Part shown: positions 1 to 62,955 of the stretch, piece by piece
Layout: the number at the start of each line of letters is the position of its first letter
How positions within the stretch are numbered: position 1 is the stretch's first letter
NCBI GenBank assembly: GCA_006226415.1
Contig: SBGZ01000086.1
Coordinates: 1 to 62,955, forward strand
Direction: 5' to 3'
DNA length: 62,955 bases
DNA from: Alphaproteobacteria bacterium
Lineage (GTDB): Bacteria; Pseudomonadota; Alphaproteobacteria; M2410
Program-made: the position numbers and the translations under genes
The notes under the pieces: generated by a model
Databases searched by the model: none
What the model saw: the letters and a program-made list of their open reading frames with translations, nothing else
Told to the model about the DNA's origin: nothing

Positions 1-2625
1 ATGAAATATCTTCTGGGCGGCAAGGGTGCCAACCTCGCGGAGATGAGCAACCTTGGGCTACCGGTGCCGCCTGGTTTTACCATCACCACAGAGGTTTGCA
101 CCGCCTTCTATGATAACGATCGGACCTACCCGGCAGAACTCAAAGCGCAGGTGGAAGAAGCCATCTCCACCGTGGGCACCATTGTCGGCAAGACATTTGG
201 AGATCTGAAGAACCCGCTGCTCTTGTCCGTGCGCTCCGGCGCAAGGGCTTCCATGCCCGGCATGATGGACACTGTCCTCAATCTTGGTCTGAATGACGAG
301 ACCGTCAAAGGCCTCGCCGAGCTCACAGGTGATGCGCGCTTTGCCTATGACAGCTATCGCCGGTTTATCCAGATGTATTCCAATGTGGTGCTGGAGCTCG
401 ACCACCACCGCTTTGAAGATATTCTCGACGAATTTAAGGAAACCAAAGGCCTGAACCTCGACACCGAACTGGACGCCGGCGACTGGCAGGAAATTGTTGC
501 CCGCTATAAGGCCTGTGTGGAGGACGAGCTCGAAGAGCCTTTCCCGCAGGATGTGTCGGATCAGATCTGGGGCGCCATCAGCGCCGTCTTTGGGTCCTGG
601 CAGAACATGCGGGCGAAAACCTACCGCCGTCTGCACAATATCCCGGACGATTGGGGCACAGCCGTCAACGTTCAGGCCATGGTCTTCGGTAACCTGGGCG
701 AAACCAGCGCCACAGGGGTGGCCTTTACCCGTAACCCCTCCAATGGGGAGCCAAAGTTTTTCGGCGAATATTTGATCAATGCCCAGGGCGAAGACGTGGT
801 GGCCGGCATTCGCACGCCGCAGCAGATCACTCTGGAAGGCAAGGAAGAACAACAGTCCAAAGCGCCCGCCCTCGAAGAGGTGATGCCTGAGGTCTATGGC
901 GAGCTTTGCGACAACTATAAAAGACTTGAAGCGCACTACCGCGACATGCAGGACATTGAGTTCACGGTCGAGCAGGGCAAGCTCTGGATGCTCCAGACCC
1001 GCAACGGCAAGCGCACCGCCAAGGCGGCGCTCAAGATTGCCGTGGATATGGCCAGCGAGGGGGTCATCTCCGAGGAAGAGGCGATCCTGCGGGTCGATCC
1101 GGCGGCGCTGGATCAGCTGCTTCACCCGGCCCTTGACCCGGACGCAGAGCGTCAGGTCATCGCCAAGGGTCTCCCGGCCTCCCCGGGCGCGGCGAGCGGC
1201 GAGGTGGTGTTTTCCGCCGATGACGCTGAGGCCAAGGCCGGACAAGGGCATCAAGTTATCCTTGTACGGATGGAAACTAGCCCGGAAGACATCCATGGCA
1301 TGCACGCCGCTGAAGGCATATTGACCACCCGTGGCGGCATGACCAGCCACGCGGCCGTGGTCGCGCGTGGTATGGGCCGCCCATGTGTCTCTGGCGCGGG
1401 TACGGTGCGTATCGACTACAAGGGCAAAACCTTTTCGTCTCTTGGAACCACTGTGAAAGAAGGTGACTGGATCACCATCGACGGCACCTCGGGTGAGATC
1501 ATGCTGGGCAAGATCCCGACCTTGCAGCCGGAGCTTTCTGGAGATTTCGCGGTTCTGATGGAATGGGCCGACAAGGTGCGCCGTTTGAATGTGCGCACCA
1601 ATGCAGATACGCCAAATGATACGCAAACCGCGCGAGATTTTGGCGCTGAAGGCATTGGCCTTTGCCGGACAGAGCACATGTTCTTTGATGAAAACCGCAT
1701 CATCTCCGTGCGCGAGATGATCCTTGCCAAGGATGAAGCCGGGCGCCGGGCAGCGCTCGCCAAGCTGCTGCCGATGCAGCGCGATGACTTCACCAAGCTC
1801 TTTGAGATTATGCACGGTCTGCCGGTCACGATCCGTCTGCTGGATCCGCCACTTCACGAGTTTCTCCCGCATACAGAAGAGGAGATGTCAGAAGTCGCCG
1901 CCGCCATTGGGTCAACCGCTGAGGAGATCAAGGCGCGCGCCAGCGACCTCCATGAGGTCAATCCCATGCTCGGCCATCGTGGTTGTCGCCTTGGGATTTC
2001 CTATCCGGAAATTTACGAGATGCAGGCCCGGGCGATCTTTGAGGCATCCCTTGCCGCCGCAAAAGAGACAGGCGCCCCGGTTATCCCGGAGATTATGATT
2101 CCGCTTGTCAGCGACCGAAAGGAAATCGAATTTCTGAAGGCCCGGATTATTGAGGTGGCTGCAGAAGTTGAAAAGGAAAGCGGCGAGAAGCTTTCCTATT
2201 TAGTCGGTACAATGATTGAATTGCCGCGCGCCGCCGTTCAGGCCGCCGATATTGCTGAGGAAGCCGAGTTTTTCTCCTTCGGCACAAACGATTTGACGCA
2301 GACAGTTTATGGCATCAGCCGCGATGACAGCGCCAATTTCCTCAATGACTATCTCGCGCGTGGGATATGGAAACAGGACCCCTTCGTGTCACTCGACCAA
2401 CGCGGTGTGGGTACACTGATTAAATTGGCGGCAGAGGGCGGCCGCAAAACGCGCAATGGCCTCAAACTCGGTATATGCGGGGAGCACGGCGGTGATCCGG
2501 CGTCGATTGAGTTCTGCAATCGCATTGGCCTTGATTATGTGTCCTGCTCACCTTACCGGGTTCCGATCGCGCGGCTTGCTGCGGCCCAGGCGGCCATTCG
2601 TCAGATGCACGAGGACGCCGAGTAG
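1..2625 (+). CDS. ppdK: Pyruvate, phosphate dikinase (5'-truncated by window edge)
   Basis: This cytosolic enzyme interconverts pyruvate + ATP + Pi with PEP + AMP + PPi. 874 residues are visible. The reading frame is already inside the conserved N-terminal nucleotide-binding segment (LLGGKGANLAEMSNLGLPVP). Family members have about 20 residues before this, so the first ATG in the window is probably an internal Met and the true start lies upstream. The swivelling phosphohistidine motif GGMTSHAAVVARGMGRPCVSG is at about residue 447. The C-terminal PEP/pyruvate barrel has the catalytic-Cys motif LGICGEHGGDP near residue 825. The stop is TAG. A stem-loop with a T run follows about 70 bases downstream. 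A 604-codon antisense open frame (58-1872) covers much of this gene and is taken as a shadow. Confidence 0.97.
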   Translation: MKYLLGGKGANLAEMSNLGLPVPPGFTITTEVCTAFYDNDRTYPAELKAQVEEAISTVGTIVGKTFGDLKNPLLLSVRSGARASMPGMMDTVLNLGLNDETVKGLAELTGDARFAYDSYRRFIQMYSNVVLELDHHRFEDILDEFKETKGLNLDTELDAGDWQEIVARYKACVEDELEEPFPQDVSDQIWGAISAVFGSWQNMRAKTYRRLHNIPDDWGTAVNVQAMVFGNLGETSATGVAFTRNPSNGEPKFFGEYLINAQGEDVVAGIRTPQQITLEGKEEQQSKAPALEEVMPEVYGELCDNYKRLEAHYRDMQDIEFTVEQGKLWMLQTRNGKRTAKAALKIAVDMASEGVISEEEAILRVDPAALDQLLHPALDPDAERQVIAKGLPASPGAASGEVVFSADDAEAKAGQGHQVILVRMETSPEDIHGMHAAEGILTTRGGMTSHAAVVARGMGRPCVSGAGTVRIDYKGKTFSSLGTTVKEGDWITIDGTSGEIMLGKIPTLQPELSGDFAVLMEWADKVRRLNVRTNADTPNDTQTARDFGAEGIGLCRTEHMFFDENRIISVREMILAKDEAGRRAALAKLLPMQRDDFTKLFEIMHGLPVTIRLLDPPLHEFLPHTEEEMSEVAAAIGSTAEEIKARASDLHEVNPMLGHRGCRLGISYPEIYEMQARAIFEASLAAAKETGAPVIPEIMIPLVSDRKEIEFLKARIIEVAAEVEKESGEKLSYLVGTMIELPRAAVQAADIAEEAEFFSFGTNDLTQTVYGISRDDSANFLNDYLARGIWKQDPFVSLDQRGVGTLIKLAAEGGRKTRNGLKLGICGEHGGDPASIEFCNRIGLDYVSCSPYRVPIARLAAAQAAIRQMHEDAE

Positions 2626-2693
2626 CGTTTCCAGGCTCGGACCCCCACAGATCACGATTCGATTCCTGTACCGTCAAGAGACGAAATTTCGGG

Positions 2694-2718
2694 AAAGGTC
2701 AACAATTGTGACCTTTTT
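2694..2718 (+). terminator. Putative Rho-independent terminator of ppdK
   Basis: The inverted repeat AAAGGTCA / TGACCTTT has a 7-base loop and runs into five T residues. It lies 69 bases after the ppdK stop and before the next gene. The stem is only moderately G+C rich, so strength is uncertain. The rest of the 2626-2962 spacer holds a one-mismatch DnaA-box-like word (TGTGGATAT, 2883-2891) and the hairpin listed next. I see no small gene in it. Confidence 0.5.
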
Positions 2719-2915
2719 AGCACAGTCGGCGCGTGCCTGATTTAGCCTTAGTTTTCTGCCAAAAATCGTCCGGAATCTCCGGGTTTGACGGGCCGCCATG
2801 ATTTGGCCCAATCCCTGCAGCAGTAAGGGCGGTCGATGAGCGTTGACCCCTTGTGGGGCAAGTGATAACAGCACCGTCGACTTGTGGATATTAAGTATTG
2901 ATTAACCCCCCGAGC

Positions 2916-2935
2916 GGCGCCGAGCCTACGGCGCC
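2916..2935 (+). other. Hairpin in the probable 5' leader of the SleB-like gene
   Basis: Perfect 7-bp arms GGCGCCG and CGGCGCC enclose a 6-base loop, 27 bases before the ATG at 2963. There is no T run after it, so it is not an obvious terminator. It could stabilise or modulate the leader of the hydrolase mRNA. The role is inferred only from position. Confidence 0.35.
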
Positions 2936-2962
2936 CAAGGCCCAGCAAGAAAGGCCAAGCCC

Positions 2963-3580
2963 ATGATGGCCCAAGCCTGGAAAGATAACGCTGAAAAGCG
3001 CCGTGCGATCAAGCTGTGCTGCGCTTTAGTTGCGCTCTATGTACTGGCCCTGGCTATTCAGGGATTTGCTGGCGCGAGCCGGGCAAATGCAAGCATGCCT
3101 TCCGAAGGGCGCGCCTCATATTTGTCTTCCCACAGCATGTTGCTTGCCGCCAGAGACGCCGCAGATGGTCTGCAGATGTCGGGACTGGACAGCACAAGCC
3201 TGCACTGCCTTGCCCAGGCGATTTACTACGAAGCGCGCGGCGAAGATCTGCAAGGACAGATGGCGGTCGCTGAAGTGGTCTTAAACCGGGTGCAATCCAA
3301 GAACTATCCCAACAGTGTTTGCGGAGTTGTCTTCCAAAACGAAAAAGCCAAGCACCGTTGCCAGTTCTCATTTGCCTGCGATGGCAAATCTGACAACCCA
3401 CCAGCCACCGCGGCCTGGTCTCAGGCCAAGCTTGTGGCTGCCTATCTGGCTTCCCAGGACACGCTTCAATTGACGCAGGCCGCCACCCATTATCATGCGG
3501 ATTACGTAACCCCGTCTTGGGCCAGCCATCTGCATGAGACCGTCAAGATCGGGCGGCATATCTTCTACCGTCCGGCATAA
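2963..3580 (+). CDS. SleB/CwlJ-type cell wall hydrolase
   Basis: A 205-residue membrane-anchored or secreted peptidoglycan hydrolase of the Hydrolase_2 (SleB) family. An N-terminal hydrophobic segment at about residues 14-35 (CCALVALYVLALAIQGFAGA) acts as a signal anchor. The catalytic domain occupies about residues 78-203 and starts LHCLAQAIYYEARGED, which carries the family's conserved Glu. It continues with VAEVVLNRV and CQFSFACDG. In alphaproteobacteria these proteins are lytic enzymes of growing cells rather than spore-cortex enzymes. ATG ATG lies at the start, and AGAAAGG upstream is a plausible ribosome site. It converges with the pentapeptide-repeat gene, 21 bases away. Confidence 0.88.
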   Translation: MMAQAWKDNAEKRRAIKLCCALVALYVLALAIQGFAGASRANASMPSEGRASYLSSHSMLLAARDAADGLQMSGLDSTSLHCLAQAIYYEARGEDLQGQMAVAEVVLNRVQSKNYPNSVCGVVFQNEKAKHRCQFSFACDGKSDNPPATAAWSQAKLVAAYLASQDTLQLTQAATHYHADYVTPSWASHLHETVKIGRHIFYRPA

Positions 3581-3601
3581 ACGACGGGCGTCTTTTCAAT
3601 A

Positions 3602-4720
3602 TCAGTTGGACAGGGTTGAGACTGTTCTGCGCCGCCCGGTGATCGGGATGGGATCAAATCGTGCGCCTTGAAAAATGGCGCCGTTGAGAACCAGTTTACT
3701 GGTAATGGCCCCTCTCAGGTCTGCGTTCGTAAGGTCCGCGCCCGTCAGGTTGGCATTCTCCAGGTCGGCGCGCCGCATGTCCGCATCAATAAATTTTGCC
3801 GCCTGTGCACTGATGCCGCGTAAGTTTGCATCGATGAGATTGGCGCCGTTGAAATAGACCCCTTGAAGTTTCGCGCCCGCAAAATTGGCTCCAGTGAGAT
3901 TGGCGTCGGTAAAATCAGCGCCCGTCAGGACCGCGCGTTTGAAACTCATGCCGGCGAGATCTTGGCCGGAAAAATCTTCACCCATCAGAATTTTGCCCTC
4001 GTATTGTCCCGCGGCAGCGGAGGCGTTTGGCCGAGCTGCCACTTGAGGCGCGGTGGGGCGTGTTTCAATGGGTGGTTCGGCCGTGTCCGTTGTTGCGCCG
4101 GGGCCGGCCAAAAGCTCCGGGTCCCGTTCGGGGGGCGGGTTAGCGTCGGACAAGGGGGGCGCGGATCGGTCAATGGCCGAGCGCACCATGGCCTCGAAGG
4201 GGTCATCGCTTCCGTCGGTCGTTTGCGGCGTGAGCGGTTCACGATCCGCCGCGCCGTTTTCTTCAAGCATTTGAAGGGCCTCTTGCGCCCGCTCCATTTC
4301 AGAGGCCTCCAATCGTCTCTGTGCCGCATTGAGCTCATCCATGGCCGCCATGGCGGACCTTCGGGCGTTATCAAGATCAACGCGCAACCGCTGATCATCG
4401 GCGGGCGGCAAGGCGGCATCTTCGCTCAGGGCGGGCGGGGCTTCCTGCCCTGAGGCATCCGCTGAGGCATCCGCCCGTGTAATCGCCATTTCTCCGTTGG
4501 GCAGGCGGCGCAGAACATAGGTTTCGCTGCCTTCTGGCCCTTTAAGATGGATGGCAGGCTCGCCGGTGGGAAGCTCCTCCAAACGCAGGTCAAGATCATC
4601 CGTGACTTCGGTATCTTCCTGCGCGGGTGCAGCCTCAATGGGCCTGAACGGGCGCACGGCCAGGAGACCGTAAAGTCCAATCAGAATGAGCGCAGCTATA
4701 CCCAGACGCGAAGCCAGCAT
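3602..4720 (-). CDS. Membrane-anchored pentapeptide-repeat protein
   Basis: 372 residues from the ATG at 4720. An in-frame TTG at 4753 would add 11 residues but looks less likely. One N-terminal transmembrane helix (LGIAALILIGLYGLLAV) is followed by a long acidic, proline-rich, low-complexity region. A short helical stretch (ARRSAMAAMDELNAAQRRL) comes next. The C-terminal ~125 residues are A(D/N)LxX pentapeptide repeats (for example GADFTDANLTGANFAGAKLQ), expected to fold as a right-handed quadrilateral beta-helix. The linker should place the helix in the periplasm. Function is unknown; pentapeptide repeats usually mediate protein contacts. The coiled-coil lipoprotein gene lies upstream on the same strand. 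Confidence 0.8.
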   Translation of the reverse strand: MLASRLGIAALILIGLYGLLAVRPFRPIEAAPAQEDTEVTDDLDLRLEELPTGEPAIHLKGPEGSETYVLRRLPNGEMAITRADASADASGQEAPPALSEDAALPPADDQRLRVDLDNARRSAMAAMDELNAAQRRLEASEMERAQEALQMLEENGAADREPLTPQTTDGSDDPFEAMVRSAIDRSAPPLSDANPPPERDPELLAGPGATTDTAEPPIETRPTAPQVAARPNASAAAGQYEGKILMGEDFSGQDLAGMSFKRAVLTGADFTDANLTGANFAGAKLQGVYFNGANLIDANLRGISAQAAKFIDADMRRADLENANLTGADLTNADLRGAITSKLVLNGAIFQGARFDPIPITGRRRTVSTLSN

Positions 4721-4839
4721 GGGGGGAGACCTTTCTGTCTCATATATAAGCAACGTCGAGGAATCTTACCAGTGAACTCGACGAATAATACGGATCAAAA
4801 ACTCAAATCCACCAATCAAATCATGGGTTTGGAAGCATT

Positions 4840-5292
4840 CTATTCTGCGGACTTGCCCTCAAGCTCATGAAGTTCGTTCTTCAGCCTGGCAAATTCGGTC
4901 TGCAGCTCCCGCTGCGCCCTGGCCAGCTCATCTTTGGCTCTGGCCAATTCGGTGTCTGCGGCTTCAAGATCTGCCTTGGCACGTGCAAGCTCTGCCGTCA
5001 TTTCGCGCTTTTCCCGCTGCGACAGGCTGAGCTGAGCCATTTCCACCTTCGCCAGCGCCATTTCCCGAGCGGCAAAGTCCAGATCCGCTCTGCGGGCGCT
5101 GATGTCTTCGCGGGCCTTTGCCAGCGCTATTTCGACCTCCATCATGACCAGGTCGAGGTTTGCGCCCTCGGTCGCAGGGTTCAATGTGTGTCTGGCGCCA
5201 AGCTCCTTGTTGGCGTCATGGGCCTCTACCGCACAGCCACTTGCGATCAGGCTGGCCAGGAAAAGGGTGACGATTTTTAAGCCGTGGGTCAT
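4840..5292 (-). CDS. Small coiled-coil lipoprotein
   Basis: 150 residues. The N-terminus MTHGLKIVTLFLASLIASGC is a lipoprotein signal peptide with lipobox IASGC, so the mature protein should be lipidated at Cys20. From about residue 50 to the end the sequence is a charged heptad-like coiled coil rich in A, E, K and L, with repeated AKAD/ELARAK units. It therefore probably forms an elongated periplasmic helix bundle, loosely resembling Lpp-like or tether proteins. I do not recognise a specific family. It lies about 120 bases upstream of the pentapeptide-repeat gene on the same strand, so co-expression is possible. Confidence 0.7.
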   Translation of the reverse strand: MTHGLKIVTLFLASLIASGCAVEAHDANKELGARHTLNPATEGANLDLVMMEVEIALAKAREDISARRADLDFAAREMALAKVEMAQLSLSQREKREMTAELARAKADLEAADTELARAKDELARAQRELQTEFARLKNELHELEGKSAE

Positions 5293-5532
5293 TCCAAACC
5301 TCGCGTATTAGGGTGGATAGGGACTTTGAGCCTCCAATCAACCACAATTGCCGGTCTTTGAGTGTAAACCGGCACACAAAAAGAACTGTAAGAGGGAAAA
5401 AAGGTTCAACACACCCTAAGATAGATATTTTGACCGTTGGGCTTGTGTTGACGTGATTTTGATGCCAAAAAAATATGAGAACTCAGATGAAAAAAAATGT
5501 TGGCAACAGCAAATAGCTGGCTATATTTCCAA

Positions 5533-5553
5533 TTGTTAACGAATGGTTAACAA
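5533..5553. promoter_or_regulatory. Operator-like inverted repeat upstream of small secreted protein
   Basis: Perfect 8-bp arms TTGTTAAC and GTTAACAA are separated by GAATG, about 70 bases before the ATG at 5623. The 330-base spacer 5293-5622 is notably AT-rich. It also holds a weaker inverted repeat, GCCGGT / ACCGGC, at 5350-5373. No regulator is encoded next to it, so the binding protein is unknown. Confidence 0.4.
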
Positions 5554-5622
5554 AGTGAGTGTGGCGTAGCGTTTGAGTATCGTGTTATTTTTGGGGGAAA
5601 ATAGGGTAAGTAGGTCAAAAGA

Positions 5623-5940
5623 ATGCGAATTTTGGGATTGTTCGTCACTCTTGGGCTCTTGATGATTTCTACAGCTGCACAAGCTGAGGATGAGACCACA
5701 GAAGTCTTTAAGCCGGATGGATCATTACAGTGTGAGGAAACACAAGCCATAACCTTGACGGAGATGGCTCGCGATCTCCGCAGAAGGGGGATTGGGGTCC
5801 TCGATAGTCGGAAGGGTCACGATGGTGTTTTCCGCATGACAATGTGCGGTGCTTCGACCGGCAATATAAATATTTTCAGCATATTCATCAGAGATCTCAC
5901 AGAAGCCGAAGAAATTGGTTTCCGTCTCTTAGACGACTAA
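5623..5940 (+). CDS. Small secreted protein of unknown function
   Basis: 105 residues with a clear Sec signal peptide (MRILGLFVTLGLLMISTAAQA, cleavage after AQA). The mature part of about 84 residues has two cysteines (SLQCEE and MTMCGAS) that could form a disulfide. It contains the phrase MARDLRRRGIGVLDSRKGHD, a pattern loosely reminiscent of PepSY-like folds but too weak to call. G+C is lower than in neighbouring genes, and the upstream spacer is AT-rich. The start lies after AAGTAGGTCAAAAGA with no strong Shine-Dalgarno. A convincing terminator follows the stop. Confidence 0.6.
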   Translation: MRILGLFVTLGLLMISTAAQAEDETTEVFKPDGSLQCEETQAITLTEMARDLRRRGIGVLDSRKGHDGVFRMTMCGASTGNINIFSIFIRDLTEAEEIGFRLLDD

Positions 5941-6004
5941 GCTGATCCGCCCAGATTGGGCTTAACAAATTGTGAATGACCGTGCCTTCCAAAGGCCGGA
6001 TAAG

Positions 6005-6032
6005 GCGCGCTGACTGTTGTTGGCGCGCTTTT
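6005..6032 (+). terminator. Rho-independent terminator after the small secreted protein
   Basis: Perfect 6-bp G+C arms GCGCGC / GCGCGC (6005-6010 and 6023-6028) with a 12-base loop are followed by TTTT. The hairpin ends 85 bases before the c-di-GMP gene start and separates the two transcription units. Confidence 0.6.
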
Positions 6033-6116
6033 CGTTTGGCCCATTCATACTTCATAAAGCCAAATTTGGTTTGATGTCTTCTCAGGTGGGGTCCGTTTTA
6101 TGGGGAACCCGCAGAA

Positions 6117-9041
6117 ATGGGGTCGCAAACGGGTCGATGGAATCGACCGGAGCATGTTTGCACAGACACGGTGGAGCAGGCTTTGATCAAACCAGATCTT
6201 CGCAACGCGCTTTTTTGTGCCGTGACAATCATCGCCTTGGTGGCTTTGATGTCAGGGTCGCTATTGGCGCGTGAGAAGCTAACGGTCATCGCCCAAAACA
6301 GATCCCAGGCCGAACTCACAAGTGTCATCAGTGATATCCAGCAACTGGTCACGGCCAGATATGCGCAGGCGCGCACGTCGACATCGCTCATCGCCAACAG
6401 CCCCGTCGTAGTAACCGCCACGAAATCCATGCTTCAGGACGGTCAGGCTGGCCGCACAATCTCAACGGAAGATGTTCTGAAAGCCTATCTGGATCCATTG
6501 GTTCGCGAGCAAGGCTATTTGGGCTATGCCGTTTTGAGCTTCGACGGAACGGTGATCGTATCTCACGATCCGCACACAAATGCGCTTATCTCCAAGCGCC
6601 TTGATCAATCCGGGTTGTTCGTCCAGGCAGCAGCAGGCAATGCCGTGACAACACCGCCCATGTTTGTAGAGCCGCAAACACAGAACCCGGGATCACAATC
6701 CCAGGAACCCGATATTGAATCAGTGGTCATCGCGCCGATCAAAGACAAAGATGGCAACGCGCTTGCGCTTTTCGCAGTACGTTTTGATCTCGAGAGTGAG
6801 CTCGAAAAGTTGACACGGCTCGGACGTTTTCGGGATACGGGCGAAACCGTTGTCTTCAACCGAGACGGCCGCATTCTAGCCAGACCGCGATTTGACATTG
6901 CGATGCATGAGACCGTTGGCCATGCGGATCACAAACACGCCTTGTTGCAATTTCCGGATCTTGAGCGTTCGCAGGTCCGAACAGACTATGACGCCGACCA
7001 GGACCAAACACTAAGTAAAGCCAGGTCAACCGCTCGAGAATTTGTCGACCGCCTTCGCGAGAGCCAACAAAACAACACCCTTTCAAATCTTTATTCCTAT
7101 GTTTCCTATCATGGCGCGCGTGTTTTGGGCGTGTGGTATTGGGATGAAGCGTTGGGTATCGGTTACTCCACCGAGATACTGGAGTCCGAAGGGGTTGGGC
7201 ATACAGTAACAGTGACCATGATGGTCGGGCTTTTGGCCGTCATCATGCTGTACATCCTGACGATCCTGTTTTTGATCTTGCGGGGCGACGAAGCCAAAGC
7301 CGACAAGAAAAAGTCGATCGCCGATATTGTGAACACCGTGCCCGACTCTATCTTGACCGTTTCCGAAGATGGTTTGATTCTGTCAGCTAACTCTCAAAGT
7401 GAAAAACGCTTAGGTGTGATTGCCAATGAAATCAATCCCTTGAATTTGGCCAAGTTCATTTCAAGCGATGGGCTGGTCGAGGGAACGGATATTGAAGATC
7501 GCCACAACTTGGACAATCAGAACCATATCGATCTGTCCCAATTGGCGGGGCGGACTCTAAGGTGTCGGGCTTACCACACCGATGGCACTTCTTTCTCCGC
7601 CGAAATTGTCGTGAGCACAAAAACTGAGCAGGAGCCCCGTCAGTATACATGCCTCGTGCGCGACATTATGGATCGATTGAGGTCCGAAGAAGCTATTCAC
7701 AAGCTCATTTACTTCGATCCGCTGACCGGGCTTGCCAATCGAAACGAATTTAATCGTCGGTTGGAGGACGCGATCAAGGAAGCGCGGCGCAATGGCACAT
7801 TGGTTAGTGTGATGCTGTTGGATTTGGATCGATTTAAGCAGATCAATGAGGCCTTCGGTCATGATACCGGTGATCAGATCCTGCAAACGGTTAGCGACCG
7901 CCTGCGTCAAACTGCGCGGGAGGTCGACACAATCGGGCGCCTGAGTGCGGACGAATTTGTTTTTGTCGCAACCGGTCTGAATAATTTGCAGGATGTCACG
8001 CGGCCCGCTGAAAGAATTCTCAAAGCGCTTTCTGAGCCAATAGAGATTGATGGTTACACCCATCACGTGGAAGCTTGCATTGGTATCAGCTTTTATCCGC
8101 AGGATGACGAAAGCCGCGCTGAGCTCGTGCGCAAAGCTGACATTGCGCTTTATCAGGCAAAACAAATGGGCAGCGGTCAAATCCATTTCTACGACAACAA
8201 GCTTGATGAAGAAGTGCGTGCTAATAAGGTCCTCGAGGACGAGCTCCGCACCGCCATCAAGAACCGCTCATTACAGCTCTACTACCAACCACAGCTTGGT
8301 CTTAAAGGTGAGGTCATGGCTGTCGAGGCTCTGCTGCGTTGGCAGCGCAAGGATGGCACCTTCGTGAGCCCGAATGTCTTTGTGAGCCTCGCGGAGCGGT
8401 GCAATGTCATTGGCGAAATTGGTGAATGGGTGCTGCAAGAGGCTTGCCGCCAAGCGAAAGAATGGGCAGCGCGGGGGATGACGCCGCTGCGCATCGCTGT
8501 CAATCTTTCTCCAGTTCAGTTTTCTGATGCGACTTTGGTCGATAAAGTTGAAGCGGCTGTAAAAAACGCCGGCCTGGACCCCCGCACCATTGAGCTCGAG
8601 GTTACTGAAAGTGTCGTCATGGGCAACATTGATCAGGCTATGTCAAAGCTGAGAAGCTTTAAAGAAAAGGGCTTCAGTCTGTCGATCGACGATTTTGGTA
8701 CGGGTCACTCGTCATTGGCTTACTTAAAGGACCTGCCGGTCGACCGTATCAAGATCGACAAATCATTTCTCGACGGCGTGCCTGACAACAAGGGCAATCT
8801 CTCAATCGTCAGCACTGTTATTTCGTTAGGCAAATCACTCGGTCTGGAAGTAGTAGCCGAGGGGGTTGAAACCCTCGCTCAATGGAAAGAACTCGAGAAA
8901 CTGGGATGTCACTACGTCCAGGGATATTATTTCTCCCGGCCGCTTCCTGCCCCGGACTTCGAGAAATGGTACAAGAGCCGAGCCAAGTCTCCCGCAGCCG
9001 ATCTGCTTTCCAAAATTCGCAACAGCCAGGATTCTGCCTAG
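6117..9041 (+). CDS. dCache-PAS-GGDEF-EAL cyclic-di-GMP phosphodiesterase
   Basis: 974 residues, inner-membrane sensor. A TM helix at about 32-52 is followed by a periplasmic dCache-like domain (about 55-350), a second TM at about 362-387 and a PAS-like region (about 395-520). GGDEF (about 530-695) and EAL (about 710-960) domains follow. The GGDEF signature is SADEF (610-614), so cyclase activity is doubtful, although the upstream DLDRFKQINEAFGHDTGD is kept. The EAL domain looks complete: EALLRW (737), AVNLSP, LEVTES, SIDDFGTGHSS, IKIDKS, AEGVET and YVQGY. It is thus predicted to hydrolyse c-di-GMP, with GGDEF perhaps binding GTP allosterically. The start at 6117 is preceded by GGGGAA; a GTG at 6171 is an alternative. 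Its stop overlaps the convergent HD gene at CTAG. Confidence 0.93.
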   Translation: MGSQTGRWNRPEHVCTDTVEQALIKPDLRNALFCAVTIIALVALMSGSLLAREKLTVIAQNRSQAELTSVISDIQQLVTARYAQARTSTSLIANSPVVVTATKSMLQDGQAGRTISTEDVLKAYLDPLVREQGYLGYAVLSFDGTVIVSHDPHTNALISKRLDQSGLFVQAAAGNAVTTPPMFVEPQTQNPGSQSQEPDIESVVIAPIKDKDGNALALFAVRFDLESELEKLTRLGRFRDTGETVVFNRDGRILARPRFDIAMHETVGHADHKHALLQFPDLERSQVRTDYDADQDQTLSKARSTAREFVDRLRESQQNNTLSNLYSYVSYHGARVLGVWYWDEALGIGYSTEILESEGVGHTVTVTMMVGLLAVIMLYILTILFLILRGDEAKADKKKSIADIVNTVPDSILTVSEDGLILSANSQSEKRLGVIANEINPLNLAKFISSDGLVEGTDIEDRHNLDNQNHIDLSQLAGRTLRCRAYHTDGTSFSAEIVVSTKTEQEPRQYTCLVRDIMDRLRSEEAIHKLIYFDPLTGLANRNEFNRRLEDAIKEARRNGTLVSVMLLDLDRFKQINEAFGHDTGDQILQTVSDRLRQTAREVDTIGRLSADEFVFVATGLNNLQDVTRPAERILKALSEPIEIDGYTHHVEACIGISFYPQDDESRAELVRKADIALYQAKQMGSGQIHFYDNKLDEEVRANKVLEDELRTAIKNRSLQLYYQPQLGLKGEVMAVEALLRWQRKDGTFVSPNVFVSLAERCNVIGEIGEWVLQEACRQAKEWAARGMTPLRIAVNLSPVQFSDATLVDKVEAAVKNAGLDPRTIELEVTESVVMGNIDQAMSKLRSFKEKGFSLSIDDFGTGHSSLAYLKDLPVDRIKIDKSFLDGVPDNKGNLSIVSTVISLGKSLGLEVVAEGVETLAQWKELEKLGCHYVQGYYFSRPLPAPDFEKWYKSRAKSPAADLLSKIRNSQDSA

Positions 9042-9679
9042 GCGCCTCGTTCCATTGCCTTCATCAGGTGCTCGGCGCGGGCAATAAAACGCTCACGGGC
9101 GACCGAGGGCGCGACCGGTCTCAGCCGCAAGCGTTCAAGGTCAGGGTCCTTAAAACGAGGCCGTTTGAAAAGCCTGCGCGCTTCGTCCTCCGTAAAACCG
9201 GCCAGCTGCACGGCTTCAAAATATGCAGAGGCGTGATCGGCGCGCTTGATCAGCGTTTTGATCTTTTGCGGCAAAACCGGTGGCAGGGAAAACCGGCGAT
9301 GGACCGCTTCAGACAGGCGCTCTTCCAGGGCTTTATAGTCGACGCCCACAGCCGCTTTGAAAGGCGAAATCATATCGCCGATGACATATTCAGGCGCATC
9401 GTGCAAAAGCGCGGCAAGCCGCCACCGCGCCGACAGGCCGGGTTCAAACGCGGCAGCGATCCGCTCCACAAGCAAGCTGTGTTCGGCCACCGAAAATGGA
9501 TTGTCGCCCCGGGTCTGACCATTCCATCGGGCCACAAAGGCAAGCCCCAGTGCGATGTCCTCAAGCTCAATGTCAAGCGGTGAGGGATCCAGCAAATCCA
9601 GCCGTCGCCCGGACAGCATGCGCTGCCAGGCCCGGGTCGGCACGGTTGTTTTGGGGAGGCGTTTTTTTGTTCCTGTCAT
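9038..9679 (-). CDS. HD-domain phosphohydrolase (YfbR-like)
   Basis: 213 residues from the ATG at 9679, chosen because GAAGGA precedes it; a longer frame begins at 9730. The metal-binding H...HD...D signature is visible: VAEHSLLV, LLHDAPEYVIGD and RADHASAY. HDAPE plus the downstream GD matches the YfbR-type 5'-nucleotidase and HD_3 group, enzymes that dephosphorylate nucleotides or deoxynucleotides in the cytosol. Substrate cannot be read from sequence. The gene is divergent from the Lon-like protease. It ends tail-to-tail with the c-di-GMP phosphodiesterase, the two stops sharing CTAG. Confidence 0.8.
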   Translation of the reverse strand: MTGTKKRLPKTTVPTRAWQRMLSGRRLDLLDPSPLDIELEDIALGLAFVARWNGQTRGDNPFSVAEHSLLVERIAAAFEPGLSARWRLAALLHDAPEYVIGDMISPFKAAVGVDYKALEERLSEAVHRRFSLPPVLPQKIKTLIKRADHASAYFEAVQLAGFTEDEARRLFKRPRFKDPDLERLRLRPVAPSVARERFIARAEHLMKAMERGA

Positions 9680-9789
9680 AGGTCCTTCGTAACGATTTTG
9701 CGTTAGGTTTTGAAGAGAATTGCGCGGCATAGCCCATGTTTCATCAGGTTTTCTGCGCTTTTGGGTAAACGGATTAAGGTGGACGGCGC

Positions 9790-12261
9790 ATGGGGTTTGG
9801 TTGGCGCCAGATTACGGAAAGATTTCAGGGCGACGAGGAGAAATCCTTCGTGGCGCCGCGCGCTCTGGTGGGCGATCAGCTGCGTTTGGTCTGCGACACC
9901 TCCGCCTGGGGCGAGGGCGCCATCGAAGCCGAAGATCGTCCGATGATCGGCCAGGAGCGTGCAGAGGAGGCGATCCGCTTTGCCTGCGCGGTCGAACATC
10001 CCGGATATAATCTCTATGTGGTTTGCCCGGCGGAATCAGGCCACTTGAAACCGGTGACCCGCTTTGTCGAAGAACTGGCAGATCGCAATCCCACCCCCCC
10101 GGACTGGGTCTATGTCTATAATTTCGATGAGCCCAAAGCGCCGATTGCCTTGAAATTGAAACCGGGCAGAGGTCCGGAGTTTCAAAAGGCGCTTAAGGAA
10201 ACTATCAAGACCTTGCTCCTAGAGGTGCCTGAGGTTTTTGCATCTGATGAATATCTTGAAAAGTCAGAAGCGATCGATCGCGAACCCAATGATCGCATTC
10301 GCGCTTTGCAGGAACGTGCGGCGGCGGAGAACATGGCCATTGTCGCCGAGGACGACGATTTGCGCGTTGTGCCGCTTAAAGATGGCGTTCCGATGGACGA
10401 CGAAGACATCGCTCGTCTTCCTTATCAGGAGCGCCGTCGCTTGGAAGCCATTATGGCGGAGATCCAGGATGAGCTCGACGAGATCGTGGCCAACCTGGCC
10501 AGATGGAACCGTCTGAGCGAAGAGGCCCATGAGGCACTGGACCGGGAAACCGGCAAGGAAGTCATCGACCGCTATCTCGTGCCTGTCGCTCGGGATTTTG
10601 CTGGCGATGACAAGATGAACCACTATCTCATCTCGTTGCGCAATGACCTTCTGGACAATCTGGATCTCTTCCGCCAGGCAGATGAAGAGGTTTTGTCTCC
10701 TATCGAGAAACTGACCGGTGGATTGAAATCGAAACTGGCGAAATACGCCGTGAACTGTTTTATCACTCAAGGCGACCGCCTGGGGGCGCCGGTTTGTGTC
10801 GAACAAGCGCCGGTCTATGGTGAGCTTGTGGGTTCGCTGCGGACCGGAACCGCACTGGATCGGCCAGATTATGATTTTGCCGCGCTTCATCCCGGTGCCT
10901 TTCACCGCGCCAGTGGCGGCTTTCTCATTCTCGATATTGAAGAACTTTTGTCCTTTCCCTTTGGCTGGGAAGTGGTCAAGCGCACTCTGCGCACAGGACT
11001 GATACAAATTGACACGCCCAATCAATGGCTGGGTGAATATGAGGGCGAAGAGCTCGAGCCCGAGCCGATCCCCTTTGAAGGTAAAATTCTCCTGATTGGT
11101 AGTCGTTACTGGCACTATCGCCTCGACCGGCTCGACCCGGATTATTCGGATCTCTTTAAAGTCATGGCCGACTATGCACCGGACATGCCGCGCACGCCGC
11201 AGAGTGAGCGGGTCTATGCCACGCAGCTTCAAGAGGAAGCATCAGAGAGGGATCTGCTACCATTCTCAAATGAGGCCCTGGGGCGCCTGATAGAATTTGC
11301 GGCGCGTCAAGCCGAAGACGCAACCCGCCTTTCCTTGCGCCGCCAGCCGCTGATCAATCTCATGGTCGAAGCAGGGCACAAAGCTCTATCAGAAGGGCGC
11401 CATCAGGTGATGTCCACCGATGTTATCGCTGCGGAGAACGCGCGGGTTCGCCGACTTGATCTCTACCGCGAGCGATCCCATGAAGTTATCCACGAAGACT
11501 ACGTCAAGATCGATGTGACGGGTGCCAAAATCGGTCAGATCAATGGGCTCGTCGTCACCGGGCTTGAACTTTCCTTTGGTCAGCCCTGCCGGATCACCGC
11601 CCGGGCGCGCATGGGCGAAGCGGATCGGCCGGTCATAGAGCAGGTGGTCGACATTTTGTCTGAAGTCGAGGAAAGCGGGCCCAGTCATTCCAAGGGGGTG
11701 ATGATCCTCGGCGGCTACATGCAGGCGAAGTTCCTGCCCCATCAACCCTTGTCTTTTAGTGCGACGCTGGTCTTTGAGCAAACCTACGGCATGATTGACG
11801 GCGATAGCGCCTCAGCGGCAGAGCTCTGCGCGCTCCTGTCCGCAATCGCCCAGGTGCCCATCCGGCAGGATCTTGCCATGACCGGCTCTGTCTCCCAGCA
11901 TGGGGACATGCAAGTGATCGGCGGCGTCAACGAAAAGATTGAAGGCTTCTTTGACATCTGTAAGGGCAAAGGGCTGACGGGACAGCAAGGCGTCATTATT
12001 CCTGAGAAAAACGTGTCGGACCTGATGCTGCGTGATGATGTGATCGAGGCCTGTCGAAAGGGCAAGTTCCACATCTATCCGGTGTCGGAGGTTGAGCGCG
12101 CCATGGAGATCCTGACCGGCATGTCCGTCGGCAAGCGTGGTAAGGGAGGGGCCTTCCCTGTTGGCACCTTGTTCCACGAGGTTGAACGCCAGCTTGAGAC
12201 ATTTGAGGAAAATCGCCGCCGCGCCCGCCGCCCCTGGCCCACCAAAGCCAAAAGCAAATAA
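9790..12261 (+). CDS. Lon-like protease (AAA_32 / Lon C-terminal family) with degenerate P-loop
   Basis: 823 residues. The region IGQERAEEAIRFACAVEHPGYNLYVV matches the start of the AAA_32 module of LonB/YcbZ-like bacterial proteins. The position of the Walker A loop (normally a GPPGSGRHT-like sequence) reads CPAESGHLKPVT and lacks the G-K/R-T core. A charged helical insertion spans about residues 150-260. The sensor region AFHRASGGFLILDIEELL is kept. The C-terminal Lon peptidase domain (about 575-775) has the Ser-Lys dyad: Ser673 in DGDSAS and Lys716 in GGVNEKIEG. Their 43-residue spacing equals that of E. coli Lon. It is predicted to be an active peptidase whose ATP use is doubtful. It is divergent from the HD gene, with a universal stress protein downstream. 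Confidence 0.88.
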   Translation: MGFGWRQITERFQGDEEKSFVAPRALVGDQLRLVCDTSAWGEGAIEAEDRPMIGQERAEEAIRFACAVEHPGYNLYVVCPAESGHLKPVTRFVEELADRNPTPPDWVYVYNFDEPKAPIALKLKPGRGPEFQKALKETIKTLLLEVPEVFASDEYLEKSEAIDREPNDRIRALQERAAAENMAIVAEDDDLRVVPLKDGVPMDDEDIARLPYQERRRLEAIMAEIQDELDEIVANLARWNRLSEEAHEALDRETGKEVIDRYLVPVARDFAGDDKMNHYLISLRNDLLDNLDLFRQADEEVLSPIEKLTGGLKSKLAKYAVNCFITQGDRLGAPVCVEQAPVYGELVGSLRTGTALDRPDYDFAALHPGAFHRASGGFLILDIEELLSFPFGWEVVKRTLRTGLIQIDTPNQWLGEYEGEELEPEPIPFEGKILLIGSRYWHYRLDRLDPDYSDLFKVMADYAPDMPRTPQSERVYATQLQEEASERDLLPFSNEALGRLIEFAARQAEDATRLSLRRQPLINLMVEAGHKALSEGRHQVMSTDVIAAENARVRRLDLYRERSHEVIHEDYVKIDVTGAKIGQINGLVVTGLELSFGQPCRITARARMGEADRPVIEQVVDILSEVEESGPSHSKGVMILGGYMQAKFLPHQPLSFSATLVFEQTYGMIDGDSASAAELCALLSAIAQVPIRQDLAMTGSVSQHGDMQVIGGVNEKIEGFFDICKGKGLTGQQGVIIPEKNVSDLMLRDDVIEACRKGKFHIYPVSEVERAMEILTGMSVGKRGKGGAFPVGTLFHEVERQLETFEENRRRARRPWPTKAKSK

Positions 12262-12354
12262 CGCACATTGGGTGGCACAATTCGTCGCATCTGGTTGACT
12301 CGCCGTATCTAATCTCTACCTTCTCAATAGGGCCACCAGAGAGGGAGTATTTCC

Positions 12355-13224
12355 ATGTCCATTCGCAGTATTCTTGTTCCGATTGCCGGTCAGGCAAACG
12401 ACCGGGAGCTGTTGACCGTAGCTTTGTCTGTCGCCAAGAGTTTGGGTGCCCATGTCAACGCGCTTTTCGTCCGGGCCGAGCCAACAGAATACCTGCCTGT
12501 CATGGGAGAGGGATATTCCGGTATGGTCGCGCAGGACATCATTGATGCCGTAGAAGGCGCAGCTGACGAAATGGCCAAAAAGGCCAAAGAAGCAACACAG
12601 GCCGCCGCCAGCGAAGCCGGCGTTGCCCTCAAGCCTTATGGCGAATGCCACGAAGCACCCTCCATCTCTTTCCATCAGACGAAGGGCCCCATTCTCGCGG
12701 TGCTTCAGGAAGAAAGTCAGCTCACGGATCTCGTTGTTTGTGCGCAGCCGACCCCGGGTCTGGGACCGGAAATCAGTAATGTTTTGCCGGACCTGCTGAT
12801 TGGCTGTCACCGTCCTTTCCTGATCGTGCCGGAAGGTGCGCGCCCATTCCGGGGATCACATGTGGTCATTGGTTGGGACGGCGGAAGCGAAGCGGCGAGT
12901 GCCGTGCGTCAAGCCCGCGGGTTCTTGCCGCTCTTTTCAAAAGTAGAAATTGTCGCCATCGGCGATGACAAGGAAGAAACAGCCCGCGAAGTCGCGCGGC
13001 CAGCCAGCTATTTGGCCTGCCACAGCGTCAAGGCAGAAACCGTCGTGCTGGAAGGCTCAACAAAGTCCGCAGGAGATATGCTGATGGACTATGCCGTTGA
13101 GCATGGCGCCGAGCTGATTGTCATGGGCGCCTATGGGCACAGCCGCATGCGGGAGTTCATTTTTGGTGGTGCCACCCGGCAAATCCTTCAGGACATGAAA
13201 CTTCCGGTCTATATGGCCCATTGA
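12355..13224 (+). CDS. Tandem universal stress protein
   Basis: 289 residues made of two UspA-like halves (about 1-145 and 155-289). The second half carries a recognisable nucleotide-binding motif, GAYGHSRMREFIFGG, preceded by LIVMG. The first half starts SIRSILVPIAGQ and lacks a clear copy of this motif, as is common in fused pairs. Such proteins bind ATP or AMP and act in stress endurance. The start ATG follows GAGGGAGTATTTCC, a good ribosome site. It ends 4 bases from the convergent ketoacyl synthase gene. Confidence 0.9.
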   Translation: MSIRSILVPIAGQANDRELLTVALSVAKSLGAHVNALFVRAEPTEYLPVMGEGYSGMVAQDIIDAVEGAADEMAKKAKEATQAAASEAGVALKPYGECHEAPSISFHQTKGPILAVLQEESQLTDLVVCAQPTPGLGPEISNVLPDLLIGCHRPFLIVPEGARPFRGSHVVIGWDGGSEAASAVRQARGFLPLFSKVEIVAIGDDKEETAREVARPASYLACHSVKAETVVLEGSTKSAGDMLMDYAVEHGAELIVMGAYGHSRMREFIFGGATRQILQDMKLPVYMAH

Positions 13225-13228
13225 CCTC

Positions 13229-14353
13229 TTAGTTGAGGCGGCGGATCACCACGGAACCGGCAGAATAGCCCGCACCAAAAGAACAGATCAGCCCGAGGTC
13301 TCCCGCATCCATATCCGCGGAATGCTTGTGGAAGGCGATAATGGAGCCCGCTGAGCTGGTGTTGGCGTATTCGTCCAAAATGGTTGGTGTGGAAACCGGG
13401 TCAATCTCGCGATCAAAAACCATTTTGGCGATGAGCTGATTCATGTTGATGTTGGCCTGGTGCAGCCAGATGCGCTTGAGTTCGTCGCGGCCCAGCCCCA
13501 GCTCCTCAAGGTGTCCGACCATCATTTTGGCGACCATGGGCACCACTTCTTTGAAAACTTTACGCCCTTGCTGAACAAACAATTTGTCTGGCTGGCCGAT
13601 ACCGCTTTCATCACAGTGATTGAGAAAGCCAAAGTTGTTGCGGATGTTGTTTGAGAACTTGGTCATCAGCTTGGTGCCAATAATCTCCCACTGGGTATCT
13701 GATGTGCTGATGTCCTTGGCTTCCAGAACAATGGCGGTGGCAACATCCCCAAAGATAAAATGTGCGTCCCGATCTCTGAAATTGAGATGGCCTGAACAGA
13801 TTTCAGGATTAACAACCAAGAGACGGTCTGCCGATCCAGCCCGGATCATGTCGGCGGCGGCTTGAATACCAAAGGTCGCGGACGAACAGGCGACATTCAT
13901 GTCAAAACCAAAGCCCTCAATGCCGAGAGCGTCCTGCACTTCCACCGCCATGGCAGGATAGGCGCGCTGCATGTTGGAGGCGGCGACCAGCACGCCGTCA
14001 ATATCGTCGGCGGTGAGGCCCGCAGCAGCGATCGCTTCCTTGGCTGCCGCGACGCCGATTTCAGCAAGGATAGAAATCTCTTCATTGCTGCGTTCAGGGA
14101 TGCTCGGACGCATCAGATCCGGATCCAGGATGCCTTCCTTTTCAACGACAAACCGCTGTTTGATACCAGAGGCCTTTTCAATGAACTCGACGCTCGAGGT
14201 GTCAATCGCCGCAACATGGCCCTCAGCAATTGCCGCGGCATTTTCTTCATTAAATCGGGTCGCGTAGGTATTGAAAGATTCAACGAGTTCTTCGTTAGAG
14301 ATCGTAAAGGGCGGCGTATAAAGCCCCGTGCCGCTGATGACTACTGGTCTCAC
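13229..14353 (-). CDS. Beta-ketoacyl-ACP synthase III, FabH-like (374 aa)
   Basis: A thiolase-fold condensing enzyme. The catalytic Cys is in NVACSSATFGIQ, His in LHQANINMN and Asn in EYANTSSAGS, the Cys-His-Asn triad of KAS III. Length and sequence resemble the 373-residue Pseudomonas PA3286-type enzymes, which condense a medium-chain acyl-CoA with malonyl-ACP and so shunt beta-oxidation products into synthesis. That specificity is inference. I placed the start at the GTG at 14353 (VRPVVISGTGLYTP, with AGGACC upstream) because homologs begin there; a TTG at 14380 is possible. Tag lies upstream on the same strand. Confidence 0.88.
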   Translation of the reverse strand: MRPVVISGTGLYTPPFTISNEELVESFNTYATRFNEENAAAIAEGHVAAIDTSSVEFIEKASGIKQRFVVEKEGILDPDLMRPSIPERSNEEISILAEIGVAAAKEAIAAAGLTADDIDGVLVAASNMQRAYPAMAVEVQDALGIEGFGFDMNVACSSATFGIQAAADMIRAGSADRLLVVNPEICSGHLNFRDRDAHFIFGDVATAIVLEAKDISTSDTQWEIIGTKLMTKFSNNIRNNFGFLNHCDESGIGQPDKLFVQQGRKVFKEVVPMVAKMMVGHLEELGLGRDELKRIWLHQANINMNQLIAKMVFDREIDPVSTPTILDEYANTSSAGSIIAFHKHSADMDAGDLGLICSFGAGYSAGSVVIRRLN

Positions 14354-14470
14354 GTGGATAAGGTCCTGATCGTTGCGCAAAAAGAGGCGTGATCAGCCCC
14401 TTCGGTAAAAAGACTTCGCCAGTTTACACACAAATTCGGGGCACAGCGCAAGTCCGCAAAATCTCAAAGC

Positions 14471-15076
14471 TTAGCGGCTGAGCGCCTGTACCTCTTTGTG
14501 GCGATAGCAATCCACCACATGATCATTGACCATGCCAACAGCCTGAGCGAACGCGTAGACAATCGTGGGGCCACAGAACTTAAATCCGCGCTTTTTGAGG
14601 TCTTTGGAGATAGCCTCGGAAAGGGGCGTGGAAGCGGGCACTTGGCTGAGGCTCCGGGGACTGTTTTGGAGGGGTTCACCTTCAAAGAAATCCCAGAGAT
14701 AGGCCGAAAATCCGGGGCCCTTCTCCTGAATTTCCAACCAGGCTTGCGCATTGCCGATCGTCGCTTCGATCTTGCCTCGATGGCGGATGATGCCCTCGTT
14801 CTTGAGGAGTTTTTCGACCCGGGCCGGGCGGTAGCGGGCGATTTTTTCCGGATCAAATCCATCAAAGGCGGCGCGGAAATTCTCCCGCTTGCGCAATATG
14901 GTGATCCAGGAAAGGCCCGCCTGAAATCCATCCAGGATCAGTTTTTCAAACAGCGCCTGATCGTCATATTCTGGTACGCCCCATTCCTCGTCGTGATAGG
15001 CCACGTAAAAAGGATCCGTGCCCGGCCAGGAGCAGCGGTGTTTACCATCTGCATGGATAGGGTTCTTAGTCGCCAA
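14471..15076 (-). CDS. tag: DNA-3-methyladenine glycosylase I
   Basis: 201 residues; excises 3-methyladenine from alkylated DNA. The family signature HRCSWPGTDPFYVAYHDEEWG is at residues 13-33. The motif LILDGFQAGLSWITILRKR holds the base-recognition region. The C-terminal HVVDCYRH supplies the second half of the structural zinc site with the N-terminal Cys and His. The start is a TTG preceded by GAGGCGG; no ATG or GTG is available in frame before the conserved region. The gene overlaps the end of the upstream VOC gene by 11 bases, which indicates translational coupling. Confidence 0.95.
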   Translation of the reverse strand: MATKNPIHADGKHRCSWPGTDPFYVAYHDEEWGVPEYDDQALFEKLILDGFQAGLSWITILRKRENFRAAFDGFDPEKIARYRPARVEKLLKNEGIIRHRGKIEATIGNAQAWLEIQEKGPGFSAYLWDFFEGEPLQNSPRSLSQVPASTPLSEAISKDLKKRGFKFCGPTIVYAFAQAVGMVNDHVVDCYRHKEVQALSR

Positions 15077-15446
15077 AGCAAACCGCCTCGATTTTGTTGC
15101 CGGTCAGGTCATAGAAAAATGCACCGTAATAATCCGGCGTATATTCCGGCCGCAGTCCGGGCGCGCCTGCATCGCTTGCACCTGCCGCCAGGGCAGCCGC
15201 GTGAAAAGCATCCACCGCGGCGCGGGTGGGGGCCTTAAAGCAGATATGGGTGCCATTGCCGGCCGTTGCAGGCTTGCCATCTCCGGGGTTTTGGATCCAC
15301 AGAATAGCCTCTTTGTCGGGCCCATAACCGAGCCCAAAATCCCCTTCTTTGAAGAGTTGCTTCCAGCCGATGGCGGCGAGGGCGGCGTCATAGATCTTGG
15401 CATTCTCGGCGAGATCGTTCACGCCAACCGAAATGTGGTCAATCAT
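15066..15446 (-). CDS. VOC-superfamily (glyoxalase-like) protein
   Basis: 126 residues from the ATG at 15446 (MIDHISVGVNDLAENAKIYD), with AAAGGA 7 bases upstream. A longer frame to 15515 lacks support. The fold signature is the N-terminal beta-alpha-beta (IDHISVGV), the central HICFKAPTRAAVDAFHAAAL and the final GAFFYDLTGNKIEAVC. A metal-binding His and Glu are visible (DHIS and KIEAV). Members are lyases, dioxygenases or antibiotic-binding proteins; substrate is unknown. It is translationally coupled to tag. Confidence 0.85.
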   Translation of the reverse strand: MIDHISVGVNDLAENAKIYDAALAAIGWKQLFKEGDFGLGYGPDKEAILWIQNPGDGKPATAGNGTHICFKAPTRAAVDAFHAAALAAGASDAGAPGLRPEYTPDYYGAFFYDLTGNKIEAVCFGD

Positions 15447-15548
15447 TTGGGGGTCCTTTGGGGCAAGTTCGAAAATCGGCATTTCGCACACCTTAAATGA
15501 ACAAATCAAGAACAAATTCCAGGTTTTCCCCAGCTGATTGCCCGGCTA

Positions 15549-15590
15549 TTGACTCTCGTACGGATTCGAATTAATTAAACGGTTGATTAA
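15549..15590 (+). promoter_or_regulatory. Promoter with TetR-operator-like palindrome
   Basis: The 20-bp interrupted palindrome TTAATTAAACGGTTGATTAA (15571-15590) matches its reverse complement in 8 of 10 base pairs, and it lies directly before the TetR-family start. A TTGACT (15549-15554) sits upstream as a candidate -35 element, and the palindrome covers the expected -10 position. Self-repression of the tetR-hlyD-ABC operon is the likely function. The assignment rests on position and symmetry only. Confidence 0.55.
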
Positions 15591-15600
15591 ATAAAATGAA

Positions 15601-16272
15601 ATGGCAAATACGATGACGAGACAGCGCGGACCCGGACGCCCTCAAAGGCAGAAAGGCACAGATGATGTGCACGTCAGGCTGACCCATACGGCCTTGCGTC
15701 TGGCAGCTCAGCACGGCATGGCCAATGTGTCGGTCCGCCAGGTGTCCGAAGCGGCGGGCGTGACACCCGCCATGATTCACTACTACTTCGGATCGAAACA
15801 GGGGCTCTTTGAGGCCGCGCTTGATGAAGTCACGGGCATGCTCTTGCCGCGCCTGCGTGATGCCTTGAAGGAGGGCAGCGCCGCTGAGGAAAGTCTGACC
15901 GGCTTTGTTCAATCGGTCACGACCGTTCTATTGGCCGAGCCTCTCATTCCCTCCTTTATCATCAAGGAGGTTGTCCTGGGTGACCCGCACCTGCGCGAGC
16001 GGTTTATCAAAGTTTATGCCAGCGAGATTGCGGCACTTGTTCCCATGCGCATCCTGAATGAAATTGAGCGCGGTAATTTCAGGGCTGACCTCAATCCTTT
16101 CTTCGCGCTCTTGTCACTAATTGGCATGACGGTCTTCCCGTTCCTGGCCCGACCTGTCGCCGAAGAGGGGCTTGGTATTTCTTTTGACGAAACCTTTCGT
16201 GAAGCATTTGCCGCTCATACCTCAAAGCTGTTCCTGCACGGTGCCATGCCACATGAGGGAGGTTCCAAATGA
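15601..16272 (+). CDS. TetR-family transcriptional regulator (CecR/YbiH-like context)
   Basis: 223 residues. The N-terminal helix-turn-helix is at about 35-68 (NVSVRQVSEAAGVTPAMIHY followed by YFGSKQGLFEAA). The C-terminal ligand-binding part is helical. ATG at 15601 is used; the in-frame ATG at 15613 (TRQRGPGRP) is also possible, and neither has a strong ribosome site. The stop overlaps the start of the HlyD-like gene (ATGA). The gene order tetR-hlyD-ABC ATPase-ABC permease parallels E. coli cecR-ybhG-ybhF-ybhS-ybhR. It probably represses its own efflux operon through the upstream palindrome. Confidence 0.9.
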   Translation: MANTMTRQRGPGRPQRQKGTDDVHVRLTHTALRLAAQHGMANVSVRQVSEAAGVTPAMIHYYFGSKQGLFEAALDEVTGMLLPRLRDALKEGSAAEESLTGFVQSVTTVLLAEPLIPSFIIKEVVLGDPHLRERFIKVYASEIAALVPMRILNEIERGNFRADLNPFFALLSLIGMTVFPFLARPVAEEGLGISFDETFREAFAAHTSKLFLHGAMPHEGGSK

Positions 16273-17225
16273 CCTTGCGATACTTCACAGGCCTGCTGCT
16301 GCTCACAACGCTCACGGCTGCCTGCTCAGACAAAAATGAGAATGTGCTGGTCGGAACGCTAGAGCGCGAGCGCATCACGCTAATCTCCGAGGCGCCGGAG
16401 CCAATTACTGAAATCCGGGTGCACGAGCGCGACAAGGTCAAGGCCGGTGATGTGATTTTGGTGCAGGACAAGAGATTGCTACAGGCCCGGTTGACCCAGA
16501 TGGAGGCGGCGCGCGACCAAGCGCGGGCGCGTCTGGCTGAAATCGTCCGGGGGCCGCGCCAGGAGCGTGTCGATAGCGCCATCGCCCGGCGCGAGGGGGC
16601 TGAGACCGCGCGCGAAACCGCCAGGAAGGATTTCAACCGCGCAAAAGACCTTGTGCGCGACGGTGCGGTCTCTCAGGCCTTTTTCGATCAGGCAACACTG
16701 AACCTTGCCAATGCCGAGGCCGCGCTCGAGCAGCGCACCGCCGAGCTGAATGAATTGCTGGAAGGCGCAACGGCCGAGGAGCTTGATCAGGCACGGGCCT
16801 CTCTGAAGGGGGCTGAAGCAGCGGCCGATCAGGCACGCGTGCATCTGGAACGCTTGACGGTCAGGGCGCCCGTGGCGGGTGTCGTCGAAGCTCTACCCTA
16901 CGACAAGGGCGAACGCCCGCCGTCCGGTGCGGCGGTGGTCATCCTCTCAGGTGACAGCACGCCCTATGCCCGGGTTTTTGTGCCGGTGGATGCGCGCGCC
17001 GCCCTTGAGGCGTCTGCAAATATCGCTGTCCATGTGGAAGGGGTAGAGGGCACCTTCAAAGGCAAGCTGCGTTTCATCTCAAGTGAGGCGGCTTTCACGC
17101 CTTACTTTGCGCTTACGGAACACGACCGCACCCGTCTTTCCTATCAGGCCGAGATCGACCTGATTGAGGGCAGCGCAAAGGATTTGCCGACCGGCCTGCC
17201 GGTTGAGATCCGTGTGAAAGGATAA
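16269..17225 (+). CDS. HlyD-type membrane fusion lipoprotein of an ABC exporter
   Basis: 318 residues. Signal peptide with lipobox LTAAC at about 16-20, so it is probably anchored by a lipidated Cys. A biotinyl-lipoyl half (VLVGTLERERITLISEAPEPI) is followed by a long alpha-hairpin (about 75-195) rich in A, R, E and Q. The second lipoyl half (VRAPVAGVVEALPYDKGERP) and a beta-barrel follow. It would bridge the inner-membrane ABC exporter to the outer envelope, as YbhG does. The start overlaps the tetR stop by 4 bases, and the next gene begins 6 bases after its stop. Confidence 0.9.
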   Translation: MTLRYFTGLLLLTTLTAACSDKNENVLVGTLERERITLISEAPEPITEIRVHERDKVKAGDVILVQDKRLLQARLTQMEAARDQARARLAEIVRGPRQERVDSAIARREGAETARETARKDFNRAKDLVRDGAVSQAFFDQATLNLANAEAALEQRTAELNELLEGATAEELDQARASLKGAEAAADQARVHLERLTVRAPVAGVVEALPYDKGERPPSGAAVVILSGDSTPYARVFVPVDARAALEASANIAVHVEGVEGTFKGKLRFISSEAAFTPYFALTEHDRTRLSYQAEIDLIEGSAKDLPTGLPVEIRVKG

Positions 17226-17231
17226 ATCCAC

Positions 17232-18167
17232 ATGGGCACGGCCATCACCACCAAAGGTCTGACCCGCCGCTTCGGTTCGAAGGTTGCAGTCGACCATGTG
17301 GATCTCGCCATCCCCGAAGCGCGCATCTTTGGCTTTCTGGGACCAAACGGCTCCGGCAAAACCACACTGATCCGGATGCTCTGCGGGCTTTTGCGACCCT
17401 CGGAAGGTTCCGCTGAAGTTCTGGGTCTCGACATCAAAGCCCAGCCGGAAGCCGTGCGCCGCAACATCGGCTACATGACCCAGAAGTTTTCGCTCTACGA
17501 TGACCTGACCGTCGATGAAAATCTTGATTTCGTCGCTCAAATTTACACCCTGCCCCTGGGCAAAAAGAAAAAACGGCTGGCTGAGCTGCGCGACCTTTAT
17601 CAGCTCAATGAATTTCGTCAGCAAATGGCCGGGACGCTGTCAGGTGGTCAGAAACAACGGCTCGCTCTGGCCGCCGCCACCATGCATCGCCCGAAGCTTC
17701 TCTTTCTTGACGAGCCCACCAGTGCGGTGGACCCGCAAAACCGCCGCGACTTTTGGGACAGTCTTTTCAACCTGGTCGATCAAGGGACGACCATTCTTGT
17801 TTCGACACATTACATGGATGAAGCGGAGCGCTGCCATGGCCTGGCTTTCCTCAACCAGGGGGTGGTCGTTGCCATGGGGGAGCCAAAGGAATTGATGGAC
17901 AATGTCGCGTCCACGGTCGTTCAGGTGACAACCCAGGAGATTGCTGCCGCCAAGGCAGCCGTCATGGCACTGCCGAATGTCTTCTCCGTTGCTCAACTGG
18001 GCGCGCGCCTTCGCGTGATGTGCCGTCCATCTATGACCGATGCCGTTGAAACCGTTGATCGTGCCTTAAAGCAAAGCGCCATTGACGCCCGCGTCGAAGC
18101 CGTGTCGGCAAGCCTTGAAGATGTCTTTGTTGAGGTAACCCGTACAGACGAAAGGTCCGCCGCATGA
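17232..18167 (+). CDS. ABC exporter ATP-binding protein (YbhF-like, single domain)
   Basis: 311 residues. Walker A is GPNGSGKTTL (about residue 38). The signature motif LSGGQKQRLAL (about 136), Walker B LLFLDEPTSAVD and the switch His in STHYMDEAER are all intact. The C-terminal ~90 residues are the regulatory tail common to drug and ABC-2 exporters. E. coli YbhF is a fused double ATPase; this one is a single unit and should homodimerise. AAAGGA at the end of the preceding gene serves as its ribosome site. The stop overlaps the permease start (ATGA). Confidence 0.95.
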   Translation: MGTAITTKGLTRRFGSKVAVDHVDLAIPEARIFGFLGPNGSGKTTLIRMLCGLLRPSEGSAEVLGLDIKAQPEAVRRNIGYMTQKFSLYDDLTVDENLDFVAQIYTLPLGKKKKRLAELRDLYQLNEFRQQMAGTLSGGQKQRLALAAATMHRPKLLFLDEPTSAVDPQNRRDFWDSLFNLVDQGTTILVSTHYMDEAERCHGLAFLNQGVVVAMGEPKELMDNVASTVVQVTTQEIAAAKAAVMALPNVFSVAQLGARLRVMCRPSMTDAVETVDRALKQSAIDARVEAVSASLEDVFVEVTRTDERSAA

Positions 18168-19270
18168 AGTGGCTGAGGCGCACTATAGCTATCGCCGCCA
18201 AGGAGTTTCGCCAACTCCGGCGTGACCGCTTGACCGGCGGCATGGTAGTCGGCATCCCGATTTTGCAGATCGTCTTGTTCGGTTATGCCATCAATATGGA
18301 TGTGCGCCATTTGCCCATCGCGGTGGCGGATCAGGCGGACACAAGCCTCTCCCGGCAAGTCGTTCAGAACATTGTCGCGAGCCAGGTCGTCGACCTTGAA
18401 TATGTCGTGGGCTCAGGTAAAGAGATCGAAAAGCTCCTGCAGGAGGGCAAGGTCATGGCCGGTCTTGTGATCCCGCCTGACTTTGAACGCCGCCTGCAGG
18501 ACCCATCCCGGGCGGCCGGGCAGCTTATGGTGGATGCCAGCGATCCCATTATTTCCGGCATCGCCCAGCGTCTGCAAGGTCTGGTGCCCTCCGGTGAAAA
18601 CGCGCCCGAAGCTCTTTCAGAGCGATCGGTGCCCTTCCTGGAAATCAGGGCCTTTTACAATCCCGAGCGTCGCACCGAAGTGCAGATTGTGCCAGGCCTG
18701 ATCGGCGTCATCCTGACCTTGACCATGGTGCTCTTCACCTCGGTCGCACTCGTGCGCGAGAAGGAGCGCGGTAACATCGAGTTTCTGATCACCACGCCCG
18801 TGCGTTCTATCGAACTTATGATCGGCAAGATCACTCCATACATTCTGATCGGGCTCATCCAGGTAGCGCTCATTCTGTTTGTAGGTGATCTTTTGTTCGA
18901 TGTGCCGATCCGGGGATCGCTTCTCGATCTCTATCTCGGCGCGCTGGCATTTGTCGCGGCCTCGCTCACCTTGGGGCTACTGATTTCGACCTTCGCCAAC
19001 AGTCAGTTCCAGGCCTTTCAAATGACGCTCCTCATTTTCCTGCCGTCCCTTTTGCTGTCAGGCTTTATGTTCCCCTTTGACGGCATGCCGAAATGGGCGC
19101 AATGGATTGCCGAGGTTCTGCCGCTCACACATTTTTTGCGTATTATCCGCGGCATTATGCTGCGCGGCGCCGAACTGAGCCAGCTTGCAGGCGAGGTCTG
19201 GGCCATTCTCGCCTTCTTCGCGGTGACGATGGCCCTGTCGATTCTGACCTTCAGGAAGCGGCTCGACTGA
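18164..19270 (+). CDS. ABC-2 type permease of the efflux operon
   Basis: 368 residues. One N-terminal TM (VVGIPILQIVLFGYAINMDV) is followed by a large extracytoplasmic domain (about 50-175). A cluster of five C-terminal TM helices then spans about 180-365, with the ABC-2 signature EKERGNIEFLITTPVRSIEL between helices. It resembles YbhS/YbhR and YhhJ. Only one permease gene is present, so the exporter is probably a homodimer. The substrate is unknown; related systems export cationic drugs and other toxic small molecules. The stop lies 2 bases from the convergent ligase gene. Confidence 0.93.
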   Translation: MKWLRRTIAIAAKEFRQLRRDRLTGGMVVGIPILQIVLFGYAINMDVRHLPIAVADQADTSLSRQVVQNIVASQVVDLEYVVGSGKEIEKLLQEGKVMAGLVIPPDFERRLQDPSRAAGQLMVDASDPIISGIAQRLQGLVPSGENAPEALSERSVPFLEIRAFYNPERRTEVQIVPGLIGVILTLTMVLFTSVALVREKERGNIEFLITTPVRSIELMIGKITPYILIGLIQVALILFVGDLLFDVPIRGSLLDLYLGALAFVAASLTLGLLISTFANSQFQAFQMTLLIFLPSLLLSGFMFPFDGMPKWAQWIAEVLPLTHFLRIIRGIMLRGAELSQLAGEVWAILAFFAVTMALSILTFRKRLD

Positions 19271-19272
19271 CC

Positions 19273-20838
19273 CTAACCGACCTGACGTCCTTTCCCATCC
19301 CAATAGGGCGCGCGCAGTTCGCGGCGAAGCACCTTGCCTGAAGGGTTGCGCGGCAGCGCGTCAATGAAATCGATGGTCTTGGGTGTCTTAAAACCGGCAA
19401 TGAGGGTGCGGGTATGAGCAATGATATCCTCAGCGCTGGCATTTTCACCAGGTTTCAGCACAACAATGCCTTTAACAGCCTCGCCCCATTTTTCATCTGG
19501 CACGCCGATAACCGCGGCGTCCGCTACGGCCGGGTGAGCAAAGAGGGCGTTTTCCACTTCCGCCGGATAAACATTTTCGCCGCCTGAAATGATCATGTCC
19601 TTCACCCGGTCGTGAATGAAGACATAGCCATCTTTGTCCAGGAAACCCGCGTCACCGGTATGGAACCAGTCGTCCACTACCGCCTCCTTCGTGGCATCTG
19701 GTTTGTTCCAATAGCCCTTCATGATGCAAGGAGAACGCATAATGATCTCGCCGACTTCGCCTTGCGCCACGTCGTCGCCGTTGTCATCGACAATGCGGAT
19801 TTCTACATGCGGGTTAGGTTTGCCGCAGGACCTGAGTTTTCCACGCGCCGGATCATGATCTTCTGGCGGCAGAGAGGTGGCCGCGCCCGTTGTTTCCGTC
19901 AGACCGTAAACCTGTATAAAGTCACAGCCGAACCGGTCTCGCGCGCGCAAGAGCACATCTTCTGCAATGGGCGAGGCGCCATAGATGATGTTCTTCAAAC
20001 TCGACACATCTACATCATTGATATTGGGTTGGTTGAGCAGCATCAAAATAACCGCCGGCACCATAAAGGCGTGGTTGATTTTGTAGGTCTCCATCAGGCG
20101 TAGAATTTCCTGTGGGTCCACATCTTTCAAAATGATGTTGGTGCAGCCGAGCCAGAACCCCAGAATACCGATGTTCACGCCAGCCACATGAAAGAGCGGC
20201 ATGCAGACAAGGCTGATTTCGCCTTCCTGCCAGTTCGCCCAGCCGCCGTGCTCGGCCTGATAAAGCACGTCTGCATAATTGGCGTTGGTCAGCTGAACAC
20301 CTTTGGGGTATCCCGTGGTGCCGCTGGTATAGAGCTGGATGACATCGTCCTCAGCGGACTTCGGAAGCTTGGGATCATTGGCCTCATAAGTGTCGCGCCA
20401 GTCATCGAATGACATCCAGGAGCCGTGCCCACCATCCATGGCAACCACTTTGCGCACGGTCGGACAATCCGCCAGCACCTGTTCTACCAATGGGTAAAAA
20501 TCTTCCGTGACGAAGAGGATTTCGGATTTCGAGTCGTTGAGCACATAAGCAACTTCCGGCCCGGCCAGCCGCCAGTTGACGCCAACAACCACGGCCTTGG
20601 CCTTGAAGGCACCGCCGAGCATTTCAAAATAGCCGGAATTATTCTTGCCCATATAGGCGACTCGAGAATCCGGCTTACAGCCCTCGGCGATCAGTCCCTG
20701 GGCGCATTGATTGGCGCGTTCATTCAGCTCGGCATAAGTCGTGCTGACCCCTTGATAGATCTGCGCCACCGTATCTGGCGTCCGTTCAGCCCTCTTGCTG
20801 TAAATTTCCTCAGCAAAATCGATCTTGAGAAATGCCAT
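19273..20838 (-). CDS. AMP-forming acyl-CoA ligase
   Basis: 521 residues from the ATG at 20838, chosen for the strong GGGAGGA ribosome site (a longer frame reaches 20865). ANL-superfamily motifs: P-loop YTSGTTGYPKG (about 184), A5 GLTETTG, A7 DWFHTGDAG and the catalytic Lys in PRNPSGKVLRREL near the C-terminus. It activates a carboxylic acid, probably a fatty or related acid, as its CoA thioester. It is the last gene of the minus-strand run that begins with merR, 88 bases after queD. Exact substrate is unknown. Confidence 0.92.
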   Translation of the reverse strand: MAFLKIDFAEEIYSKRAERTPDTVAQIYQGVSTTYAELNERANQCAQGLIAEGCKPDSRVAYMGKNNSGYFEMLGGAFKAKAVVVGVNWRLAGPEVAYVLNDSKSEILFVTEDFYPLVEQVLADCPTVRKVVAMDGGHGSWMSFDDWRDTYEANDPKLPKSAEDDVIQLYTSGTTGYPKGVQLTNANYADVLYQAEHGGWANWQEGEISLVCMPLFHVAGVNIGILGFWLGCTNIILKDVDPQEILRLMETYKINHAFMVPAVILMLLNQPNINDVDVSSLKNIIYGASPIAEDVLLRARDRFGCDFIQVYGLTETTGAATSLPPEDHDPARGKLRSCGKPNPHVEIRIVDDNGDDVAQGEVGEIIMRSPCIMKGYWNKPDATKEAVVDDWFHTGDAGFLDKDGYVFIHDRVKDMIISGGENVYPAEVENALFAHPAVADAAVIGVPDEKWGEAVKGIVVLKPGENASAEDIIAHTRTLIAGFKTPKTIDFIDALPRNPSGKVLRRELRAPYWDGKGRQVG

Positions 20839-20926
20839 GGGTCCTCCCTTCCAATGCCAGATCAAGTGCCTGCATCTTGGAGAGAGAGGTCCGGTAGGTC
20901 AAGCAGAAGCGGGAGGAATGAGGGGC

Positions 20927-21283
20927 TTAGGGGCGGTACTCAGCCCAGGTGCGCGGCGTTTCGCTGATCCGGACGCAAGAGGTCTCAGGCCAGCGTGCCT
21001 TGCACCAGTCGAAGAGCCATTTCGCCAACACTTCCGAGGTTGTCCGGTCATGGCCCAAGGCGTCATTGAGGTGCTTGTGATCAAGGGTGTCGTCGATGAA
21101 CTCCTTGAGCGGTTTCAGCTCGTGATAGTCGCGAATAAAGCCGACGTCACTGAGGGTCTCGCCCGTCAGCTCGACCTCAACCACATAATTGTGACCATGC
21201 AGCTTGGCGCAAGGGTGCGTCTCTGGCAGCCCGCCGATAAAGTGGGAGGCTGAAAAGTCGAACCGTTTTGAAATCCTGTACAT
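20927..21283 (-). CDS. queD: 6-carboxytetrahydropterin synthase (QueD/PTPS family)
   Basis: 118 residues from the ATG at 21283 (MYRISKRFDFSASHFI), with GAGG 9 bases upstream. The zinc-binding histidines are in FSASH and in LHGHNY, and the catalytic Cys in HPCAKLHGH. The C-terminal pterin-anchoring Glu is in RISETPRTWAEY, and the catalytic His probably in DHKHLN. QueD converts 7,8-dihydroneopterin triphosphate to carboxytetrahydropterin in queuosine synthesis. No queC or queE lies beside it here, so a related pterin role is possible. It follows the peptide-binding protein gene by 73 bases. Confidence 0.88.
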   Translation of the reverse strand: MYRISKRFDFSASHFIGGLPETHPCAKLHGHNYVVEVELTGETLSDVGFIRDYHELKPLKEFIDDTLDHKHLNDALGHDRTTSEVLAKWLFDWCKARWPETSCVRISETPRTWAEYRP

Positions 21284-21356
21284 GAGGGATTGCCTCGGCG
21301 CTATTGAGTTCAAGAATGGCCCGTCTCAAACGACAAAACGGACTTGAGGTCAAGTT

Positions 21357-22952
21357 TTATTCCTCAATCCACATAAAGCGGCTGAGATGAGCATCGTAGA
21401 TATTGTCTTCATAACCGCGCACATGGGTTGAAACGAGATTACCGGTCACCGAATAATTAATCGGCGCCACAGGAAAATCCTTCAGCATCAAAGCTTCGGC
21501 TTCGGCCATTTTGGCATAGCGCGGCCCAATCTGCGGAATTGGGAAGGCCGCCGCCATGAGGGCGTCATAGGCTGGATTTTGGTAGCGTGAATTATTGCCG
21601 ATGGTGTTGTCGGACAGGAAAAGCTCCAGAAAAATTTCCGGCCCCGAGGAGCCGACAAATCCAGCGCCCGCGACCACATAATTGCCGCTATCGATATCCG
21701 CATAGTGAGTTTTAAGCTCTGTTGAATGGATCTTACCTTCAACCCCAATCGCCTTCCACATGCCTGCAATTGCCACCGCGCCGCGTTTGCGATCCGGACT
21801 GGCCCGCACCCGAAAATCAAAGGACAGCGGGTTCATATCGTTAAAGCCGGCCTCTTCTAGAAGCGCTCGCGCAAGGGTCTGCCGCTGGGCAAGGGGCATA
21901 TCCGCGTAATCCATTGTCGGCGTTGGATAGTCCCGAATGGCGGCGGGCACGAAACTGACGGCTGGCTGCTCGCCTTTCTTCATGATCTTGCCCGCATAGA
22001 CCTCACGGTCAATGGCAATGGCAAGTGCAGTGCGCACCCGCTTGTCATCAAAAGGGGCGATCGACGTGTTGAAAACAATGTAATTGATCGCCGGATAGGC
22101 ACTCAGCCGCGTCTCCGCGGCCAAATGTTCTTTCAAGAAATCAATCTTGTGAGAGGGTACGCCGGACACGAAGTCAAGTTCGCCCGCCCGAAACCGTTTC
22201 AGCGCCGATTCTGAATTCTCGCTTGGATAGTAAACAACCTCATCAAGCTTGATTTGATCGGCTTCAAAGAAGTTCGGATTTTTGGCAAGCACGATCTGGT
22301 CATTCGGGATCCACGCCTTAAGCAGGAAAGGTCCGCTCGCAACAAAGTGCTCCGGTTTGGTCCAGGCGTCGCCATATTGTGCCACCACGGCGCGCGGGAT
22401 CGGCGCAAACCATACTGAGCTGATGGTATTGAGGAACTGTGGTTCCGGTCGCCAGAGCTTGACCTCTACCGTTTGGTCGTCAATCGCGCGCACTGCCAGT
22501 TCTTCAGGCGGTTTGGCGCCTTGGTGTACATCCTGGGCATTCTCGATCATATAGACGAAAGCCGCCGCCTGACTGGCTGTGGCCGGCGTATAAAGGCGGC
22601 GCATACCCGCCACATAATCTTCAGAGGTGATCGGGCTTCCATCTGACCACTTGAGGCCTTCCCGAAGATAGAAAGTGTAAGTCAATCCATCTTCACTAAT
22701 GTCCCAATGGGAAGCGCCTCCCGGGATTTCCATGCCCTTGGCATTACTGGCGACTAAAGGCAGCACCATGTCGCCAATGATCACCTGATCCGGAACGATG
22801 TTAGCTTTTTGGGGATCAAGCGTATCAGGCTCCGAGGCGTTGCCCCGATGAAGCGTTGTGCGCGCCTCTGCCTGCGCGGAACCAACAGCAACGGCCATGG
22901 CAAGGCCGACCAAAACCAACAGAAAGCTCAAGCGGTTCAAGAAAAGTATCAC
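21357..22952 (-). CDS. Peptide/oligopeptide ABC transporter substrate-binding protein (OppA-like), orphan
   Basis: 531 residues. The signal peptide ends at GSAQA. SBP_bac_5 family features: LHRGNASEPDTLDPQKA at the mature N-terminus and the internal GLTYTFYLREGLKWSDG signature, where family members read similarly. The start is GTG at 22952. Peptide-binding proteins normally sit with two permeases and one or two ATPases; none is within this window, so it is an orphan or serves a transporter encoded elsewhere. It lies 14 bases after the persulfide dioxygenase/rhodanese gene in the merR-led run. Confidence 0.9.
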   Translation of the reverse strand: MILFLNRLSFLLVLVGLAMAVAVGSAQAEARTTLHRGNASEPDTLDPQKANIVPDQVIIGDMVLPLVASNAKGMEIPGGASHWDISEDGLTYTFYLREGLKWSDGSPITSEDYVAGMRRLYTPATASQAAAFVYMIENAQDVHQGAKPPEELAVRAIDDQTVEVKLWRPEPQFLNTISSVWFAPIPRAVVAQYGDAWTKPEHFVASGPFLLKAWIPNDQIVLAKNPNFFEADQIKLDEVVYYPSENSESALKRFRAGELDFVSGVPSHKIDFLKEHLAAETRLSAYPAINYIVFNTSIAPFDDKRVRTALAIAIDREVYAGKIMKKGEQPAVSFVPAAIRDYPTPTMDYADMPLAQRQTLARALLEEAGFNDMNPLSFDFRVRASPDRKRGAVAIAGMWKAIGVEGKIHSTELKTHYADIDSGNYVVAGAGFVGSSGPEIFLELFLSDNTIGNNSRYQNPAYDALMAAAFPIPQIGPRYAKMAEAEALMLKDFPVAPINYSVTGNLVSTHVRGYEDNIYDAHLSRFMWIEE

Positions 22953-22966
22953 GAGCAGATTACCCC

Positions 22967-24007
22967 TCAGCTAGGGCTCACCAGGGGCAAGCCTTTTTCT
23001 TCCCAGGCGTTAATGCCCCCGGTCACATGCCAGGCATCAAGACCGGCATCCCGCGCGGCCTGTACGGCCATGGCCGAACGCTCTCCAAAGGCGCAGTAAA
23101 ATACGAGTTTTGCCCCGCGTGCCTCGACCAGTGTGCGCAGCATGCCATTAGGAGCAACATTTTCCTGAAGATCTCCATAGGGCGCATGGACCGAAAACTC
23201 GATGACCCCGTGTTTTTGCCTTTCTTTATCGTCCCTCAGATCGGCAAAAACAAAAGAAGACGTGCTGCTCACCTCCGCCGCATCTTCCGGCGTAAAGGCC
23301 CAGCCGCGCTTCTCAAGTTCGTCCTGACTGAGACCGATCTTCAGGTTGGCGGGCACCGCTACATCCATCATTTTGGGGTCAGCGAGTTTGAGATGGCTCA
23401 TCAGTTCCACATATTCAGCTTCTGAAGAAACCTGAAGTCTCGGATTATGGCGGATTTCTTCTCCGATGGTGCTGACCGTATCACCTTTGTAATCGTGACC
23501 GGGATAGACCAAGGTATCTTCCGGAAGCTTCAGGAGCTTGTTGAAAAGTGAGTTGTACTGATCCTTGGCACTGCCATTTTGAAAATCCGTGCGACCGGTC
23601 CCTCGAATAAACAGGGTGTCGCCTGTAAAGACGCGGTCATCCATGAGAAAAGAATAGCTGTCTGAAGTATGCCCCGGCGTATAAAGCGCGGTCAGTTGGA
23701 TGCCGTCCACGTCAATTGTATCGCCATCGTCTACCCGCATTGACACAACGTCCACCTGCGATTGAGCACCCATGACCGTTATGCAGTGGGTGCGGTCGCG
23801 CAAGGCGCCCAGTCCGGTAATGTGATCAGCATGGACATGGGTGTCGATCGCCTTGACCAACTTAACGCCGAGGTCTTCAAACAGCGCAAGATAGCGATCC
23901 ACTTTTTCAAGCACCGGATCGATGATCAAGGCCTCGCCCCCCTCCCGGCTCGCCAGAAGATAGGTATAGGTGTAGGAGCTTTGGTCAAATAACTGACGGA
24001 AAATCAT
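22967..24007 (-). CDS. Persulfide dioxygenase (ETHE1-like) fused to rhodanese
   Basis: 346 residues. The N-terminal metallo-beta-lactamase domain (1-~235) has iron ligands in THVHADH (about 56-62), TPGHTSD, FTGDTLF and YPGHDY, and resembles the ETHE1/Blh type that oxidises glutathione persulfide to sulfite. The C-terminal rhodanese domain (about 250-345) has the active-site loop YCAFGERS with its Cys. Such natural PDO-rhodanese fusions are known from Burkholderia (PRF) and handle sulfane sulfur. Placement beside YgfZ and a thiol-rich MerR regulator suggests a sulfur or metal stress role. Confidence 0.92.
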   Translation of the reverse strand: MIFRQLFDQSSYTYTYLLASREGGEALIIDPVLEKVDRYLALFEDLGVKLVKAIDTHVHADHITGLGALRDRTHCITVMGAQSQVDVVSMRVDDGDTIDVDGIQLTALYTPGHTSDSYSFLMDDRVFTGDTLFIRGTGRTDFQNGSAKDQYNSLFNKLLKLPEDTLVYPGHDYKGDTVSTIGEEIRHNPRLQVSSEAEYVELMSHLKLADPKMMDVAVPANLKIGLSQDELEKRGWAFTPEDAAEVSSTSSFVFADLRDDKERQKHGVIEFSVHAPYGDLQENVAPNGMLRTLVEARGAKLVFYCAFGERSAMAVQAARDAGLDAWHVTGGINAWEEKGLPLVSPS

Positions 24008-24023
24008 CCTGTGAATTCCTCTT

Positions 24024-24929
24024 TTAGGGTACGCGCGCCTGAGACAGCCAGAAGGGTATATGAATCTTCACTTCTTGTCCCTCGGCAGTAATCGGGTCTC
24101 CGCGCTCTTTGGCCGCTTCCCAGCGATCAAGTCGCACGAGGCTGAGCCCGTGGACGCCATGGGAGGACAACAAAGTGCCGACGTCAGACGCACCGCCCTT
24201 CAGCACGATCGGCCCTTCCGGCAGTACCGCATCGGCGGATATCGGCAGAAGGCGCTTACGCAAGGTAGTTTTATGCTTTGTCCGGGCGGTGACTTCCTGC
24301 CCGACAAAACAGCCTTTTGTAAAACTGACCCCGTTGAGCTCCGCAAAATTGCTTTCCAGAGCAAAGCTTGCGTCAGGAGGAAGGTCTCGAGATCCGTTGG
24401 CGAGACCAAGTTTCAAACGCGCCTCGTCATAATCATCCGGATCCCCGAGCTCAATGTCAGCATAATCGAGCTCTTCCTCGATCTTGGCGACATTACCAAT
24501 CACCCGAACGCCCATCAGGGCCAGGCGGGGATCGACAAAGGCGATGCCGCCAAAAGCCGGTTGGGCAGAACCCGCAACGCGCTCCGCCAGTCCCGAAGCC
24601 TCCACTGACTTGGGACCGAAGAGCGCCACCACGCCGGTGTGCTCCATCTGTGTGATTTCGACCGACGAGCGCAATTTGTAAAGCGTCAAGCGTTTGATCA
24701 GCTCGTCTTTTCTGGCGGCTTCACAGTCAATCAGAATGTCGTCACCGAATTGGACAAGGAAGAAATCAAAAAGGAGTTTGCCTTGTGGTGTCAAAAGGGC
24801 GCTGTAAAGGGCGCGGCTTGGGCTTAATAGATCGATGTCCTGGGTGACAAGACCTTGCAGCCATCCATGGGCATCGCTGCCGCTGATTTTTAGTACAGCG
24901 CGATCGGGAAGCAATGAAGCGAGGGGCAT
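24024..24929 (-). CDS. ygfZ: Folate-binding protein YgfZ (Fe-S cluster assembly factor)
   Basis: 301 residues from the ATG at 24929; a longer frame reaches 24971 but would overlap merR. The GcvT-like fold has LKISGSDAHGWLQGLVTQDI near the start and the diagnostic KGCFVGQEVTAR motif at about residue 200, with the conserved Cys. YgfZ/IBA57 proteins use tetrahydrofolate to support maturation of certain Fe-S enzymes, including radical-SAM tRNA-modifying enzymes. It begins 17 bases after merR and is followed 16 bases later by the persulfide dioxygenase, so the three genes are probably one operon. Confidence 0.93.
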   Translation of the reverse strand: MPLASLLPDRAVLKISGSDAHGWLQGLVTQDIDLLSPSRALYSALLTPQGKLLFDFFLVQFGDDILIDCEAARKDELIKRLTLYKLRSSVEITQMEHTGVVALFGPKSVEASGLAERVAGSAQPAFGGIAFVDPRLALMGVRVIGNVAKIEEELDYADIELGDPDDYDEARLKLGLANGSRDLPPDASFALESNFAELNGVSFTKGCFVGQEVTARTKHKTTLRKRLLPISADAVLPEGPIVLKGGASDVGTLLSSHGVHGLSLVRLDRWEAAKERGDPITAEGQEVKIHIPFWLSQARVP

Positions 24930-24946
24930 ATTGGGGGGATATCCTT

Positions 24947-25375
24947 TCAGAGCTTGTGATCTGTTACGCATTTGTCGTGATTTGAAAGAATTTCAATCAC
25001 ACGACAATTCGAGATCACCCCTCCAGCGCACTGATCGACCATGCGAGCGAGCTCTGTCTTAAGAGCCTGCAGGCGCATGATCTTGCGCTCAATCTCATTT
25101 AGGTGTTGCGATGCGATCTGATCTGCTTCACCGCAAGAAAGATCGGGCTTGTCCTGTAGCTCTAGGAGTTCGCGCACATCATTGAGTGAAAAACCCAAGT
25201 CCCGTGCATGGCGGATAAAGGCCAGCCGGTCCACATGGGGTTGGGAGTAAAGGCGCTGATTGCCTTCTGATCGATGCGGTGCGGGCATCAGGCCGATTTG
25301 CTCATAATAGCGCACGGTCTGTACCTTGACCCCACTGGCCTCCGCCAAAGGCCCGATGGTAAATTGCCCTTCCAT
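24947..25375 (-). CDS. MerR-family metal-responsive regulator (PbrR/CadR-like)
   Basis: 142 residues. The winged helix is at 5-70 (FTIGPLAEASGVKVQTVRYY and GNQRLYSQPHVDRLAFI). The dimer helix and metal loop carry Cys81, Cys116, Cys124 and Cys136. Cys81/116/124 match in spacing the three ligand cysteines of PbrR/CadR-type sensors of divalent metals (Pb, Cd, Hg, Zn). It is divergent from a CDF exporter whose promoter has the MerR hallmark 19-bp spacer and dyad. It also leads the ygfZ-persulfide dioxygenase run. Metal identity is not readable from sequence. Confidence 0.92.
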   Translation of the reverse strand: MEGQFTIGPLAEASGVKVQTVRYYEQIGLMPAPHRSEGNQRLYSQPHVDRLAFIRHARDLGFSLNDVRELLELQDKPDLSCGEADQIASQHLNEIERKIMRLQALKTELARMVDQCAGGVISNCRVIEILSNHDKCVTDHKL

Positions 25376-25388
25376 TCGGAAAAACCTC

Positions 25389-25419
25389 TTGAACCTACAG
25401 TTACTGTAGCTTGTAGGTT
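25389..25419 (+). promoter_or_regulatory. MerR-type promoter/operator driving the CDF exporter
   Basis: TTGAAC (-35, 25389-25394) and TAGGTT (-10, 25414-25419) are separated by 19 bp, the over-long spacing that MerR activators twist into register. The perfect dyad CTACAG-TTA-CTGTAG (25395-25409) and outer arms AACCTAC / GTAGGTT (25392-25398, 25413-25419) fill the spacer. merR lies on the left strand and the exporter on the right, the usual arrangement. Confidence 0.8.
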
Positions 25420-25483
25420 TTAAAGGGGTGAATCAAGTAACACCTGCTTGAGCTGAAGAAATTATGGCCTTTGGAGAGAATTG

Positions 25484-26104
25484 ATGAGCGGCTGTCATTG
25501 TGAGGACCAGGTATTTGACGGCATGTCGGGTGGTTATCGGCGCGTCCTTTGGACCGTAATCGCCATAAACGCCTCTATGTTTCTCGTTGAGCTGACGGCG
25601 GGGATCACCGCCAACTCCATGTCCCTGCAAGCAGACGCCCTCGATTTTCTGGGCGATTCGGCAACTTACTTCATCTCTCTGTTGGTCATTGGCCGCCCTC
25701 AACCCATCCGATCAAAGGCGGCCCTCTTTAAAGGTGCCAGTCTGGCTGTCCTCGCGGTTTGGGTTCTGGGATCGACCATCTATCGTGTCTTCATACTTGA
25801 GCAGCCGGATCAGCTGGTCATGGGTTGGGTCGGCGCTGCGGCGCTCGTCGCCAATCTGGCCAGCGTCTTGTTGCTTTTGAAATATCGCGATGGCGACGCC
25901 AATGTGCGCTCGGTTTGGCTGTGCAGCCGCAACGATGCGATCGGCAATGTGGCGGTCATCTGTGCCGCTGTCTTGGTCGGCCAACTGGCTTCAGCCTGGC
26001 CGGATCTCATCGTCGCCCTGGTCATGGCCAGTCTCTTTTTGACCTCCTCTGTCAAAATCTGTCGCCAGGCGATGGCCGAGCTGAAAACCCAAACCGCTGA
26101 GTGA
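25484..26104 (+). CDS. CDF-type metal cation transporter (short, no C-terminal domain)
   Basis: 206 residues from the ATG at 25484, with GGAGAG upstream. Six TM segments fill almost the whole length. The TM2 metal site reads ADALDFLGDS, with Asp where most CDF proteins have His. TM5 reads SRNDAIGNVAV instead of the usual HxxxD. The cytoplasmic domain of FieF-like proteins is missing. An N-terminal CHC (SGCHCEDQ) may bind metal. Known relatives of this RND-motif subgroup are small CDF members paired with MerR sensors. It should export a thiophilic or divalent metal under control of the adjacent regulator. Confidence 0.87.
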   Translation: MSGCHCEDQVFDGMSGGYRRVLWTVIAINASMFLVELTAGITANSMSLQADALDFLGDSATYFISLLVIGRPQPIRSKAALFKGASLAVLAVWVLGSTIYRVFILEQPDQLVMGWVGAAALVANLASVLLLLKYRDGDANVRSVWLCSRNDAIGNVAVICAAVLVGQLASAWPDLIVALVMASLFLTSSVKICRQAMAELKTQTAE

Positions 26105-26185
26105 CTGGCGAAGGCCGCGTCTCTGGCCTATAAATTAAGGGGTAGGGGAATCGGCCCCAGTGGCAGAACACGCGAAACAAACTGA

Positions 26186-27922
26186 ATGTCCGGATTTGCT
26201 GGCATACTCACAGACCATGGCGGACCGCCCTCCGAGGCGCATATGGCCGCCATGGCCCGCAGTTTGCGTCACCGTGGTGCCGATGAAGATGGTGAATATT
26301 CCACTGGCGGGTTCGCGGTCGTCCATGCCCGGCTGGCGACGCGCTACTTCGAAGCGGACGAACAGCCGCTGTTCGATGCTCAAGGGGCCGTTTTGGTGGC
26401 CGATGCGGAGTTTTCCGTCATTGAAAGCGATGCCGCGCATTCAAACCCAATAGCGCGTTACCGCGAGGCCGGACCAGGATTTGCTGAGCATATTCCAGGG
26501 TCGTTTTCCTTGGCGCTCTATGACCCGACGGGACGGACAATCCTCTTGGCCCGGGATCGCTTTGGGACGCGGCCTCTATATTATGCTGAATTGGCGGACG
26601 GCTTTATCTTTGCGTCTGAAATAAGTGCGCTTCTGGAGACCGGCATGGTTTCGCGCGCCATCGACCCGGAGCAGGTCGATCAGCTTCTGCAACTGCAGTT
26701 TAACTGTGGCCGTAAGACCATCTATCAGGACGTCCGGCGCGTCCTGCCCGGTGAAACCATCATAGCTCAGAACGGCAAAGTCGTAGATCGCATCCGGCGG
26801 GAAGTTTTGCCGCGTGGGGGTGTGAACCGATATACCCAGGAACGCGCGCTGACGGAGCTGACCAATGCGCTCAATCACAGTTTCGATCTGTGCCTGGAAC
26901 GAGAAGAACCCATAGGCATCTTCTTTTCCGGCGATATTGAAACCGCCGTGCTGCTGGACGCCAATCACGAGCTTGGTCGCCCTGTGCCGCGAATATTTTC
27001 GCCTTCTATTGAGGGTCCGCGCGGCCAGTTTGATCGGGAGCGCACCGATTATTACGCGGGCCAGCTGGGCGTTGAGGTCAATCGAATAGAAATTTCGCCG
27101 CAAAGTTTTTGGGACGACACGCCATCGATCATCAAGGCGATTGACGACCCCGTTGCGGACTACTCCATTCTTTATGCTTTCAATGTCGCGCGAGAAGCTG
27201 CCAGCGAGGTTAAGATCATGCTCTCCGCCACCGGGGCCAATGAGATTTTCGCCGGACGGAGCCGCTATCGCCGAGCCTTGAGGCCCTTCTGGCTGGGCGG
27301 ACGCGGCATGTATTCGCGCGGCTTCATGGAAGATCTGGGACTGTTAAGAGAAGAGCGCTCCGGTTGGCGCGACGCGATCGGCGCGGCTCAGAACCGCATC
27401 AACCCGGTGGTCTACACGCGCCTGCAGCAGGTTCAAGGCATTGATATGGGCGACTGGCTCGCCAACAATTTGCTCACGATGTACGACCGCTGCTATGGCC
27501 GCCATTCCATCGAAATGCGCTATCCTTATCTGGACGAACAAGTGGTCGATTTTGCCTTCCGGCTTCAGGACAAACAGAAGGTAGCCAATGGCCTCGGCAA
27601 GGCGCTTTTGAGAACGCGCTTGCAGCAAAAATATGCTCAGCCGATTGTCGCGCGGCGCTCCCGCCTATCCTCCATTCCGGTACGTGAGTGGATGGCGCCG
27701 CGCGCGGCGGTCCTCGGGCCTCTCGTGGCAAACCAGGAGGGGGTTAAGGCCATGTGTCGCCCGGATCAGGTGGAGGCGCTATTTTCTTCGGTAGATGCGG
27801 TGAAAAACAAAAGGCAGGGTTTGGCAGCCTGGCAACTTTTGTATTATGCCTTGTGGCACCGAATTCACGTCGAAGGGGCGGCCCATGAGGGCTCAATCCT
27901 TGAGGTACTCGACAACCGCTAA
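26186..27922 (+). CDS. Asparagine synthetase B-like protein with altered catalytic motifs
   Basis: 578 residues, AsnB layout: Ntn glutaminase domain (1-~205) and synthetase domain (about 220-560). The scaffold is recognisable (RHRGADEDG, LARDRFGTRPLYY, FASEISALL, EMRYPYLDEQVVDFA), but key residues differ. The nucleophile Cys2 is Ser (MSGFAGIL; codon TCC). The glutamine-binding NGE segment is replaced (VADAEF). The PP-loop SGGxDS is SGDIET (248-253). The second ATP/Mg motif SGxGxDE reads SATGANE (347-353). It is probably inactive as asparagine synthetase and may have another or regulatory role. The frame is intact and long, so it is not a decaying pseudogene. No strong ribosome site. Dihydroorotase begins 15 bases later. 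Confidence 0.85.
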   Translation: MSGFAGILTDHGGPPSEAHMAAMARSLRHRGADEDGEYSTGGFAVVHARLATRYFEADEQPLFDAQGAVLVADAEFSVIESDAAHSNPIARYREAGPGFAEHIPGSFSLALYDPTGRTILLARDRFGTRPLYYAELADGFIFASEISALLETGMVSRAIDPEQVDQLLQLQFNCGRKTIYQDVRRVLPGETIIAQNGKVVDRIRREVLPRGGVNRYTQERALTELTNALNHSFDLCLEREEPIGIFFSGDIETAVLLDANHELGRPVPRIFSPSIEGPRGQFDRERTDYYAGQLGVEVNRIEISPQSFWDDTPSIIKAIDDPVADYSILYAFNVAREAASEVKIMLSATGANEIFAGRSRYRRALRPFWLGGRGMYSRGFMEDLGLLREERSGWRDAIGAAQNRINPVVYTRLQQVQGIDMGDWLANNLLTMYDRCYGRHSIEMRYPYLDEQVVDFAFRLQDKQKVANGLGKALLRTRLQQKYAQPIVARRSRLSSIPVREWMAPRAAVLGPLVANQEGVKAMCRPDQVEALFSSVDAVKNKRQGLAAWQLLYYALWHRIHVEGAAHEGSILEVLDNR

Positions 27923-27937
27923 CCAAAGGAGCCCCGC

Positions 27938-29272
27938 GTGGCCCGCACATTCGATCTCATCCTGAAAAACGGCACTCTGGTCAATCATGACGGTCGCCGG
28001 ATCGCAAATATCGGCGTGATTGACGGCAAGATCGCCGAAATCGGCGAACTGGCGGGCGCTGATGCGGGCGAGGTGCTCGACGTTCAGGGGCTCCACGTGC
28101 TGCCTGGGGTGATCGATACCCAAGTGCACATGCGCGAGCCGGGAGTTGAGTATAAAGAAGATCTGGAGGCTGGCGGCCGCGCTGCCGTGCTGGGCGGGGT
28201 GACGGCAGTCTTCGAAATGCCCAATACCAAGCCCACCACCGATACGGCGGAAGCTCTGGAAGACAAACTCGCCCGTGCCCGTCACCGTATGTACTGCGAT
28301 CACGCGTTCTATGTCGGTGCGACGGACCGCAACATCGACAAGCTGGGTGAGCTTGAAAGCCTGCCAGGCGCAGCGGGCATCAAGGTGTTTATGGGCTCAT
28401 CTACCGGATCGCTCTTGGTTGCCGAAGATGAGGCGGTCGAAGCGGTCCTGCGAAATGGCCGCCGCCGCGTGGCCATCCATTCAGAGGATGAGTTTCGCCT
28501 GCAGGCGCGAAAGTCTCTGGCCGAAGAAGGCAACGTTTTAACTCACCCCCTGGTGCGAGACGCCGAAGCGGCTGTGATTTGCACCAATCGCCTGATTGCT
28601 TTGGCGCGGAAGACCGGCCGCCGCATCCATGTGCTGCATATTTCTACCGCTGAGGAAATGCCCATTCTGGCAGCGCACAAGGACATCGCGACCGTCGAAA
28701 CAACGCCGCAGCACCTCACGCTTTTTGCACCCGATTGTTATGAGGAGCTGGGAACTCTGGCCCAGATGAACCCGCCGATCCGTACCAAAGAGCACCGCGA
28801 GGGCATCTGGTGGGGGCTTGAGCAAGGCATTGTCGATGTCATTGGTTCCGACCACGCGCCCCATACGCTGGAGGAAAAGCAGGGCACCTATCCAAACACG
28901 CCGTCGGGCATGCCGGGGGTGCAGACCCTTGTGCCCATCATGCTTGATCATGTGAACGCCGGGCGCCTGAGTCTGGAGCGCTTTGTCGATCTGACCTCCC
29001 ATGGCGCCAACCGCACTTTTGGGATTGCTGGCAAAGGCCGTCTGGCGGTTGGCTATGATGCCGACATCACCATTGTCGACCTGAAAGCAAAGCGTGTGAT
29101 TGACAATAGCTGGATCGCCTCCAAATGTGGCTGGACCCCGTTCCATGGGCGCCAGGTTACGGGCTGGCCCGTTGGCACCATAGTGCGTGGCCACAAGGTG
29201 ATGTGGGAGGACCAGATCATCGGCGCCGCGCCTGGCGAACCCATCCGCTTCCAGGAAACTTTAAGGCCTTAG
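27938..29272 (+). CDS. Dihydroorotase / cyclic amidohydrolase
   Basis: 444 residues. GTG start with AAAGGAG placed 6 bases before it. Amidohydrolase metal ligands: DTQVHMREPG (HxH), carboxylated Lys in GIKVFMGSSTGS, HSEDE, HILHIS-type (HVLHIS) and the catalytic Asp in DVIGSDHAPH. It belongs to the bacterial class I dihydroorotase group (about 440 residues), catalysing closure of carbamoyl-aspartate to dihydroorotate in pyrimidine synthesis. Allantoinase-like or hydantoinase-like activity cannot be excluded because no pyrB is adjacent. It follows the asparagine-synthetase-like gene closely, suggesting co-transcription. Confidence 0.88.
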   Translation: MARTFDLILKNGTLVNHDGRRIANIGVIDGKIAEIGELAGADAGEVLDVQGLHVLPGVIDTQVHMREPGVEYKEDLEAGGRAAVLGGVTAVFEMPNTKPTTDTAEALEDKLARARHRMYCDHAFYVGATDRNIDKLGELESLPGAAGIKVFMGSSTGSLLVAEDEAVEAVLRNGRRRVAIHSEDEFRLQARKSLAEEGNVLTHPLVRDAEAAVICTNRLIALARKTGRRIHVLHISTAEEMPILAAHKDIATVETTPQHLTLFAPDCYEELGTLAQMNPPIRTKEHREGIWWGLEQGIVDVIGSDHAPHTLEEKQGTYPNTPSGMPGVQTLVPIMLDHVNAGRLSLERFVDLTSHGANRTFGIAGKGRLAVGYDADITIVDLKAKRVIDNSWIASKCGWTPFHGRQVTGWPVGTIVRGHKVMWEDQIIGAAPGEPIRFQETLRP

Positions 29273-29379
29273 CGACCGGGCAATGAGCCATGGACGCTCT
29301 TGCTCATCCATGTATTATGTCTCCCAAAAAAGAGCCGGAGTCTTGAGGGGCGCCGGGGTAAATCACGGGAGAAGCGATT

Positions 29380-30369
29380 GTGAGCGAAACCTTCAAGGCG
29401 TTGCTGGTTGAAAAAACCGACAGCGGGCAAACGGCCTCAGAAAAAGAACTCAACCTATCCGACCTCATGGAGGGGGATGTGCTGGTCGATGTCAGCCATT
29501 CGACGGTCAATTACAAGGACGGTCTGGCGCTCACCGGGGCTGCGCCTGTGGTGCGTCATTGGCCCATGGTGCCGGGCATTGATTTTGCGGGCACGGTCTT
29601 GAAATCATCTTCGTCGGAATTCAAAACCGGCGATCAGGTGGTTCTCAACGGCTGGGGTGTTGGCGAAACGCACTGGGGCGGTTATGCAGAGCGCGCTCAG
29701 GTTAAAAGCGACTGGCTGATCAAACTGCCGGATGCCTTTACGCCAGCGCAGGCGATGGCGATCGGTACCGCGGGCTATACCGCCATGCTCTGCGTCATGG
29801 CGCTCGAAGATCACGGGGTTACACCGGAGCAAGGGCCGGTGCTGGTGACCGGCGCAGCCGGGGGCGTGGGCTCCGTTGCAGTCGCTTTGCTCAGCAAGCT
29901 CGGATTCGATGTGCATGCGGTGACGGGCCGGGTTTCGGAAACGTCATATTTGCAGGCCCTCGGCGCAAAAGAAATTCTGCCACGCGAGGACTTTGCCGGA
30001 GATCCCCGTCCTTTGGGCAAAGAGCTTTGGGCCGGCGCGGTGGATGTGGCAGGTTCCAAGGTACTGGCCAATGTCATTTCACAGATGAAATATGGCGGCA
30101 CGGTCGCCGCCTGCGGGCTGGCCGCAGGCATGGATTTGCCCACTTCCGTTGCTCCCTTTATTCTGCGCGGGGTGACACTTGCTGGCATCGACTCGGTCAT
30201 GTGTCCGAAACCGCGCCGCGAGCAAGCCTGGGCGAGATTGGCAAAAGATCTCGATATCTCCAAGCTTGAGGCGATGTCCCATACACTGAAATTGCATGAT
30301 CTGACCGCTGTCGGAGAGGAAATCCTCGCCGGTAAAGTTCGTGGACGGATCATTGTAGAAATAGATTAA
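29380..30369 (+). CDS. acuI: Zinc-free MDR oxidoreductase, acrylyl-CoA reductase (AcuI/YhdH) family
   Basis: 329 residues, GTG start with GGGAGAAG upstream. The N-terminal GroES-like domain has [13 protein letters not shown] and PGIDFAGTV, which are diagnostic of the YhdH/YhfP/AcuI branch. The NADPH motif [15 protein letters not shown] is at about residue 152. The zinc ligands of classical alcohol dehydrogenases are absent. AcuI reduces acrylyl-CoA to propionyl-CoA with NADPH. It is followed 24 bases later by a ThDP enzyme and then an ArsC-like gene. The precise substrate is inferred from family only. Confidence 0.85.
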
Positions 30370-30393
30370 GAAAAAGCTGGGGAGAAACTGGTT

Positions 30394-31950
30394 ATGAACG
30401 GCGCAAGAAGTCTGGTTGAGACTCTGGTGAATTCTGGTGTTGAGGTTTGTTTTTCAAATCCCGGCACTTCGGAAATGCATTTCGTGGCGGCTCTTGACAA
30501 AGTCGAAGGCATGCGCGGTGTCCTCGCCCTGTTTGAAGGCGTGGCAACTGGCGCGGCGGATGGTTATGGCCGCATGGCCGACAAACCCGCCTGTACGCTG
30601 CTTCACTTGGGGCCGGGGCTCGCCAATGGTTTGGCGAACCTCCACAATGCCAAAAAAGCCTTTACACCTGTGGTCAACGTGGTGGGCGAGCACGCCACCT
30701 ATCACAAGGCGCTCAATGCACCGCTCACATCCGATATTGAAGGCCTGTCCGCCCCGATGTCGAAATGGGTCTGCACCAGTCCCGATGCCAAATCGGTGGC
30801 GGGCGACGCGGCGGAAGCCGTGCGCCAGGCCATGAGCGGCGAGCAGGGGGTGGCAACGCTCATCCTGCCAGCCAATACGGCCTGGGACGAGAGCAATGGT
30901 CCTGTCGCAGCGCTGCCCATTGAGGGGCCGATGGCGCCGGACGGAGATGCCGTCAATGCGGCTGCCAAGGCGCTCGAAAAATCCGGACGCAAGGTTATGT
31001 TGATGAACGGCAATGCCTTGCGCGCGAAGGGGCTTGAGGCCGCCGCCCGCATTCAGGCCAAAACCGGTGTTGAGATTTTTGTCGACACTTTTTATCCGCG
31101 CAGCGAACGCGGCGAAGGTATTCCGATCTTTCCAAACCTGCCTTACTTCCCCGATGACATTGCCAAAGCCATGGAAGGCGCCAGTGAACTCATTCTTGTC
31201 GGCAGCCCGCGCCCGGTAACCTTCTTTGCCTATCCCGGCAAGAAGAGCGATTGCACGCCGGAGGGTGTTGAACCGGTCGTCCTGGCGACCCGCGCCCATG
31301 ATGGAGTTGCCGCTCTGGAAGCCCTGGCGGACGCTGTCAATGCGCCCGCCATCGACAAGCTCGAAAAAGACCCGCGTGTGGCTCTGTCCTTGCCGGATCT
31401 GCCGACCGGCGAGCTCTCGTCCGGCCCCATGGGGCAGACCATTGCGGCGCTCCTTCCGGAAAATGCCATCCTGTCCAGCGAGGCAGCGACCTCCGGTCTC
31501 GCGATGAGCATATTCACCGCAGCCTCGCGGCGACACGACTGGCTGAACCTGTCCGGCGGGTCCATCGGCCAAGGCCTGCCCGTGGCTGTCGGCGCAGCTG
31601 TTGCCTGTCCGGATCGCAAGACGGTGTGTGTTTCCGGAGACGGCGGCGCCATGTATACCATCCAGTCACTTTGGACCATGGCGCGCGAAAATCTCGATGT
31701 CACCACAGTGATCTGCGCCAACCGGTCCTATGCGATCCTCAATATTGAGCTGATGAATGTGGGCGCGGAAAATGCGGGGCCGAAAGCGCTCTCCATGCTC
31801 AACATCGGCAGCCCCGATCTCAGCTTTACCGAGATTGCCCGGGGCATGGGTGTCGAGGCCATGCGGTCTGAAACCGCGGAAGATTTCAACGATCACTTCA
31901 AATATTGCATGGAGAACAAAGGCCCCAAGCTGATTGAGGTGATGCTATAA
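30394..31950 (+). CDS. ThDP-dependent enzyme, acetolactate synthase large-subunit-like
   Basis: 518 residues. The ThDP-activating Glu is in LFEGVATGAADGYGR (about residue 48). The central domain is about 190-330. The C-terminal ThDP/Mg motif GDGGAMYTIQSLW runs to ICANRSY (GDG-X-N). It is about 40-80 residues shorter than true IlvB/IlvI, and no small regulatory subunit follows, so it is probably one of the ILVX or benzoylformate-decarboxylase-like paralogs rather than the branched-chain amino acid enzyme. The reaction is a decarboxylation or carboligation of a 2-oxo acid. It is the middle gene of a three-gene run. Confidence 0.85.
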   Translation: MNGARSLVETLVNSGVEVCFSNPGTSEMHFVAALDKVEGMRGVLALFEGVATGAADGYGRMADKPACTLLHLGPGLANGLANLHNAKKAFTPVVNVVGEHATYHKALNAPLTSDIEGLSAPMSKWVCTSPDAKSVAGDAAEAVRQAMSGEQGVATLILPANTAWDESNGPVAALPIEGPMAPDGDAVNAAAKALEKSGRKVMLMNGNALRAKGLEAAARIQAKTGVEIFVDTFYPRSERGEGIPIFPNLPYFPDDIAKAMEGASELILVGSPRPVTFFAYPGKKSDCTPEGVEPVVLATRAHDGVAALEALADAVNAPAIDKLEKDPRVALSLPDLPTGELSSGPMGQTIAALLPENAILSSEAATSGLAMSIFTAASRRHDWLNLSGGSIGQGLPVAVGAAVACPDRKTVCVSGDGGAMYTIQSLWTMARENLDVTTVICANRSYAILNIELMNVGAENAGPKALSMLNIGSPDLSFTEIARGMGVEAMRSETAEDFNDHFKYCMENKGPKLIEVML

Positions 31951-31978
31951 TCTGGCTGGTCGTGAAAGGAAGTTGTCG

Positions 31979-32290
31979 ATGAAGGTCTATGGACTGAAAA
32001 ACTGCGACACCACTCGGAAAGCTGTCAAAATTCTGCGCGAAGGCGGCGAGGCCGCCGAGGTGCATGATCTGCGCATCGATGGGCTCAGCGATAAAAAGCT
32101 GCGCGAGTGGATCAAAATTCTCGGCTGGGAAAACATGCTCAATCGACGCGGCACCACCTGGCGCGGGCTTTCCGAGACCGAGAAAGAAAATCTGACCTCT
32201 GAGAAGGCCTTCGATCTAATGCGCAGATATCCGGCGCTGATCAAACGCCCCATTGTCGAAGACAAGAAGGGCCCGCGCATCGGGCTCTAA
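31979..32290 (+). CDS. ArsC/Spx-family protein (YffB-like)
   Basis: 103 residues from the ATG at 31979, with AAAGGA 8 bases upstream. Thioredoxin-like ArsC fold: KVYGLKNCDTTRKAV has the single N-terminal Cys with the Arg four residues on. Later signatures are NRRGTTWRGL and LIKRPIVE. Yff-B type proteins are glutathione-dependent reductase candidates and are not proven arsenate reductases; no ars genes are nearby. It is the last gene of the plus-strand run and is followed by a double hairpin repeat. Confidence 0.88.
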   Translation: MKVYGLKNCDTTRKAVKILREGGEAAEVHDLRIDGLSDKKLREWIKILGWENMLNRRGTTWRGLSETEKENLTSEKAFDLMRRYPALIKRPIVEDKKGPRIGL

Positions 32291-32317
32291 TTCTAAAGAT
32301 GGGAATGTACCCGCTAC

Positions 32318-32418
32318 CTCATCCTGAGGGCGAGCGCAGCGAGCGTCTCGAAGGATGAGACAAATCAAATGTAACTCATGTTTCGAGACGAGCCCTGACG
32401 GGCTCTCCTCAACATGAG
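32318..32418. repeat. REP-like double hairpin in convergent spacer
   Basis: There are two adjacent imperfect hairpins. The first (32318-32359) has ends CTCATCCT / AGGATGAG. The second (32375-32418) has ends CTCATGTT / AACATGAG and an inner stem GAGCCC-TGAC-GGGCTC. Both contain TCTCGA or TCGAGAC words in opposite orientation, so the pair looks like a palindromic intergenic repeat of the kind scattered through many alphaproteobacterial genomes. It sits between two converging genes and may serve as a bidirectional terminator. No second copy is visible in this window. Confidence 0.75.
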
Positions 32419-32455
32419 GTCACTCTCTAGATCGGGTCCCTTAAGACAAGGAACC

Positions 32456-33877
32456 TCAAACAACCTTTCCCGGGTTCATAAGACCTTTCGGGTCAAACGC
32501 CTGTTTAATCCGGCGCATGAGATCCATCTCGATTTCAGACTTATAGCGTTTGATCTCGTCACGTTTGAGCTGGCCCAGTCCATGCTCGGCGCTGATGGAG
32601 CCGCCCATTTCAGAAACCAGATCATGCACGATCCGGCTGATCTGCGGCCACTGGTCAAGATAGGCTTGCTTGTCCATATCTTCAGGTTGGGTCAAATTGT
32701 AGTGCAGATTGCCGTCGCCAAGATGGCCAAAGGGCACAGGACGAATGCCGGGGCAGGCTTTCGCAACCAGATCATTGGCGCGCTCAAGAAACTCGGCGAT
32801 CTTGGAGGCGGGCAGAGAAATGTCATGCTTGATGGAGCCGCCGAAAGGCTTCTGGGCCTCAGAAAAACGCTCCCGCAGATCCCAGAAATCACGGCGCTGC
32901 TGATCACTTGCTGCCAGGGCGGCATCAGCAATAAGGCCCTCTTGTAACACATCCGCCAGAAAGCGCTCGAGCCGGGGCGAAAGCGTGCCGGGCTGATCCG
33001 TGGAAGAAAGCTCAAGGAGCACATACCAGTCGTGCGGCGCGGCAAGGGGGTCTCGGGCATCGTCGAAAGACGCGATGACAAATTCCAGACCTCTCCGGGA
33101 CATAAGCTCAAAGCCAGTGAGTGCCTGATCGAAGGCAGCGCGTGCTTGCGCCAGCAGAGCAATAGCATCTGCGGGTGATCGGAGCCCCACAAGGGCGGCG
33201 GCATGATCGCGCGGGCGCGCCTGAAGCTTTAAGACAGCGCCGGTAATGATCCCAAGCGTACCTTCAGCGCCAATGAAGAGGTCTTTCAGATCATAGCCCG
33301 TATTGTCCTTGCGAAGACCTCTGAGGCCCTCCCAGATCGTGCCATCCGGCAAGACAACTTCGAGCCCAAGCACCTGCTCGCGGGCATTGCCGTAGCGCAG
33401 CACATTGGTGCCGCCAGCATTGGTCGAGAGCAAACCACCGATCCGCGCACTGCCTTCCGAGGCGAGGCTGAGCGGGAAGAACCGGTTATGATCAGTGGCA
33501 ACTTTTTGAACCTCCGCAAGGATGACGCCGCCGTCCACGGTGAGTGTGTTGTTGTCGGTGTCCACCGCGCGAATGTGGGTCATGCGGTCAAGCGAGATCA
33601 AAATCTCGTCACCGCCGGGATGAGGGATTTGTCCTCCCACCAGGCCCGTATTGCCCCCTTGCGGCACCACAGCCACATCGGCTTCATAGGTAAGCTTCAA
33701 AATCTCGGAAAGTTCGAGGGTAGAGGCGGGGCGTAAGATGAGCGGCGTTGCGCCTTGAAATTTGTCACGCCACTCTTTGAGATAGGGCGCTTGATCCGGA
33801 CCGGGTCGCAGCGCGCCCTTGGGACCGACAATCTTTTCAAGAGCGGCAAGAAGATGCTCGGAAGGTTTTTGGCTCAT
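32456..33877 (-). CDS. FAD-linked 2-hydroxyacid dehydrogenase (D-2-hydroxyglutarate / D-lactate type)
   Basis: 473 residues. VAO-type FAD domain (about 40-215): VVPQGGNTGLVGGQIP, SEGSARIGGLLSTNAGG and GAEGTLGIITG. The C-terminal FAD-oxidase domain has PFGHLGDGNLHYN (metal-binding His residues), SAEHGLGQLKRDEI and the terminal FDPKGLMNPGKV. It oxidises a D-2-hydroxy acid, most likely D-2-hydroxyglutarate or D-lactate, with an electron acceptor other than oxygen. Its ATG overlaps the stop of the Sua5 gene by four bases (ATGA), which suggests translational coupling. Confidence 0.92.
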   Translation of the reverse strand: MSQKPSEHLLAALEKIVGPKGALRPGPDQAPYLKEWRDKFQGATPLILRPASTLELSEILKLTYEADVAVVPQGGNTGLVGGQIPHPGGDEILISLDRMTHIRAVDTDNNTLTVDGGVILAEVQKVATDHNRFFPLSLASEGSARIGGLLSTNAGGTNVLRYGNAREQVLGLEVVLPDGTIWEGLRGLRKDNTGYDLKDLFIGAEGTLGIITGAVLKLQARPRDHAAALVGLRSPADAIALLAQARAAFDQALTGFELMSRRGLEFVIASFDDARDPLAAPHDWYVLLELSSTDQPGTLSPRLERFLADVLQEGLIADAALAASDQQRRDFWDLRERFSEAQKPFGGSIKHDISLPASKIAEFLERANDLVAKACPGIRPVPFGHLGDGNLHYNLTQPEDMDKQAYLDQWPQISRIVHDLVSEMGGSISAEHGLGQLKRDEIKRYKSEIEMDLMRRIKQAFDPKGLMNPGKVV

Positions 33878-34860
33878 GAGCTTGCTCCCTCCCGAGGGGC
33901 GGCGGCACGCGCCAGCCGGTCGTTGAGGGCAAGACCTAGCCCGCGTAGGGGAATAGGTTCGACCGCAATTGCGTCAGCGCCTGAGGCATCGAGGTCGCGC
34001 AAATATTGGAAGAGATGAGAAGCCGCTTCTACGAGGTCACCTGTAGCCGAAAGGTTCTTTTCCGCCTTCGCCCGGCCCTGCGGAATGTCACTTGCGCCAA
34101 ATCGCAGCAAGGCTTCATCGTCCCGGACTTCAGTTGCGTCCAGACGCACCCGCGCGTGCGGCGCATAATGACTGAGAAGCTGACCGGGGGAGGTGGGCGC
34201 GTTGGGGTCATTGGCCGCCTTCACAACAGGACCAGCGACTTTTTCAAGATCCTCTATGGAAATGCCGCCGGGGCGCAGAAGGACCGGGCGGTCGCCGTCA
34301 AATCCGACAATCGTGGATTCAAGTCCCACACGGCAAGGGCCACCGTCGATAACGAGCGCGGCCGCTTCTCGGATTGAGGGCACAATGTGAGCGGCATCCG
34401 TGGGGCTCAGCGCGCCGGAAGGATTGGCGCTGGGCGCGGCAATCCCCAAACCGGAGCGCTTGAGGAGCTCTTGTGCGATCGGGCTGCCGGGAACCCGAAG
34501 CGCAATCGTATCAAGCCCCGCACTGACCAGCAGAGACGCGGGGCAATCGGGCGTGCGTGGCACAACAAGGCTCAGCGGCCCTGGCCAGAAGGCTTCAGCC
34601 AGCGCGCGGGCGGCGTTAGAAAAAATGCCAAATCGCGCCGCATCCTCCAGCGAGGCCACATGAACGATCAAAGGGTTGAAATCAGGCCGATTTTTCGCAG
34701 CAAATATCCGCGCAACCGCACCATCTTGGGCGGCGTCTGCGCCAAGGCCGTAAACGGTTTCCGTCGGAAACACCACCAGCTCCCCAGACTTGAGTGCCTC
34801 AACCGCGCGGGTAAGGGTCCTCTCGTCGATTGGCTCTGTCGTCGTGTCGATTTGCGTCAT
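33874..34860 (-). CDS. tsaC: L-threonylcarbamoyladenylate synthase (Sua5/TsaC, two-domain)
   Basis: 328 residues from the ATG at 34860 (upstream in-frame starts are only TTG or GTG). The YrdC domain (about 10-205) has VVFPTETVYGLGADA, KNRPDFNPLIVH and APSANPSGALSPT. A C-terminal Sua5 domain (about 215-328) includes SPGQLLSHYAPHA. The enzyme makes threonylcarbamoyl-AMP from threonine, bicarbonate and ATP for t6A37 tRNA modification. It is divergent from the acyl-CoA dehydrogenase gene across 120 bases that must contain both promoters. Confidence 0.95.
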   Translation of the reverse strand: MTQIDTTTEPIDERTLTRAVEALKSGELVVFPTETVYGLGADAAQDGAVARIFAAKNRPDFNPLIVHVASLEDAARFGIFSNAARALAEAFWPGPLSLVVPRTPDCPASLLVSAGLDTIALRVPGSPIAQELLKRSGLGIAAPSANPSGALSPTDAAHIVPSIREAAALVIDGGPCRVGLESTIVGFDGDRPVLLRPGGISIEDLEKVAGPVVKAANDPNAPTSPGQLLSHYAPHARVRLDATEVRDDEALLRFGASDIPQGRAKAEKNLSATGDLVEAASHLFQYLRDLDASGADAIAVEPIPLRGLGLALNDRLARAAAPREGASS

Positions 34861-34980
34861 AGTTATGCTCAAACGCACCAAACATACGGTATGGGGCTTT
34901 GTGTCATTGATCTTTTAGTGGATTTCCAGTTATTAGGGCACAATAAAATTGCCGGATTATTTGTGAAAAAGGGGAAGGCC

Positions 34981-36783
34981 ATGGCTTTTCAGGCACCGCT
35001 CAGAGATATGATGTTTACCCTTGAGCATGTCATCGGGATGTCACAGCTGGAAGCTTCCGGCGCCTACGAAGATTTGAGTTTCGATCTCACCCGCTCGATT
35101 TTGGAAGAGGCCGGCAAATTTGCCGCCGAAGAACTGGCCCCGCTCAATGTGGTTGGCGATACCCAGCACGCGGTGCTGGAAAATGGCGTCGTCACTGTTT
35201 CCCCAGGATTTAAGGAAGCCTATCAGAGCTTTGTGGAGTTGGGTTTTGGAAGCCTGCCCTGCGATCCCGCCCATGGGGGACAGGGGTTGCCGGGCACTTT
35301 GGCTCTGGCTCTCATGGAATTTTGGAACAGCGCCAATATCTCATGGGGGCTTTGTCCTATGCTGACGGAGGGCGCCGTCAAGGCAATCTCGGCCCATGGA
35401 ACTGAGGCGCAAAAGAACGTCTATCTGCCCAAACTGATTTCCGGTGAATGGACCGGCACCATGAACCTCACAGAGCCGCAAGCAGGCTCGGACGTCGGCG
35501 CCCTTCGGGCTCAGGCCGTGCCTCAGGCCGATGGCAGCTACCGCCTGCGTGGGACGAAGATTTTTATCACCTGGGGCGAGCACAACGCGACTGACAATAT
35601 CATTCATCTGGTGCTGGCGCGCTTACCGGATGCCCCTGCGGGAACCCGAGGTATTTCCCTCTTTATTGTGCCAAAGTTTTTGATCAACGAGGATGGCAGC
35701 CTGGGCGATCGCAATGACGTGCGCTGCCTCAAATTGGAGGAGAAGCTGGGCATTCACGGCAGCCCGACATGTGTGTTGGAGTTTGGTGAGAATGAGGGTG
35801 CCATCGGTTATCTCCTCGGCGAAGAAAACAAAGGCATGGCCTGCATGTTCACGATGATGAACTCAGCCCGCCTTAATGTGGGCTCCCAAGGGGTTGCGGT
35901 GGCTGAGGCGGCCTATCAAAAAGCGCTTGCCTTTGCGCAGGAGCGCGTTCAGGGCAAGGCGGTAGGCCGTCCGGAGGCTGGTGATGCCGCAGCGATCATT
36001 GAACATGCGGACATTCGGCGCATGCTTATGCACATGAAGTCCCATGTTGATGCCGGACGCGCGATATGTTTTGCCACCGCGGTTGCATCCGATTTGGCTG
36101 AGACCGCTGCCACAGAGGAAGAGCGCCAGGCCGCAAAAGCACGCGAAGAAGTTCTAACCCCCATCGCCAAGGCCTGGGGCACGGATATCGGCAATGAAGT
36201 GGCCTCACTGGGTGTCCAGATCCACGGCGGCATGGGCTTTATGGAAGAAACGGGCGCGGCCCAATTTTTTCGCGATGTCCGCATTACACCGATTTATGAA
36301 GGCACCAATGGCATTCAAGCCATCGATCTGGCGACACGTAAACTCGGCCTTCAAGGGGGGGAAGCCACATCTGCCCTGGTTACAGAGATAGAAAAATTTG
36401 CCGCCTCACTGAAGGCCTCTGATAATCATCGCCTCGCCAGCATGGGTGAAAGCCTTGGCGATGCCGTCGAGGCTTTGGCTGAAGCGGTCACCTGGCTGCG
36501 CGCCGAAACGGCCCAGAACATGCCAAATGTCATGGCAGGCGCCACGCCCTATCTGCGTCTCTTTGGCAATGTGACCGGGGGGTATTTCCTGGCCCGAGCG
36601 GCAAAGGCCGCAGCGGATCTGATGGCTGAGGGCGAAGGAGATACGGCTTTCTTCAAGTCAAAACTGGCGCTGGCGAGCTACTACGCAGGGAATGTTTTGC
36701 CTTTGTCGAAAGGGCTTTTGATGTCCGTGCAGTCCGGAGCAGAGGTTTTGTACGAAGCAGATCCCGCCGCGCTCGCTTCCTAG
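34981..36783 (+). CDS. Acyl-CoA dehydrogenase (DmdC-like subfamily)
   Basis: 600 residues from the ATG at 34981, with GGGGAAGG upstream; the frame is open back to 34387, but that stretch lies antisense to tsaC. FAD enzyme of the long acyl-CoA dehydrogenase type: N-terminal extension AFQAPLRDMMFTLEHV, TMNLTEPQAGSDVGALR, KIFITWGEH, LGIHGSPTCVL and YEGTNGIQAIDLATRKL with the catalytic Glu. This ~600-residue subfamily includes 3-methylmercaptopropionyl-CoA dehydrogenase DmdC as well as general fatty acyl-CoA dehydrogenases. The substrate is not determinable here. Its stop and that of the dipeptidase share CTAG. Confidence 0.93.
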   Translation: MAFQAPLRDMMFTLEHVIGMSQLEASGAYEDLSFDLTRSILEEAGKFAAEELAPLNVVGDTQHAVLENGVVTVSPGFKEAYQSFVELGFGSLPCDPAHGGQGLPGTLALALMEFWNSANISWGLCPMLTEGAVKAISAHGTEAQKNVYLPKLISGEWTGTMNLTEPQAGSDVGALRAQAVPQADGSYRLRGTKIFITWGEHNATDNIIHLVLARLPDAPAGTRGISLFIVPKFLINEDGSLGDRNDVRCLKLEEKLGIHGSPTCVLEFGENEGAIGYLLGEENKGMACMFTMMNSARLNVGSQGVAVAEAAYQKALAFAQERVQGKAVGRPEAGDAAAIIEHADIRRMLMHMKSHVDAGRAICFATAVASDLAETAATEEERQAAKAREEVLTPIAKAWGTDIGNEVASLGVQIHGGMGFMEETGAAQFFRDVRITPIYEGTNGIQAIDLATRKLGLQGGEATSALVTEIEKFAASLKASDNHRLASMGESLGDAVEALAEAVTWLRAETAQNMPNVMAGATPYLRLFGNVTGGYFLARAAKAAADLMAEGEGDTAFFKSKLALASYYAGNVLPLSKGLLMSVQSGAEVLYEADPAALAS

Positions 36784-38000
36784 CGCTGGTCCGCGCGGGC
36801 TTGCACATCGTCCATCACCCGCATCAAGTTGCCGCCCCAGAGCTTGGCAATGTCGCGCTTTGAATAGCCTGCCCGGGCAAGCGCGATCGTGACATTCTGT
36901 GTTTCGGAAGCATCCATCCAGCCGATGACACCACCGCCGCCGCCAAAGTCCGACGAGATCCCCACATGATCGATGCCGATCAGTCCTACGGCATAGTCAA
37001 CATGGGCAACGAAATCATCCAGATTGGCTTTTGGCCATTCCTGATGAATCGCATTCATGCGCAGGCGAAATTCGGCAATCTGCTGAGGGGTCAAGTTCGA
37101 AAAAGTAAAACGAGTAACGTCAAATGCCTCCATCAAGGCCTCAACGGCAGCCTGCTTCTCCGCTGCGGGGGTTTTTAAATAGGTGTCATAGGCAACGATT
37201 TGAACAACGCCGCCCGTATCCGCGATGGCGATCATTTCTTCGTCGGTCAGATTGCGCGGGATGGGGTTGAGCCCGTAGACTGCCGAGTGAGAGGCGATAA
37301 CAGGTGCTTTTGACAGGCGGGTGATTTCAAGCGTCGCCGCCTTGGAGGCGTGAGAGACGTCCGCCATGACACCGAGGCGGTTATATTCTGCCAGCAGATC
37401 CCTTCCCAAGGGCGACAGTCCACCCCACTTTTCTTCGCCATCGCCGAGGGACGGAATGGGTATCGATGAATCGGAATAGGCATTGTGCCCATAATGGGCA
37501 AACCCGCCATAAGTCATCCCTTGCGCGGCAAAGGCTTCTACCTTCGAAATATCGGGCCCAAACCCATAGGCGTTCTCAACCCCAATCAGAGCCGCCATCT
37601 TTCCATCGCGGTGCAACTGGCGAATGTCCTTGGATGTCCGCGCCAGACCAATTTGGTCGCGATGCATTTCGGTCATTCGGTTGATGGCATCCAGCTTGGT
37701 CTGTGCATCTTGCTGCGCCTTGGTATCGTTTTCAGCCGTTGGCGCCTTCAGCGGCACATAAACAATGAAGAAGGCGGTGTTCAGATTGCCTTCGCGCATC
37801 TTCACAAGGTCAACCTGTTTTTCACCGCGGGTGCCCGGATCATTGGCGTCTGTCGCAAAGTTCAAATCGATATCATCATGTGTGTCGATGGTGATCAGAG
37901 ACTTGTGGAAATGCGCGGCCTGGTCCTCGCTGAGAGCCCACGGCTTCATGCACCCTGCAAGCGTAAAAGCGAGCAGGATCGTCATGTATCGGAGGGGCAT
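36780..38000 (-). CDS. Membrane dipeptidase (peptidase M19), lipoprotein
   Basis: 406 residues. The signal peptide has lipobox LAGC (Cys17), so it is anchored in the envelope. M19 zinc ligands: DTHDDIDLN (HxD), bridging Glu in LIGVENAYGF, DVSHASKAA and SHSAVYGLNP. The C-terminal signature is IGIDHVGISSDFGGGGG. Renal-dipeptidase relatives cleave L-X or X-D dipeptides, and bacterial forms may turn over wall-derived D-amino acid peptides. It is transcribed against the acyl-CoA dehydrogenase and overlaps its stop at CTAG. An unknown membrane protein gene ends 17 bases before its start on the same strand. Confidence 0.93.
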   Translation of the reverse strand: MPLRYMTILLAFTLAGCMKPWALSEDQAAHFHKSLITIDTHDDIDLNFATDANDPGTRGEKQVDLVKMREGNLNTAFFIVYVPLKAPTAENDTKAQQDAQTKLDAINRMTEMHRDQIGLARTSKDIRQLHRDGKMAALIGVENAYGFGPDISKVEAFAAQGMTYGGFAHYGHNAYSDSSIPIPSLGDGEEKWGGLSPLGRDLLAEYNRLGVMADVSHASKAATLEITRLSKAPVIASHSAVYGLNPIPRNLTDEEMIAIADTGGVVQIVAYDTYLKTPAAEKQAAVEALMEAFDVTRFTFSNLTPQQIAEFRLRMNAIHQEWPKANLDDFVAHVDYAVGLIGIDHVGISSDFGGGGGVIGWMDASETQNVTIALARAGYSKRDIAKLWGGNLMRVMDDVQARADQR

Positions 38001-38016
38001 AAGGTCTCTGGATTGG

Positions 38017-38862
38017 CTAAATGTTAAAAACCGGGCTGGAGTGTAAGGCCCAGCGCATCAATTGGTCGAAAAGGATAGGAGACTCGATATCCGAGGGGAT
38101 TTCAACAGTGGTCCGGCTCTGAACGTGACGAACGACCACCTTATTGCGTTTAACTTCATAAAGGGAGCGGTCCACCTGGTCCCAAGTCAGCTCGGCCCGG
38201 CCGCCCTTAGGTGTAACAGACGCCAGCCCCTTCTGACTGACCACCACGTACCATTTGCGCGACTTGCGGGAATAAATCGGGATCCCTTTGTCAGACAAGC
38301 GCTTTTGCAGACTGGGAATGGCCCCTTGCCATTCCTCGCCCATCTCCTGTCTGAGGACAAACAGGAATTTGACAATGGCGGTGGCTTCACGGGTGTGTGC
38401 CAGTCGATGTGACATTTCGACGGAGTGTTTCTTGTCCTTACCGCGAATGGACTCGGCATTGTCCTGTCGGCGCACAAGCCGAATGTCACCCCAATCAAGC
38501 TTTATGGAGGTTTCGCCGCCCGCGCGCTGCTCGACACCTTCATTTGAAATAATAACAGCCTGCGGGCCGTGCCGCCCGGCCTTGCGGCCAACGCGCCCGG
38601 CAATTGAAAAATAGAGACGGCGCAGAAAGTGCAGACCAGCCAAAGCCGTCATGCCGGCAAACAAATAGGTGAATTGTTCCTGATGGCTTTCATGGCCCAT
38701 CAATGTGATGGCTGCCAGAAGTCCGGTGATCACAAGTGCAAAGGCGGTACTGATATGGCGTGCGGAGCCTTCGCCTTCCAGACGGTCGAGCAAAATGGGT
38801 CCCTCGGCCAAATACTCAAACAGGCCCTCATCGCGAAAGACCCTTGTTGTTCGTGTGCTCAC
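38017..38862 (-). CDS. Two-helix membrane protein with basic C-terminal domain, unknown
   Basis: 281 residues from the GTG at 38862 (GGCGGGG upstream); a TTG at 38898 is also possible. A helix pair (ISTAFALVITGLLAAITLMG and FTYLFAGMTALAGLHFL) is followed by a hydrophilic domain of about 180 residues. That domain has beta-strand-like repeats (AVIISNEGVEQRAGGETSIK; WYVVVSQKGLASVTPKGGRA), which may be two PH-like or YcxB-like modules. I do not recognise the family. It precedes the dipeptidase by 17 bases and probably shares its transcript. Confidence 0.6.
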   Translation of the reverse strand: MSTRTTRVFRDEGLFEYLAEGPILLDRLEGEGSARHISTAFALVITGLLAAITLMGHESHQEQFTYLFAGMTALAGLHFLRRLYFSIAGRVGRKAGRHGPQAVIISNEGVEQRAGGETSIKLDWGDIRLVRRQDNAESIRGKDKKHSVEMSHRLAHTREATAIVKFLFVLRQEMGEEWQGAIPSLQKRLSDKGIPIYSRKSRKWYVVVSQKGLASVTPKGGRAELTWDQVDRSLYEVKRNKVVVRHVQSRTTVEIPSDIESPILFDQLMRWALHSSPVFNI

Positions 38863-38932
38863 TGGGTTGACCCCGCCAATTAATCCCGACTGTCCCAACC
38901 GTGATGGAATTCACCCCCTTCGATTCCACCAC

Positions 38933-38941
38933 TTATCCACA
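38933..38941 (+). promoter_or_regulatory. Perfect DnaA-box sequence TTATCCACA
   Basis: A consensus 9-mer in the 298-base spacer 38863-39160 between divergent genes. It is isolated: no cluster, AT-rich unwinding region or replication gene is nearby. It may be a DnaA-controlled promoter element or chance. The remainder of the spacer shows no gene or clear hairpin. Confidence 0.3.
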
Positions 38942-39160
38942 AGTCCCGTAACCTATTGATTGTAAGGTGCTTTTGGTGAGGGGGCTTGAGGGCCTCGGAC
39001 CAGAACAAGTTTATAGGGTTAACGCCAAGCTGGAAAGCCTCTGCGTGACAGGTTGTGCCAAAGGCCGCTTTTCGTGTCTTTTGCGCAACTGGATTTGACG
39101 GCACGCCCGGCCTCACCTATGACAAAGTCCCAACGGGGAGAGAAAGGCGAGAAAATAAGA

Positions 39161-40246
39161 ATGGCGCATACCGATCCAAAAGAAACAACCCTGCGTGGTT
39201 TGACTTATCCCTATGGCAAAGACTGGGCCCCACAAGGCGGCCAGGTCCATGAGGTGGCGAGCGGCGTTTTCTGGATGCGGGTACCGCTTCCCTTTACGCT
39301 TGATCACATCAACGTCTGGCTATTGGAAGACGGCGATGGTTGGACTGTTGTCGACACGGGTACAGATACCCCCGAGGCGCGGGCTTGCTGGGAAAAGGCC
39401 TTCGAACAACACATGGACGGTAAGCCGGTCAAACGGGTGATCGTCACGCATTTGCACCCCGATCATGTGGGACTTGCGGGCTGGATGACCCGCAAATTTG
39501 ATTGCGATCTCTGGATGTCGCGCACAGATTTTCTGATGTGCCGAACCCTGGTCGGAGACACGGGCAAGGAAGCGCCTGACACCGCGATCCGTTTTTATCG
39601 CGGCGCGGGTTTTGATGATGAGATGCTGGATGTTTACCGGAAGCGCTTTGGCGGCTTTGGTAAGTCCGTCTCGCCATTGCCCGAGAGTTTCCGCCGCATG
39701 ACTGACGGTGAAACATTTGAGATCAATGGCCGTTACTGGCAGGTTGTTGTGGGGCAGGGGCATGCGCCCGAACATGTCTGCCTCTATTGCCCGGGTCTCA
39801 AGCTTTTGATTTCAGGAGATCAGGCGCTGCCGCGCATTTCTTCCAACGTCTCGGTTCAGCCGCAAGAGCCTTACGGCGATCCGCTTTCGGACTGGATTGA
39901 TTCCTGTGAAAAACTTCGCGGTATATTGCCCGGCAATCTCCTTGTGCTTCCCGCCCACCAGGAGCCGTTTTACGGTTTGCATGTGCGCATGACCCGCCTG
40001 ATCGACGATCATGAGCGCGCTTTGACCCGCCTGACCGAACTCTTGAAAGAGCCGCAGACGGTTCCTGAGTGCTTCAAGGTTCTTTTCAAGCGCACCATCG
40101 GGCCGGAAATCGTCCACCTGGCCACCGGAGAAACTTTGGCACACCTCAATTGTCTATTGGGTCGCCGTATCATCACCAAGTCGCGCGGAGAGGACGGCAT
40201 TGATGTCTACGTCAAGCGGTCAAACCGCAATGGTGAAGACGAGTAG
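39161..40246 (+). CDS. Metallo-beta-lactamase-fold hydrolase
   Basis: 361 residues from the ATG at 39161 (a longer frame begins at 39053). The metal motif is THLHPDHVGLAGWM (HxHxDH), with GHAPEHV supplying the next His, ISGDQ the bridging Asp and PAHQEPF the last His. A C-terminal helical region of about 90 residues (DDHERALTRLTELLKEPQTV) is typical of the MBL hydrolase group related to LACTB2, CzcD-associated or hydroxyacylglutathione-like enzymes. Substrate is unknown. It is followed 11 bases later by an ornithine-cyclodeaminase-like gene, so they are probably co-transcribed. Confidence 0.88.
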   Translation: MAHTDPKETTLRGLTYPYGKDWAPQGGQVHEVASGVFWMRVPLPFTLDHINVWLLEDGDGWTVVDTGTDTPEARACWEKAFEQHMDGKPVKRVIVTHLHPDHVGLAGWMTRKFDCDLWMSRTDFLMCRTLVGDTGKEAPDTAIRFYRGAGFDDEMLDVYRKRFGGFGKSVSPLPESFRRMTDGETFEINGRYWQVVVGQGHAPEHVCLYCPGLKLLISGDQALPRISSNVSVQPQEPYGDPLSDWIDSCEKLRGILPGNLLVLPAHQEPFYGLHVRMTRLIDDHERALTRLTELLKEPQTVPECFKVLFKRTIGPEIVHLATGETLAHLNCLLGRRIITKSRGEDGIDVYVKRSNRNGEDE

Positions 40247-40257
40247 GGTATTTGCCC

Positions 40258-41151
40258 ATGCGACTTATTCATGACGAAGAGGTTCGTGAACGTCTTGAGT
40301 TTTCCAAGGCAATAGAAGAGATAGAGCGCATTCTGGAAGCTCGGTCAAAAGGCGTCTTTTGTTCGCCCGCCCGTCATTACGAAGGGAATGAAATTGGCGA
40401 TCTTGCGTTCACCATCGGCGGAGATGCTGTCGAGGGGTCTTATGGGTTTCGCGTTTACCCGCGTTATCGCAACGCGGGGCCGGACAGCCAGTTCACCGCC
40501 GTCTATGACGCGGCATCTGGCCGCCTTGAAGGTCTCGTCTTTGGCGATTATCTGGGCGCCGCCCGCACCGGCGCCATTGGCGGCGTTGCCATCAAGCGCA
40601 TGGCGCCGGAAGGAGCTGAAACTCTGGCGCTCCTCGGCACGGGCCTGCAGGCTGAAACGCAGCTGAGGGCGGCCTGCGAGGTCTCTTCTTTCAAGACGGT
40701 CAAAGTTTTCAGTCGTGACGCACAAAAGTGCGAAAACTTTTGCACTCGCATGAGTGCATGGGTCTCGCCCGAGCTGGTCCCGTCAGGCAGCGCCGAGGAG
40801 GCGCTGGATGGCGTGCAGGTTGCCATCACGGCGACCAACGCCAAGCGCCCTGTTTGTGCAGGCAAGGCCTTCGCCAGTATCGCGCATATCAACGCCATCG
40901 GGCCGAAGTTTCACCATGCCAGTGAGCTCCCGCCGGACCTTTATGGCATGATGGACACCATGGTGTGTGATTCCCTTGAGCAGATTGGCGACTATGAGTC
41001 GCCCACAGATCTCTTGCAGGCGAAAGCCTTTGGGCAGCTTGAGGATCTGGCGATGGTCACAAAACTAAAACGCCCCCCCGTCGAAAGATCCCTCTTTCTA
41101 TCTGTTGGTCTGGCAGGAACCGAGCCCTGCATAGCCCGGCTTTTGTTCTAA
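40258..41151 (+). CDS. Ornithine cyclodeaminase / mu-crystallin family protein
   Basis: 297 residues from the ATG at 40258, with AGGG upstream. The NAD-binding Rossmann core is visible: ETLALLGTGLQAETQLRA (GxGxxA-like) and VAITATNAKRPV. The N-terminal catalytic part contains GDLAFTIGG and FGDYLGAARTGAIGGVA. Family members are ornithine cyclodeaminases, imine reductases or alanine dehydrogenases. Some expected substrate-binding residues are not identifiable by eye, so substrate is left open. It is in a plus-strand run with the MBL hydrolase and the HDAC-like hydrolase. Confidence 0.87.
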   Translation: MRLIHDEEVRERLEFSKAIEEIERILEARSKGVFCSPARHYEGNEIGDLAFTIGGDAVEGSYGFRVYPRYRNAGPDSQFTAVYDAASGRLEGLVFGDYLGAARTGAIGGVAIKRMAPEGAETLALLGTGLQAETQLRAACEVSSFKTVKVFSRDAQKCENFCTRMSAWVSPELVPSGSAEEALDGVQVAITATNAKRPVCAGKAFASIAHINAIGPKFHHASELPPDLYGMMDTMVCDSLEQIGDYESPTDLLQAKAFGQLEDLAMVTKLKRPPVERSLFLSVGLAGTEPCIARLLF

Positions 41152-41170
41152 GAAGAGGACCAGGATTAAG

Positions 41171-42154
41171 ATGACGACAGCCTTCTATACGCATCCCGAT
41201 TGTTTAGAGCATATAACCCAGCCAGGTCACCCGGAGAGGGTTGATCGCCTCGTGACGCTGATGGACGGTTTTTCATCCGAAGCTTTCTCGGCACTGAAAA
41301 GATGCGAGCCCGCTCTGGCTGATTTGGAGATGATCACGCGCGTCCATCCGGAAACTTATGTGAAGGAGATCCAAAACGCATCTGAAGGCGCCAGCGAGGG
41401 TTACGTCAAATTGGATGCTGACACAGCTGTGGTTTCAGGCTCCTGGAAGGCCGCTCTTCGCGCGGCGGGCGCGCTCGTCAATGCGGTTGACTTGGTCATG
41501 TCCGCAGGCGCCACCAATGCCTTTTGCGCAGTACGCCCGCCCGGTCATCATGCGGAAACGGCGCAGGCCATGGGGTTTTGCCTTTTCAACAATGTGGCCA
41601 TCGGCGCGGCCCATGCACTTGCCGTGCACGGCCTGAGCCGAGTGGCCATCCTCGATTTTGATGTCCACCACGGCAATGGGACGCAGGAAATCTTCCAAAG
41701 CGATCCGCGCGTGTTTTTCGCATCATCCCACCAGATGCCGCTCTATCCAGGTTCAGGCGCGGCCAGTGAAACTGGGGTTGGCAATATCCACAATCTTCCG
41801 CTTGCGCCTGATGCGCCGGCAGCCGATTTTCGGGACGCTTGGACAAAGCTTTTACCCGAGCTGGAGGCCTTTGCCCCTGAGTTCATATTCATTTCCGCGG
41901 GATTTGACGCTCACAAGGCTGATCCGCTTTCAAATCAAAATCTGACCGACGCAGATTTTGTGTGGATAACTGAGGAGCTGGCCAATATTGCCGCCCGTTG
42001 CTGCGCCAATCGTGTAGTTTCAACCCTCGAAGGAGGCTATGACCTGGACGCTCTTCGATCCAGTGCGCTTGCGCATGTGAAGGTGTTGATGAGGGTCAGC
42101 GAGACAGAGACCGAAAACGCAAAACCAAGTGACTGGTCCAGCGCACATGACTAA
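41171..42154 (+). CDS. Histone-deacetylase-family hydrolase (class II-like)
   Basis: 327 residues. The arginase/deacetylase fold has RPPGHHAETAQAMGFCLFNN with the His-His pair, ILDFDVHHGNGTQ (zinc Asp and His) and FISAGFDAHKADP (zinc Asp). The C-terminal LEGGYDL motif is conserved. Bacterial members deacetylate acetylpolyamines or other small amides. The gene precedes xseB-ispA-dxs, a conserved alphaproteobacterial arrangement, though a histidine phosphatase is interposed. Its stop overlaps that next gene by 8 bases. Confidence 0.94.
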   Translation: MTTAFYTHPDCLEHITQPGHPERVDRLVTLMDGFSSEAFSALKRCEPALADLEMITRVHPETYVKEIQNASEGASEGYVKLDADTAVVSGSWKAALRAAGALVNAVDLVMSAGATNAFCAVRPPGHHAETAQAMGFCLFNNVAIGAAHALAVHGLSRVAILDFDVHHGNGTQEIFQSDPRVFFASSHQMPLYPGSGAASETGVGNIHNLPLAPDAPAADFRDAWTKLLPELEAFAPEFIFISAGFDAHKADPLSNQNLTDADFVWITEELANIAARCCANRVVSTLEGGYDLDALRSSALAHVKVLMRVSETETENAKPSDWSSAHD

Positions 42155-42740
42155 AGAAATTCGCATACACCTGGTCCGCCATGGCAAACCGAATATCTCT
42201 CGTGATGTTTGGCTGACCCGCCGCCAATATATCGCGTGGTGGGCGAGTTATACCCATGTCGGATTGGATCCGAATGACGCGCCCAGGTCAGATACTCAGG
42301 TCACCGCTCAAGAATGCCCCAGCATCCTATCCAGCAGCTTAAAACGCGCAGTAGAGACCGCCGAAATTCTCGCGGACGGAAAGCCGATCGCCTCCAGTGA
42401 GCTTTTTGTCGAGGCGCCTCTGCCGCCTTTGTGGATATTTGGCTGGCTGAAAGCAAAACCGATTGCTTGGGGAACCTTGTCCCGGATTACCTGGTGGATG
42501 GGGTTTTCAGCGGGGCAGGAAAGCCACTGGCAGGCCAAACAGCGCGCCTGGAACGCCGTTGACGAGCTTTCCCAACTGGCACAGGAGCACGGCGATGTCA
42601 TGCTTTGCGGTCACGGATGGTTCAATCGCATGATCGCCAAAAGGTTACGGCAATCGGGGTGGAAGCGAAGCGGTAAGGGCGGAGATGCTTATTGGACCTG
42701 CCGAACCATGGTCATGGTCAAGGAAGACAATGAGGCATAG
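42147..42740 (+). CDS. Histidine phosphatase family protein (SixA/PGAM-like)
   Basis: 197 residues from the ATG at 42147 (MTKEIRIHLVRHGKPN), which lies inside the end of the preceding gene. The catalytic RHG is in LVRHGKP; the second phosphate pocket Arg is in SSLKRAVETAEIL, and the second His is in VMLCGHGWFNRM. These are the signatures of phosphoglycerate-mutase-type phosphatases. It is small, so it is probably a phosphatase of small molecules or phosphohistidine rather than a mutase. An internal tryptophan-rich stretch (TLSRITWWMGFSAGQESHW) is unusual. Confidence 0.82.
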   Translation: MTKEIRIHLVRHGKPNISRDVWLTRRQYIAWWASYTHVGLDPNDAPRSDTQVTAQECPSILSSSLKRAVETAEILADGKPIASSELFVEAPLPPLWIFGWLKAKPIAWGTLSRITWWMGFSAGQESHWQAKQRAWNAVDELSQLAQEHGDVMLCGHGWFNRMIAKRLRQSGWKRSGKGGDAYWTCRTMVMVKEDNEA

Positions 42741-42805
42741 CCCCATCTTGTCATCCGCCAGGCACAGGATTAAGGTCTCGGGCATTGCTTGAGCAAGGAG
42801 AAATC

Positions 42806-43066
42806 ATGTCGAAAAGCGAACAAGTTACCATTCCCAAAGACATCGAGAAGTTATCGTTTGAAGAAGCGCTGGCCGAACTGGAAGGCATTGTGAGCAAACT
42901 GGAGAGCGGTGCTGCAAAGTTGGAAGAATCGATAGACTTCTACACGCGCGGCACACAGCTCAAGGCACATTGCCAAAACAAACTCAAGGATGCCCAGTCA
43001 AAGGTTGAAAAGCTGGTCGTGAGCGCCGATGGTGCCATGGCCACTGAGCCCTTGGACGTCGAGTAA
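42806..43066 (+). CDS. xseB: Exodeoxyribonuclease VII small subunit
   Basis: 86 residues from the ATG at 42806, with AAGGAG upstream. XseB signature: LSFEEALAELEGIVSKLESG, then LEESIDFYTRGTQLKAHCQN and KLKDAQSKVEKL. It forms a helical hairpin that binds XseA. XseA is not in this window. The gene is placed upstream of ispA and dxs as in many proteobacteria. Confidence 0.96.
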   Translation: MSKSEQVTIPKDIEKLSFEEALAELEGIVSKLESGAAKLEESIDFYTRGTQLKAHCQNKLKDAQSKVEKLVVSADGAMATEPLDVE

Positions 43067-43176
43067 GTTCGGAAATCTTTCGGCCATCCCCCACAAACCT
43101 GCATAGTTTTGCCATTCGCCCGCCACAGTCGATCGGCATAGACTTGAAGTGGGAATCCAGACAGGAAATAAAATAA

Positions 43177-44061
43177 GTGACGCTCGAACAACGCATGAAG
43201 GAAGTGGCCGACAAGGTCGACGAGGCGCTGGACCATCTGTTGCCCAAGCCGACAGGCCCTGAGTCCAATCTGGTGGAGGCCATGCGTTATGCGGCCATCG
43301 ATGGCGGCAAGCGTTTGCGCCCGCTTCTGGTGCTGGAAAGCGGCAAACTCTTTGGGGTCGACGAAAATGCCATGCTGCGCATTGCCTGTGCGCTTGAATG
43401 TGTTCACACCTATTCTTTAGTCCATGACGATCTGCCGTGCATGGACGACGATGATCTGCGACGCGGGAAACCCTCTACACACAAGGCGTTTGGCGAGGCC
43501 GCTGCGGTTCTTGCCGGGGACGCTCTTCTCACACTGGCGTTTGAGATCTTATCCGACAGCAAAACCCATTCAGATCCTTTCGTGCGCTGCGAACTCGTCG
43601 CGCGCCTCGCCGCCGCCGCAGGCGCGCATGGCATGGTTGGCGGTCAAATGATCGACTTGAACGCCGAGCATGAGGAACTTGAAATCGCGGCGATCACGCG
43701 CATGCAGCGGATGAAAACCGGCGCGCTTATAGCATTTGCCTGCGAGACGGGGCCGGTGGCCGGTCGGGCGGGACACGCCGCAACGCATGCACTTAACGCC
43801 TATGCCCATGATTTGGGGCTAGCCTTCCAGATCGTGGATGATCTTTTGGATGTTGAAGGCGTCGAGCGCGACCTTGGCAAGACCCCCGGCAAGGATGAAG
43901 CGGCCGGAAAAGCCACCTTTGTTGCAGTTTTGGGTCCTGAGCGGGCCCGCGCACAAGTAGAAATCTTGGCGGGTCAAGCCGTCAGGCATCTTGATTTGTT
44001 TGACCAAAAGGCCGATCTTCTGCGTGGGGTCGTCGATTTTGTCGTACATAGGCGCTTTTAA
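43177..44061 (+). CDS. ispA: Polyprenyl (farnesyl) diphosphate synthase
   Basis: 294 residues; trans-prenyltransferase that extends DMAPP/GPP with IPP. First aspartate-rich motif DDLPCMDDDDLRRG (about 85) and second motif QIVDDLLDVEG (about 222). Conserved GGKRLRP and KTGALIAFACE are present. The spacing with two residues between the Asp clusters of the first motif is typical of bacterial FPP synthases. GTG start with AGGAAATAAAATAA before it. It lies between xseB and dxs, as in many bacteria, giving a steady FPP supply next to DXP synthesis. Confidence 0.94.
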   Translation: MTLEQRMKEVADKVDEALDHLLPKPTGPESNLVEAMRYAAIDGGKRLRPLLVLESGKLFGVDENAMLRIACALECVHTYSLVHDDLPCMDDDDLRRGKPSTHKAFGEAAAVLAGDALLTLAFEILSDSKTHSDPFVRCELVARLAAAAGAHGMVGGQMIDLNAEHEELEIAAITRMQRMKTGALIAFACETGPVAGRAGHAATHALNAYAHDLGLAFQIVDDLLDVEGVERDLGKTPGKDEAAGKATFVAVLGPERARAQVEILAGQAVRHLDLFDQKADLLRGVVDFVVHRRF

Positions 44062-44095
44062 TAGCTGCCATAAGTCGACCAGACAGGGGAAATGA

Positions 44096-46015
44096 GTGAC
44101 AGAAACGTCAAAAACACCGCTCTTGGACAAAGTCCATGCGCCCAAGGATATGGCCGATTTTTCCAAGGAAGAATTGCGCCAGCTCGCCGATGAATTGCGC
44201 ACGGAAACCATTGATGCGGTCTCCGTTACCGGGGGGCATCTAGGGGCCGGCCTGGGCGTGGTGGAATTGACCGTGGCGATCCACCACACGTTCAACACCC
44301 CCAAGGATCGACTGATTTGGGATGTCGGGCACCAATGCTACCCGCACAAAATCCTGACGGAGCGGCGTGATCGCATTCGCACGCTGCGCCAGCCTGGCGG
44401 CATTTCCGGCTTCACAAAGCGCAGTGAAAGCGAGTACGACCCTTTTGGCGCGGCGCATTCCTCGACCTCTATCTCCGCCGGCCTCGGCATGGCGGTTGCC
44501 CGCGATCTAAAGGGTGAGGACAACCATGTCATCTGTGTCATCGGCGACGGCGCCATGAGCGCAGGCATGGCTTATGAAGCCATGAACAATGCAGGCGCCA
44601 TGCATTCCAAGATGATCGTCATCCTCAATGATAACGACATGTCGATCGCCCCGCCTGTGGGCGCCATGAGTGCCTATTTGTCCCGGCTTTGGTCCGGCGG
44701 CACATATCAGGGTTTCCGTGAGTTCACGAAGAAAGTCGTGCACAAGCTGGGACGCCCCATTGAGCAATTCTCGCGCAGAGCTGAGGAATATACCAAAGGC
44801 ATGGCCGTTGGCGGCACCCTCTTCGAGGAGATGGGTTTTTATTATGTTGGCCCGATTGATGGCCACAATCTTGATCATCTGCTCCCGGTTTTGAAAAATA
44901 TTCGTGATGCGGAGCATCTGGGACCGGTTCTCATTCACTGTGTGACGCAGAAGGGCAAAGGCTATCCGCCCGCCGAAGCCGCGGCAGATAAATACCATGG
45001 GGTCTCAAAGTTTGATGTCATAACGGGCGCGCAGCAAAAAGGCACGGCTAATGCACCAAGCTACACGAAAGTTTTTGCGCAAGGCTTGATCGAAGAAGCA
45101 AAGAAGGACGACAAGATTGTCGCCGTGACGGCGGCCATGCCCTCTGGCACAGGCCTTGATCTTTTCGCCAGGGAATTTCCCGACAGATGCTTCGATGTTG
45201 GCATCGCTGAACAACACGCGGTGACCTTCGCCGCGGGTCTGGCAACAGAAGGGATGAAGCCTTTCGCGGCAATTTATTCGACCTTTCTACAGCGCGGCTA
45301 TGATCAGGTTGTCCATGATGTGGCCATTCAGAAGCTGCCGGTTCGCTTTGCCATGGACCGAGCCGGGCTCGTGGGCGCCGATGGCCCAACCCATGCGGGC
45401 GCTTTTGATACAGCCTTTCTGGGTTGTCTGCCGGGCATGGTGCTCATGGCGGCAGCCGATGAAGCGGACCTGATGCACATGGTGGCGACCCAGGTGGCCA
45501 TCGATGATGGTCCAAGCGCCTTGCGATATCCGCGCGGCGAAGGGATCGGGATAGAGCTTCCAGCAATCGGGACACCGCTCGAAATTGGCAAGGGTCGCAT
45601 TGTGCGCGAGGGGTCGGCTGTTTGTTTGCTGAGTTTTGGCGCGCGTTTGCAGGAGTGTTTGTTGGCCGCTGACGAGCTGGGCGCACGCGGCCTCTCCACG
45701 ACTGTTGTGGACGCCCGCTTTGCCAAGCCTTTGGACGAGACCTTAATCCGTCAGTTGGCGCGCGAGCATGAGGTGCTCCTCACGGTGGAGGAAGGGTCCA
45801 TCGGCGGCTTTGGGTCGTTTGTTTTGCAGTTCCTGGCGAACGATGGGCTTCTCGACCATGGTCTGAAGGTACGTCCGCTGTGCCTGCCGGACCGGTTCAT
45901 TGAACAGGGCAAGCCCTACGATATGTACACGGAGGCCGGTCTGAATGCGCCGCAGATCGTTGATGCTGCCATCCGGGCGCTCGACCGGGAAGTGTCAGAA
46001 ACGCAGCGCGCCTGA
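44096..46015 (+). CDS. dxs: 1-deoxy-D-xylulose-5-phosphate synthase
   Basis: 639 residues; ThDP enzyme that condenses pyruvate and glyceraldehyde 3-phosphate, the first step of the MEP pathway. ThDP motif [18 protein letters not shown] at about residue 150, [29 protein letters not shown] with the catalytic Glu, and C-terminal [14 protein letters not shown] start with AGGGGAAA upstream. It follows ispA by 34 bases. The stop lies 2 bases from the end of the convergent AraC gene. Confidence 0.98.
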
Positions 46016-46017
46016 TC

Positions 46018-47118
46018 TCAGCGGTCCGTATTGGTAAGGTGGAGCCGTGTCGCCGCGGCGCTTTCTTCAATGGCGCGCTGGCGATATCCCGCTGGCGTTT
46101 CTTTTTCCAGTCTTAGAAAAGCCTGAATAAGCCCGCTTTCATTTCGATATCCGACGATGGCCGCGATGTCCCGGATCGGCATATGGGCGGCGTCCACATC
46201 GCTTAGGTAGGATTTAGCGGTTTTGACACGAAAGCCGTCGAGCAATTTATTAAAATTTCGATAGCCATAGGCCCCGCAAAGCAAACGACGAGCACTTGAT
46301 ACCGGGACATCCGCGAGAGCGGCAAGAGAAGCAAGGCTCATCTGGTCATCTGTATAGACACGGCGATGCTGAAGCTGCTCGGACAGACGCTGGAGCTGTG
46401 ACGCTTCGTCGGCGCTAAGGGTCCGCGAAAAACTTTCGTGTGGCATCAATTGCTTTCGCAGTTTTCTGCCGTCCTGAGAGCGGACGTAATGGTGCAAGAG
46501 GAGTGACAGATAGATCGCCGAACCTGTCAGATAGACACCATTTAAAAAGTGAGACGCATGAGCCAGACCGGAAGGGCCTACTGCCAGAAGGATTTCGTGA
46601 CAACCGACGAGAGCAAGATACACCAATGGTAAAATAGTGTAGCGCGCCCGAAACCGAAAACGCCCCGGATCGAGATCCGTTGCCAGGCCCAGCCAAACTT
46701 TCATCGTGCCATGAAGGACGAAAGCAAAGCCGACCGCTAAACCCGCATAGTGGGCGAGACCGGACAATTCGGGATCTGCTTGCAAGAGCTCGGGGGCGAG
46801 CGCCAGTCCAATGGTAACCAGGAACAGCCAGATATGCAGAACGTTGAGACGAAATCCGTCCACAAAAAACCCGTTTGCCGTCAGCCAGAAGGCAAAGGGA
46901 GCGAGGCCGCCGAGGGCGAGGAGAGGCCAGCGCATTGGGCCAAAGGTTTGTAAGAGTGTCGCATCTCCGATGAGCACCGCCGCGCCGACAGTGAGCAACA
47001 AAAGACAAGCCAGCCGTCCATGCAAAGAACGCCCGAGCGATTGGACAGCCAAATAGGATGCGCTTGCCATCAGCAGGGCAGACAGAAGCAATCTTACGAA
47101 AGGAACGATCCAGGCCAT
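46018..47118 (-). CDS. Membrane-embedded AraC-family regulator with 7 predicted TM helices
   Basis: 366 residues. The N-terminal ~215 residues contain about seven hydrophobic segments (for example VRLLLSALLMASASYLAVQS, CLLLLTVGAAVLIG, VLHIWLFLVTIGLALAPELL). The C-terminal ~100 residues are an AraC DNA-binding domain: LASLAALADVPVSSARRLLC (first HTH) and MPIRDIAAIVGYRNESGLIQ (second HTH), ending with ETPAGYRQR. It therefore probably senses a membrane-associated signal and binds DNA from the membrane. It is divergent from a small membrane protein gene and converges on dxs. This type is known but uncommon. Confidence 0.87.
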   Translation of the reverse strand: MAWIVPFVRLLLSALLMASASYLAVQSLGRSLHGRLACLLLLTVGAAVLIGDATLLQTFGPMRWPLLALGGLAPFAFWLTANGFFVDGFRLNVLHIWLFLVTIGLALAPELLQADPELSGLAHYAGLAVGFAFVLHGTMKVWLGLATDLDPGRFRFRARYTILPLVYLALVGCHEILLAVGPSGLAHASHFLNGVYLTGSAIYLSLLLHHYVRSQDGRKLRKQLMPHESFSRTLSADEASQLQRLSEQLQHRRVYTDDQMSLASLAALADVPVSSARRLLCGAYGYRNFNKLLDGFRVKTAKSYLSDVDAAHMPIRDIAAIVGYRNESGLIQAFLRLEKETPAGYRQRAIEESAAATRLHLTNTDR

Positions 47119-47318
47119 AAAAGGATTAGACAGGTCAGAGAGCTATTTGTTCAAGACAGTTTATGGTTAATCGGCATTAATATTGCTCTGTCTTTCCATA
47201 AGAAAGGGAAATATCGCGAAAACATGAGAGAAAAAGGGACAAAGAATTTCTCAAATAGTTACGGGATCGTTAAAGTTCTCAAGAGTGAGTGAGTAAAGGG
47301 TAAGAGAAAGGGATCCGC

Positions 47319-47684
47319 ATGAGCGTAGAACATGTGACCCAGATTGAAACAGATGAGATAGCTGCTGAAGAGGCGGCGCCCCTGTCGGCATCCAATGATG
47401 ACACGCCGGCAATGGACCAGCCGACAAAAAAGAAGCGGCTTGGGCCCTTCCACTGGCTGAAGACACTGGTGGGCGGTGTCTTCACAGGACTGACCGTGAC
47501 AATCCTCTTGGGCATTGCGAGCGGTCTGGCCATTGGCGTCCTGGGCGCCATCTATCAGATCGATGTTGAGACCCTGATCATTTATGGGGTTGCGGCGGGC
47601 TATGTCAGCGGCGTCATTGCCATGGTCGCGGCCATTGCATCGGGCGTGCGCCGCACGCGCCGTAAAAAAGCAGAACTTGCTTGA
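47319..47684 (+). CDS. Small two-helix membrane protein, unknown
   Basis: 121 residues. A ~45-residue acidic N-terminal tail is followed by KKKR, then two hydrophobic helices (VGGVFTGLTVTILLGIASGL and LIIYGVAAGYVSGVIAMVAA) and a basic C-terminal tail (RRTRRKKAE). Ribosome site AAAGGG upstream. The 200-base spacer to the divergent 7-TM AraC gene is AT-rich and holds a 7-bp inverted repeat, AAGACAG / CTGTCTT (47153-47194). It may be regulated by, or partner with, that regulator. It lies 29 bases before tlyA and may instead belong to its transcript. Confidence 0.6.
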   Translation: MSVEHVTQIETDEIAAEEAAPLSASNDDTPAMDQPTKKKRLGPFHWLKTLVGGVFTGLTVTILLGIASGLAIGVLGAIYQIDVETLIIYGVAAGYVSGVIAMVAAIASGVRRTRRKKAELA

Positions 47685-47713
47685 GTTGAACTTGCAAAGT
47701 TAATCTTCGCCCC

Positions 47714-48451
47714 ATGTCAAAGCGGGCGGATGTCATAATGGTAGAACAGGGTCTGGCTCCAAGTCGGGCCCGGGCGCAGGCAGAGATTGCCGCGGGCAAT
47801 GTGTTGGTGGCGGGCGAGCTTGTCAGAAAGCCGTCCCAAATGATCCCCGAAGGGGCCGAGCTATCCCTTAAATCTGAACCCTACCCTTGGGTCTCCCGCG
47901 GCGCGGAAAAGCTGTTACGGGCGCTGGAGGCTTTTAAGATTTCGGTGAATGATCTGAGAGTGCTTGATCTGGGCGCTTCGACAGGGGGGTTTACGCAAGT
48001 TGTCCTCCAACAGGGGGCCGCTCACGTATATGCGCTGGACGTTGGGCATGGCCAGTTACATGCCTCCCTTCAAAAGGACCCCCGGGTCTCAAATCTGGAG
48101 GGCCTTCACGTCAAAGACCTGTCGCCGCAGCACATATCGCAGCCCCTCGGCGCCATCGTGACCGATGTCAGTTTCATTTCCTTGAAAAAAGCCCTGCCAC
48201 CAGCCCTGAGATTTGCCGCGCCGGGTTGTTTTCTCGTAGCCCTGATCAAGCCTCAATTCGAGGTTGGTCAAAAAAATATTGGCCGGGGCGGCCTGGTCAA
48301 AGATCCCGAGCTTCATCAGGCAGTATGCGCGGACATAAAGTCATGGCTGGATGCACAGGAGGGCTGGCGGGTTGTGGGGCTCTGTGATAGTCCGGTTTTA
48401 GGCGGAGACGGAAACAAGGAATTTCTCATTGGCGCAATCAAAGAGAAATAG
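47714..48451 (+). CDS. tlyA: TlyA-family rRNA (cytidine-2'-O) methyltransferase
   Basis: 245 residues. N-terminal S4 domain (2-~62: KRADVIMVEQGLAPSRARAQ). FtsJ-like Rossmann methyltransferase follows with SAM motif VLDLGASTGGFTQVVLQ and the catalytic tetrad region ALDVGHGQLH, DVSFISLKKAL and LIKPQFEVG. TlyA methylates 16S and/or 23S rRNA. It is part of the isoprenoid-tlyA neighbourhood common in bacteria, separated here from dxs by the AraC gene. Its last 23 bases overlap the next methyltransferase gene. Confidence 0.93.
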   Translation: MSKRADVIMVEQGLAPSRARAQAEIAAGNVLVAGELVRKPSQMIPEGAELSLKSEPYPWVSRGAEKLLRALEAFKISVNDLRVLDLGASTGGFTQVVLQQGAAHVYALDVGHGQLHASLQKDPRVSNLEGLHVKDLSPQHISQPLGAIVTDVSFISLKKALPPALRFAAPGCFLVALIKPQFEVGQKNIGRGGLVKDPELHQAVCADIKSWLDAQEGWRVVGLCDSPVLGGDGNKEFLIGAIKEK

Positions 48452-49754
48452 GCGCAACAGATCCGCCGGGCGAAAACCTAAAAAGGTTGTCACCGGTGAG
48501 GCCGAGGTTGAAATCACAGAACTGGGCGATCAGGGGGACGGCATTGCCCTGATGGATGAGACGCGGGTCTTTGTCGCCGGCGCCCTGCCGGGTGAAATCC
48601 TGCGTATTCAACGCACGGGCAATCGCGGGGAAATCTTGCGAATTCTCCAGGCCTCCCCAGACCGCCAGGCGGCGCGATGCCCCCATGATTCGCAATGTGG
48701 GGGATGTACGCTGCAGCGCCTGGGCCCTGAGGGTGAGGCTCGCTTCAAGTTGGACCTCCTGGCCAAGGCGCTGGCCCGGGAAAGGCTGACCGCCGCGATC
48801 ACCCATCCCATGTTCACGGTTCCGGAGCGCGCGCGCCGCAGGGCCAGCTTTGCGCTCTGGCAAGAAGGCGATGGCATTGCCTTTGGCTTTCAGGGACGCC
48901 GGTCGCACGATGTCGTGAAACTGGAAGAATGCGTTGTCATTCGATCCGAAATCATGGAGGCGATGCCCGCCCTGTCCAAAGCGCTGGGGCCAATTGTGCG
49001 TCGTCAAAAGGGCCTCAAACTCGAAGTCACCTGCTATCCCCGTGGCCTGGATATTAATTTGGTAGGGGCAAAGCTCGATCCGCTCGACCTCGATATCGAC
49101 GAAATGAATAGCCTGGCAGCCACTGTCGCGGTGTCAGGTGTTTTGCGATTGTCTCTTGAGGGAGTGCTTTATCTCGAACCCCGCGCGCCGTCATTGACCT
49201 TTGGCGGCGTCAATGTGGCTCCGCCCCCCGGCGCCTTTCTTCAAGCGACGGAAGAAAGCGAAGTCGCGATGCAGTCGCGCGTCTTGCGGGCGCTGCGCGC
49301 GCGCAATGTTAAAGGGCCGGTCGCGGATCTCTTTTGCGGTTGCGGCACTTTTACTTTACCCATTGCACAATATTGCGAAGTTGTCGGATTTGATGCTCAA
49401 GAAGATCAGATTGACAGTCTTCGAACCGCAGTGCAGCGCGCCGCGCAAAACCGCGTTCAGGTCGAAAGGCGCGATCTTTATCGGCGGCCCTTGGTTGAGC
49501 AAGAGCTCAACAAATTCGGTGCCGTCGTCTTGGACCCGCCACGTGCCGGGGCGAAAGACCAGATTGCACGTTTAGCCGCGTCAGAGGTAGATCTGGTAAT
49601 CTACGTCTCCTGTGATCACAAGACGTTCTCCCGCGATGGCCGCACGCTTCAAGAAGCTGGCTTTGAACTCACCGAGCTGACGCCGGTCGATCAATTTCGC
49701 TATGCCGCGCATCTTGAATGCGTGGGTATCTTTGAAAGAAATAGAAAGGCTTAA
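48429..49754 (+). CDS. Class I SAM-dependent 23S rRNA/tRNA (uracil-5) methyltransferase, TrmA/RlmD family
   Basis: 441 residues. N-terminal TRAM domain (about 15-75; [19 protein letters not shown]). An Fe-S cluster Cys set, [10 protein letters not shown], is followed by a fourth Cys in LEECVV. SAM domain: [28 protein letters not shown] and catalytic Cys in [12 protein letters not shown], then Glu in HLECVGIF. Methylates uridine at C5, most likely in 23S rRNA. The TTG start at 48429 is supported by AAGGAA 8 bases upstream and the absence of any other start before the TRAM domain. It overlaps tlyA by 23 bases. Its stop shares TTAA with aroC. Confidence 0.9.
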
Positions 49755-50860
49755 ATCGCGCCACCTTTTTGCGCGATGTGCCGCAACAGATGGTCCGCCA
49801 GCACGCAGGCCATCATCGCTTCGCCCACTGGTACGGCGCGGATACCGACACAAGGGTCATGCCGCCCCTTGGTGACAACCTCTGTGTCGCTGCCGCCGCG
49901 GGTCACTGTTTTGCGCGGCGTCAGGATCGAAGAGGTGGGTTTGACCGCAAAACGCGCCACAATGTCCTGGCCCGATGAGATACCGCCCAAAATACCGCCT
50001 GCCTTATTGGAGAGAAAACTCGGCGCCCCTTCATTCGAGGCGCGCATTTCGTCGGCATTTTCCTCGCCGGTCAGGGCCGCAGCGCCAAACCCGGCACCAA
50101 TCTCAACGCCCTTAACCGCATTGATGCTCATCAGAGCGCCCGCCAGATCTGCATCCAGCTTGCCGTAAATGGGCGCGCCAAGACCAACAGGCACCCCAGC
50201 GGCAACGACCTCAATCACCGCGCCGCAGGAAGAACCGCTTTTGCGCAAACCTTCAAGATAACCCTCCCAAACTTGAGCCATCTCTGCGTCAGGGCACCAG
50301 AACGGGTTGTCTCGCGTGATCGACCAATCGCGCGCATCCCCCTCAATCCGGTGTGGCCCCATCTGAACGAGACAGCCTCGGATCGCGACACCGGGAAGGA
50401 GTTTGTCGAGCACTTTGCGCGCAACAGCCCCCGCAGCAACCCGCATCGCGGTTTCCCGCGCTGAGGAGCGCCCACCGCCGCGATAGTCGCGCACGCCATA
50501 TTTTTGCAGATAGGTATAATCCGCATGGCCAGGGCGAAACCGGTCCCGGATCTCAGAGTAGTCCTTGGAGCGCTGGTCGACATTTTCGATGACCAGGCTG
50601 ATCGGCGTGCCCGTTGTCACGGGACCGCCCGTTTCATCGTCCTCAAAGACACCTGAAAGGATTTTCACCTGGTCCGGTTCGCGCCTCTGGGTGACGAATT
50701 TGTTCTGACCCGGTTTGCGTTCATCGAGATAGGTTTGAATATCCGCTTCGGTGAGCCGGATGCCCGCTGGCACGCCGTCAATGACGCAGCCGATCGCCGG
50801 TCCATGACTTTCACCCCATGTCGTCACACGGAACATGTGTCCAAAGGTATTGTGGGACAT
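49751..50860 (-). CDS. aroC: Chorismate synthase
   Basis: 369 residues; flavin-dependent last step of the shikimate pathway, EPSP to chorismate. Signature motifs: [20 protein letters not shown] (N-terminus), [20 protein letters not shown] (about 127) and the FMN-binding [20 protein letters not shown] region. The 3' end shares TTAA with the convergent RNA methyltransferase. fabI lies upstream on the same strand, 23 bases away, an arrangement often found in alphaproteobacteria. Confidence 0.98.
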
Positions 50861-50883
50861 GGGGGAAACTCGCTTTCTATAGG

Positions 50884-51696
50884 TTAGCCGACCGTGATGT
50901 CGGGCGCGTCTTCCGCTTTCATGCCAACGACATTGTAACCGGAATCCACATGGTGGATTTCACCGGTGACAGCTTTGCCGAGATCACTGAGAAGATAAAG
51001 CCCCGCATTGCCAACTTCTTCAATCGAAACCGTCCGGCGCAGCGGCGAGTTATATTCATTCCACTTCAAAATATAGCGGAAGTCGCCGATGCCTGCCGCC
51101 GCAAGGGTTTTGATCGGGCCCGCGGAAATCGCATTCACGCGAATGTTTTGAGGGCCAAGATCCATCGCCAGGTAACGTACGCTGGCTTCCAGCGCCGCCT
51201 TGGCCACGCCCATAACGTTATAGTGCGGCATGACCTTTTCAGCCCCGTAATAGGTCAAAGTCAAAAGACTGCCGCCCTCGGTCATCAATTTCTCTGCACG
51301 CTGAGCGACCGCGGTGAACGAGAAACAGGAAATATCCAGGGTCATCTTGAAGTTCTCAGACGTGGTGTCCACGTAGCGTCCATCAAGCTGAGACTTGTCT
51401 GAAAACGCGATGGCATGAACCACAAAGTCGAGCTTGCCCCATTTTTCCTGAAGAGCGTCAAAAGTCGCGTCAATGCTGGCCGTATCGGTAACGTCACAGG
51501 GCAGAACAATGTCGCTGCCAAGACTTTCTGCCAACGGCTCGACCCGTTTCTTCAGCGCATCGCCCTGATAGGTAAACGCCAGCTCGGCGCCCTGGGTATG
51601 GAGCGCATTGGCAATCCCCCAGGCAATCGAGCGATTGTTGGCGACGCCCATAATCAGGCCACGCTTGCCTGCCATAAGTCCATTAGAATCAGACAT
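50884..51696 (-). CDS. fabI: Enoyl-ACP reductase (NADH), FabI
   Basis: 270 residues; reduces trans-2-enoyl-ACP in fatty acid elongation. FabI hallmarks: [20 protein letters not shown] and the Y-x6-K pair as Tyr in LTYYGAEK with [16 protein letters not shown]. The typical NAG substrate motif of SDR proteins is replaced by [10 protein letters not shown] as in FabI. The TTTGAGGATTTC ribosome-site region is part of a 14-bp palindrome (51708-51721) just before the ATG. The gene follows DnaJ-like by 97 bases and precedes aroC. Confidence 0.97.
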
Positions 51697-51707
51697 TTAC
51701 ACGAAAT

Positions 51708-51721
51708 CCTCAAATTTGAGG
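51708..51721. promoter_or_regulatory. Operator-like palindrome overlapping the fabI ribosome site
   Basis: The perfect 14-bp palindrome CCTCAAATTTGAGG lies 11 bases before the fabI start and includes the likely Shine-Dalgarno GAGG. No spacer gene is present. This could be the site of a fatty-acid-responsive repressor. The same core CAAATTTG appears at 6061-6068 before the c-di-GMP gene, where it is CCAAATTTGG. Function is inferred from symmetry and position. Confidence 0.45.
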
Positions 51722-51793
51722 CAGGGCCTCTACCGGGCTGGAGTTTGATCCACTCCCGGCGCGACCGGCCTGGTGACTAGGTTTCCGACTTTG

Positions 51794-52840
51794 CTACCGA
51801 GTAGGGCCGGAAAAGTCAAATTCTCGCGTAACTTCATAAGGGTTCTGAGCCGCCCATTTTTTGATCATTCGGGCAAATCCGGCATCTTCCTTTGGCGGAA
51901 GAACGACTTTCAGCATGACCAAAAGATTACCCAGTTTCCGGGTCGGGCCTTCGGCGGGCTGCGGAAATCCAGCACCTGGAACTGACAGGATCGTGTCTGT
52001 GTTGGAATGAGGCGGGACTTTGATAGCCACAGGCCCCTCAAGGGTCGGCACCATAATTTTTGCGCCCAGAATGGCTTCATCGACCCCAATCGGAACGGTC
52101 ACAACGATGTCGTATCCTTTGCGAGCGAAATGTTTGTGAGGTGCCACATCAATTTCGATGAGGGCATCGCCGGCGCCACCACCGTTCTGGCCCGGCCCTC
52201 CTTGACCTCTCAGGCGGATGATTTGCCCGCGTTCAACACCGGCAGGGATCTTGACATCAAGTCGCTTGTTGTCGGGCAGCTTGACGCGCCGCACGGCGCC
52301 ACGAGCCGACTCTTCGAAACTCACAACCAGGGTATAGGTCTGATCCTCCCCTTTGAGAGGGGCAGAGGCCTTATGGCGCGCCTTGACGCTGGCAAAGAGA
52401 TCATTGACCACCTCATCCGCCTTGATCTTAAAAGAAGTGCTGTCTTGACCTGTCGTCTGCGGCTTTGGCTTTTGTGGCTGATGTTGGGGGCGCGGCCGTG
52501 GACGCGGTTGCGCGCGAGGCGCAGTTTGGGCACGGGGCGCTGTTTGAGCGCGAGAGGGACTGGCGGCAGGACTGGCGGCACTTTGGGTGCGTGTCTCTGC
52601 CCGTCCCTTGGGGGTTGGTCGACCATCGGCGCCAATGGCGCCGCGATCATAATCCGCCCGTTTGTCAGAATTGGACAAGAGACCATAGGCCTGACTGATT
52701 TCTTTAAATCGGTTGTCCGCATCTGAGCTGTCGGGCGCCAAATCCGGGTGATAGCGTTTCGCTAAGGCACGATAGGCCTGTTTGATGTCGCCAATATTGG
52801 CGCCGCGCTTGACACCGAGAACCTGATAGGGATCACGCAT
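51794..52840 (-). CDS. DnaJ-family co-chaperone (CbpA-like, no zinc finger)
   Basis: 348 residues. J-domain at 1-70 with the HPD motif in AKRYHPDLAP. A proline-, alanine- and arginine-rich linker (about 75-130; many RAQTAPRAQ-like units) replaces the G/F region. The C-terminal DnaJ_C substrate-binding domains are at about 155-340 (RVKLPDNKRLDVKIPAGVER; IKVPPHSNTDTILSVPGAGF). The cysteine-rich zinc-finger domain is missing, as in CbpA. It stimulates DnaK ATPase and binds clients in the cytosol. Ribosome site AGGAAGCGAG upstream of the ATG. Confidence 0.92.
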   Translation of the reverse strand: MRDPYQVLGVKRGANIGDIKQAYRALAKRYHPDLAPDSSDADNRFKEISQAYGLLSNSDKRADYDRGAIGADGRPTPKGRAETRTQSAASPAASPSRAQTAPRAQTAPRAQPRPRPRPQHQPQKPKPQTTGQDSTSFKIKADEVVNDLFASVKARHKASAPLKGEDQTYTLVVSFEESARGAVRRVKLPDNKRLDVKIPAGVERGQIIRLRGQGGPGQNGGGAGDALIEIDVAPHKHFARKGYDIVVTVPIGVDEAILGAKIMVPTLEGPVAIKVPPHSNTDTILSVPGAGFPQPAEGPTRKLGNLLVMLKVVLPPKEDAGFARMIKKWAAQNPYEVTREFDFSGPTR

Positions 52841-52943
52841 ATAAAGCTCGCTTCCTAAAGTCGTCCAAAATACCCAAAGGGCAGGTAAATGCTTGGAAAG
52901 GATAGGGGCGAGCGGCTTAGAAATGGTTAAAAATTGAGATGAA

Positions 52944-53900
52944 TTAGTCAGAATCCATTTGGTCTATGGCTTGGCGCTGCATTTCCATTAAGGTTTTCTT
53001 CATCATCTGCCTTGCCTCGGGGTGTTGTGAGGCATTGGCAATTTGAAAAAAGGCAAAAGCGCTTGCCAGATTTTGTGGCGCGCCAACGCCGTAAAAATAA
53101 GCTTCGCCGGTCCGAAATTGGGCTTCCGCGATCCCTTCTGCCGACAATCTGCGAAGGGATTCGAGCGCTTCACCGCGCTCGCCTTTGGCAAATTCTTCAA
53201 GGGCACTTTCAAAGTGCGTGATTTGCCCAGGTGTCATCTGGGAGCGGGCATCCAAAGAGAGCGGCCGGACAATTCCAGGGTTTAGTTTAAGGACAGTGCG
53301 GGAGGCAGTTTCTGTCGATCTATTGGATGGCCCAAGTTCCACGGGCTCTGTTCGAGCTTCCAGACGTCGCAGGAAGTCCTTTGCCAGAGAATGTTCTTGA
53401 GCGGCGGCAGCTGCAAGAAGGGCATGCGCGAGTTGGGGGTCCGTGTCCATGCCGCGGCCTTCCATGGCCATCAGAGCCAGGCGGTATTGGGCATTGGCGT
53501 GGCCCGCCTTCGCGGCGCGCGCATAGTAATAGACAGCATTCTTGTCGCTCTGCTGTGTTCCCATGCCGCTTTCATAAAGCGCGGCCAGATTGACCTGCGC
53601 GCTGGCAAGGCCGGCTTCGGCTGAAGCCTTGTAAAAATCAAAGGCCCGCGCGGGATCTCTTTCAACACCAAGCCCCTTGCGCAGTAAATGCGCCACATTG
53701 CGCTGCGCCGCCAGGTCGCCATTCTCGGCGAGCGGCAACCAAAATGCGTAGGCCGAAGAGAAGTCACCTTGGTCGAAAGCAGCAACACCCTTTTCAAAGG
53801 CGTCATCTGCCGCTCCAGCCAAAGCGGGGAGGGTGCTCAGCAACCAGACAAGAGCCGCGCCGCTACCAAGAACCCGACAATATCGTCCCCTCAAGCCCAT
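52944..53900 (-). CDS. Secreted Sel1-repeat (TPR-like) protein
   Basis: 318 residues with a Sec signal peptide (GSGAALVWLLSTLPALAGA). Mature part has Sel1-like repeats: AENGDLAAQRNVAHLLRKG, AEAGLASAQVNLAALYESGM, AKAGHANAQYRLALMAMEGR, with degenerate later units up to about 290. These form alpha-helical solenoids for protein-protein contacts in the periplasm. No enzymatic motif. It is 8 bases upstream-coupled with the glycine-zipper lipoprotein gene on the same strand. Confidence 0.87.
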   Translation of the reverse strand: MGLRGRYCRVLGSGAALVWLLSTLPALAGAADDAFEKGVAAFDQGDFSSAYAFWLPLAENGDLAAQRNVAHLLRKGLGVERDPARAFDFYKASAEAGLASAQVNLAALYESGMGTQQSDKNAVYYYARAAKAGHANAQYRLALMAMEGRGMDTDPQLAHALLAAAAAQEHSLAKDFLRRLEARTEPVELGPSNRSTETASRTVLKLNPGIVRPLSLDARSQMTPGQITHFESALEEFAKGERGEALESLRRLSAEGIAEAQFRTGEAYFYGVGAPQNLASAFAFFQIANASQHPEARQMMKKTLMEMQRQAIDQMDSD

Positions 53901-53908
53901 CGCCCTAC

Positions 53909-54382
53909 CTAACTGACAACCTGCCAGCTACCATCAGGCTGCTTGCAGGCCGTTCCCGTGCCAGCGTAAGTCTGTCCATCGGCGGCGACATTTTGTGAGA
54001 AGGTGCGGCATTCATTGCCTGCGGTATTCTGATAGCTTGATGTGGGTGTGATGCTTCCCGAAGCGCCGCTTTGCGGGTTGGACCAGGACTGTGTTGCGCC
54101 ATTGGGAGAACTCTCCATGGCTTGTTGAGTGGTGGCATACATCATCTGTTTGTCTCGGGCATCCAGATGGGCGCCGACTTTGCCGCCGATGAAGGCGCCA
54201 AGAAAACCCCCCAGAATAATCGCGCCAGTTTTGCCATCGCCGACCTCAGACCCCAGATAGGCACCCCCCAAGGCACCGACAAACGTACCGATCTGTTCAT
54301 TTGTCATACCCTGACAGGCTGTAAGGGTAAGGGGGGCGGCAAGGGATAAAGCCAGTATTTTCTGCTTTAAAGGGTTTGTCAT
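53909..54382 (-). CDS. 17-kDa-antigen-like glycine-zipper lipoprotein
   Basis: 157 residues. Signal peptide with lipobox LTAC (Cys23). A glycine-zipper segment (about 32-70: IGTFVGALGGAYLGSEVGDG, AIILGGFLGAFIGGKVGAHL) is followed by a soluble C-terminal domain ending NECRTFSQNVAADGQTYAGT, then TACKQPDGSWQ. It matches the Rickettsia 17-kDa surface antigen-type outer-membrane lipoprotein family. Function unknown; likely an envelope structural component. It is divergent from pdxH across about 140 bases. Confidence 0.88.
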   Translation of the reverse strand: MTNPLKQKILALSLAAPLTLTACQGMTNEQIGTFVGALGGAYLGSEVGDGKTGAIILGGFLGAFIGGKVGAHLDARDKQMMYATTQQAMESSPNGATQSWSNPQSGASGSITPTSSYQNTAGNECRTFSQNVAADGQTYAGTGTACKQPDGSWQVVS

Positions 54383-54523
54383 GGCAGTAGGGTCCTCTCA
54401 AACGCACTGTGACCGAACGTCTCTTTGAATTTGTCGGCCTGATATGGTACTCGCAGGGAGCGTCAGAACAAAGCCTGAGCTTGGGAAATTCTCAGGCAAT
54501 TGTGTCTAAAGAAAGAAATAGTT

Positions 54524-55156
54524 ATGGGAAGCAATCCCTTGCTGGAAGATGAGGCGGTAGAAGTCTTCACAAGCTCGGACCCTTTCGTGCTGTTTGAGAC
54601 CTGGATGGCCATGGCCGCCGAGGGTGAACCCAATGATCCGACGGCCATGGCGCTCGCAACCGTTGACCCGGATGGATTGCCCAATGTCCGCATGGTGCTC
54701 CTCAAAGAAGCAAGCTCTGAGGGATTTGTCTTTTATACCAATTTAGAAAGCCAAAAAGGGCAGGAGCTCCTGTCGAGCGGCAAGGCTGCGCTTTGCTTCC
54801 ACTGGAAATCAATTCGTCGCCAGATCCGCGTACGCGGCATTGTCGAAGAGGTATCGCCTGAAGAGGCGGATACCTATTTCGCCACGCGGCCCAAGGACAG
54901 TCAAATAGGCGCTTGGGCATCACGCCAGTCGCGCCCGCTGGAAAGTCGCTTCGCTCTGGAAAAGGAAGTTGCCAAATACGGAGCCAAATATGCGCTGTCA
55001 AAAGTGGAACGTCCGCCTCATTGGTCCGGCTTTCGTTTGAAACCGACCTCCATGGAGTTTTGGCGCAATCGAGCCTTTCGTCTGCATGATCGCTTGGTGT
55101 TTCACCGGGCAAGTCCGGATACAGGCAACTGGACCGAGGAAAGACTTTTCCCGTGA
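54524..55156 (+). CDS. pdxH: Pyridoxamine 5'-phosphate oxidase
   Basis: 210 residues from the ATG at 54524 ([15 protein letters not shown]); a TTG at 54500 would add 8 residues. FMN oxidase of PLP synthesis: [42 protein letters not shown] and the substrate-binding C-terminal [11 protein letters not shown]. In alphaproteobacteria pdxH is commonly beside the dnaJ-fabI-aroC block, as seen here. The stop overlaps the CDF transporter GTG start by 4 bases (GTGA). Confidence 0.95.
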
Positions 55157-56091
55157 ACGACCAACCCGCCAAGACTTCCGATGCCGATGTGAGCCTCGAT
55201 GGCAAAGGGCGCTTGATGCGGCTGGCAACCATTTGGGCGGTGATCACAGCAATGCTGTTGATTGCTATTAAGGCGGTGGCCTGGGTAATGACCGGTTCGG
55301 TGTCTATCCTGGGCAGCCTCATGGACTCGCTGATGGATGCCATGGCTTCGACCATCAATTTCTTCGCGGTGCGCCATTCTTTAACCCCGCCCGACAAGGA
55401 GCACAGATTTGGACATGGCAAGGCCGAAGCGCTGGCGGGTCTTGCTCAATTTGCCATCATGACCGGATCGGCGGTCTTTCTATTGTTCGAGTCCATTGAT
55501 CGCCTGATCAATCCTCGGGTTCTCACCCAGCCAACGGTAGGGGTCATCGTCATTATCGTGTCGATCGTGATCACAATAGCCTTGGTCGCGTACCAAAAGC
55601 ATGTGGTCAAGATAACGGAGTCACTGGCGGTTTCCGCAGATGAGCTTCACTATCGCGGCGATGTGTTGATGAACGGCGCGGTACTTGCCGCGCTCTTCGC
55701 CTCAAGCACCTTTGGTCTTGTGCGTGTTGATGCAATACTCGGTGTGGGGATCGCGGGCTATCTGGGATTTGTCGCCAGCCAGATTGCGCTACGTGCCTAC
55801 CATGAATTAATGGACCGGGAATTCGAACCGGATGAGAGAGACAAAATTCTCTCGATTGTCATGACTGACTCGGAAGTGATTAGTGTACACGATCTGCGGA
55901 CGCGCCAGTCGGGGTTAAAAAAATTCATACAATTTCATCTTGAATTGGACCCGCAAATGACGTTGCTCCATGCGCACGAAATAGCCGATCGCGTGGAGGC
56001 GAAACTTCTGGCACAATATCCGGAAGCCGATATTATCATCCACCAGGATCCGGCCGGCCTCGAGATGCCGACCCGGCTCGAGCGAACTTGA
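55153..56091 (+). CDS. CDF-family cation efflux protein (FieF-like)
   Basis: 312 residues with a full C-terminal cytoplasmic domain, unlike the shorter CDF at 25484. TM2 metal-site region reads [16 protein letters not shown] (DxxxD); the histidine loop is [16 protein letters not shown]5 is [15 protein letters not shown] (HxxxD). The C-terminal dimer domain is [18 protein letters not shown] followed by IIIHQDP. It is predicted to export Zn2+ or Fe2+ using the proton gradient. GTG start is coupled to pdxH. Confidence 0.93.
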
Positions 56092-56136
56092 TATTCGAAC
56101 GGGCCGTTGAACTGCACAGCAGAGACAGACGAACCC

Positions 56137-56877
56137 ATGACCAATGAATTGAAAAAGACTCTTATTCTGACAGGCGCCAGCCGTGGGATCGGCCACGCGA
56201 CCGTCAAGCGGTTTTCGTCTGCGGGCTGGCGGGTAATCACCTGCTCACGCCACGCCTTTCCCGAAGATTGCCCTTGGGAAGCGGGGCCTGAAGATCACAT
56301 ACAGGTGGATCTGTCCTCGCCGGAGAGTGTCGAAGGCGCCGTGGTCGAAATGAAAAAGCGTCTCGAAGGTTGCCAGCTCTCAGCCCTCGTCAACAATGCA
56401 GGCATTTCGCCCAAGGGTCCGCAGGGAGAGCGCCTAGGGATTTTCAACACTGAATTGACGGATTGGCTTCATGTCTTCCACGTCAATTTCTTCTCAACCA
56501 TCCAGTTGGCCAATGGGCTGAAAGACCAACTGGTGTCAGGGCGGGCCTCAATTGTCAATGTGACCTCCATCGCCGGCAGCCGGGTTCATCCCTTTGCTGG
56601 TGCGGCTTATGGTACGTCCAAAGCGGCACTCGCAGCCCTAACCCGTGAAATGGCGGCAGATTTTGGCCCGCTCGGTGTGCGCGTCAACGCGATTGCGCCA
56701 GGCGAAATTGAAACCGCCATATTATCCCCTGGCACGGATCGAATCGTGCAGGAGCTACCCATGCGCCGTTTGGGACAACCCGAAGAGGTTGCCAAGGCGA
56801 TATATTATCTGTGCACAGAGCAATCGAGCTATGTCACGGGCGCTGAGCTGCACGTCAACGGCGGACAGCACGTCTAG
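56137..56877 (+). CDS. Short-chain dehydrogenase/reductase (SDR)
   Basis: 246 residues from the ATG at 56137; a TTG at 56107 is possible. Classical SDR: TGASRGIGHATV cofactor loop, LVNNAGISPKG, SIAGSRVHPFAGAAYGTSKA with catalytic Tyr and Lys, and RVNAIAPGEIET. Substrate is unknown; the sequence resembles 3-oxoacyl reductase-like members. The TAG stop overlaps the convergent PCu(A)C gene stop at CTAG. Confidence 0.9.
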   Translation: MTNELKKTLILTGASRGIGHATVKRFSSAGWRVITCSRHAFPEDCPWEAGPEDHIQVDLSSPESVEGAVVEMKKRLEGCQLSALVNNAGISPKGPQGERLGIFNTELTDWLHVFHVNFFSTIQLANGLKDQLVSGRASIVNVTSIAGSRVHPFAGAAYGTSKAALAALTREMAADFGPLGVRVNAIAPGEIETAILSPGTDRIVQELPMRRLGQPEEVAKAIYYLCTEQSSYVTGAELHVNGGQHV

Positions 56878-57350
56878 TTTGCGCGTTCCAAAACCTCGTC
56901 CATGGTAAGAACTTTCGCTTCGGTTCCAACGAGCCCGGTTTTCTGAAATTGTAGGGTGATGTGGAGGGTGTCACCCGCGCTAAGGGGCTTTTCGAGTCCC
57001 ATCAGCATAATATGCAAGCCGCCAGGCTCGAAGGTAAGGGTCCCGGAGGCGGGGATTTCAAGGGCGGGCACAGAAATCATACGCATCACATTGCCATCCT
57101 GGATGTGATTGTGCACCTCGGCCATTTGAGCGCCTTGAGCCGCGACAGAGATAAGTCGATCCGGCTCCGTCCCTTCATTGACCAGTGTGACATAGGCCAC
57201 GCCTTTACCTCCCTCGGCGGTCGCCTTTGTCCAACTGTCCGTAATGACGACATGGGCGGGTTTTTGAGGCGGCTGGCTGTCAGAGCAGCCTGTGAGTACG
57301 ATGAACCCGGCAAGGGTCATGATATATGTCAGGGCGATACGCACCTTCAT
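56874..57350 (-). CDS. Copper chaperone PCu(A)C, lipoprotein
   Basis: 158 residues. Lipobox LTGC at about Cys22. Periplasmic Cu(I)-binding domain with the H-x-M motif set: EVHNHIQDGNVMRM and, about 20 residues on, GGLHIMLMGL. PCu(A)C proteins deliver copper to cytochrome c oxidase. No cox genes or Sco homolog are nearby. The predicted lipid anchor is seen in some alphaproteobacterial members. It overlaps the SDR stop. Confidence 0.9.
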   Translation of the reverse strand: MKVRIALTYIMTLAGFIVLTGCSDSQPPQKPAHVVITDSWTKATAEGGKGVAYVTLVNEGTEPDRLISVAAQGAQMAEVHNHIQDGNVMRMISVPALEIPASGTLTFEPGGLHIMLMGLEKPLSAGDTLHITLQFQKTGLVGTEAKVLTMDEVLERAN

Positions 57351-57520
57351 GCGAGGCGATCCTTTTTGTTGGTCGTCGAAGGGTGAGTGTTAAATGATCC
57401 GGGTGGCGCAGAAAGTCAAGTAAATGGCCGAATTTTCGGGAAAAGCCTCCTTGTGGAAAGCGGGCGAAATCCATAAACTCGCCGGCAAAACAAAGAAACT
57501 CATACTCTGTGGGAGGAAAA

Positions 57521-59149
57521 ATGCAGGGATTGATGCAAGATTGGCCGCTCCTGGTCCACCGAATTATCGACCACGCCGCGCTCAATCACGGGGAGCGAGA
57601 GGTTGTCACCCGGACTGTGGAAGGCCCGATCCGGCGAACAACCTATGCTCAGATCCACTCCAAGGCCCGGTCTGTTGCAAAAGGATTGCTCGACCTGGGA
57701 GTTGGCTTCGGTGATGTCGTGGCCACCATGGCTTGGAATACGGATCGCCATTTGGAAGCCTGGTACGGCATCATGGGCATCGGAGCCGTATGCCACACCG
57801 TCAATCCGCGCCTCTTCCCGGAGCAGATCTCCTACATCATGAACCACGCCGAAGATAAAGTGATGTTTGTCGACACCACTTTTTTCGACACACTTGCGGG
57901 TCTCATGGACAAGCTGCCTTTGCTCAAATATGTGATTGTTTTGACCGACAAGGAACATATGCCGGAAACCGATCTGGATAATGTTCTGTGTTATGACGAG
58001 TGGGTCGCCAAATATGATGACGATTTCGCCTGGGCGCGTTTTGATGAAAACACAGCCGCTGGGCTTTGTTATACATCCGGAACCACAGGCAATCCGAAGG
58101 GCGTTCTCTATTCGCACCGATCCAATGTGTTGCACTCCATGTGTGGTGCCGGTTCGGATGTGATGGGCCTGCGCGCGATCGATGCCATTTTGCCGGTCGT
58201 CCCCATGTTCCATGCCAATGCCTGGGCGATCACCTTTGCGGCGCCTGCCTCCGGTTCCAAAATTGTCATGCCAGGCAGTCAGATGGATGGTCAAAGCATC
58301 TACGAGTTGCTGGACACCGAGAAAGTGAGCACCACTGCCGCTGTTCCAACGGTTTGGCTTGGTTTGTTGAACTATCTTGAGGAACACGATCTCAAGCTGC
58401 CGCACCTCAACAAGGTGGTCATTGGCGGCTCGGCCTGCCCGCAGGTTATGATCGAAAAATTTGAAAAGAACTATGGTGTTGAAGTGGTGCATGCCTGGGG
58501 CATGACCGAAACCAGCCCCATTGGTACGATCTGTTCGCTCAAGCCGGGCATGGAAGATTGGGACGCCGATCGCAAAATCAAACAAAAGCTGAAACAAGGC
58601 CGCGTGCCCTTCTCAATCGAAATGAAAATTACCGACGATGACGGCAATGAGCTGCCGCGCGATGGGGTGGCCTTTGGTCATCTCAAGGTCCGGGGGCCGG
58701 CAATCGTAAAATCCTACCTGAAGGGTGAGGGCGGTGAGGTTCTCGACGAGGACGGATGGTTTGATACCGGCGACGTGGCGACAATTGATGAATTGGGCTA
58801 CATGCAGATCACGGACCGCTCAAAAGACGTCATCAAGTCGGGTGGAGAATGGATCTCCTCCATTGAAATTGAAAACATCGCGGTCGGTCATCCGGAGGTC
58901 GCAGAGGCGGCTGTTATTGGCATTGCTCACCCAAAATGGGATGAACGTCCCCTGCTGATCATTGTACCCGCGGAAGGCAAGTCCCCCTCCAAGGAAGATG
59001 TTTTGAAGTTCCTGGAAGGCAAGATTGCCAAGTGGTGGACACCGGACGACGTGACCTTTGTCGACGAACTGCCCCACACCGCGACGGGTAAAATTCAGAA
59101 ACTGACGCTGCGCGAGCAGTTCTCAGATTATAAACTGCCCACCGCTTGA
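57521..59149 (+). CDS. AMP-forming long-chain acyl-CoA synthetase
   Basis: 542 residues from the ATG at 57521, preceded by GGGAGGAAAA. ANL motifs: CYTSGTTGNPKGVLYSHRS (about 182), GMTETSP (A5), DGWFDTGDVA (A7), and the catalytic Lys in TATGKIQKLTLRE near the C-terminus. N-terminus MQGLMQDWPLLVHRIIDHAA resembles the family that includes medium and long-chain fatty acid ligases and DmdB-type methylmercaptopropionate ligases. Activates a carboxylic acid to the CoA thioester. It is not adjacent to beta-oxidation genes here. Confidence 0.92.
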   Translation: MQGLMQDWPLLVHRIIDHAALNHGEREVVTRTVEGPIRRTTYAQIHSKARSVAKGLLDLGVGFGDVVATMAWNTDRHLEAWYGIMGIGAVCHTVNPRLFPEQISYIMNHAEDKVMFVDTTFFDTLAGLMDKLPLLKYVIVLTDKEHMPETDLDNVLCYDEWVAKYDDDFAWARFDENTAAGLCYTSGTTGNPKGVLYSHRSNVLHSMCGAGSDVMGLRAIDAILPVVPMFHANAWAITFAAPASGSKIVMPGSQMDGQSIYELLDTEKVSTTAAVPTVWLGLLNYLEEHDLKLPHLNKVVIGGSACPQVMIEKFEKNYGVEVVHAWGMTETSPIGTICSLKPGMEDWDADRKIKQKLKQGRVPFSIEMKITDDDGNELPRDGVAFGHLKVRGPAIVKSYLKGEGGEVLDEDGWFDTGDVATIDELGYMQITDRSKDVIKSGGEWISSIEIENIAVGHPEVAEAAVIGIAHPKWDERPLLIIVPAEGKSPSKEDVLKFLEGKIAKWWTPDDVTFVDELPHTATGKIQKLTLREQFSDYKLPTA

Positions 59150-59180
59150 GCGGGGAGCCAGCCAAGGAAGGGCTAGACTT

Positions 59181-59954
59181 ATGCATGCTTTGCTTGAAAG
59201 AATTCCAACCTTAGCCATGTTGGCCTTCATCGTGGCTCTGGCCCTGATTGTCGCGGCGGGACCCGGCACGCGCCTGGGCTTCTGGGACTTCCGTTTCGGG
59301 CTGACACTTGTGAGATGGTGTGTCTATGCCGGGCTTGCAGCCGCCGCGCTTGGATTGTTGGGTTTTGGCGCCAGTTTCATGACCGATGTGGGACGCTGGT
59401 CGTCGCTGATCATCCTCCTCTTGGCGGGCGGGCTGAGTTTGCATCTCGTCCAAACGGCGTCCGCCGGACGGTCCTTGCCGCCCATTCACGACATCACCAC
59501 CGATACGGACAACCCGCCCACCTTTGACAAGATCGTGGCCTTGCGCGCGGACGCGCTCAATTCCCTCGATTATGAGGGAACCACCGCTCCGGTCGCCTAT
59601 GGGTCATCGGAAACCGCACTTGTGTCCGACCTTCAAAAGAAGGCCTATCCGGATATTGTCCCCCTTCATCTGGACAAAACCAAGGAAGAGGCGATGAACC
59701 TCGCCATGGACCTCATAAAGTCCCGGGGGTGGGACATGGTCAATGCGGACCCGGATCGGGGTCTCATCGAGGCAACGGATGAGACCTTTTGGTTCGGTTT
59801 TAAGGACGATGTGGCGATCCGGATCACCGAGAACCCGGAAGGGGGCGTGATTGTCGATGTGCGATCGGTCTCCCGTGTCGGCCTGTCAGATCTCGGCGTC
59901 AATGCCAAGCGGGTTCGCGGCCTTTTGGCCGACCTTGAAGCGGCCGCTGGTTAA
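59181..59954 (+). CDS. DUF1499 membrane protein
   Basis: 257 residues. Three hydrophobic helices (about 9-27, 43-66 and 72-93) are followed by a soluble domain from about 105: HDITTDTDNPPTFDKIVALR, then GWDMVNADPDRGLIEATDET and VDVRSVSRVGLSDLGVN. This C-terminal part is the DUF1499 domain. Function is unknown. AAGGAAGGG precedes the ATG. The GNAT gene begins 8 bases later, suggesting co-transcription. Confidence 0.85.
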   Translation: MHALLERIPTLAMLAFIVALALIVAAGPGTRLGFWDFRFGLTLVRWCVYAGLAAAALGLLGFGASFMTDVGRWSSLIILLLAGGLSLHLVQTASAGRSLPPIHDITTDTDNPPTFDKIVALRADALNSLDYEGTTAPVAYGSSETALVSDLQKKAYPDIVPLHLDKTKEEAMNLAMDLIKSRGWDMVNADPDRGLIEATDETFWFGFKDDVAIRITENPEGGVIVDVRSVSRVGLSDLGVNAKRVRGLLADLEAAAG

Positions 59955-59962
59955 TCGGGCTC

Positions 59963-60433
59963 ATGTCCGGCCTTGGAATGCGCCCGATCATCCGGGCGAT
60001 GCGCCCGACTGAGGCGAAATCAGTCGCGCGGGTGCTTTACGAGGCTGCCCACCACGCCTATCGCGACATCAATTGGCACCATAGCGAAGAGGGCGTGGTG
60101 GATTGGTTCACCCAAACCGTGACCACGTCGCGCTGGTCCCATATTTATGTCGCCGTTCTGGGCGGCGAGATTTGCGGCGTCATGTGCCTGGAACCGGCCC
60201 ATGTGGATCAGCTTTTTGTCGCCCGCGCGTGGCAGGGCAAAGGCATCGGCCGGGCGCTTTTGGAGGTAGCCAGACAAGCCTATCCCGAAGGCTGGGATCT
60301 CTTCGTCTTTCAAAAGAACAACCCTGCCATCGCCTTCTACGATGCCGTGGGTCTTCGCCGCGGCGAGGAAGGTGTGAGCCAAATGGAAGGCGAGAAGGAT
60401 TTCAAATACTATTGGGAGCCTGATTCAAAATAA
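59963..60433 (+). CDS. GNAT-family N-acetyltransferase
   Basis: 156 residues. Acetyl-CoA-binding motif A is VARAWQGKGIGRALLEVARQ, preceded by strand ICGVMCLEPAHVDQLF and followed by DLFVFQKNNPAIAFYDAVGL. These are core GNAT features; substrate unknown (amines, antibiotics or protein N-termini are all possible). Linked to the DUF1499 gene by an 8-base spacing. Confidence 0.88.
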   Translation: MSGLGMRPIIRAMRPTEAKSVARVLYEAAHHAYRDINWHHSEEGVVDWFTQTVTTSRWSHIYVAVLGGEICGVMCLEPAHVDQLFVARAWQGKGIGRALLEVARQAYPEGWDLFVFQKNNPAIAFYDAVGLRRGEEGVSQMEGEKDFKYYWEPDSK

Positions 60434-60588
60434 CGAAAGTGCCGTCCAAGGGATTCCAAAGACTCCCGTTTTCGACTTACCCACAGGGCCATCCTTTTGC
60501 CACAACCACCAAATTGGATGACGTGACTTGCGGGGTCGGAAGGCTAGGAAAACAGCCAAAAATGCCCATATCGCCAAAAATTATAACA

Positions 60589-60623
60589 TTGTAAATATTC
60601 CAATATATAGTATAAATACAATG
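60589..60623 (+). promoter_or_regulatory. AT-rich promoter, possibly leaderless, with inverted repeat
   Basis: TTGTAA (-35, 60589-60594) and TATAAA (-10, 60611-60616) with a 16-base spacer would place transcription start at about 60623-60624, on the ATG of the DUF4143 ATPase. The gene also lacks a visible Shine-Dalgarno. A perfect inverted repeat CATTGTA / TACAATG (60587-60593, 60617-60623) brackets the core promoter. The 187-base spacer is much more AT-rich than its surroundings near this end. Confidence 0.45.
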
Positions 60624-61817
60624 ATGATTGAGAGAGATTTACAGGCGCAAATCGGCCAGATGCTTGCGGCCAATTCGGCGGTGGTTCTAATCGGGCCACG
60701 GCAGATTGGTAAAACAACGCTTGCCCTGAACCTGGCCGAAGAGGGTCGTGCAATTTACCGTGATCTGGAAAGACCCAGAGAGGCGGAGCAGGTGCGCGAT
60801 GTGGAACTCTTTGAGCAGCAATATCCCAGTGAACTCATCATCCTTGATGAAGTTCAGCGCCTGCCCGAAATCTTCGCACCCTTGCGCGGGATAATCGACC
60901 GGCGCCGACGTCGCGGACAGCGGGTTGGTCAATTTCTCTTTTTGGGCTCGGCTTCTCTCGATCTCTTACGACAGACCAGCGAAAGTCTGGCGGGTCGGAT
61001 CGCATATGCGGAACTTGCTGGAGTCAACATGCTTGAAGCAGAGGTGGCCTCCATTCCTGAAAGGAAACTTTGGTTGCGCGGCGGCTTTCCCGACAGTCTT
61101 CTGGCGACATCTGACAAGGCAAGCTTGCAATGGCGCGCCGATCTCATCCGCAGCTATCTGGAGAGGGATGTGCCACAATTTGGTTTTCGTGTGCCAGCCG
61201 AAACCTTGCGCCGTTTCTGGACCATGCTGGCCCATCATCAAGGAGGTTTGCTGAATGCAGCTTCGCTTGCCAAGGGGCTGGGGATTAGCGGTCAAAGTGT
61301 CGCGCGATATCTCGACATACTAGTCGATCTCTTGCTGGTACGCCGATTGATGCCTTGGCACAGCAATCATGGCAAGCGTCTCGTCAAATCCCCCAAGATC
61401 TATGTGCGCGACAGTGGGTTACTCCATGCTTTGCTCGACATTGGAACACATGACCAGTTATTGGGTCATCCCGTGGTCGGCTTTAGCTGGGAGGGGTTCG
61501 TGATTGAAAATCTGATTACGTCAACAAGCGGCCTCGGCTATCAGCCCTATTTCTACCGGACACAGGCCGGGGCTGAAATTGATCTTGTGCTGGTGCGCGG
61601 CGGCCAGCCGGAGGTGGCGATTGAGATCAAGCGGGCCTCTGCGCCGAAAGCCGAAAAAGGCTTGCACATCGCCTGCGAGGATCTTGGCATCCATCACAAA
61701 TATGTCGTCTACGCGGGCGAAGAGTCTTATCTTCAGGGGCAGAACACATGGGCGGTATCCGCGCAGACACTGATGCGGGTTCTGGCCGAAAGGCGAGACC
61801 TGTCATTCGCAGAATGA
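60624..61817 (+). CDS. AAA ATPase with DUF4143 domain
   Basis: 397 residues from the ATG at 60624 (ATG at 60621 is also possible; the frame is open back to 60528). The N-terminal P-loop GPRQIGKTTLALNL is at about 24-38, with the Walker B/DE region ELIILDEVQRLPEIF. The C-terminal DUF4143 domain includes LLGHPVVGFSWEGFVIENLI and the PD-(D/E)xK-like core AEIDLVLVRGGQPEVAIEIK. These proteins are widespread, often laterally mobile, and of unknown function. There is no adjacent antitoxin or mobile gene, and upstream DNA is AT-rich, so transfer is plausible. Confidence 0.88.
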   Translation: MIERDLQAQIGQMLAANSAVVLIGPRQIGKTTLALNLAEEGRAIYRDLERPREAEQVRDVELFEQQYPSELIILDEVQRLPEIFAPLRGIIDRRRRRGQRVGQFLFLGSASLDLLRQTSESLAGRIAYAELAGVNMLEAEVASIPERKLWLRGGFPDSLLATSDKASLQWRADLIRSYLERDVPQFGFRVPAETLRRFWTMLAHHQGGLLNAASLAKGLGISGQSVARYLDILVDLLLVRRLMPWHSNHGKRLVKSPKIYVRDSGLLHALLDIGTHDQLLGHPVVGFSWEGFVIENLITSTSGLGYQPYFYRTQAGAEIDLVLVRGGQPEVAIEIKRASAPKAEKGLHIACEDLGIHHKYVVYAGEESYLQGQNTWAVSAQTLMRVLAERRDLSFAE

Positions 61818-61824
61818 ACCAGCT

Positions 61825-62718
61825 CTAAACCGAATAGTGAGCTTCCAATGAAACTGGGCCGTCAGCTTTGGCGCGGCCCGTCCTTACCATATGCTCAAGA
61901 TGCGCCAGCACAGACATCGCCGCGGGCGCATGCAGACGTGGGTCCACATCCTTGTACATCTCTTGCACCATGGCGCGGATGTCGCCAATGCCACGCTTCA
62001 GGCACTCGGCGATTTGCGCCTCGCGGGCTTTGCGGTGCTCGATGAAAGCCGCCACATGCTCCCGGGTATTCTCAATGGCCGGGCCGTGGGTCGGGCGGTA
62101 GAGGGCGTCTTCGCGTCCCAGCAGCAAATCGAGACTGTCGAAATAGGCGGCCATGTCGCCGTCCGGCGGCACGATCACACTGGTCGACCAGCCCATCACA
62201 TGATCGCCGGTGTAGAGCGTCCCACTTTCCCGGTGACCGAAGCACATGTGGTTTGACGTGTGCCCGGGCGTATAGACACAGTCAAAAGACCAGCCCTTGC
62301 CCTCAATCACATCCCCGTGCCGCAGCTCCACATCCGGCGTGAAATCCATATCACCGCCTTCTTCGACCTTGACGCCTTCGGCCTCCTTGCCAGCGCCGTG
62401 AGGCCCAAAGGCATAGGTCTTGGCGCCGGTGGCCGCTTTCAGCGGCGCGGCAGCCGGGGAGTGGTCATTGTGGGTGTGGGTGACCAGAATATGGCTCACG
62501 CTCTCGTTTTTGAGACCGGCAAGGAGCGCCTCCACATGCGCGTCGAGCAGGGGGCCGGGATCAATCACCGCGACATCCCCTTGCCCGATGATAAAGACCC
62601 CCGTGCCGTAGAAGGTAAAGGCGCCTGGATTGCGCGCCATCAACCGGCGCACGCCGGGCGCAATCTCTTCCATCACGCCGTATTCGCACTCAAAAGTCTG
62701 ATTAAACTTGATCGCCAT
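61825..62718 (-). CDS. Metallo-beta-lactamase-fold hydrolase (LACTB2-like)
   Basis: 297 residues. ATG preceded by GAGGAAA. Metal ligands: THTHNDHSPAAAPL (HxHxDH), TPGHTSNHM, TGDHVMGWS and PTHGPAIEN. The C-terminal HRKAREAQIAECLKRGIGDI followed by a winged-helix-like LHAPAAMSVLAHLEHMV is typical of the LACTB2/endoribonuclease-like MBL group. The biochemical role in bacteria is unclear; some members hydrolyse RNA or thioesters. It converges with the DUF4143 gene, 7 bases apart. Confidence 0.9.
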   Translation of the reverse strand: MAIKFNQTFECEYGVMEEIAPGVRRLMARNPGAFTFYGTGVFIIGQGDVAVIDPGPLLDAHVEALLAGLKNESVSHILVTHTHNDHSPAAAPLKAATGAKTYAFGPHGAGKEAEGVKVEEGGDMDFTPDVELRHGDVIEGKGWSFDCVYTPGHTSNHMCFGHRESGTLYTGDHVMGWSTSVIVPPDGDMAAYFDSLDLLLGREDALYRPTHGPAIENTREHVAAFIEHRKAREAQIAECLKRGIGDIRAMVQEMYKDVDPRLHAPAAMSVLAHLEHMVRTGRAKADGPVSLEAHYSV

Positions 62719-62808
62719 GGGTTTCCTCGCCCTTTTTGTCCCATATATAGGGCAACTGTGAGGGGCGAGGAAAGGAAAAGCCGAAAGAGGAGGAAAATGG
62801 CAGAAAGA

Positions 62809-62955
62809 CTATACGTTGATGTCGCCTGTCATGATGACGCCATTATCCTGATCGTATCTAAGGCCTGAAAACTTCAGAAGAGACGTGACTGCCGCGAACT
62901 CGCTCTTTCGAAAAGCAAGTTCGGTTTCGACCCCGTCATCTGTCGTCAATATCAA
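62809..62955 (-). CDS. Partial minus-strand gene running off the window (3' end only)
   Basis: The minus strand is open from the window edge to a TAG at 62809-62811, giving the last 48 residues of a protein. It contains LILTTDDGVETELAFRKSEF and ends GVIMTGDINV. I do not recognise it. It would lie 90 bases upstream of the MBL gene on the same strand. A 23-codon plus-strand frame (62797-62868) with a strong AGGAGG overlaps it. The two cannot both be obviously real. Confidence is limited because only part is visible. Confidence 0.45.
   Translation of the reverse strand: MILTTDDGVETELAFRKSEFAAVTSLLKFSGLRYDQDNGVIMTGDINV

Follow-up and report, generated by a model that had tools for sequence, protein, structure and literature searches.

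Why has a gene of the asparagine synthetase (AsnB) family been kept intact when the residues of both of its active sites have been replaced? The gene lies on the forward strand (26186..27922) of the window, by which we mean the whole stretch of 62,955 nucleotides of alphaproteobacterial DNA that was analysed. Its 578-codon frame is open throughout, and the predicted protein of 578 aa matches the Pfam profiles PF00733 (145.5 bits, gathering cut-off 21) and PF13537 (62.5 bits, cut-off 25), with PF13522 likewise above its cut-off. These matches bear out a first, sequence-only reading of the locus, which had described an intact frame of 578 residues on an AsnB scaffold and had proposed alignment with the AsnB/PF00733 and PF13537 profiles. 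The score for the asparagine-synthase equivalog TIGR01536 lies below the cut-off (208.3 against 267.1 bits, NCBIfam), while the intact ortholog P0004 reaches 409.7 bits, and for TIGR03108, the WbpS-type amidotransferases, the window protein scores 197.9 bits against a cut-off of 816.9. Based on the open frame, the profile matches and the alignment described below, we regard it as an AsnB-family pseudoenzyme. An AlphaFold run on two sequences yielded a model too poor to use (pLDDT 34, pTM 0.23).

The window protein was compared residue by residue with 94 intact orthologs and with E. coli AsnB, using the positions that we take to be catalytic in the latter (numbering of the mature E. coli enzyme). 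The N-terminal nucleophile (E. coli C1), a Cys in 94/94 intact orthologs, is replaced by Ser2 (codon TCC, 26189..26191, forward strand, as for all features of this gene). The glutamine-binding NGEIYN is replaced by VADAEF (residues 71-76, 26396..26413), where N74 has become D73 and E76 is retained as E75. The subsequent YN...SDCE loop has become shorter and no longer contains its Asp (D98), the loop carrying Y78 and D98 being deleted or replaced. In the GATase domain, the core that is best preserved is RDRFGTRPLY (residues 123-132, 26552..26581). Further downstream, SGDIET (residues 248-253, 26927..26944) takes the place of the PP-loop SGGxDS, with G236 changed to D250 and D238 to E252, and SATGANE (residues 347-353, 27224..27244) that of SGEGGDE, with the catalytic Glu E348 changed to Thr349 and D351 to N352. 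M432 is found where the intact family has a Lys (E. coli R387), and Ser492 (27659..27661) replaces the Lys equivalent of E. coli K449, which is conserved in 94/94 intact orthologs.

Nearly all placeable glutaminase and adenylation residues are replaced, the exceptions being E76 (as E75), R49, Gly235 and the last Glu of SGxGxDE. The glutaminase half lacks the catalytic Cys and the glutamine-binding NGE/D98 set (S2, D73-A74-E75, D98 loop gone), and the synthetase half lacks the SGGxDS loop, the catalytic Glu and Lys449 (SGDIET, T349, S492). Three changes named by the sequence-only reading, Cys2 to Ser, SGGxDS to SGDIET and SGxGxDE to SATGANE, were recovered in the alignment. Its statement that the NGE segment is lost was slightly overstated in that the Glu still aligns (E75); nothing else of the glutamine pocket remains, however. 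The catalytic Glu (T349), the Lys449 equivalent (S492) and the Lys that all intact orthologs carry at the position of M432 are losses beyond the four sites of that reading. From these motifs the protein is predicted to have no catalytic activity, and the annotation "asparagine synthase" would be wrong for genes in which both sites are dead (hereafter double-dead).

In a class-wide sample of 385 genomes, strong matches were obtained in 108, and 107 loci were read. About 94 alphaproteobacterial orthologs are intact and mostly occupy the same genomic position. The loci form one syntenic family composed of ygfZ on the opposite strand, glycosyltransferases of families GT9, GT2 and GT4, asnB and often a dihydroorotase gene (NF006559/PRK09060, here pyrC), and the window gene shares this position with ygfZ and pyrC. 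Seven members are double-dead and span three family-level groups: f1 with the window (G000), its genus-mate G001 and G002, f4 with G006, G059 and G060, and f137 with G141. G002 represents another genus of the window's family and carries T2, GGEVEG and SSGADE at the two sites.

Immediately upstream of asnB, a GT4 gene is present in 81/90 intact loci and in 0/6 dead loci (the dead groups are small and the rows related, so that p-values are only indicative), and glycosyltransferases were not found at any double-dead locus with upstream sequence. GT4 and GT2 orthologs are absent genome-wide from G000, G001 and G002, and GT9 from all four f1 genomes (G000 to G003). These f1 genomes are drafts broken up into many contigs, with G002 being 99% complete. 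Intact relatives have the glycosyltransferases between ygfZ (24024..24971, reverse strand, the upstream landmark of the locus) and asnB; in the window's genus their place is filled by a MerR gene (24947-25375) and a CDF cation-efflux gene (25481..26104, forward strand), the latter also present there in G002. Since GT4, GT2 and GT9 are absent genome-wide, the AsnB ortholog appears to have outlived its pathway in the window's lineage. Judging from the glycosyltransferase neighbours, among them the heptosyltransferase-like GT9, and from the WbpS precedent (PMC7468200), the original pathway may have been LPS-core amidation. GT9 is missing throughout the window's family, even from G002 with its completeness of 99%, which suggests an LPS whose core is not built by a heptosyltransferase.

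Another member of the window's family, G003, carries an intact AsnB together with GT4 on a 5.9-kb contig (C332, locus L040). This copy branches away from the dead copies of the family and would stem either from horizontal gain or from contamination of the MAG.

A quick tree, in which long branches meet, places the seven dead proteins in one clade (SH-aLRT 99), and each dead group, when placed alone, had no firm neighbour. In the PyrC tree f1 and f4 are joined (99/96) and f137 is added weakly (81/55); in the ygfZ tree, by contrast, f137 groups with an intact lineage (99/91). We therefore do not trust a single origin of the dead proteins on the grounds of their own clade, given its long branches and the disagreement of the ygfZ tree on f137. 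Because the PyrC and ygfZ trees differ on f137, the double loss may have happened once or twice. All six dead f1 and f4 members have in common a change from Gly to an acidic residue at position 250 (the second Gly of the PP-loop), and Pro273 and Ala259 are also common to the two groups. The ratio of AsnB to PyrC distances is 1.05 in intact pairs, about 3 in dead pairs and 1.64 within the window's genus, the last value being not unusual, as close intact pairs reach 1.4-2.7. These ratios fit a burst of rapid change that was followed by constraint.

Two explanations would make the replaced residues meaningless. Errors of assembly or sequencing in the motif codons would agree with the draft state of the window's genome (83.7% complete) and are virtually excluded by an independent genome. 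The only close relative found in the contig scan, G001 (MAG M3011; L002/L038), has a protein that is 90% identical and carries the same residues at all replaced active-site positions, nine of the examined sites being encoded by different synonymous codons (D73, E75, G249, D250, T253, S347, T349, G350 and S492). We therefore conclude that neither sequencing error nor chance accounts for these residues in the window's genus. Alternatively, the gene could be a decaying relic heading for loss after the glycosyltransferases disappeared, in keeping with the missing pathway, with an evolution between genera about three times faster than that of PyrC and with the weaker selection in f4 (dN/dS about 0.23 for the pair L172-L173, with dS near saturation). 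We consider this very improbable. In the window's genus it is already contradicted by a dN/dS of 0.061/1.89 = 0.032 between the window and G001 (approximate, as dS is saturated), which matches that of eight neighbouring housekeeping genes (0.021-0.081) and leads us to reject decay there; intact AsnB pairs range from 0.026 to 0.19. In addition, the frames are open in all seven double-dead orthologs over a deep divergence (L173 runs to the contig end), and the new residues were conserved through synonymous turnover.

Regional dN/dS between the window and G001 ranges from 0.010 to 0.063 across the protein, so that nonsynonymous change is clearly restrained throughout, and is lowest, at about 0.010, in residues 343-450. 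Residues 342-450 show 2/60 differences (3%) in the window's genus against 6-17% in intact pairs, with few differences overall. The sequence-only reading had favoured a retained function over decay and had suggested measuring dN/dS, and the low ratio, equal to that of the neighbouring genes, together with the conserved new residues and the seven intact frames agrees with it. Its question of whether Ser2, SGDIET and SATGANE are conserved among close homologs has a divided answer, as they are identical in G001 and differ in G002, which is also dead at both sites. Relatives with Cys2 and SGGxDS, which it had named as counter-evidence, were encountered only in other families and in the family-mate G003. 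With homology to an enzyme, missing catalytic residues and purifying selection all present, the pseudoenzyme status of the window protein is well supported.

What the dead proteins retain best is located outside the catalytic regions. They keep 79% of the family-conserved positions in the interdomain linker (residues 166-215, QLQF..RVLPGET, 26681..26830) and in the C-terminal tail (residues 501-578, AAWQLLYYALW.RIHVEG, 27686..27919), and 91% in segment 359-412 (RY..RP.WLGGR.M.SRG...WRD, 27260..27421), their most conserved stretch, which is mostly missing from E. coli AsnB. Only 27-45% are kept in the GATase N-terminus, the PP-loop region, SGEGGDE and the K449 loop. E. coli AsnB displays the reverse pattern, with 0.09, 0.17 and 0.23 in the insert, linker and tail regions against 0.38-0.83 in the catalytic regions. 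With divergent intact orthologs as control, generic AsnB positions are kept at 0.91 in the control and 0.51 in dead members, and family-specific positions at 0.65 and 0.55, respectively. Measured against this control, the dead members have specifically lost the chemistry and retain the greater part of the family's own features. The stricter expectation that dead proteins keep family-specific above generic positions in absolute terms did not hold, as the two fractions (0.55 and 0.51) do not differ significantly.

The gene is directly followed, as the sequence-only reading had stated, by a gene for a dihydroorotase-like amidohydrolase (PRK09060/NF006559; 27938..29272, forward strand; 772.7 bits for NF006559, cut-off 482), after a gap of 15 bp in which a Shine-Dalgarno-like AAGGAG of the downstream gene can be read (27926..27931, forward strand). 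The dihydroorotase gene lies directly downstream, at a distance of 2-38 bp, in 7/7 double-dead loci and is the only neighbour directly adjacent in all seven. Within 150 bp downstream, pyrC is found in 7/7 double-dead and 26/91 intact loci, where again the rows are related and p-values are only indicative. The genome of the window encodes a second, pyrB-linked dihydroorotase homolog (L184:2940-4220, contig C85) that has DMRVFVGEPG and no HxH metal motif, resembling the pseudo-dihydroorotases of aspartate transcarbamoylase (ATCase) complexes. As the pyrB-linked copy is without this motif, the adjacent dihydroorotase is probably the sole competent one in G000. The PRK09060 dihydroorotases themselves have a Gln in place of the first metal His (TQVHFREPG; 28109-28144 in the window, and orthologs), which is conserved in nearly all 39 PRK09060 copies and shared by 2gwn, the nearest solved relative.

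The erased sites and the lost sugar-polymer partner genes suggest that the protein is re-used for a task different from the old chemistry. We posit, with roughly even chances of being right, that it is a pseudoenzyme which survived the loss of its pathway and today works by binding, perhaps to the dihydroorotase encoded next to it. The ancestor would have been an AsnB-family amidotransferase working with LPS-core-type glycosyltransferases, its reaction probably the amidation of a sugar carboxylate as carried out by WbpS. The window's lineage lost the glycosyltransferases, and neither the ATP-pyrophosphatase/adenylation site (PP-loop, catalytic Glu, Lys) nor the Ntn glutaminase site (Cys, oxyanion Asn, glutamine loop) survived, with the protein nevertheless retained under strong purifying selection. 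Its present role is most likely non-chemical, that of a binding or scaffolding subunit, with the 166-215 linker, the 359-412 insert and the C-terminal tail, which are special to the ortholog family, as candidate binding surfaces. The likeliest partner would be the product of the gene 2-38 bp downstream, the dihydroorotase; a parallel is the inactive dihydroorotase of Pseudomonas. The evidence for this partner is gene adjacency, and we hold it as a tentative choice that is rather unlikely to be correct, as the adjacency may be an inherited linkage, given that 26/91 intact copies also have it. A similarly doubtful extension is that the former AsnB, having lost its LPS-sugar pathway and both active sites, was recruited to pyrimidine synthesis to serve the adjacent dihydroorotase as a subunit without catalysis or as a regulator, which would make it a second pseudoenzyme there beside the pyrB-linked pseudo-dihydroorotase of that genome. 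The strong Shine-Dalgarno sequence that pyrC carries of its own weakens the reading of a binding pseudoenzyme with a dihydroorotase partner, as does the weaker selection in f4.

Against this reading stands a role in the cell envelope, where the protein might be a regulatory subunit left over from the synthesis of surface sugars, with a nucleotide sugar, a glycan or another glycosyltransferase as its ligand. Intact orthologs sit among glycosyltransferases, AsnB relatives are established in LPS pathways (PMC7468200), and a GT4 homolog is kept elsewhere in the f4 and f137 genomes (38-43% identity), but in the window's genus and G002 the genome-wide absence of GT4, GT2 and GT9 leaves no known partner, and we consider this role unlikely. 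New chemistry on the old scaffold, either as an Ntn-type amidohydrolase with an N-terminal Ser or Thr nucleophile or as a non-ATP reaction in the synthase pocket, is improbable. Ser and Thr are legitimate Ntn nucleophiles, one of them is N-terminal in f1, G004 and f61, always together with Asn74 changed to Asp, and the pocket residues are conserved within the genus. However, the glutamine-binding loop with D98 is deleted, the rebuilt N-terminus of f4 and f137 has no such consistent residue, and the pocket differs between genera (SGDIET, GGEVEG, xGDLxS), unlike a shared active site. The tight spacing of 2-38 bp in 7/7 dead loci might also indicate that the gene is kept merely as a leader frame securing expression of the essential dihydroorotase gene; this is highly unlikely, as a leader needs no selection on the amino-acid sequence and pyrC has its own strong ribosome-binding site.

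Compared with known systems, the window protein shares with AsnB (PF00733 and PF13537, TIGR01536) the two-domain architecture, the RDRFG core, the linker, PYLD, K465 and the Trp-rich C-terminus. It differs from AsnB by the replaced Cys, oxyanion Asn, glutamine loop, PP-loop, catalytic Glu and Lys, and by its score below the TIGR01536 cut-off. WbpS/WbqG-type uronic-acid amidotransferases, an AsnB-related precedent in LPS pathways (PMC7468200), are built on the same scaffold, and the intact orthologs lie directly behind glycosyltransferases like wbpS, whereas the window gene has neither a glycosyltransferase partner nor an active site and scores far below the TIGR03108 cut-off. An inactive dihydroorotase is needed for the ATCase activity of Pseudomonas (PMC7053772), which provides a precedent for an inactive relative as a required structural subunit in pyrimidine synthesis, although its fold is different and the window protein is tied to this pathway by gene adjacency only. 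A literature search on AsnB pseudoenzymes returned no bacterial AsnB lineage with both halves dead that is intact and strongly selected. The survival of family-special features that are not linked to chemistry offers a testable case for a second, binding-type role that outlives catalysis.

AsnB relatives with one dead half are already known. Beta-lactam synthetase (1jgt) and carbapenam synthetase (1q15) are derived from AsnB and have no glutaminase function. Both are active ATP-dependent synthetases (PMC6594144), unlike the window protein, in which the PP-loop and the catalytic Glu are gone too and which does not show their pattern of a dead GATase with intact PP-loop and Glu. The orthologs of G004, G278 and G355 (L050, L162 and L164) fit this pattern, with a dead GATase domain and an intact PP-loop. 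A plausible order of events at the locus leads from intact enzymes with the pathway through half-dead forms to double-dead forms without it. The half-dead copies, which come from two families (f2 and f61), have Thr or Ser in place of the Cys and Asp in place of the oxyanion Asn, a beta-lactam-synthetase-like state. In the double-dead f4 members L056, L172 and L173, the N-terminal 80-90 residues are rebuilt beyond recognition and the remainder is still alignable.
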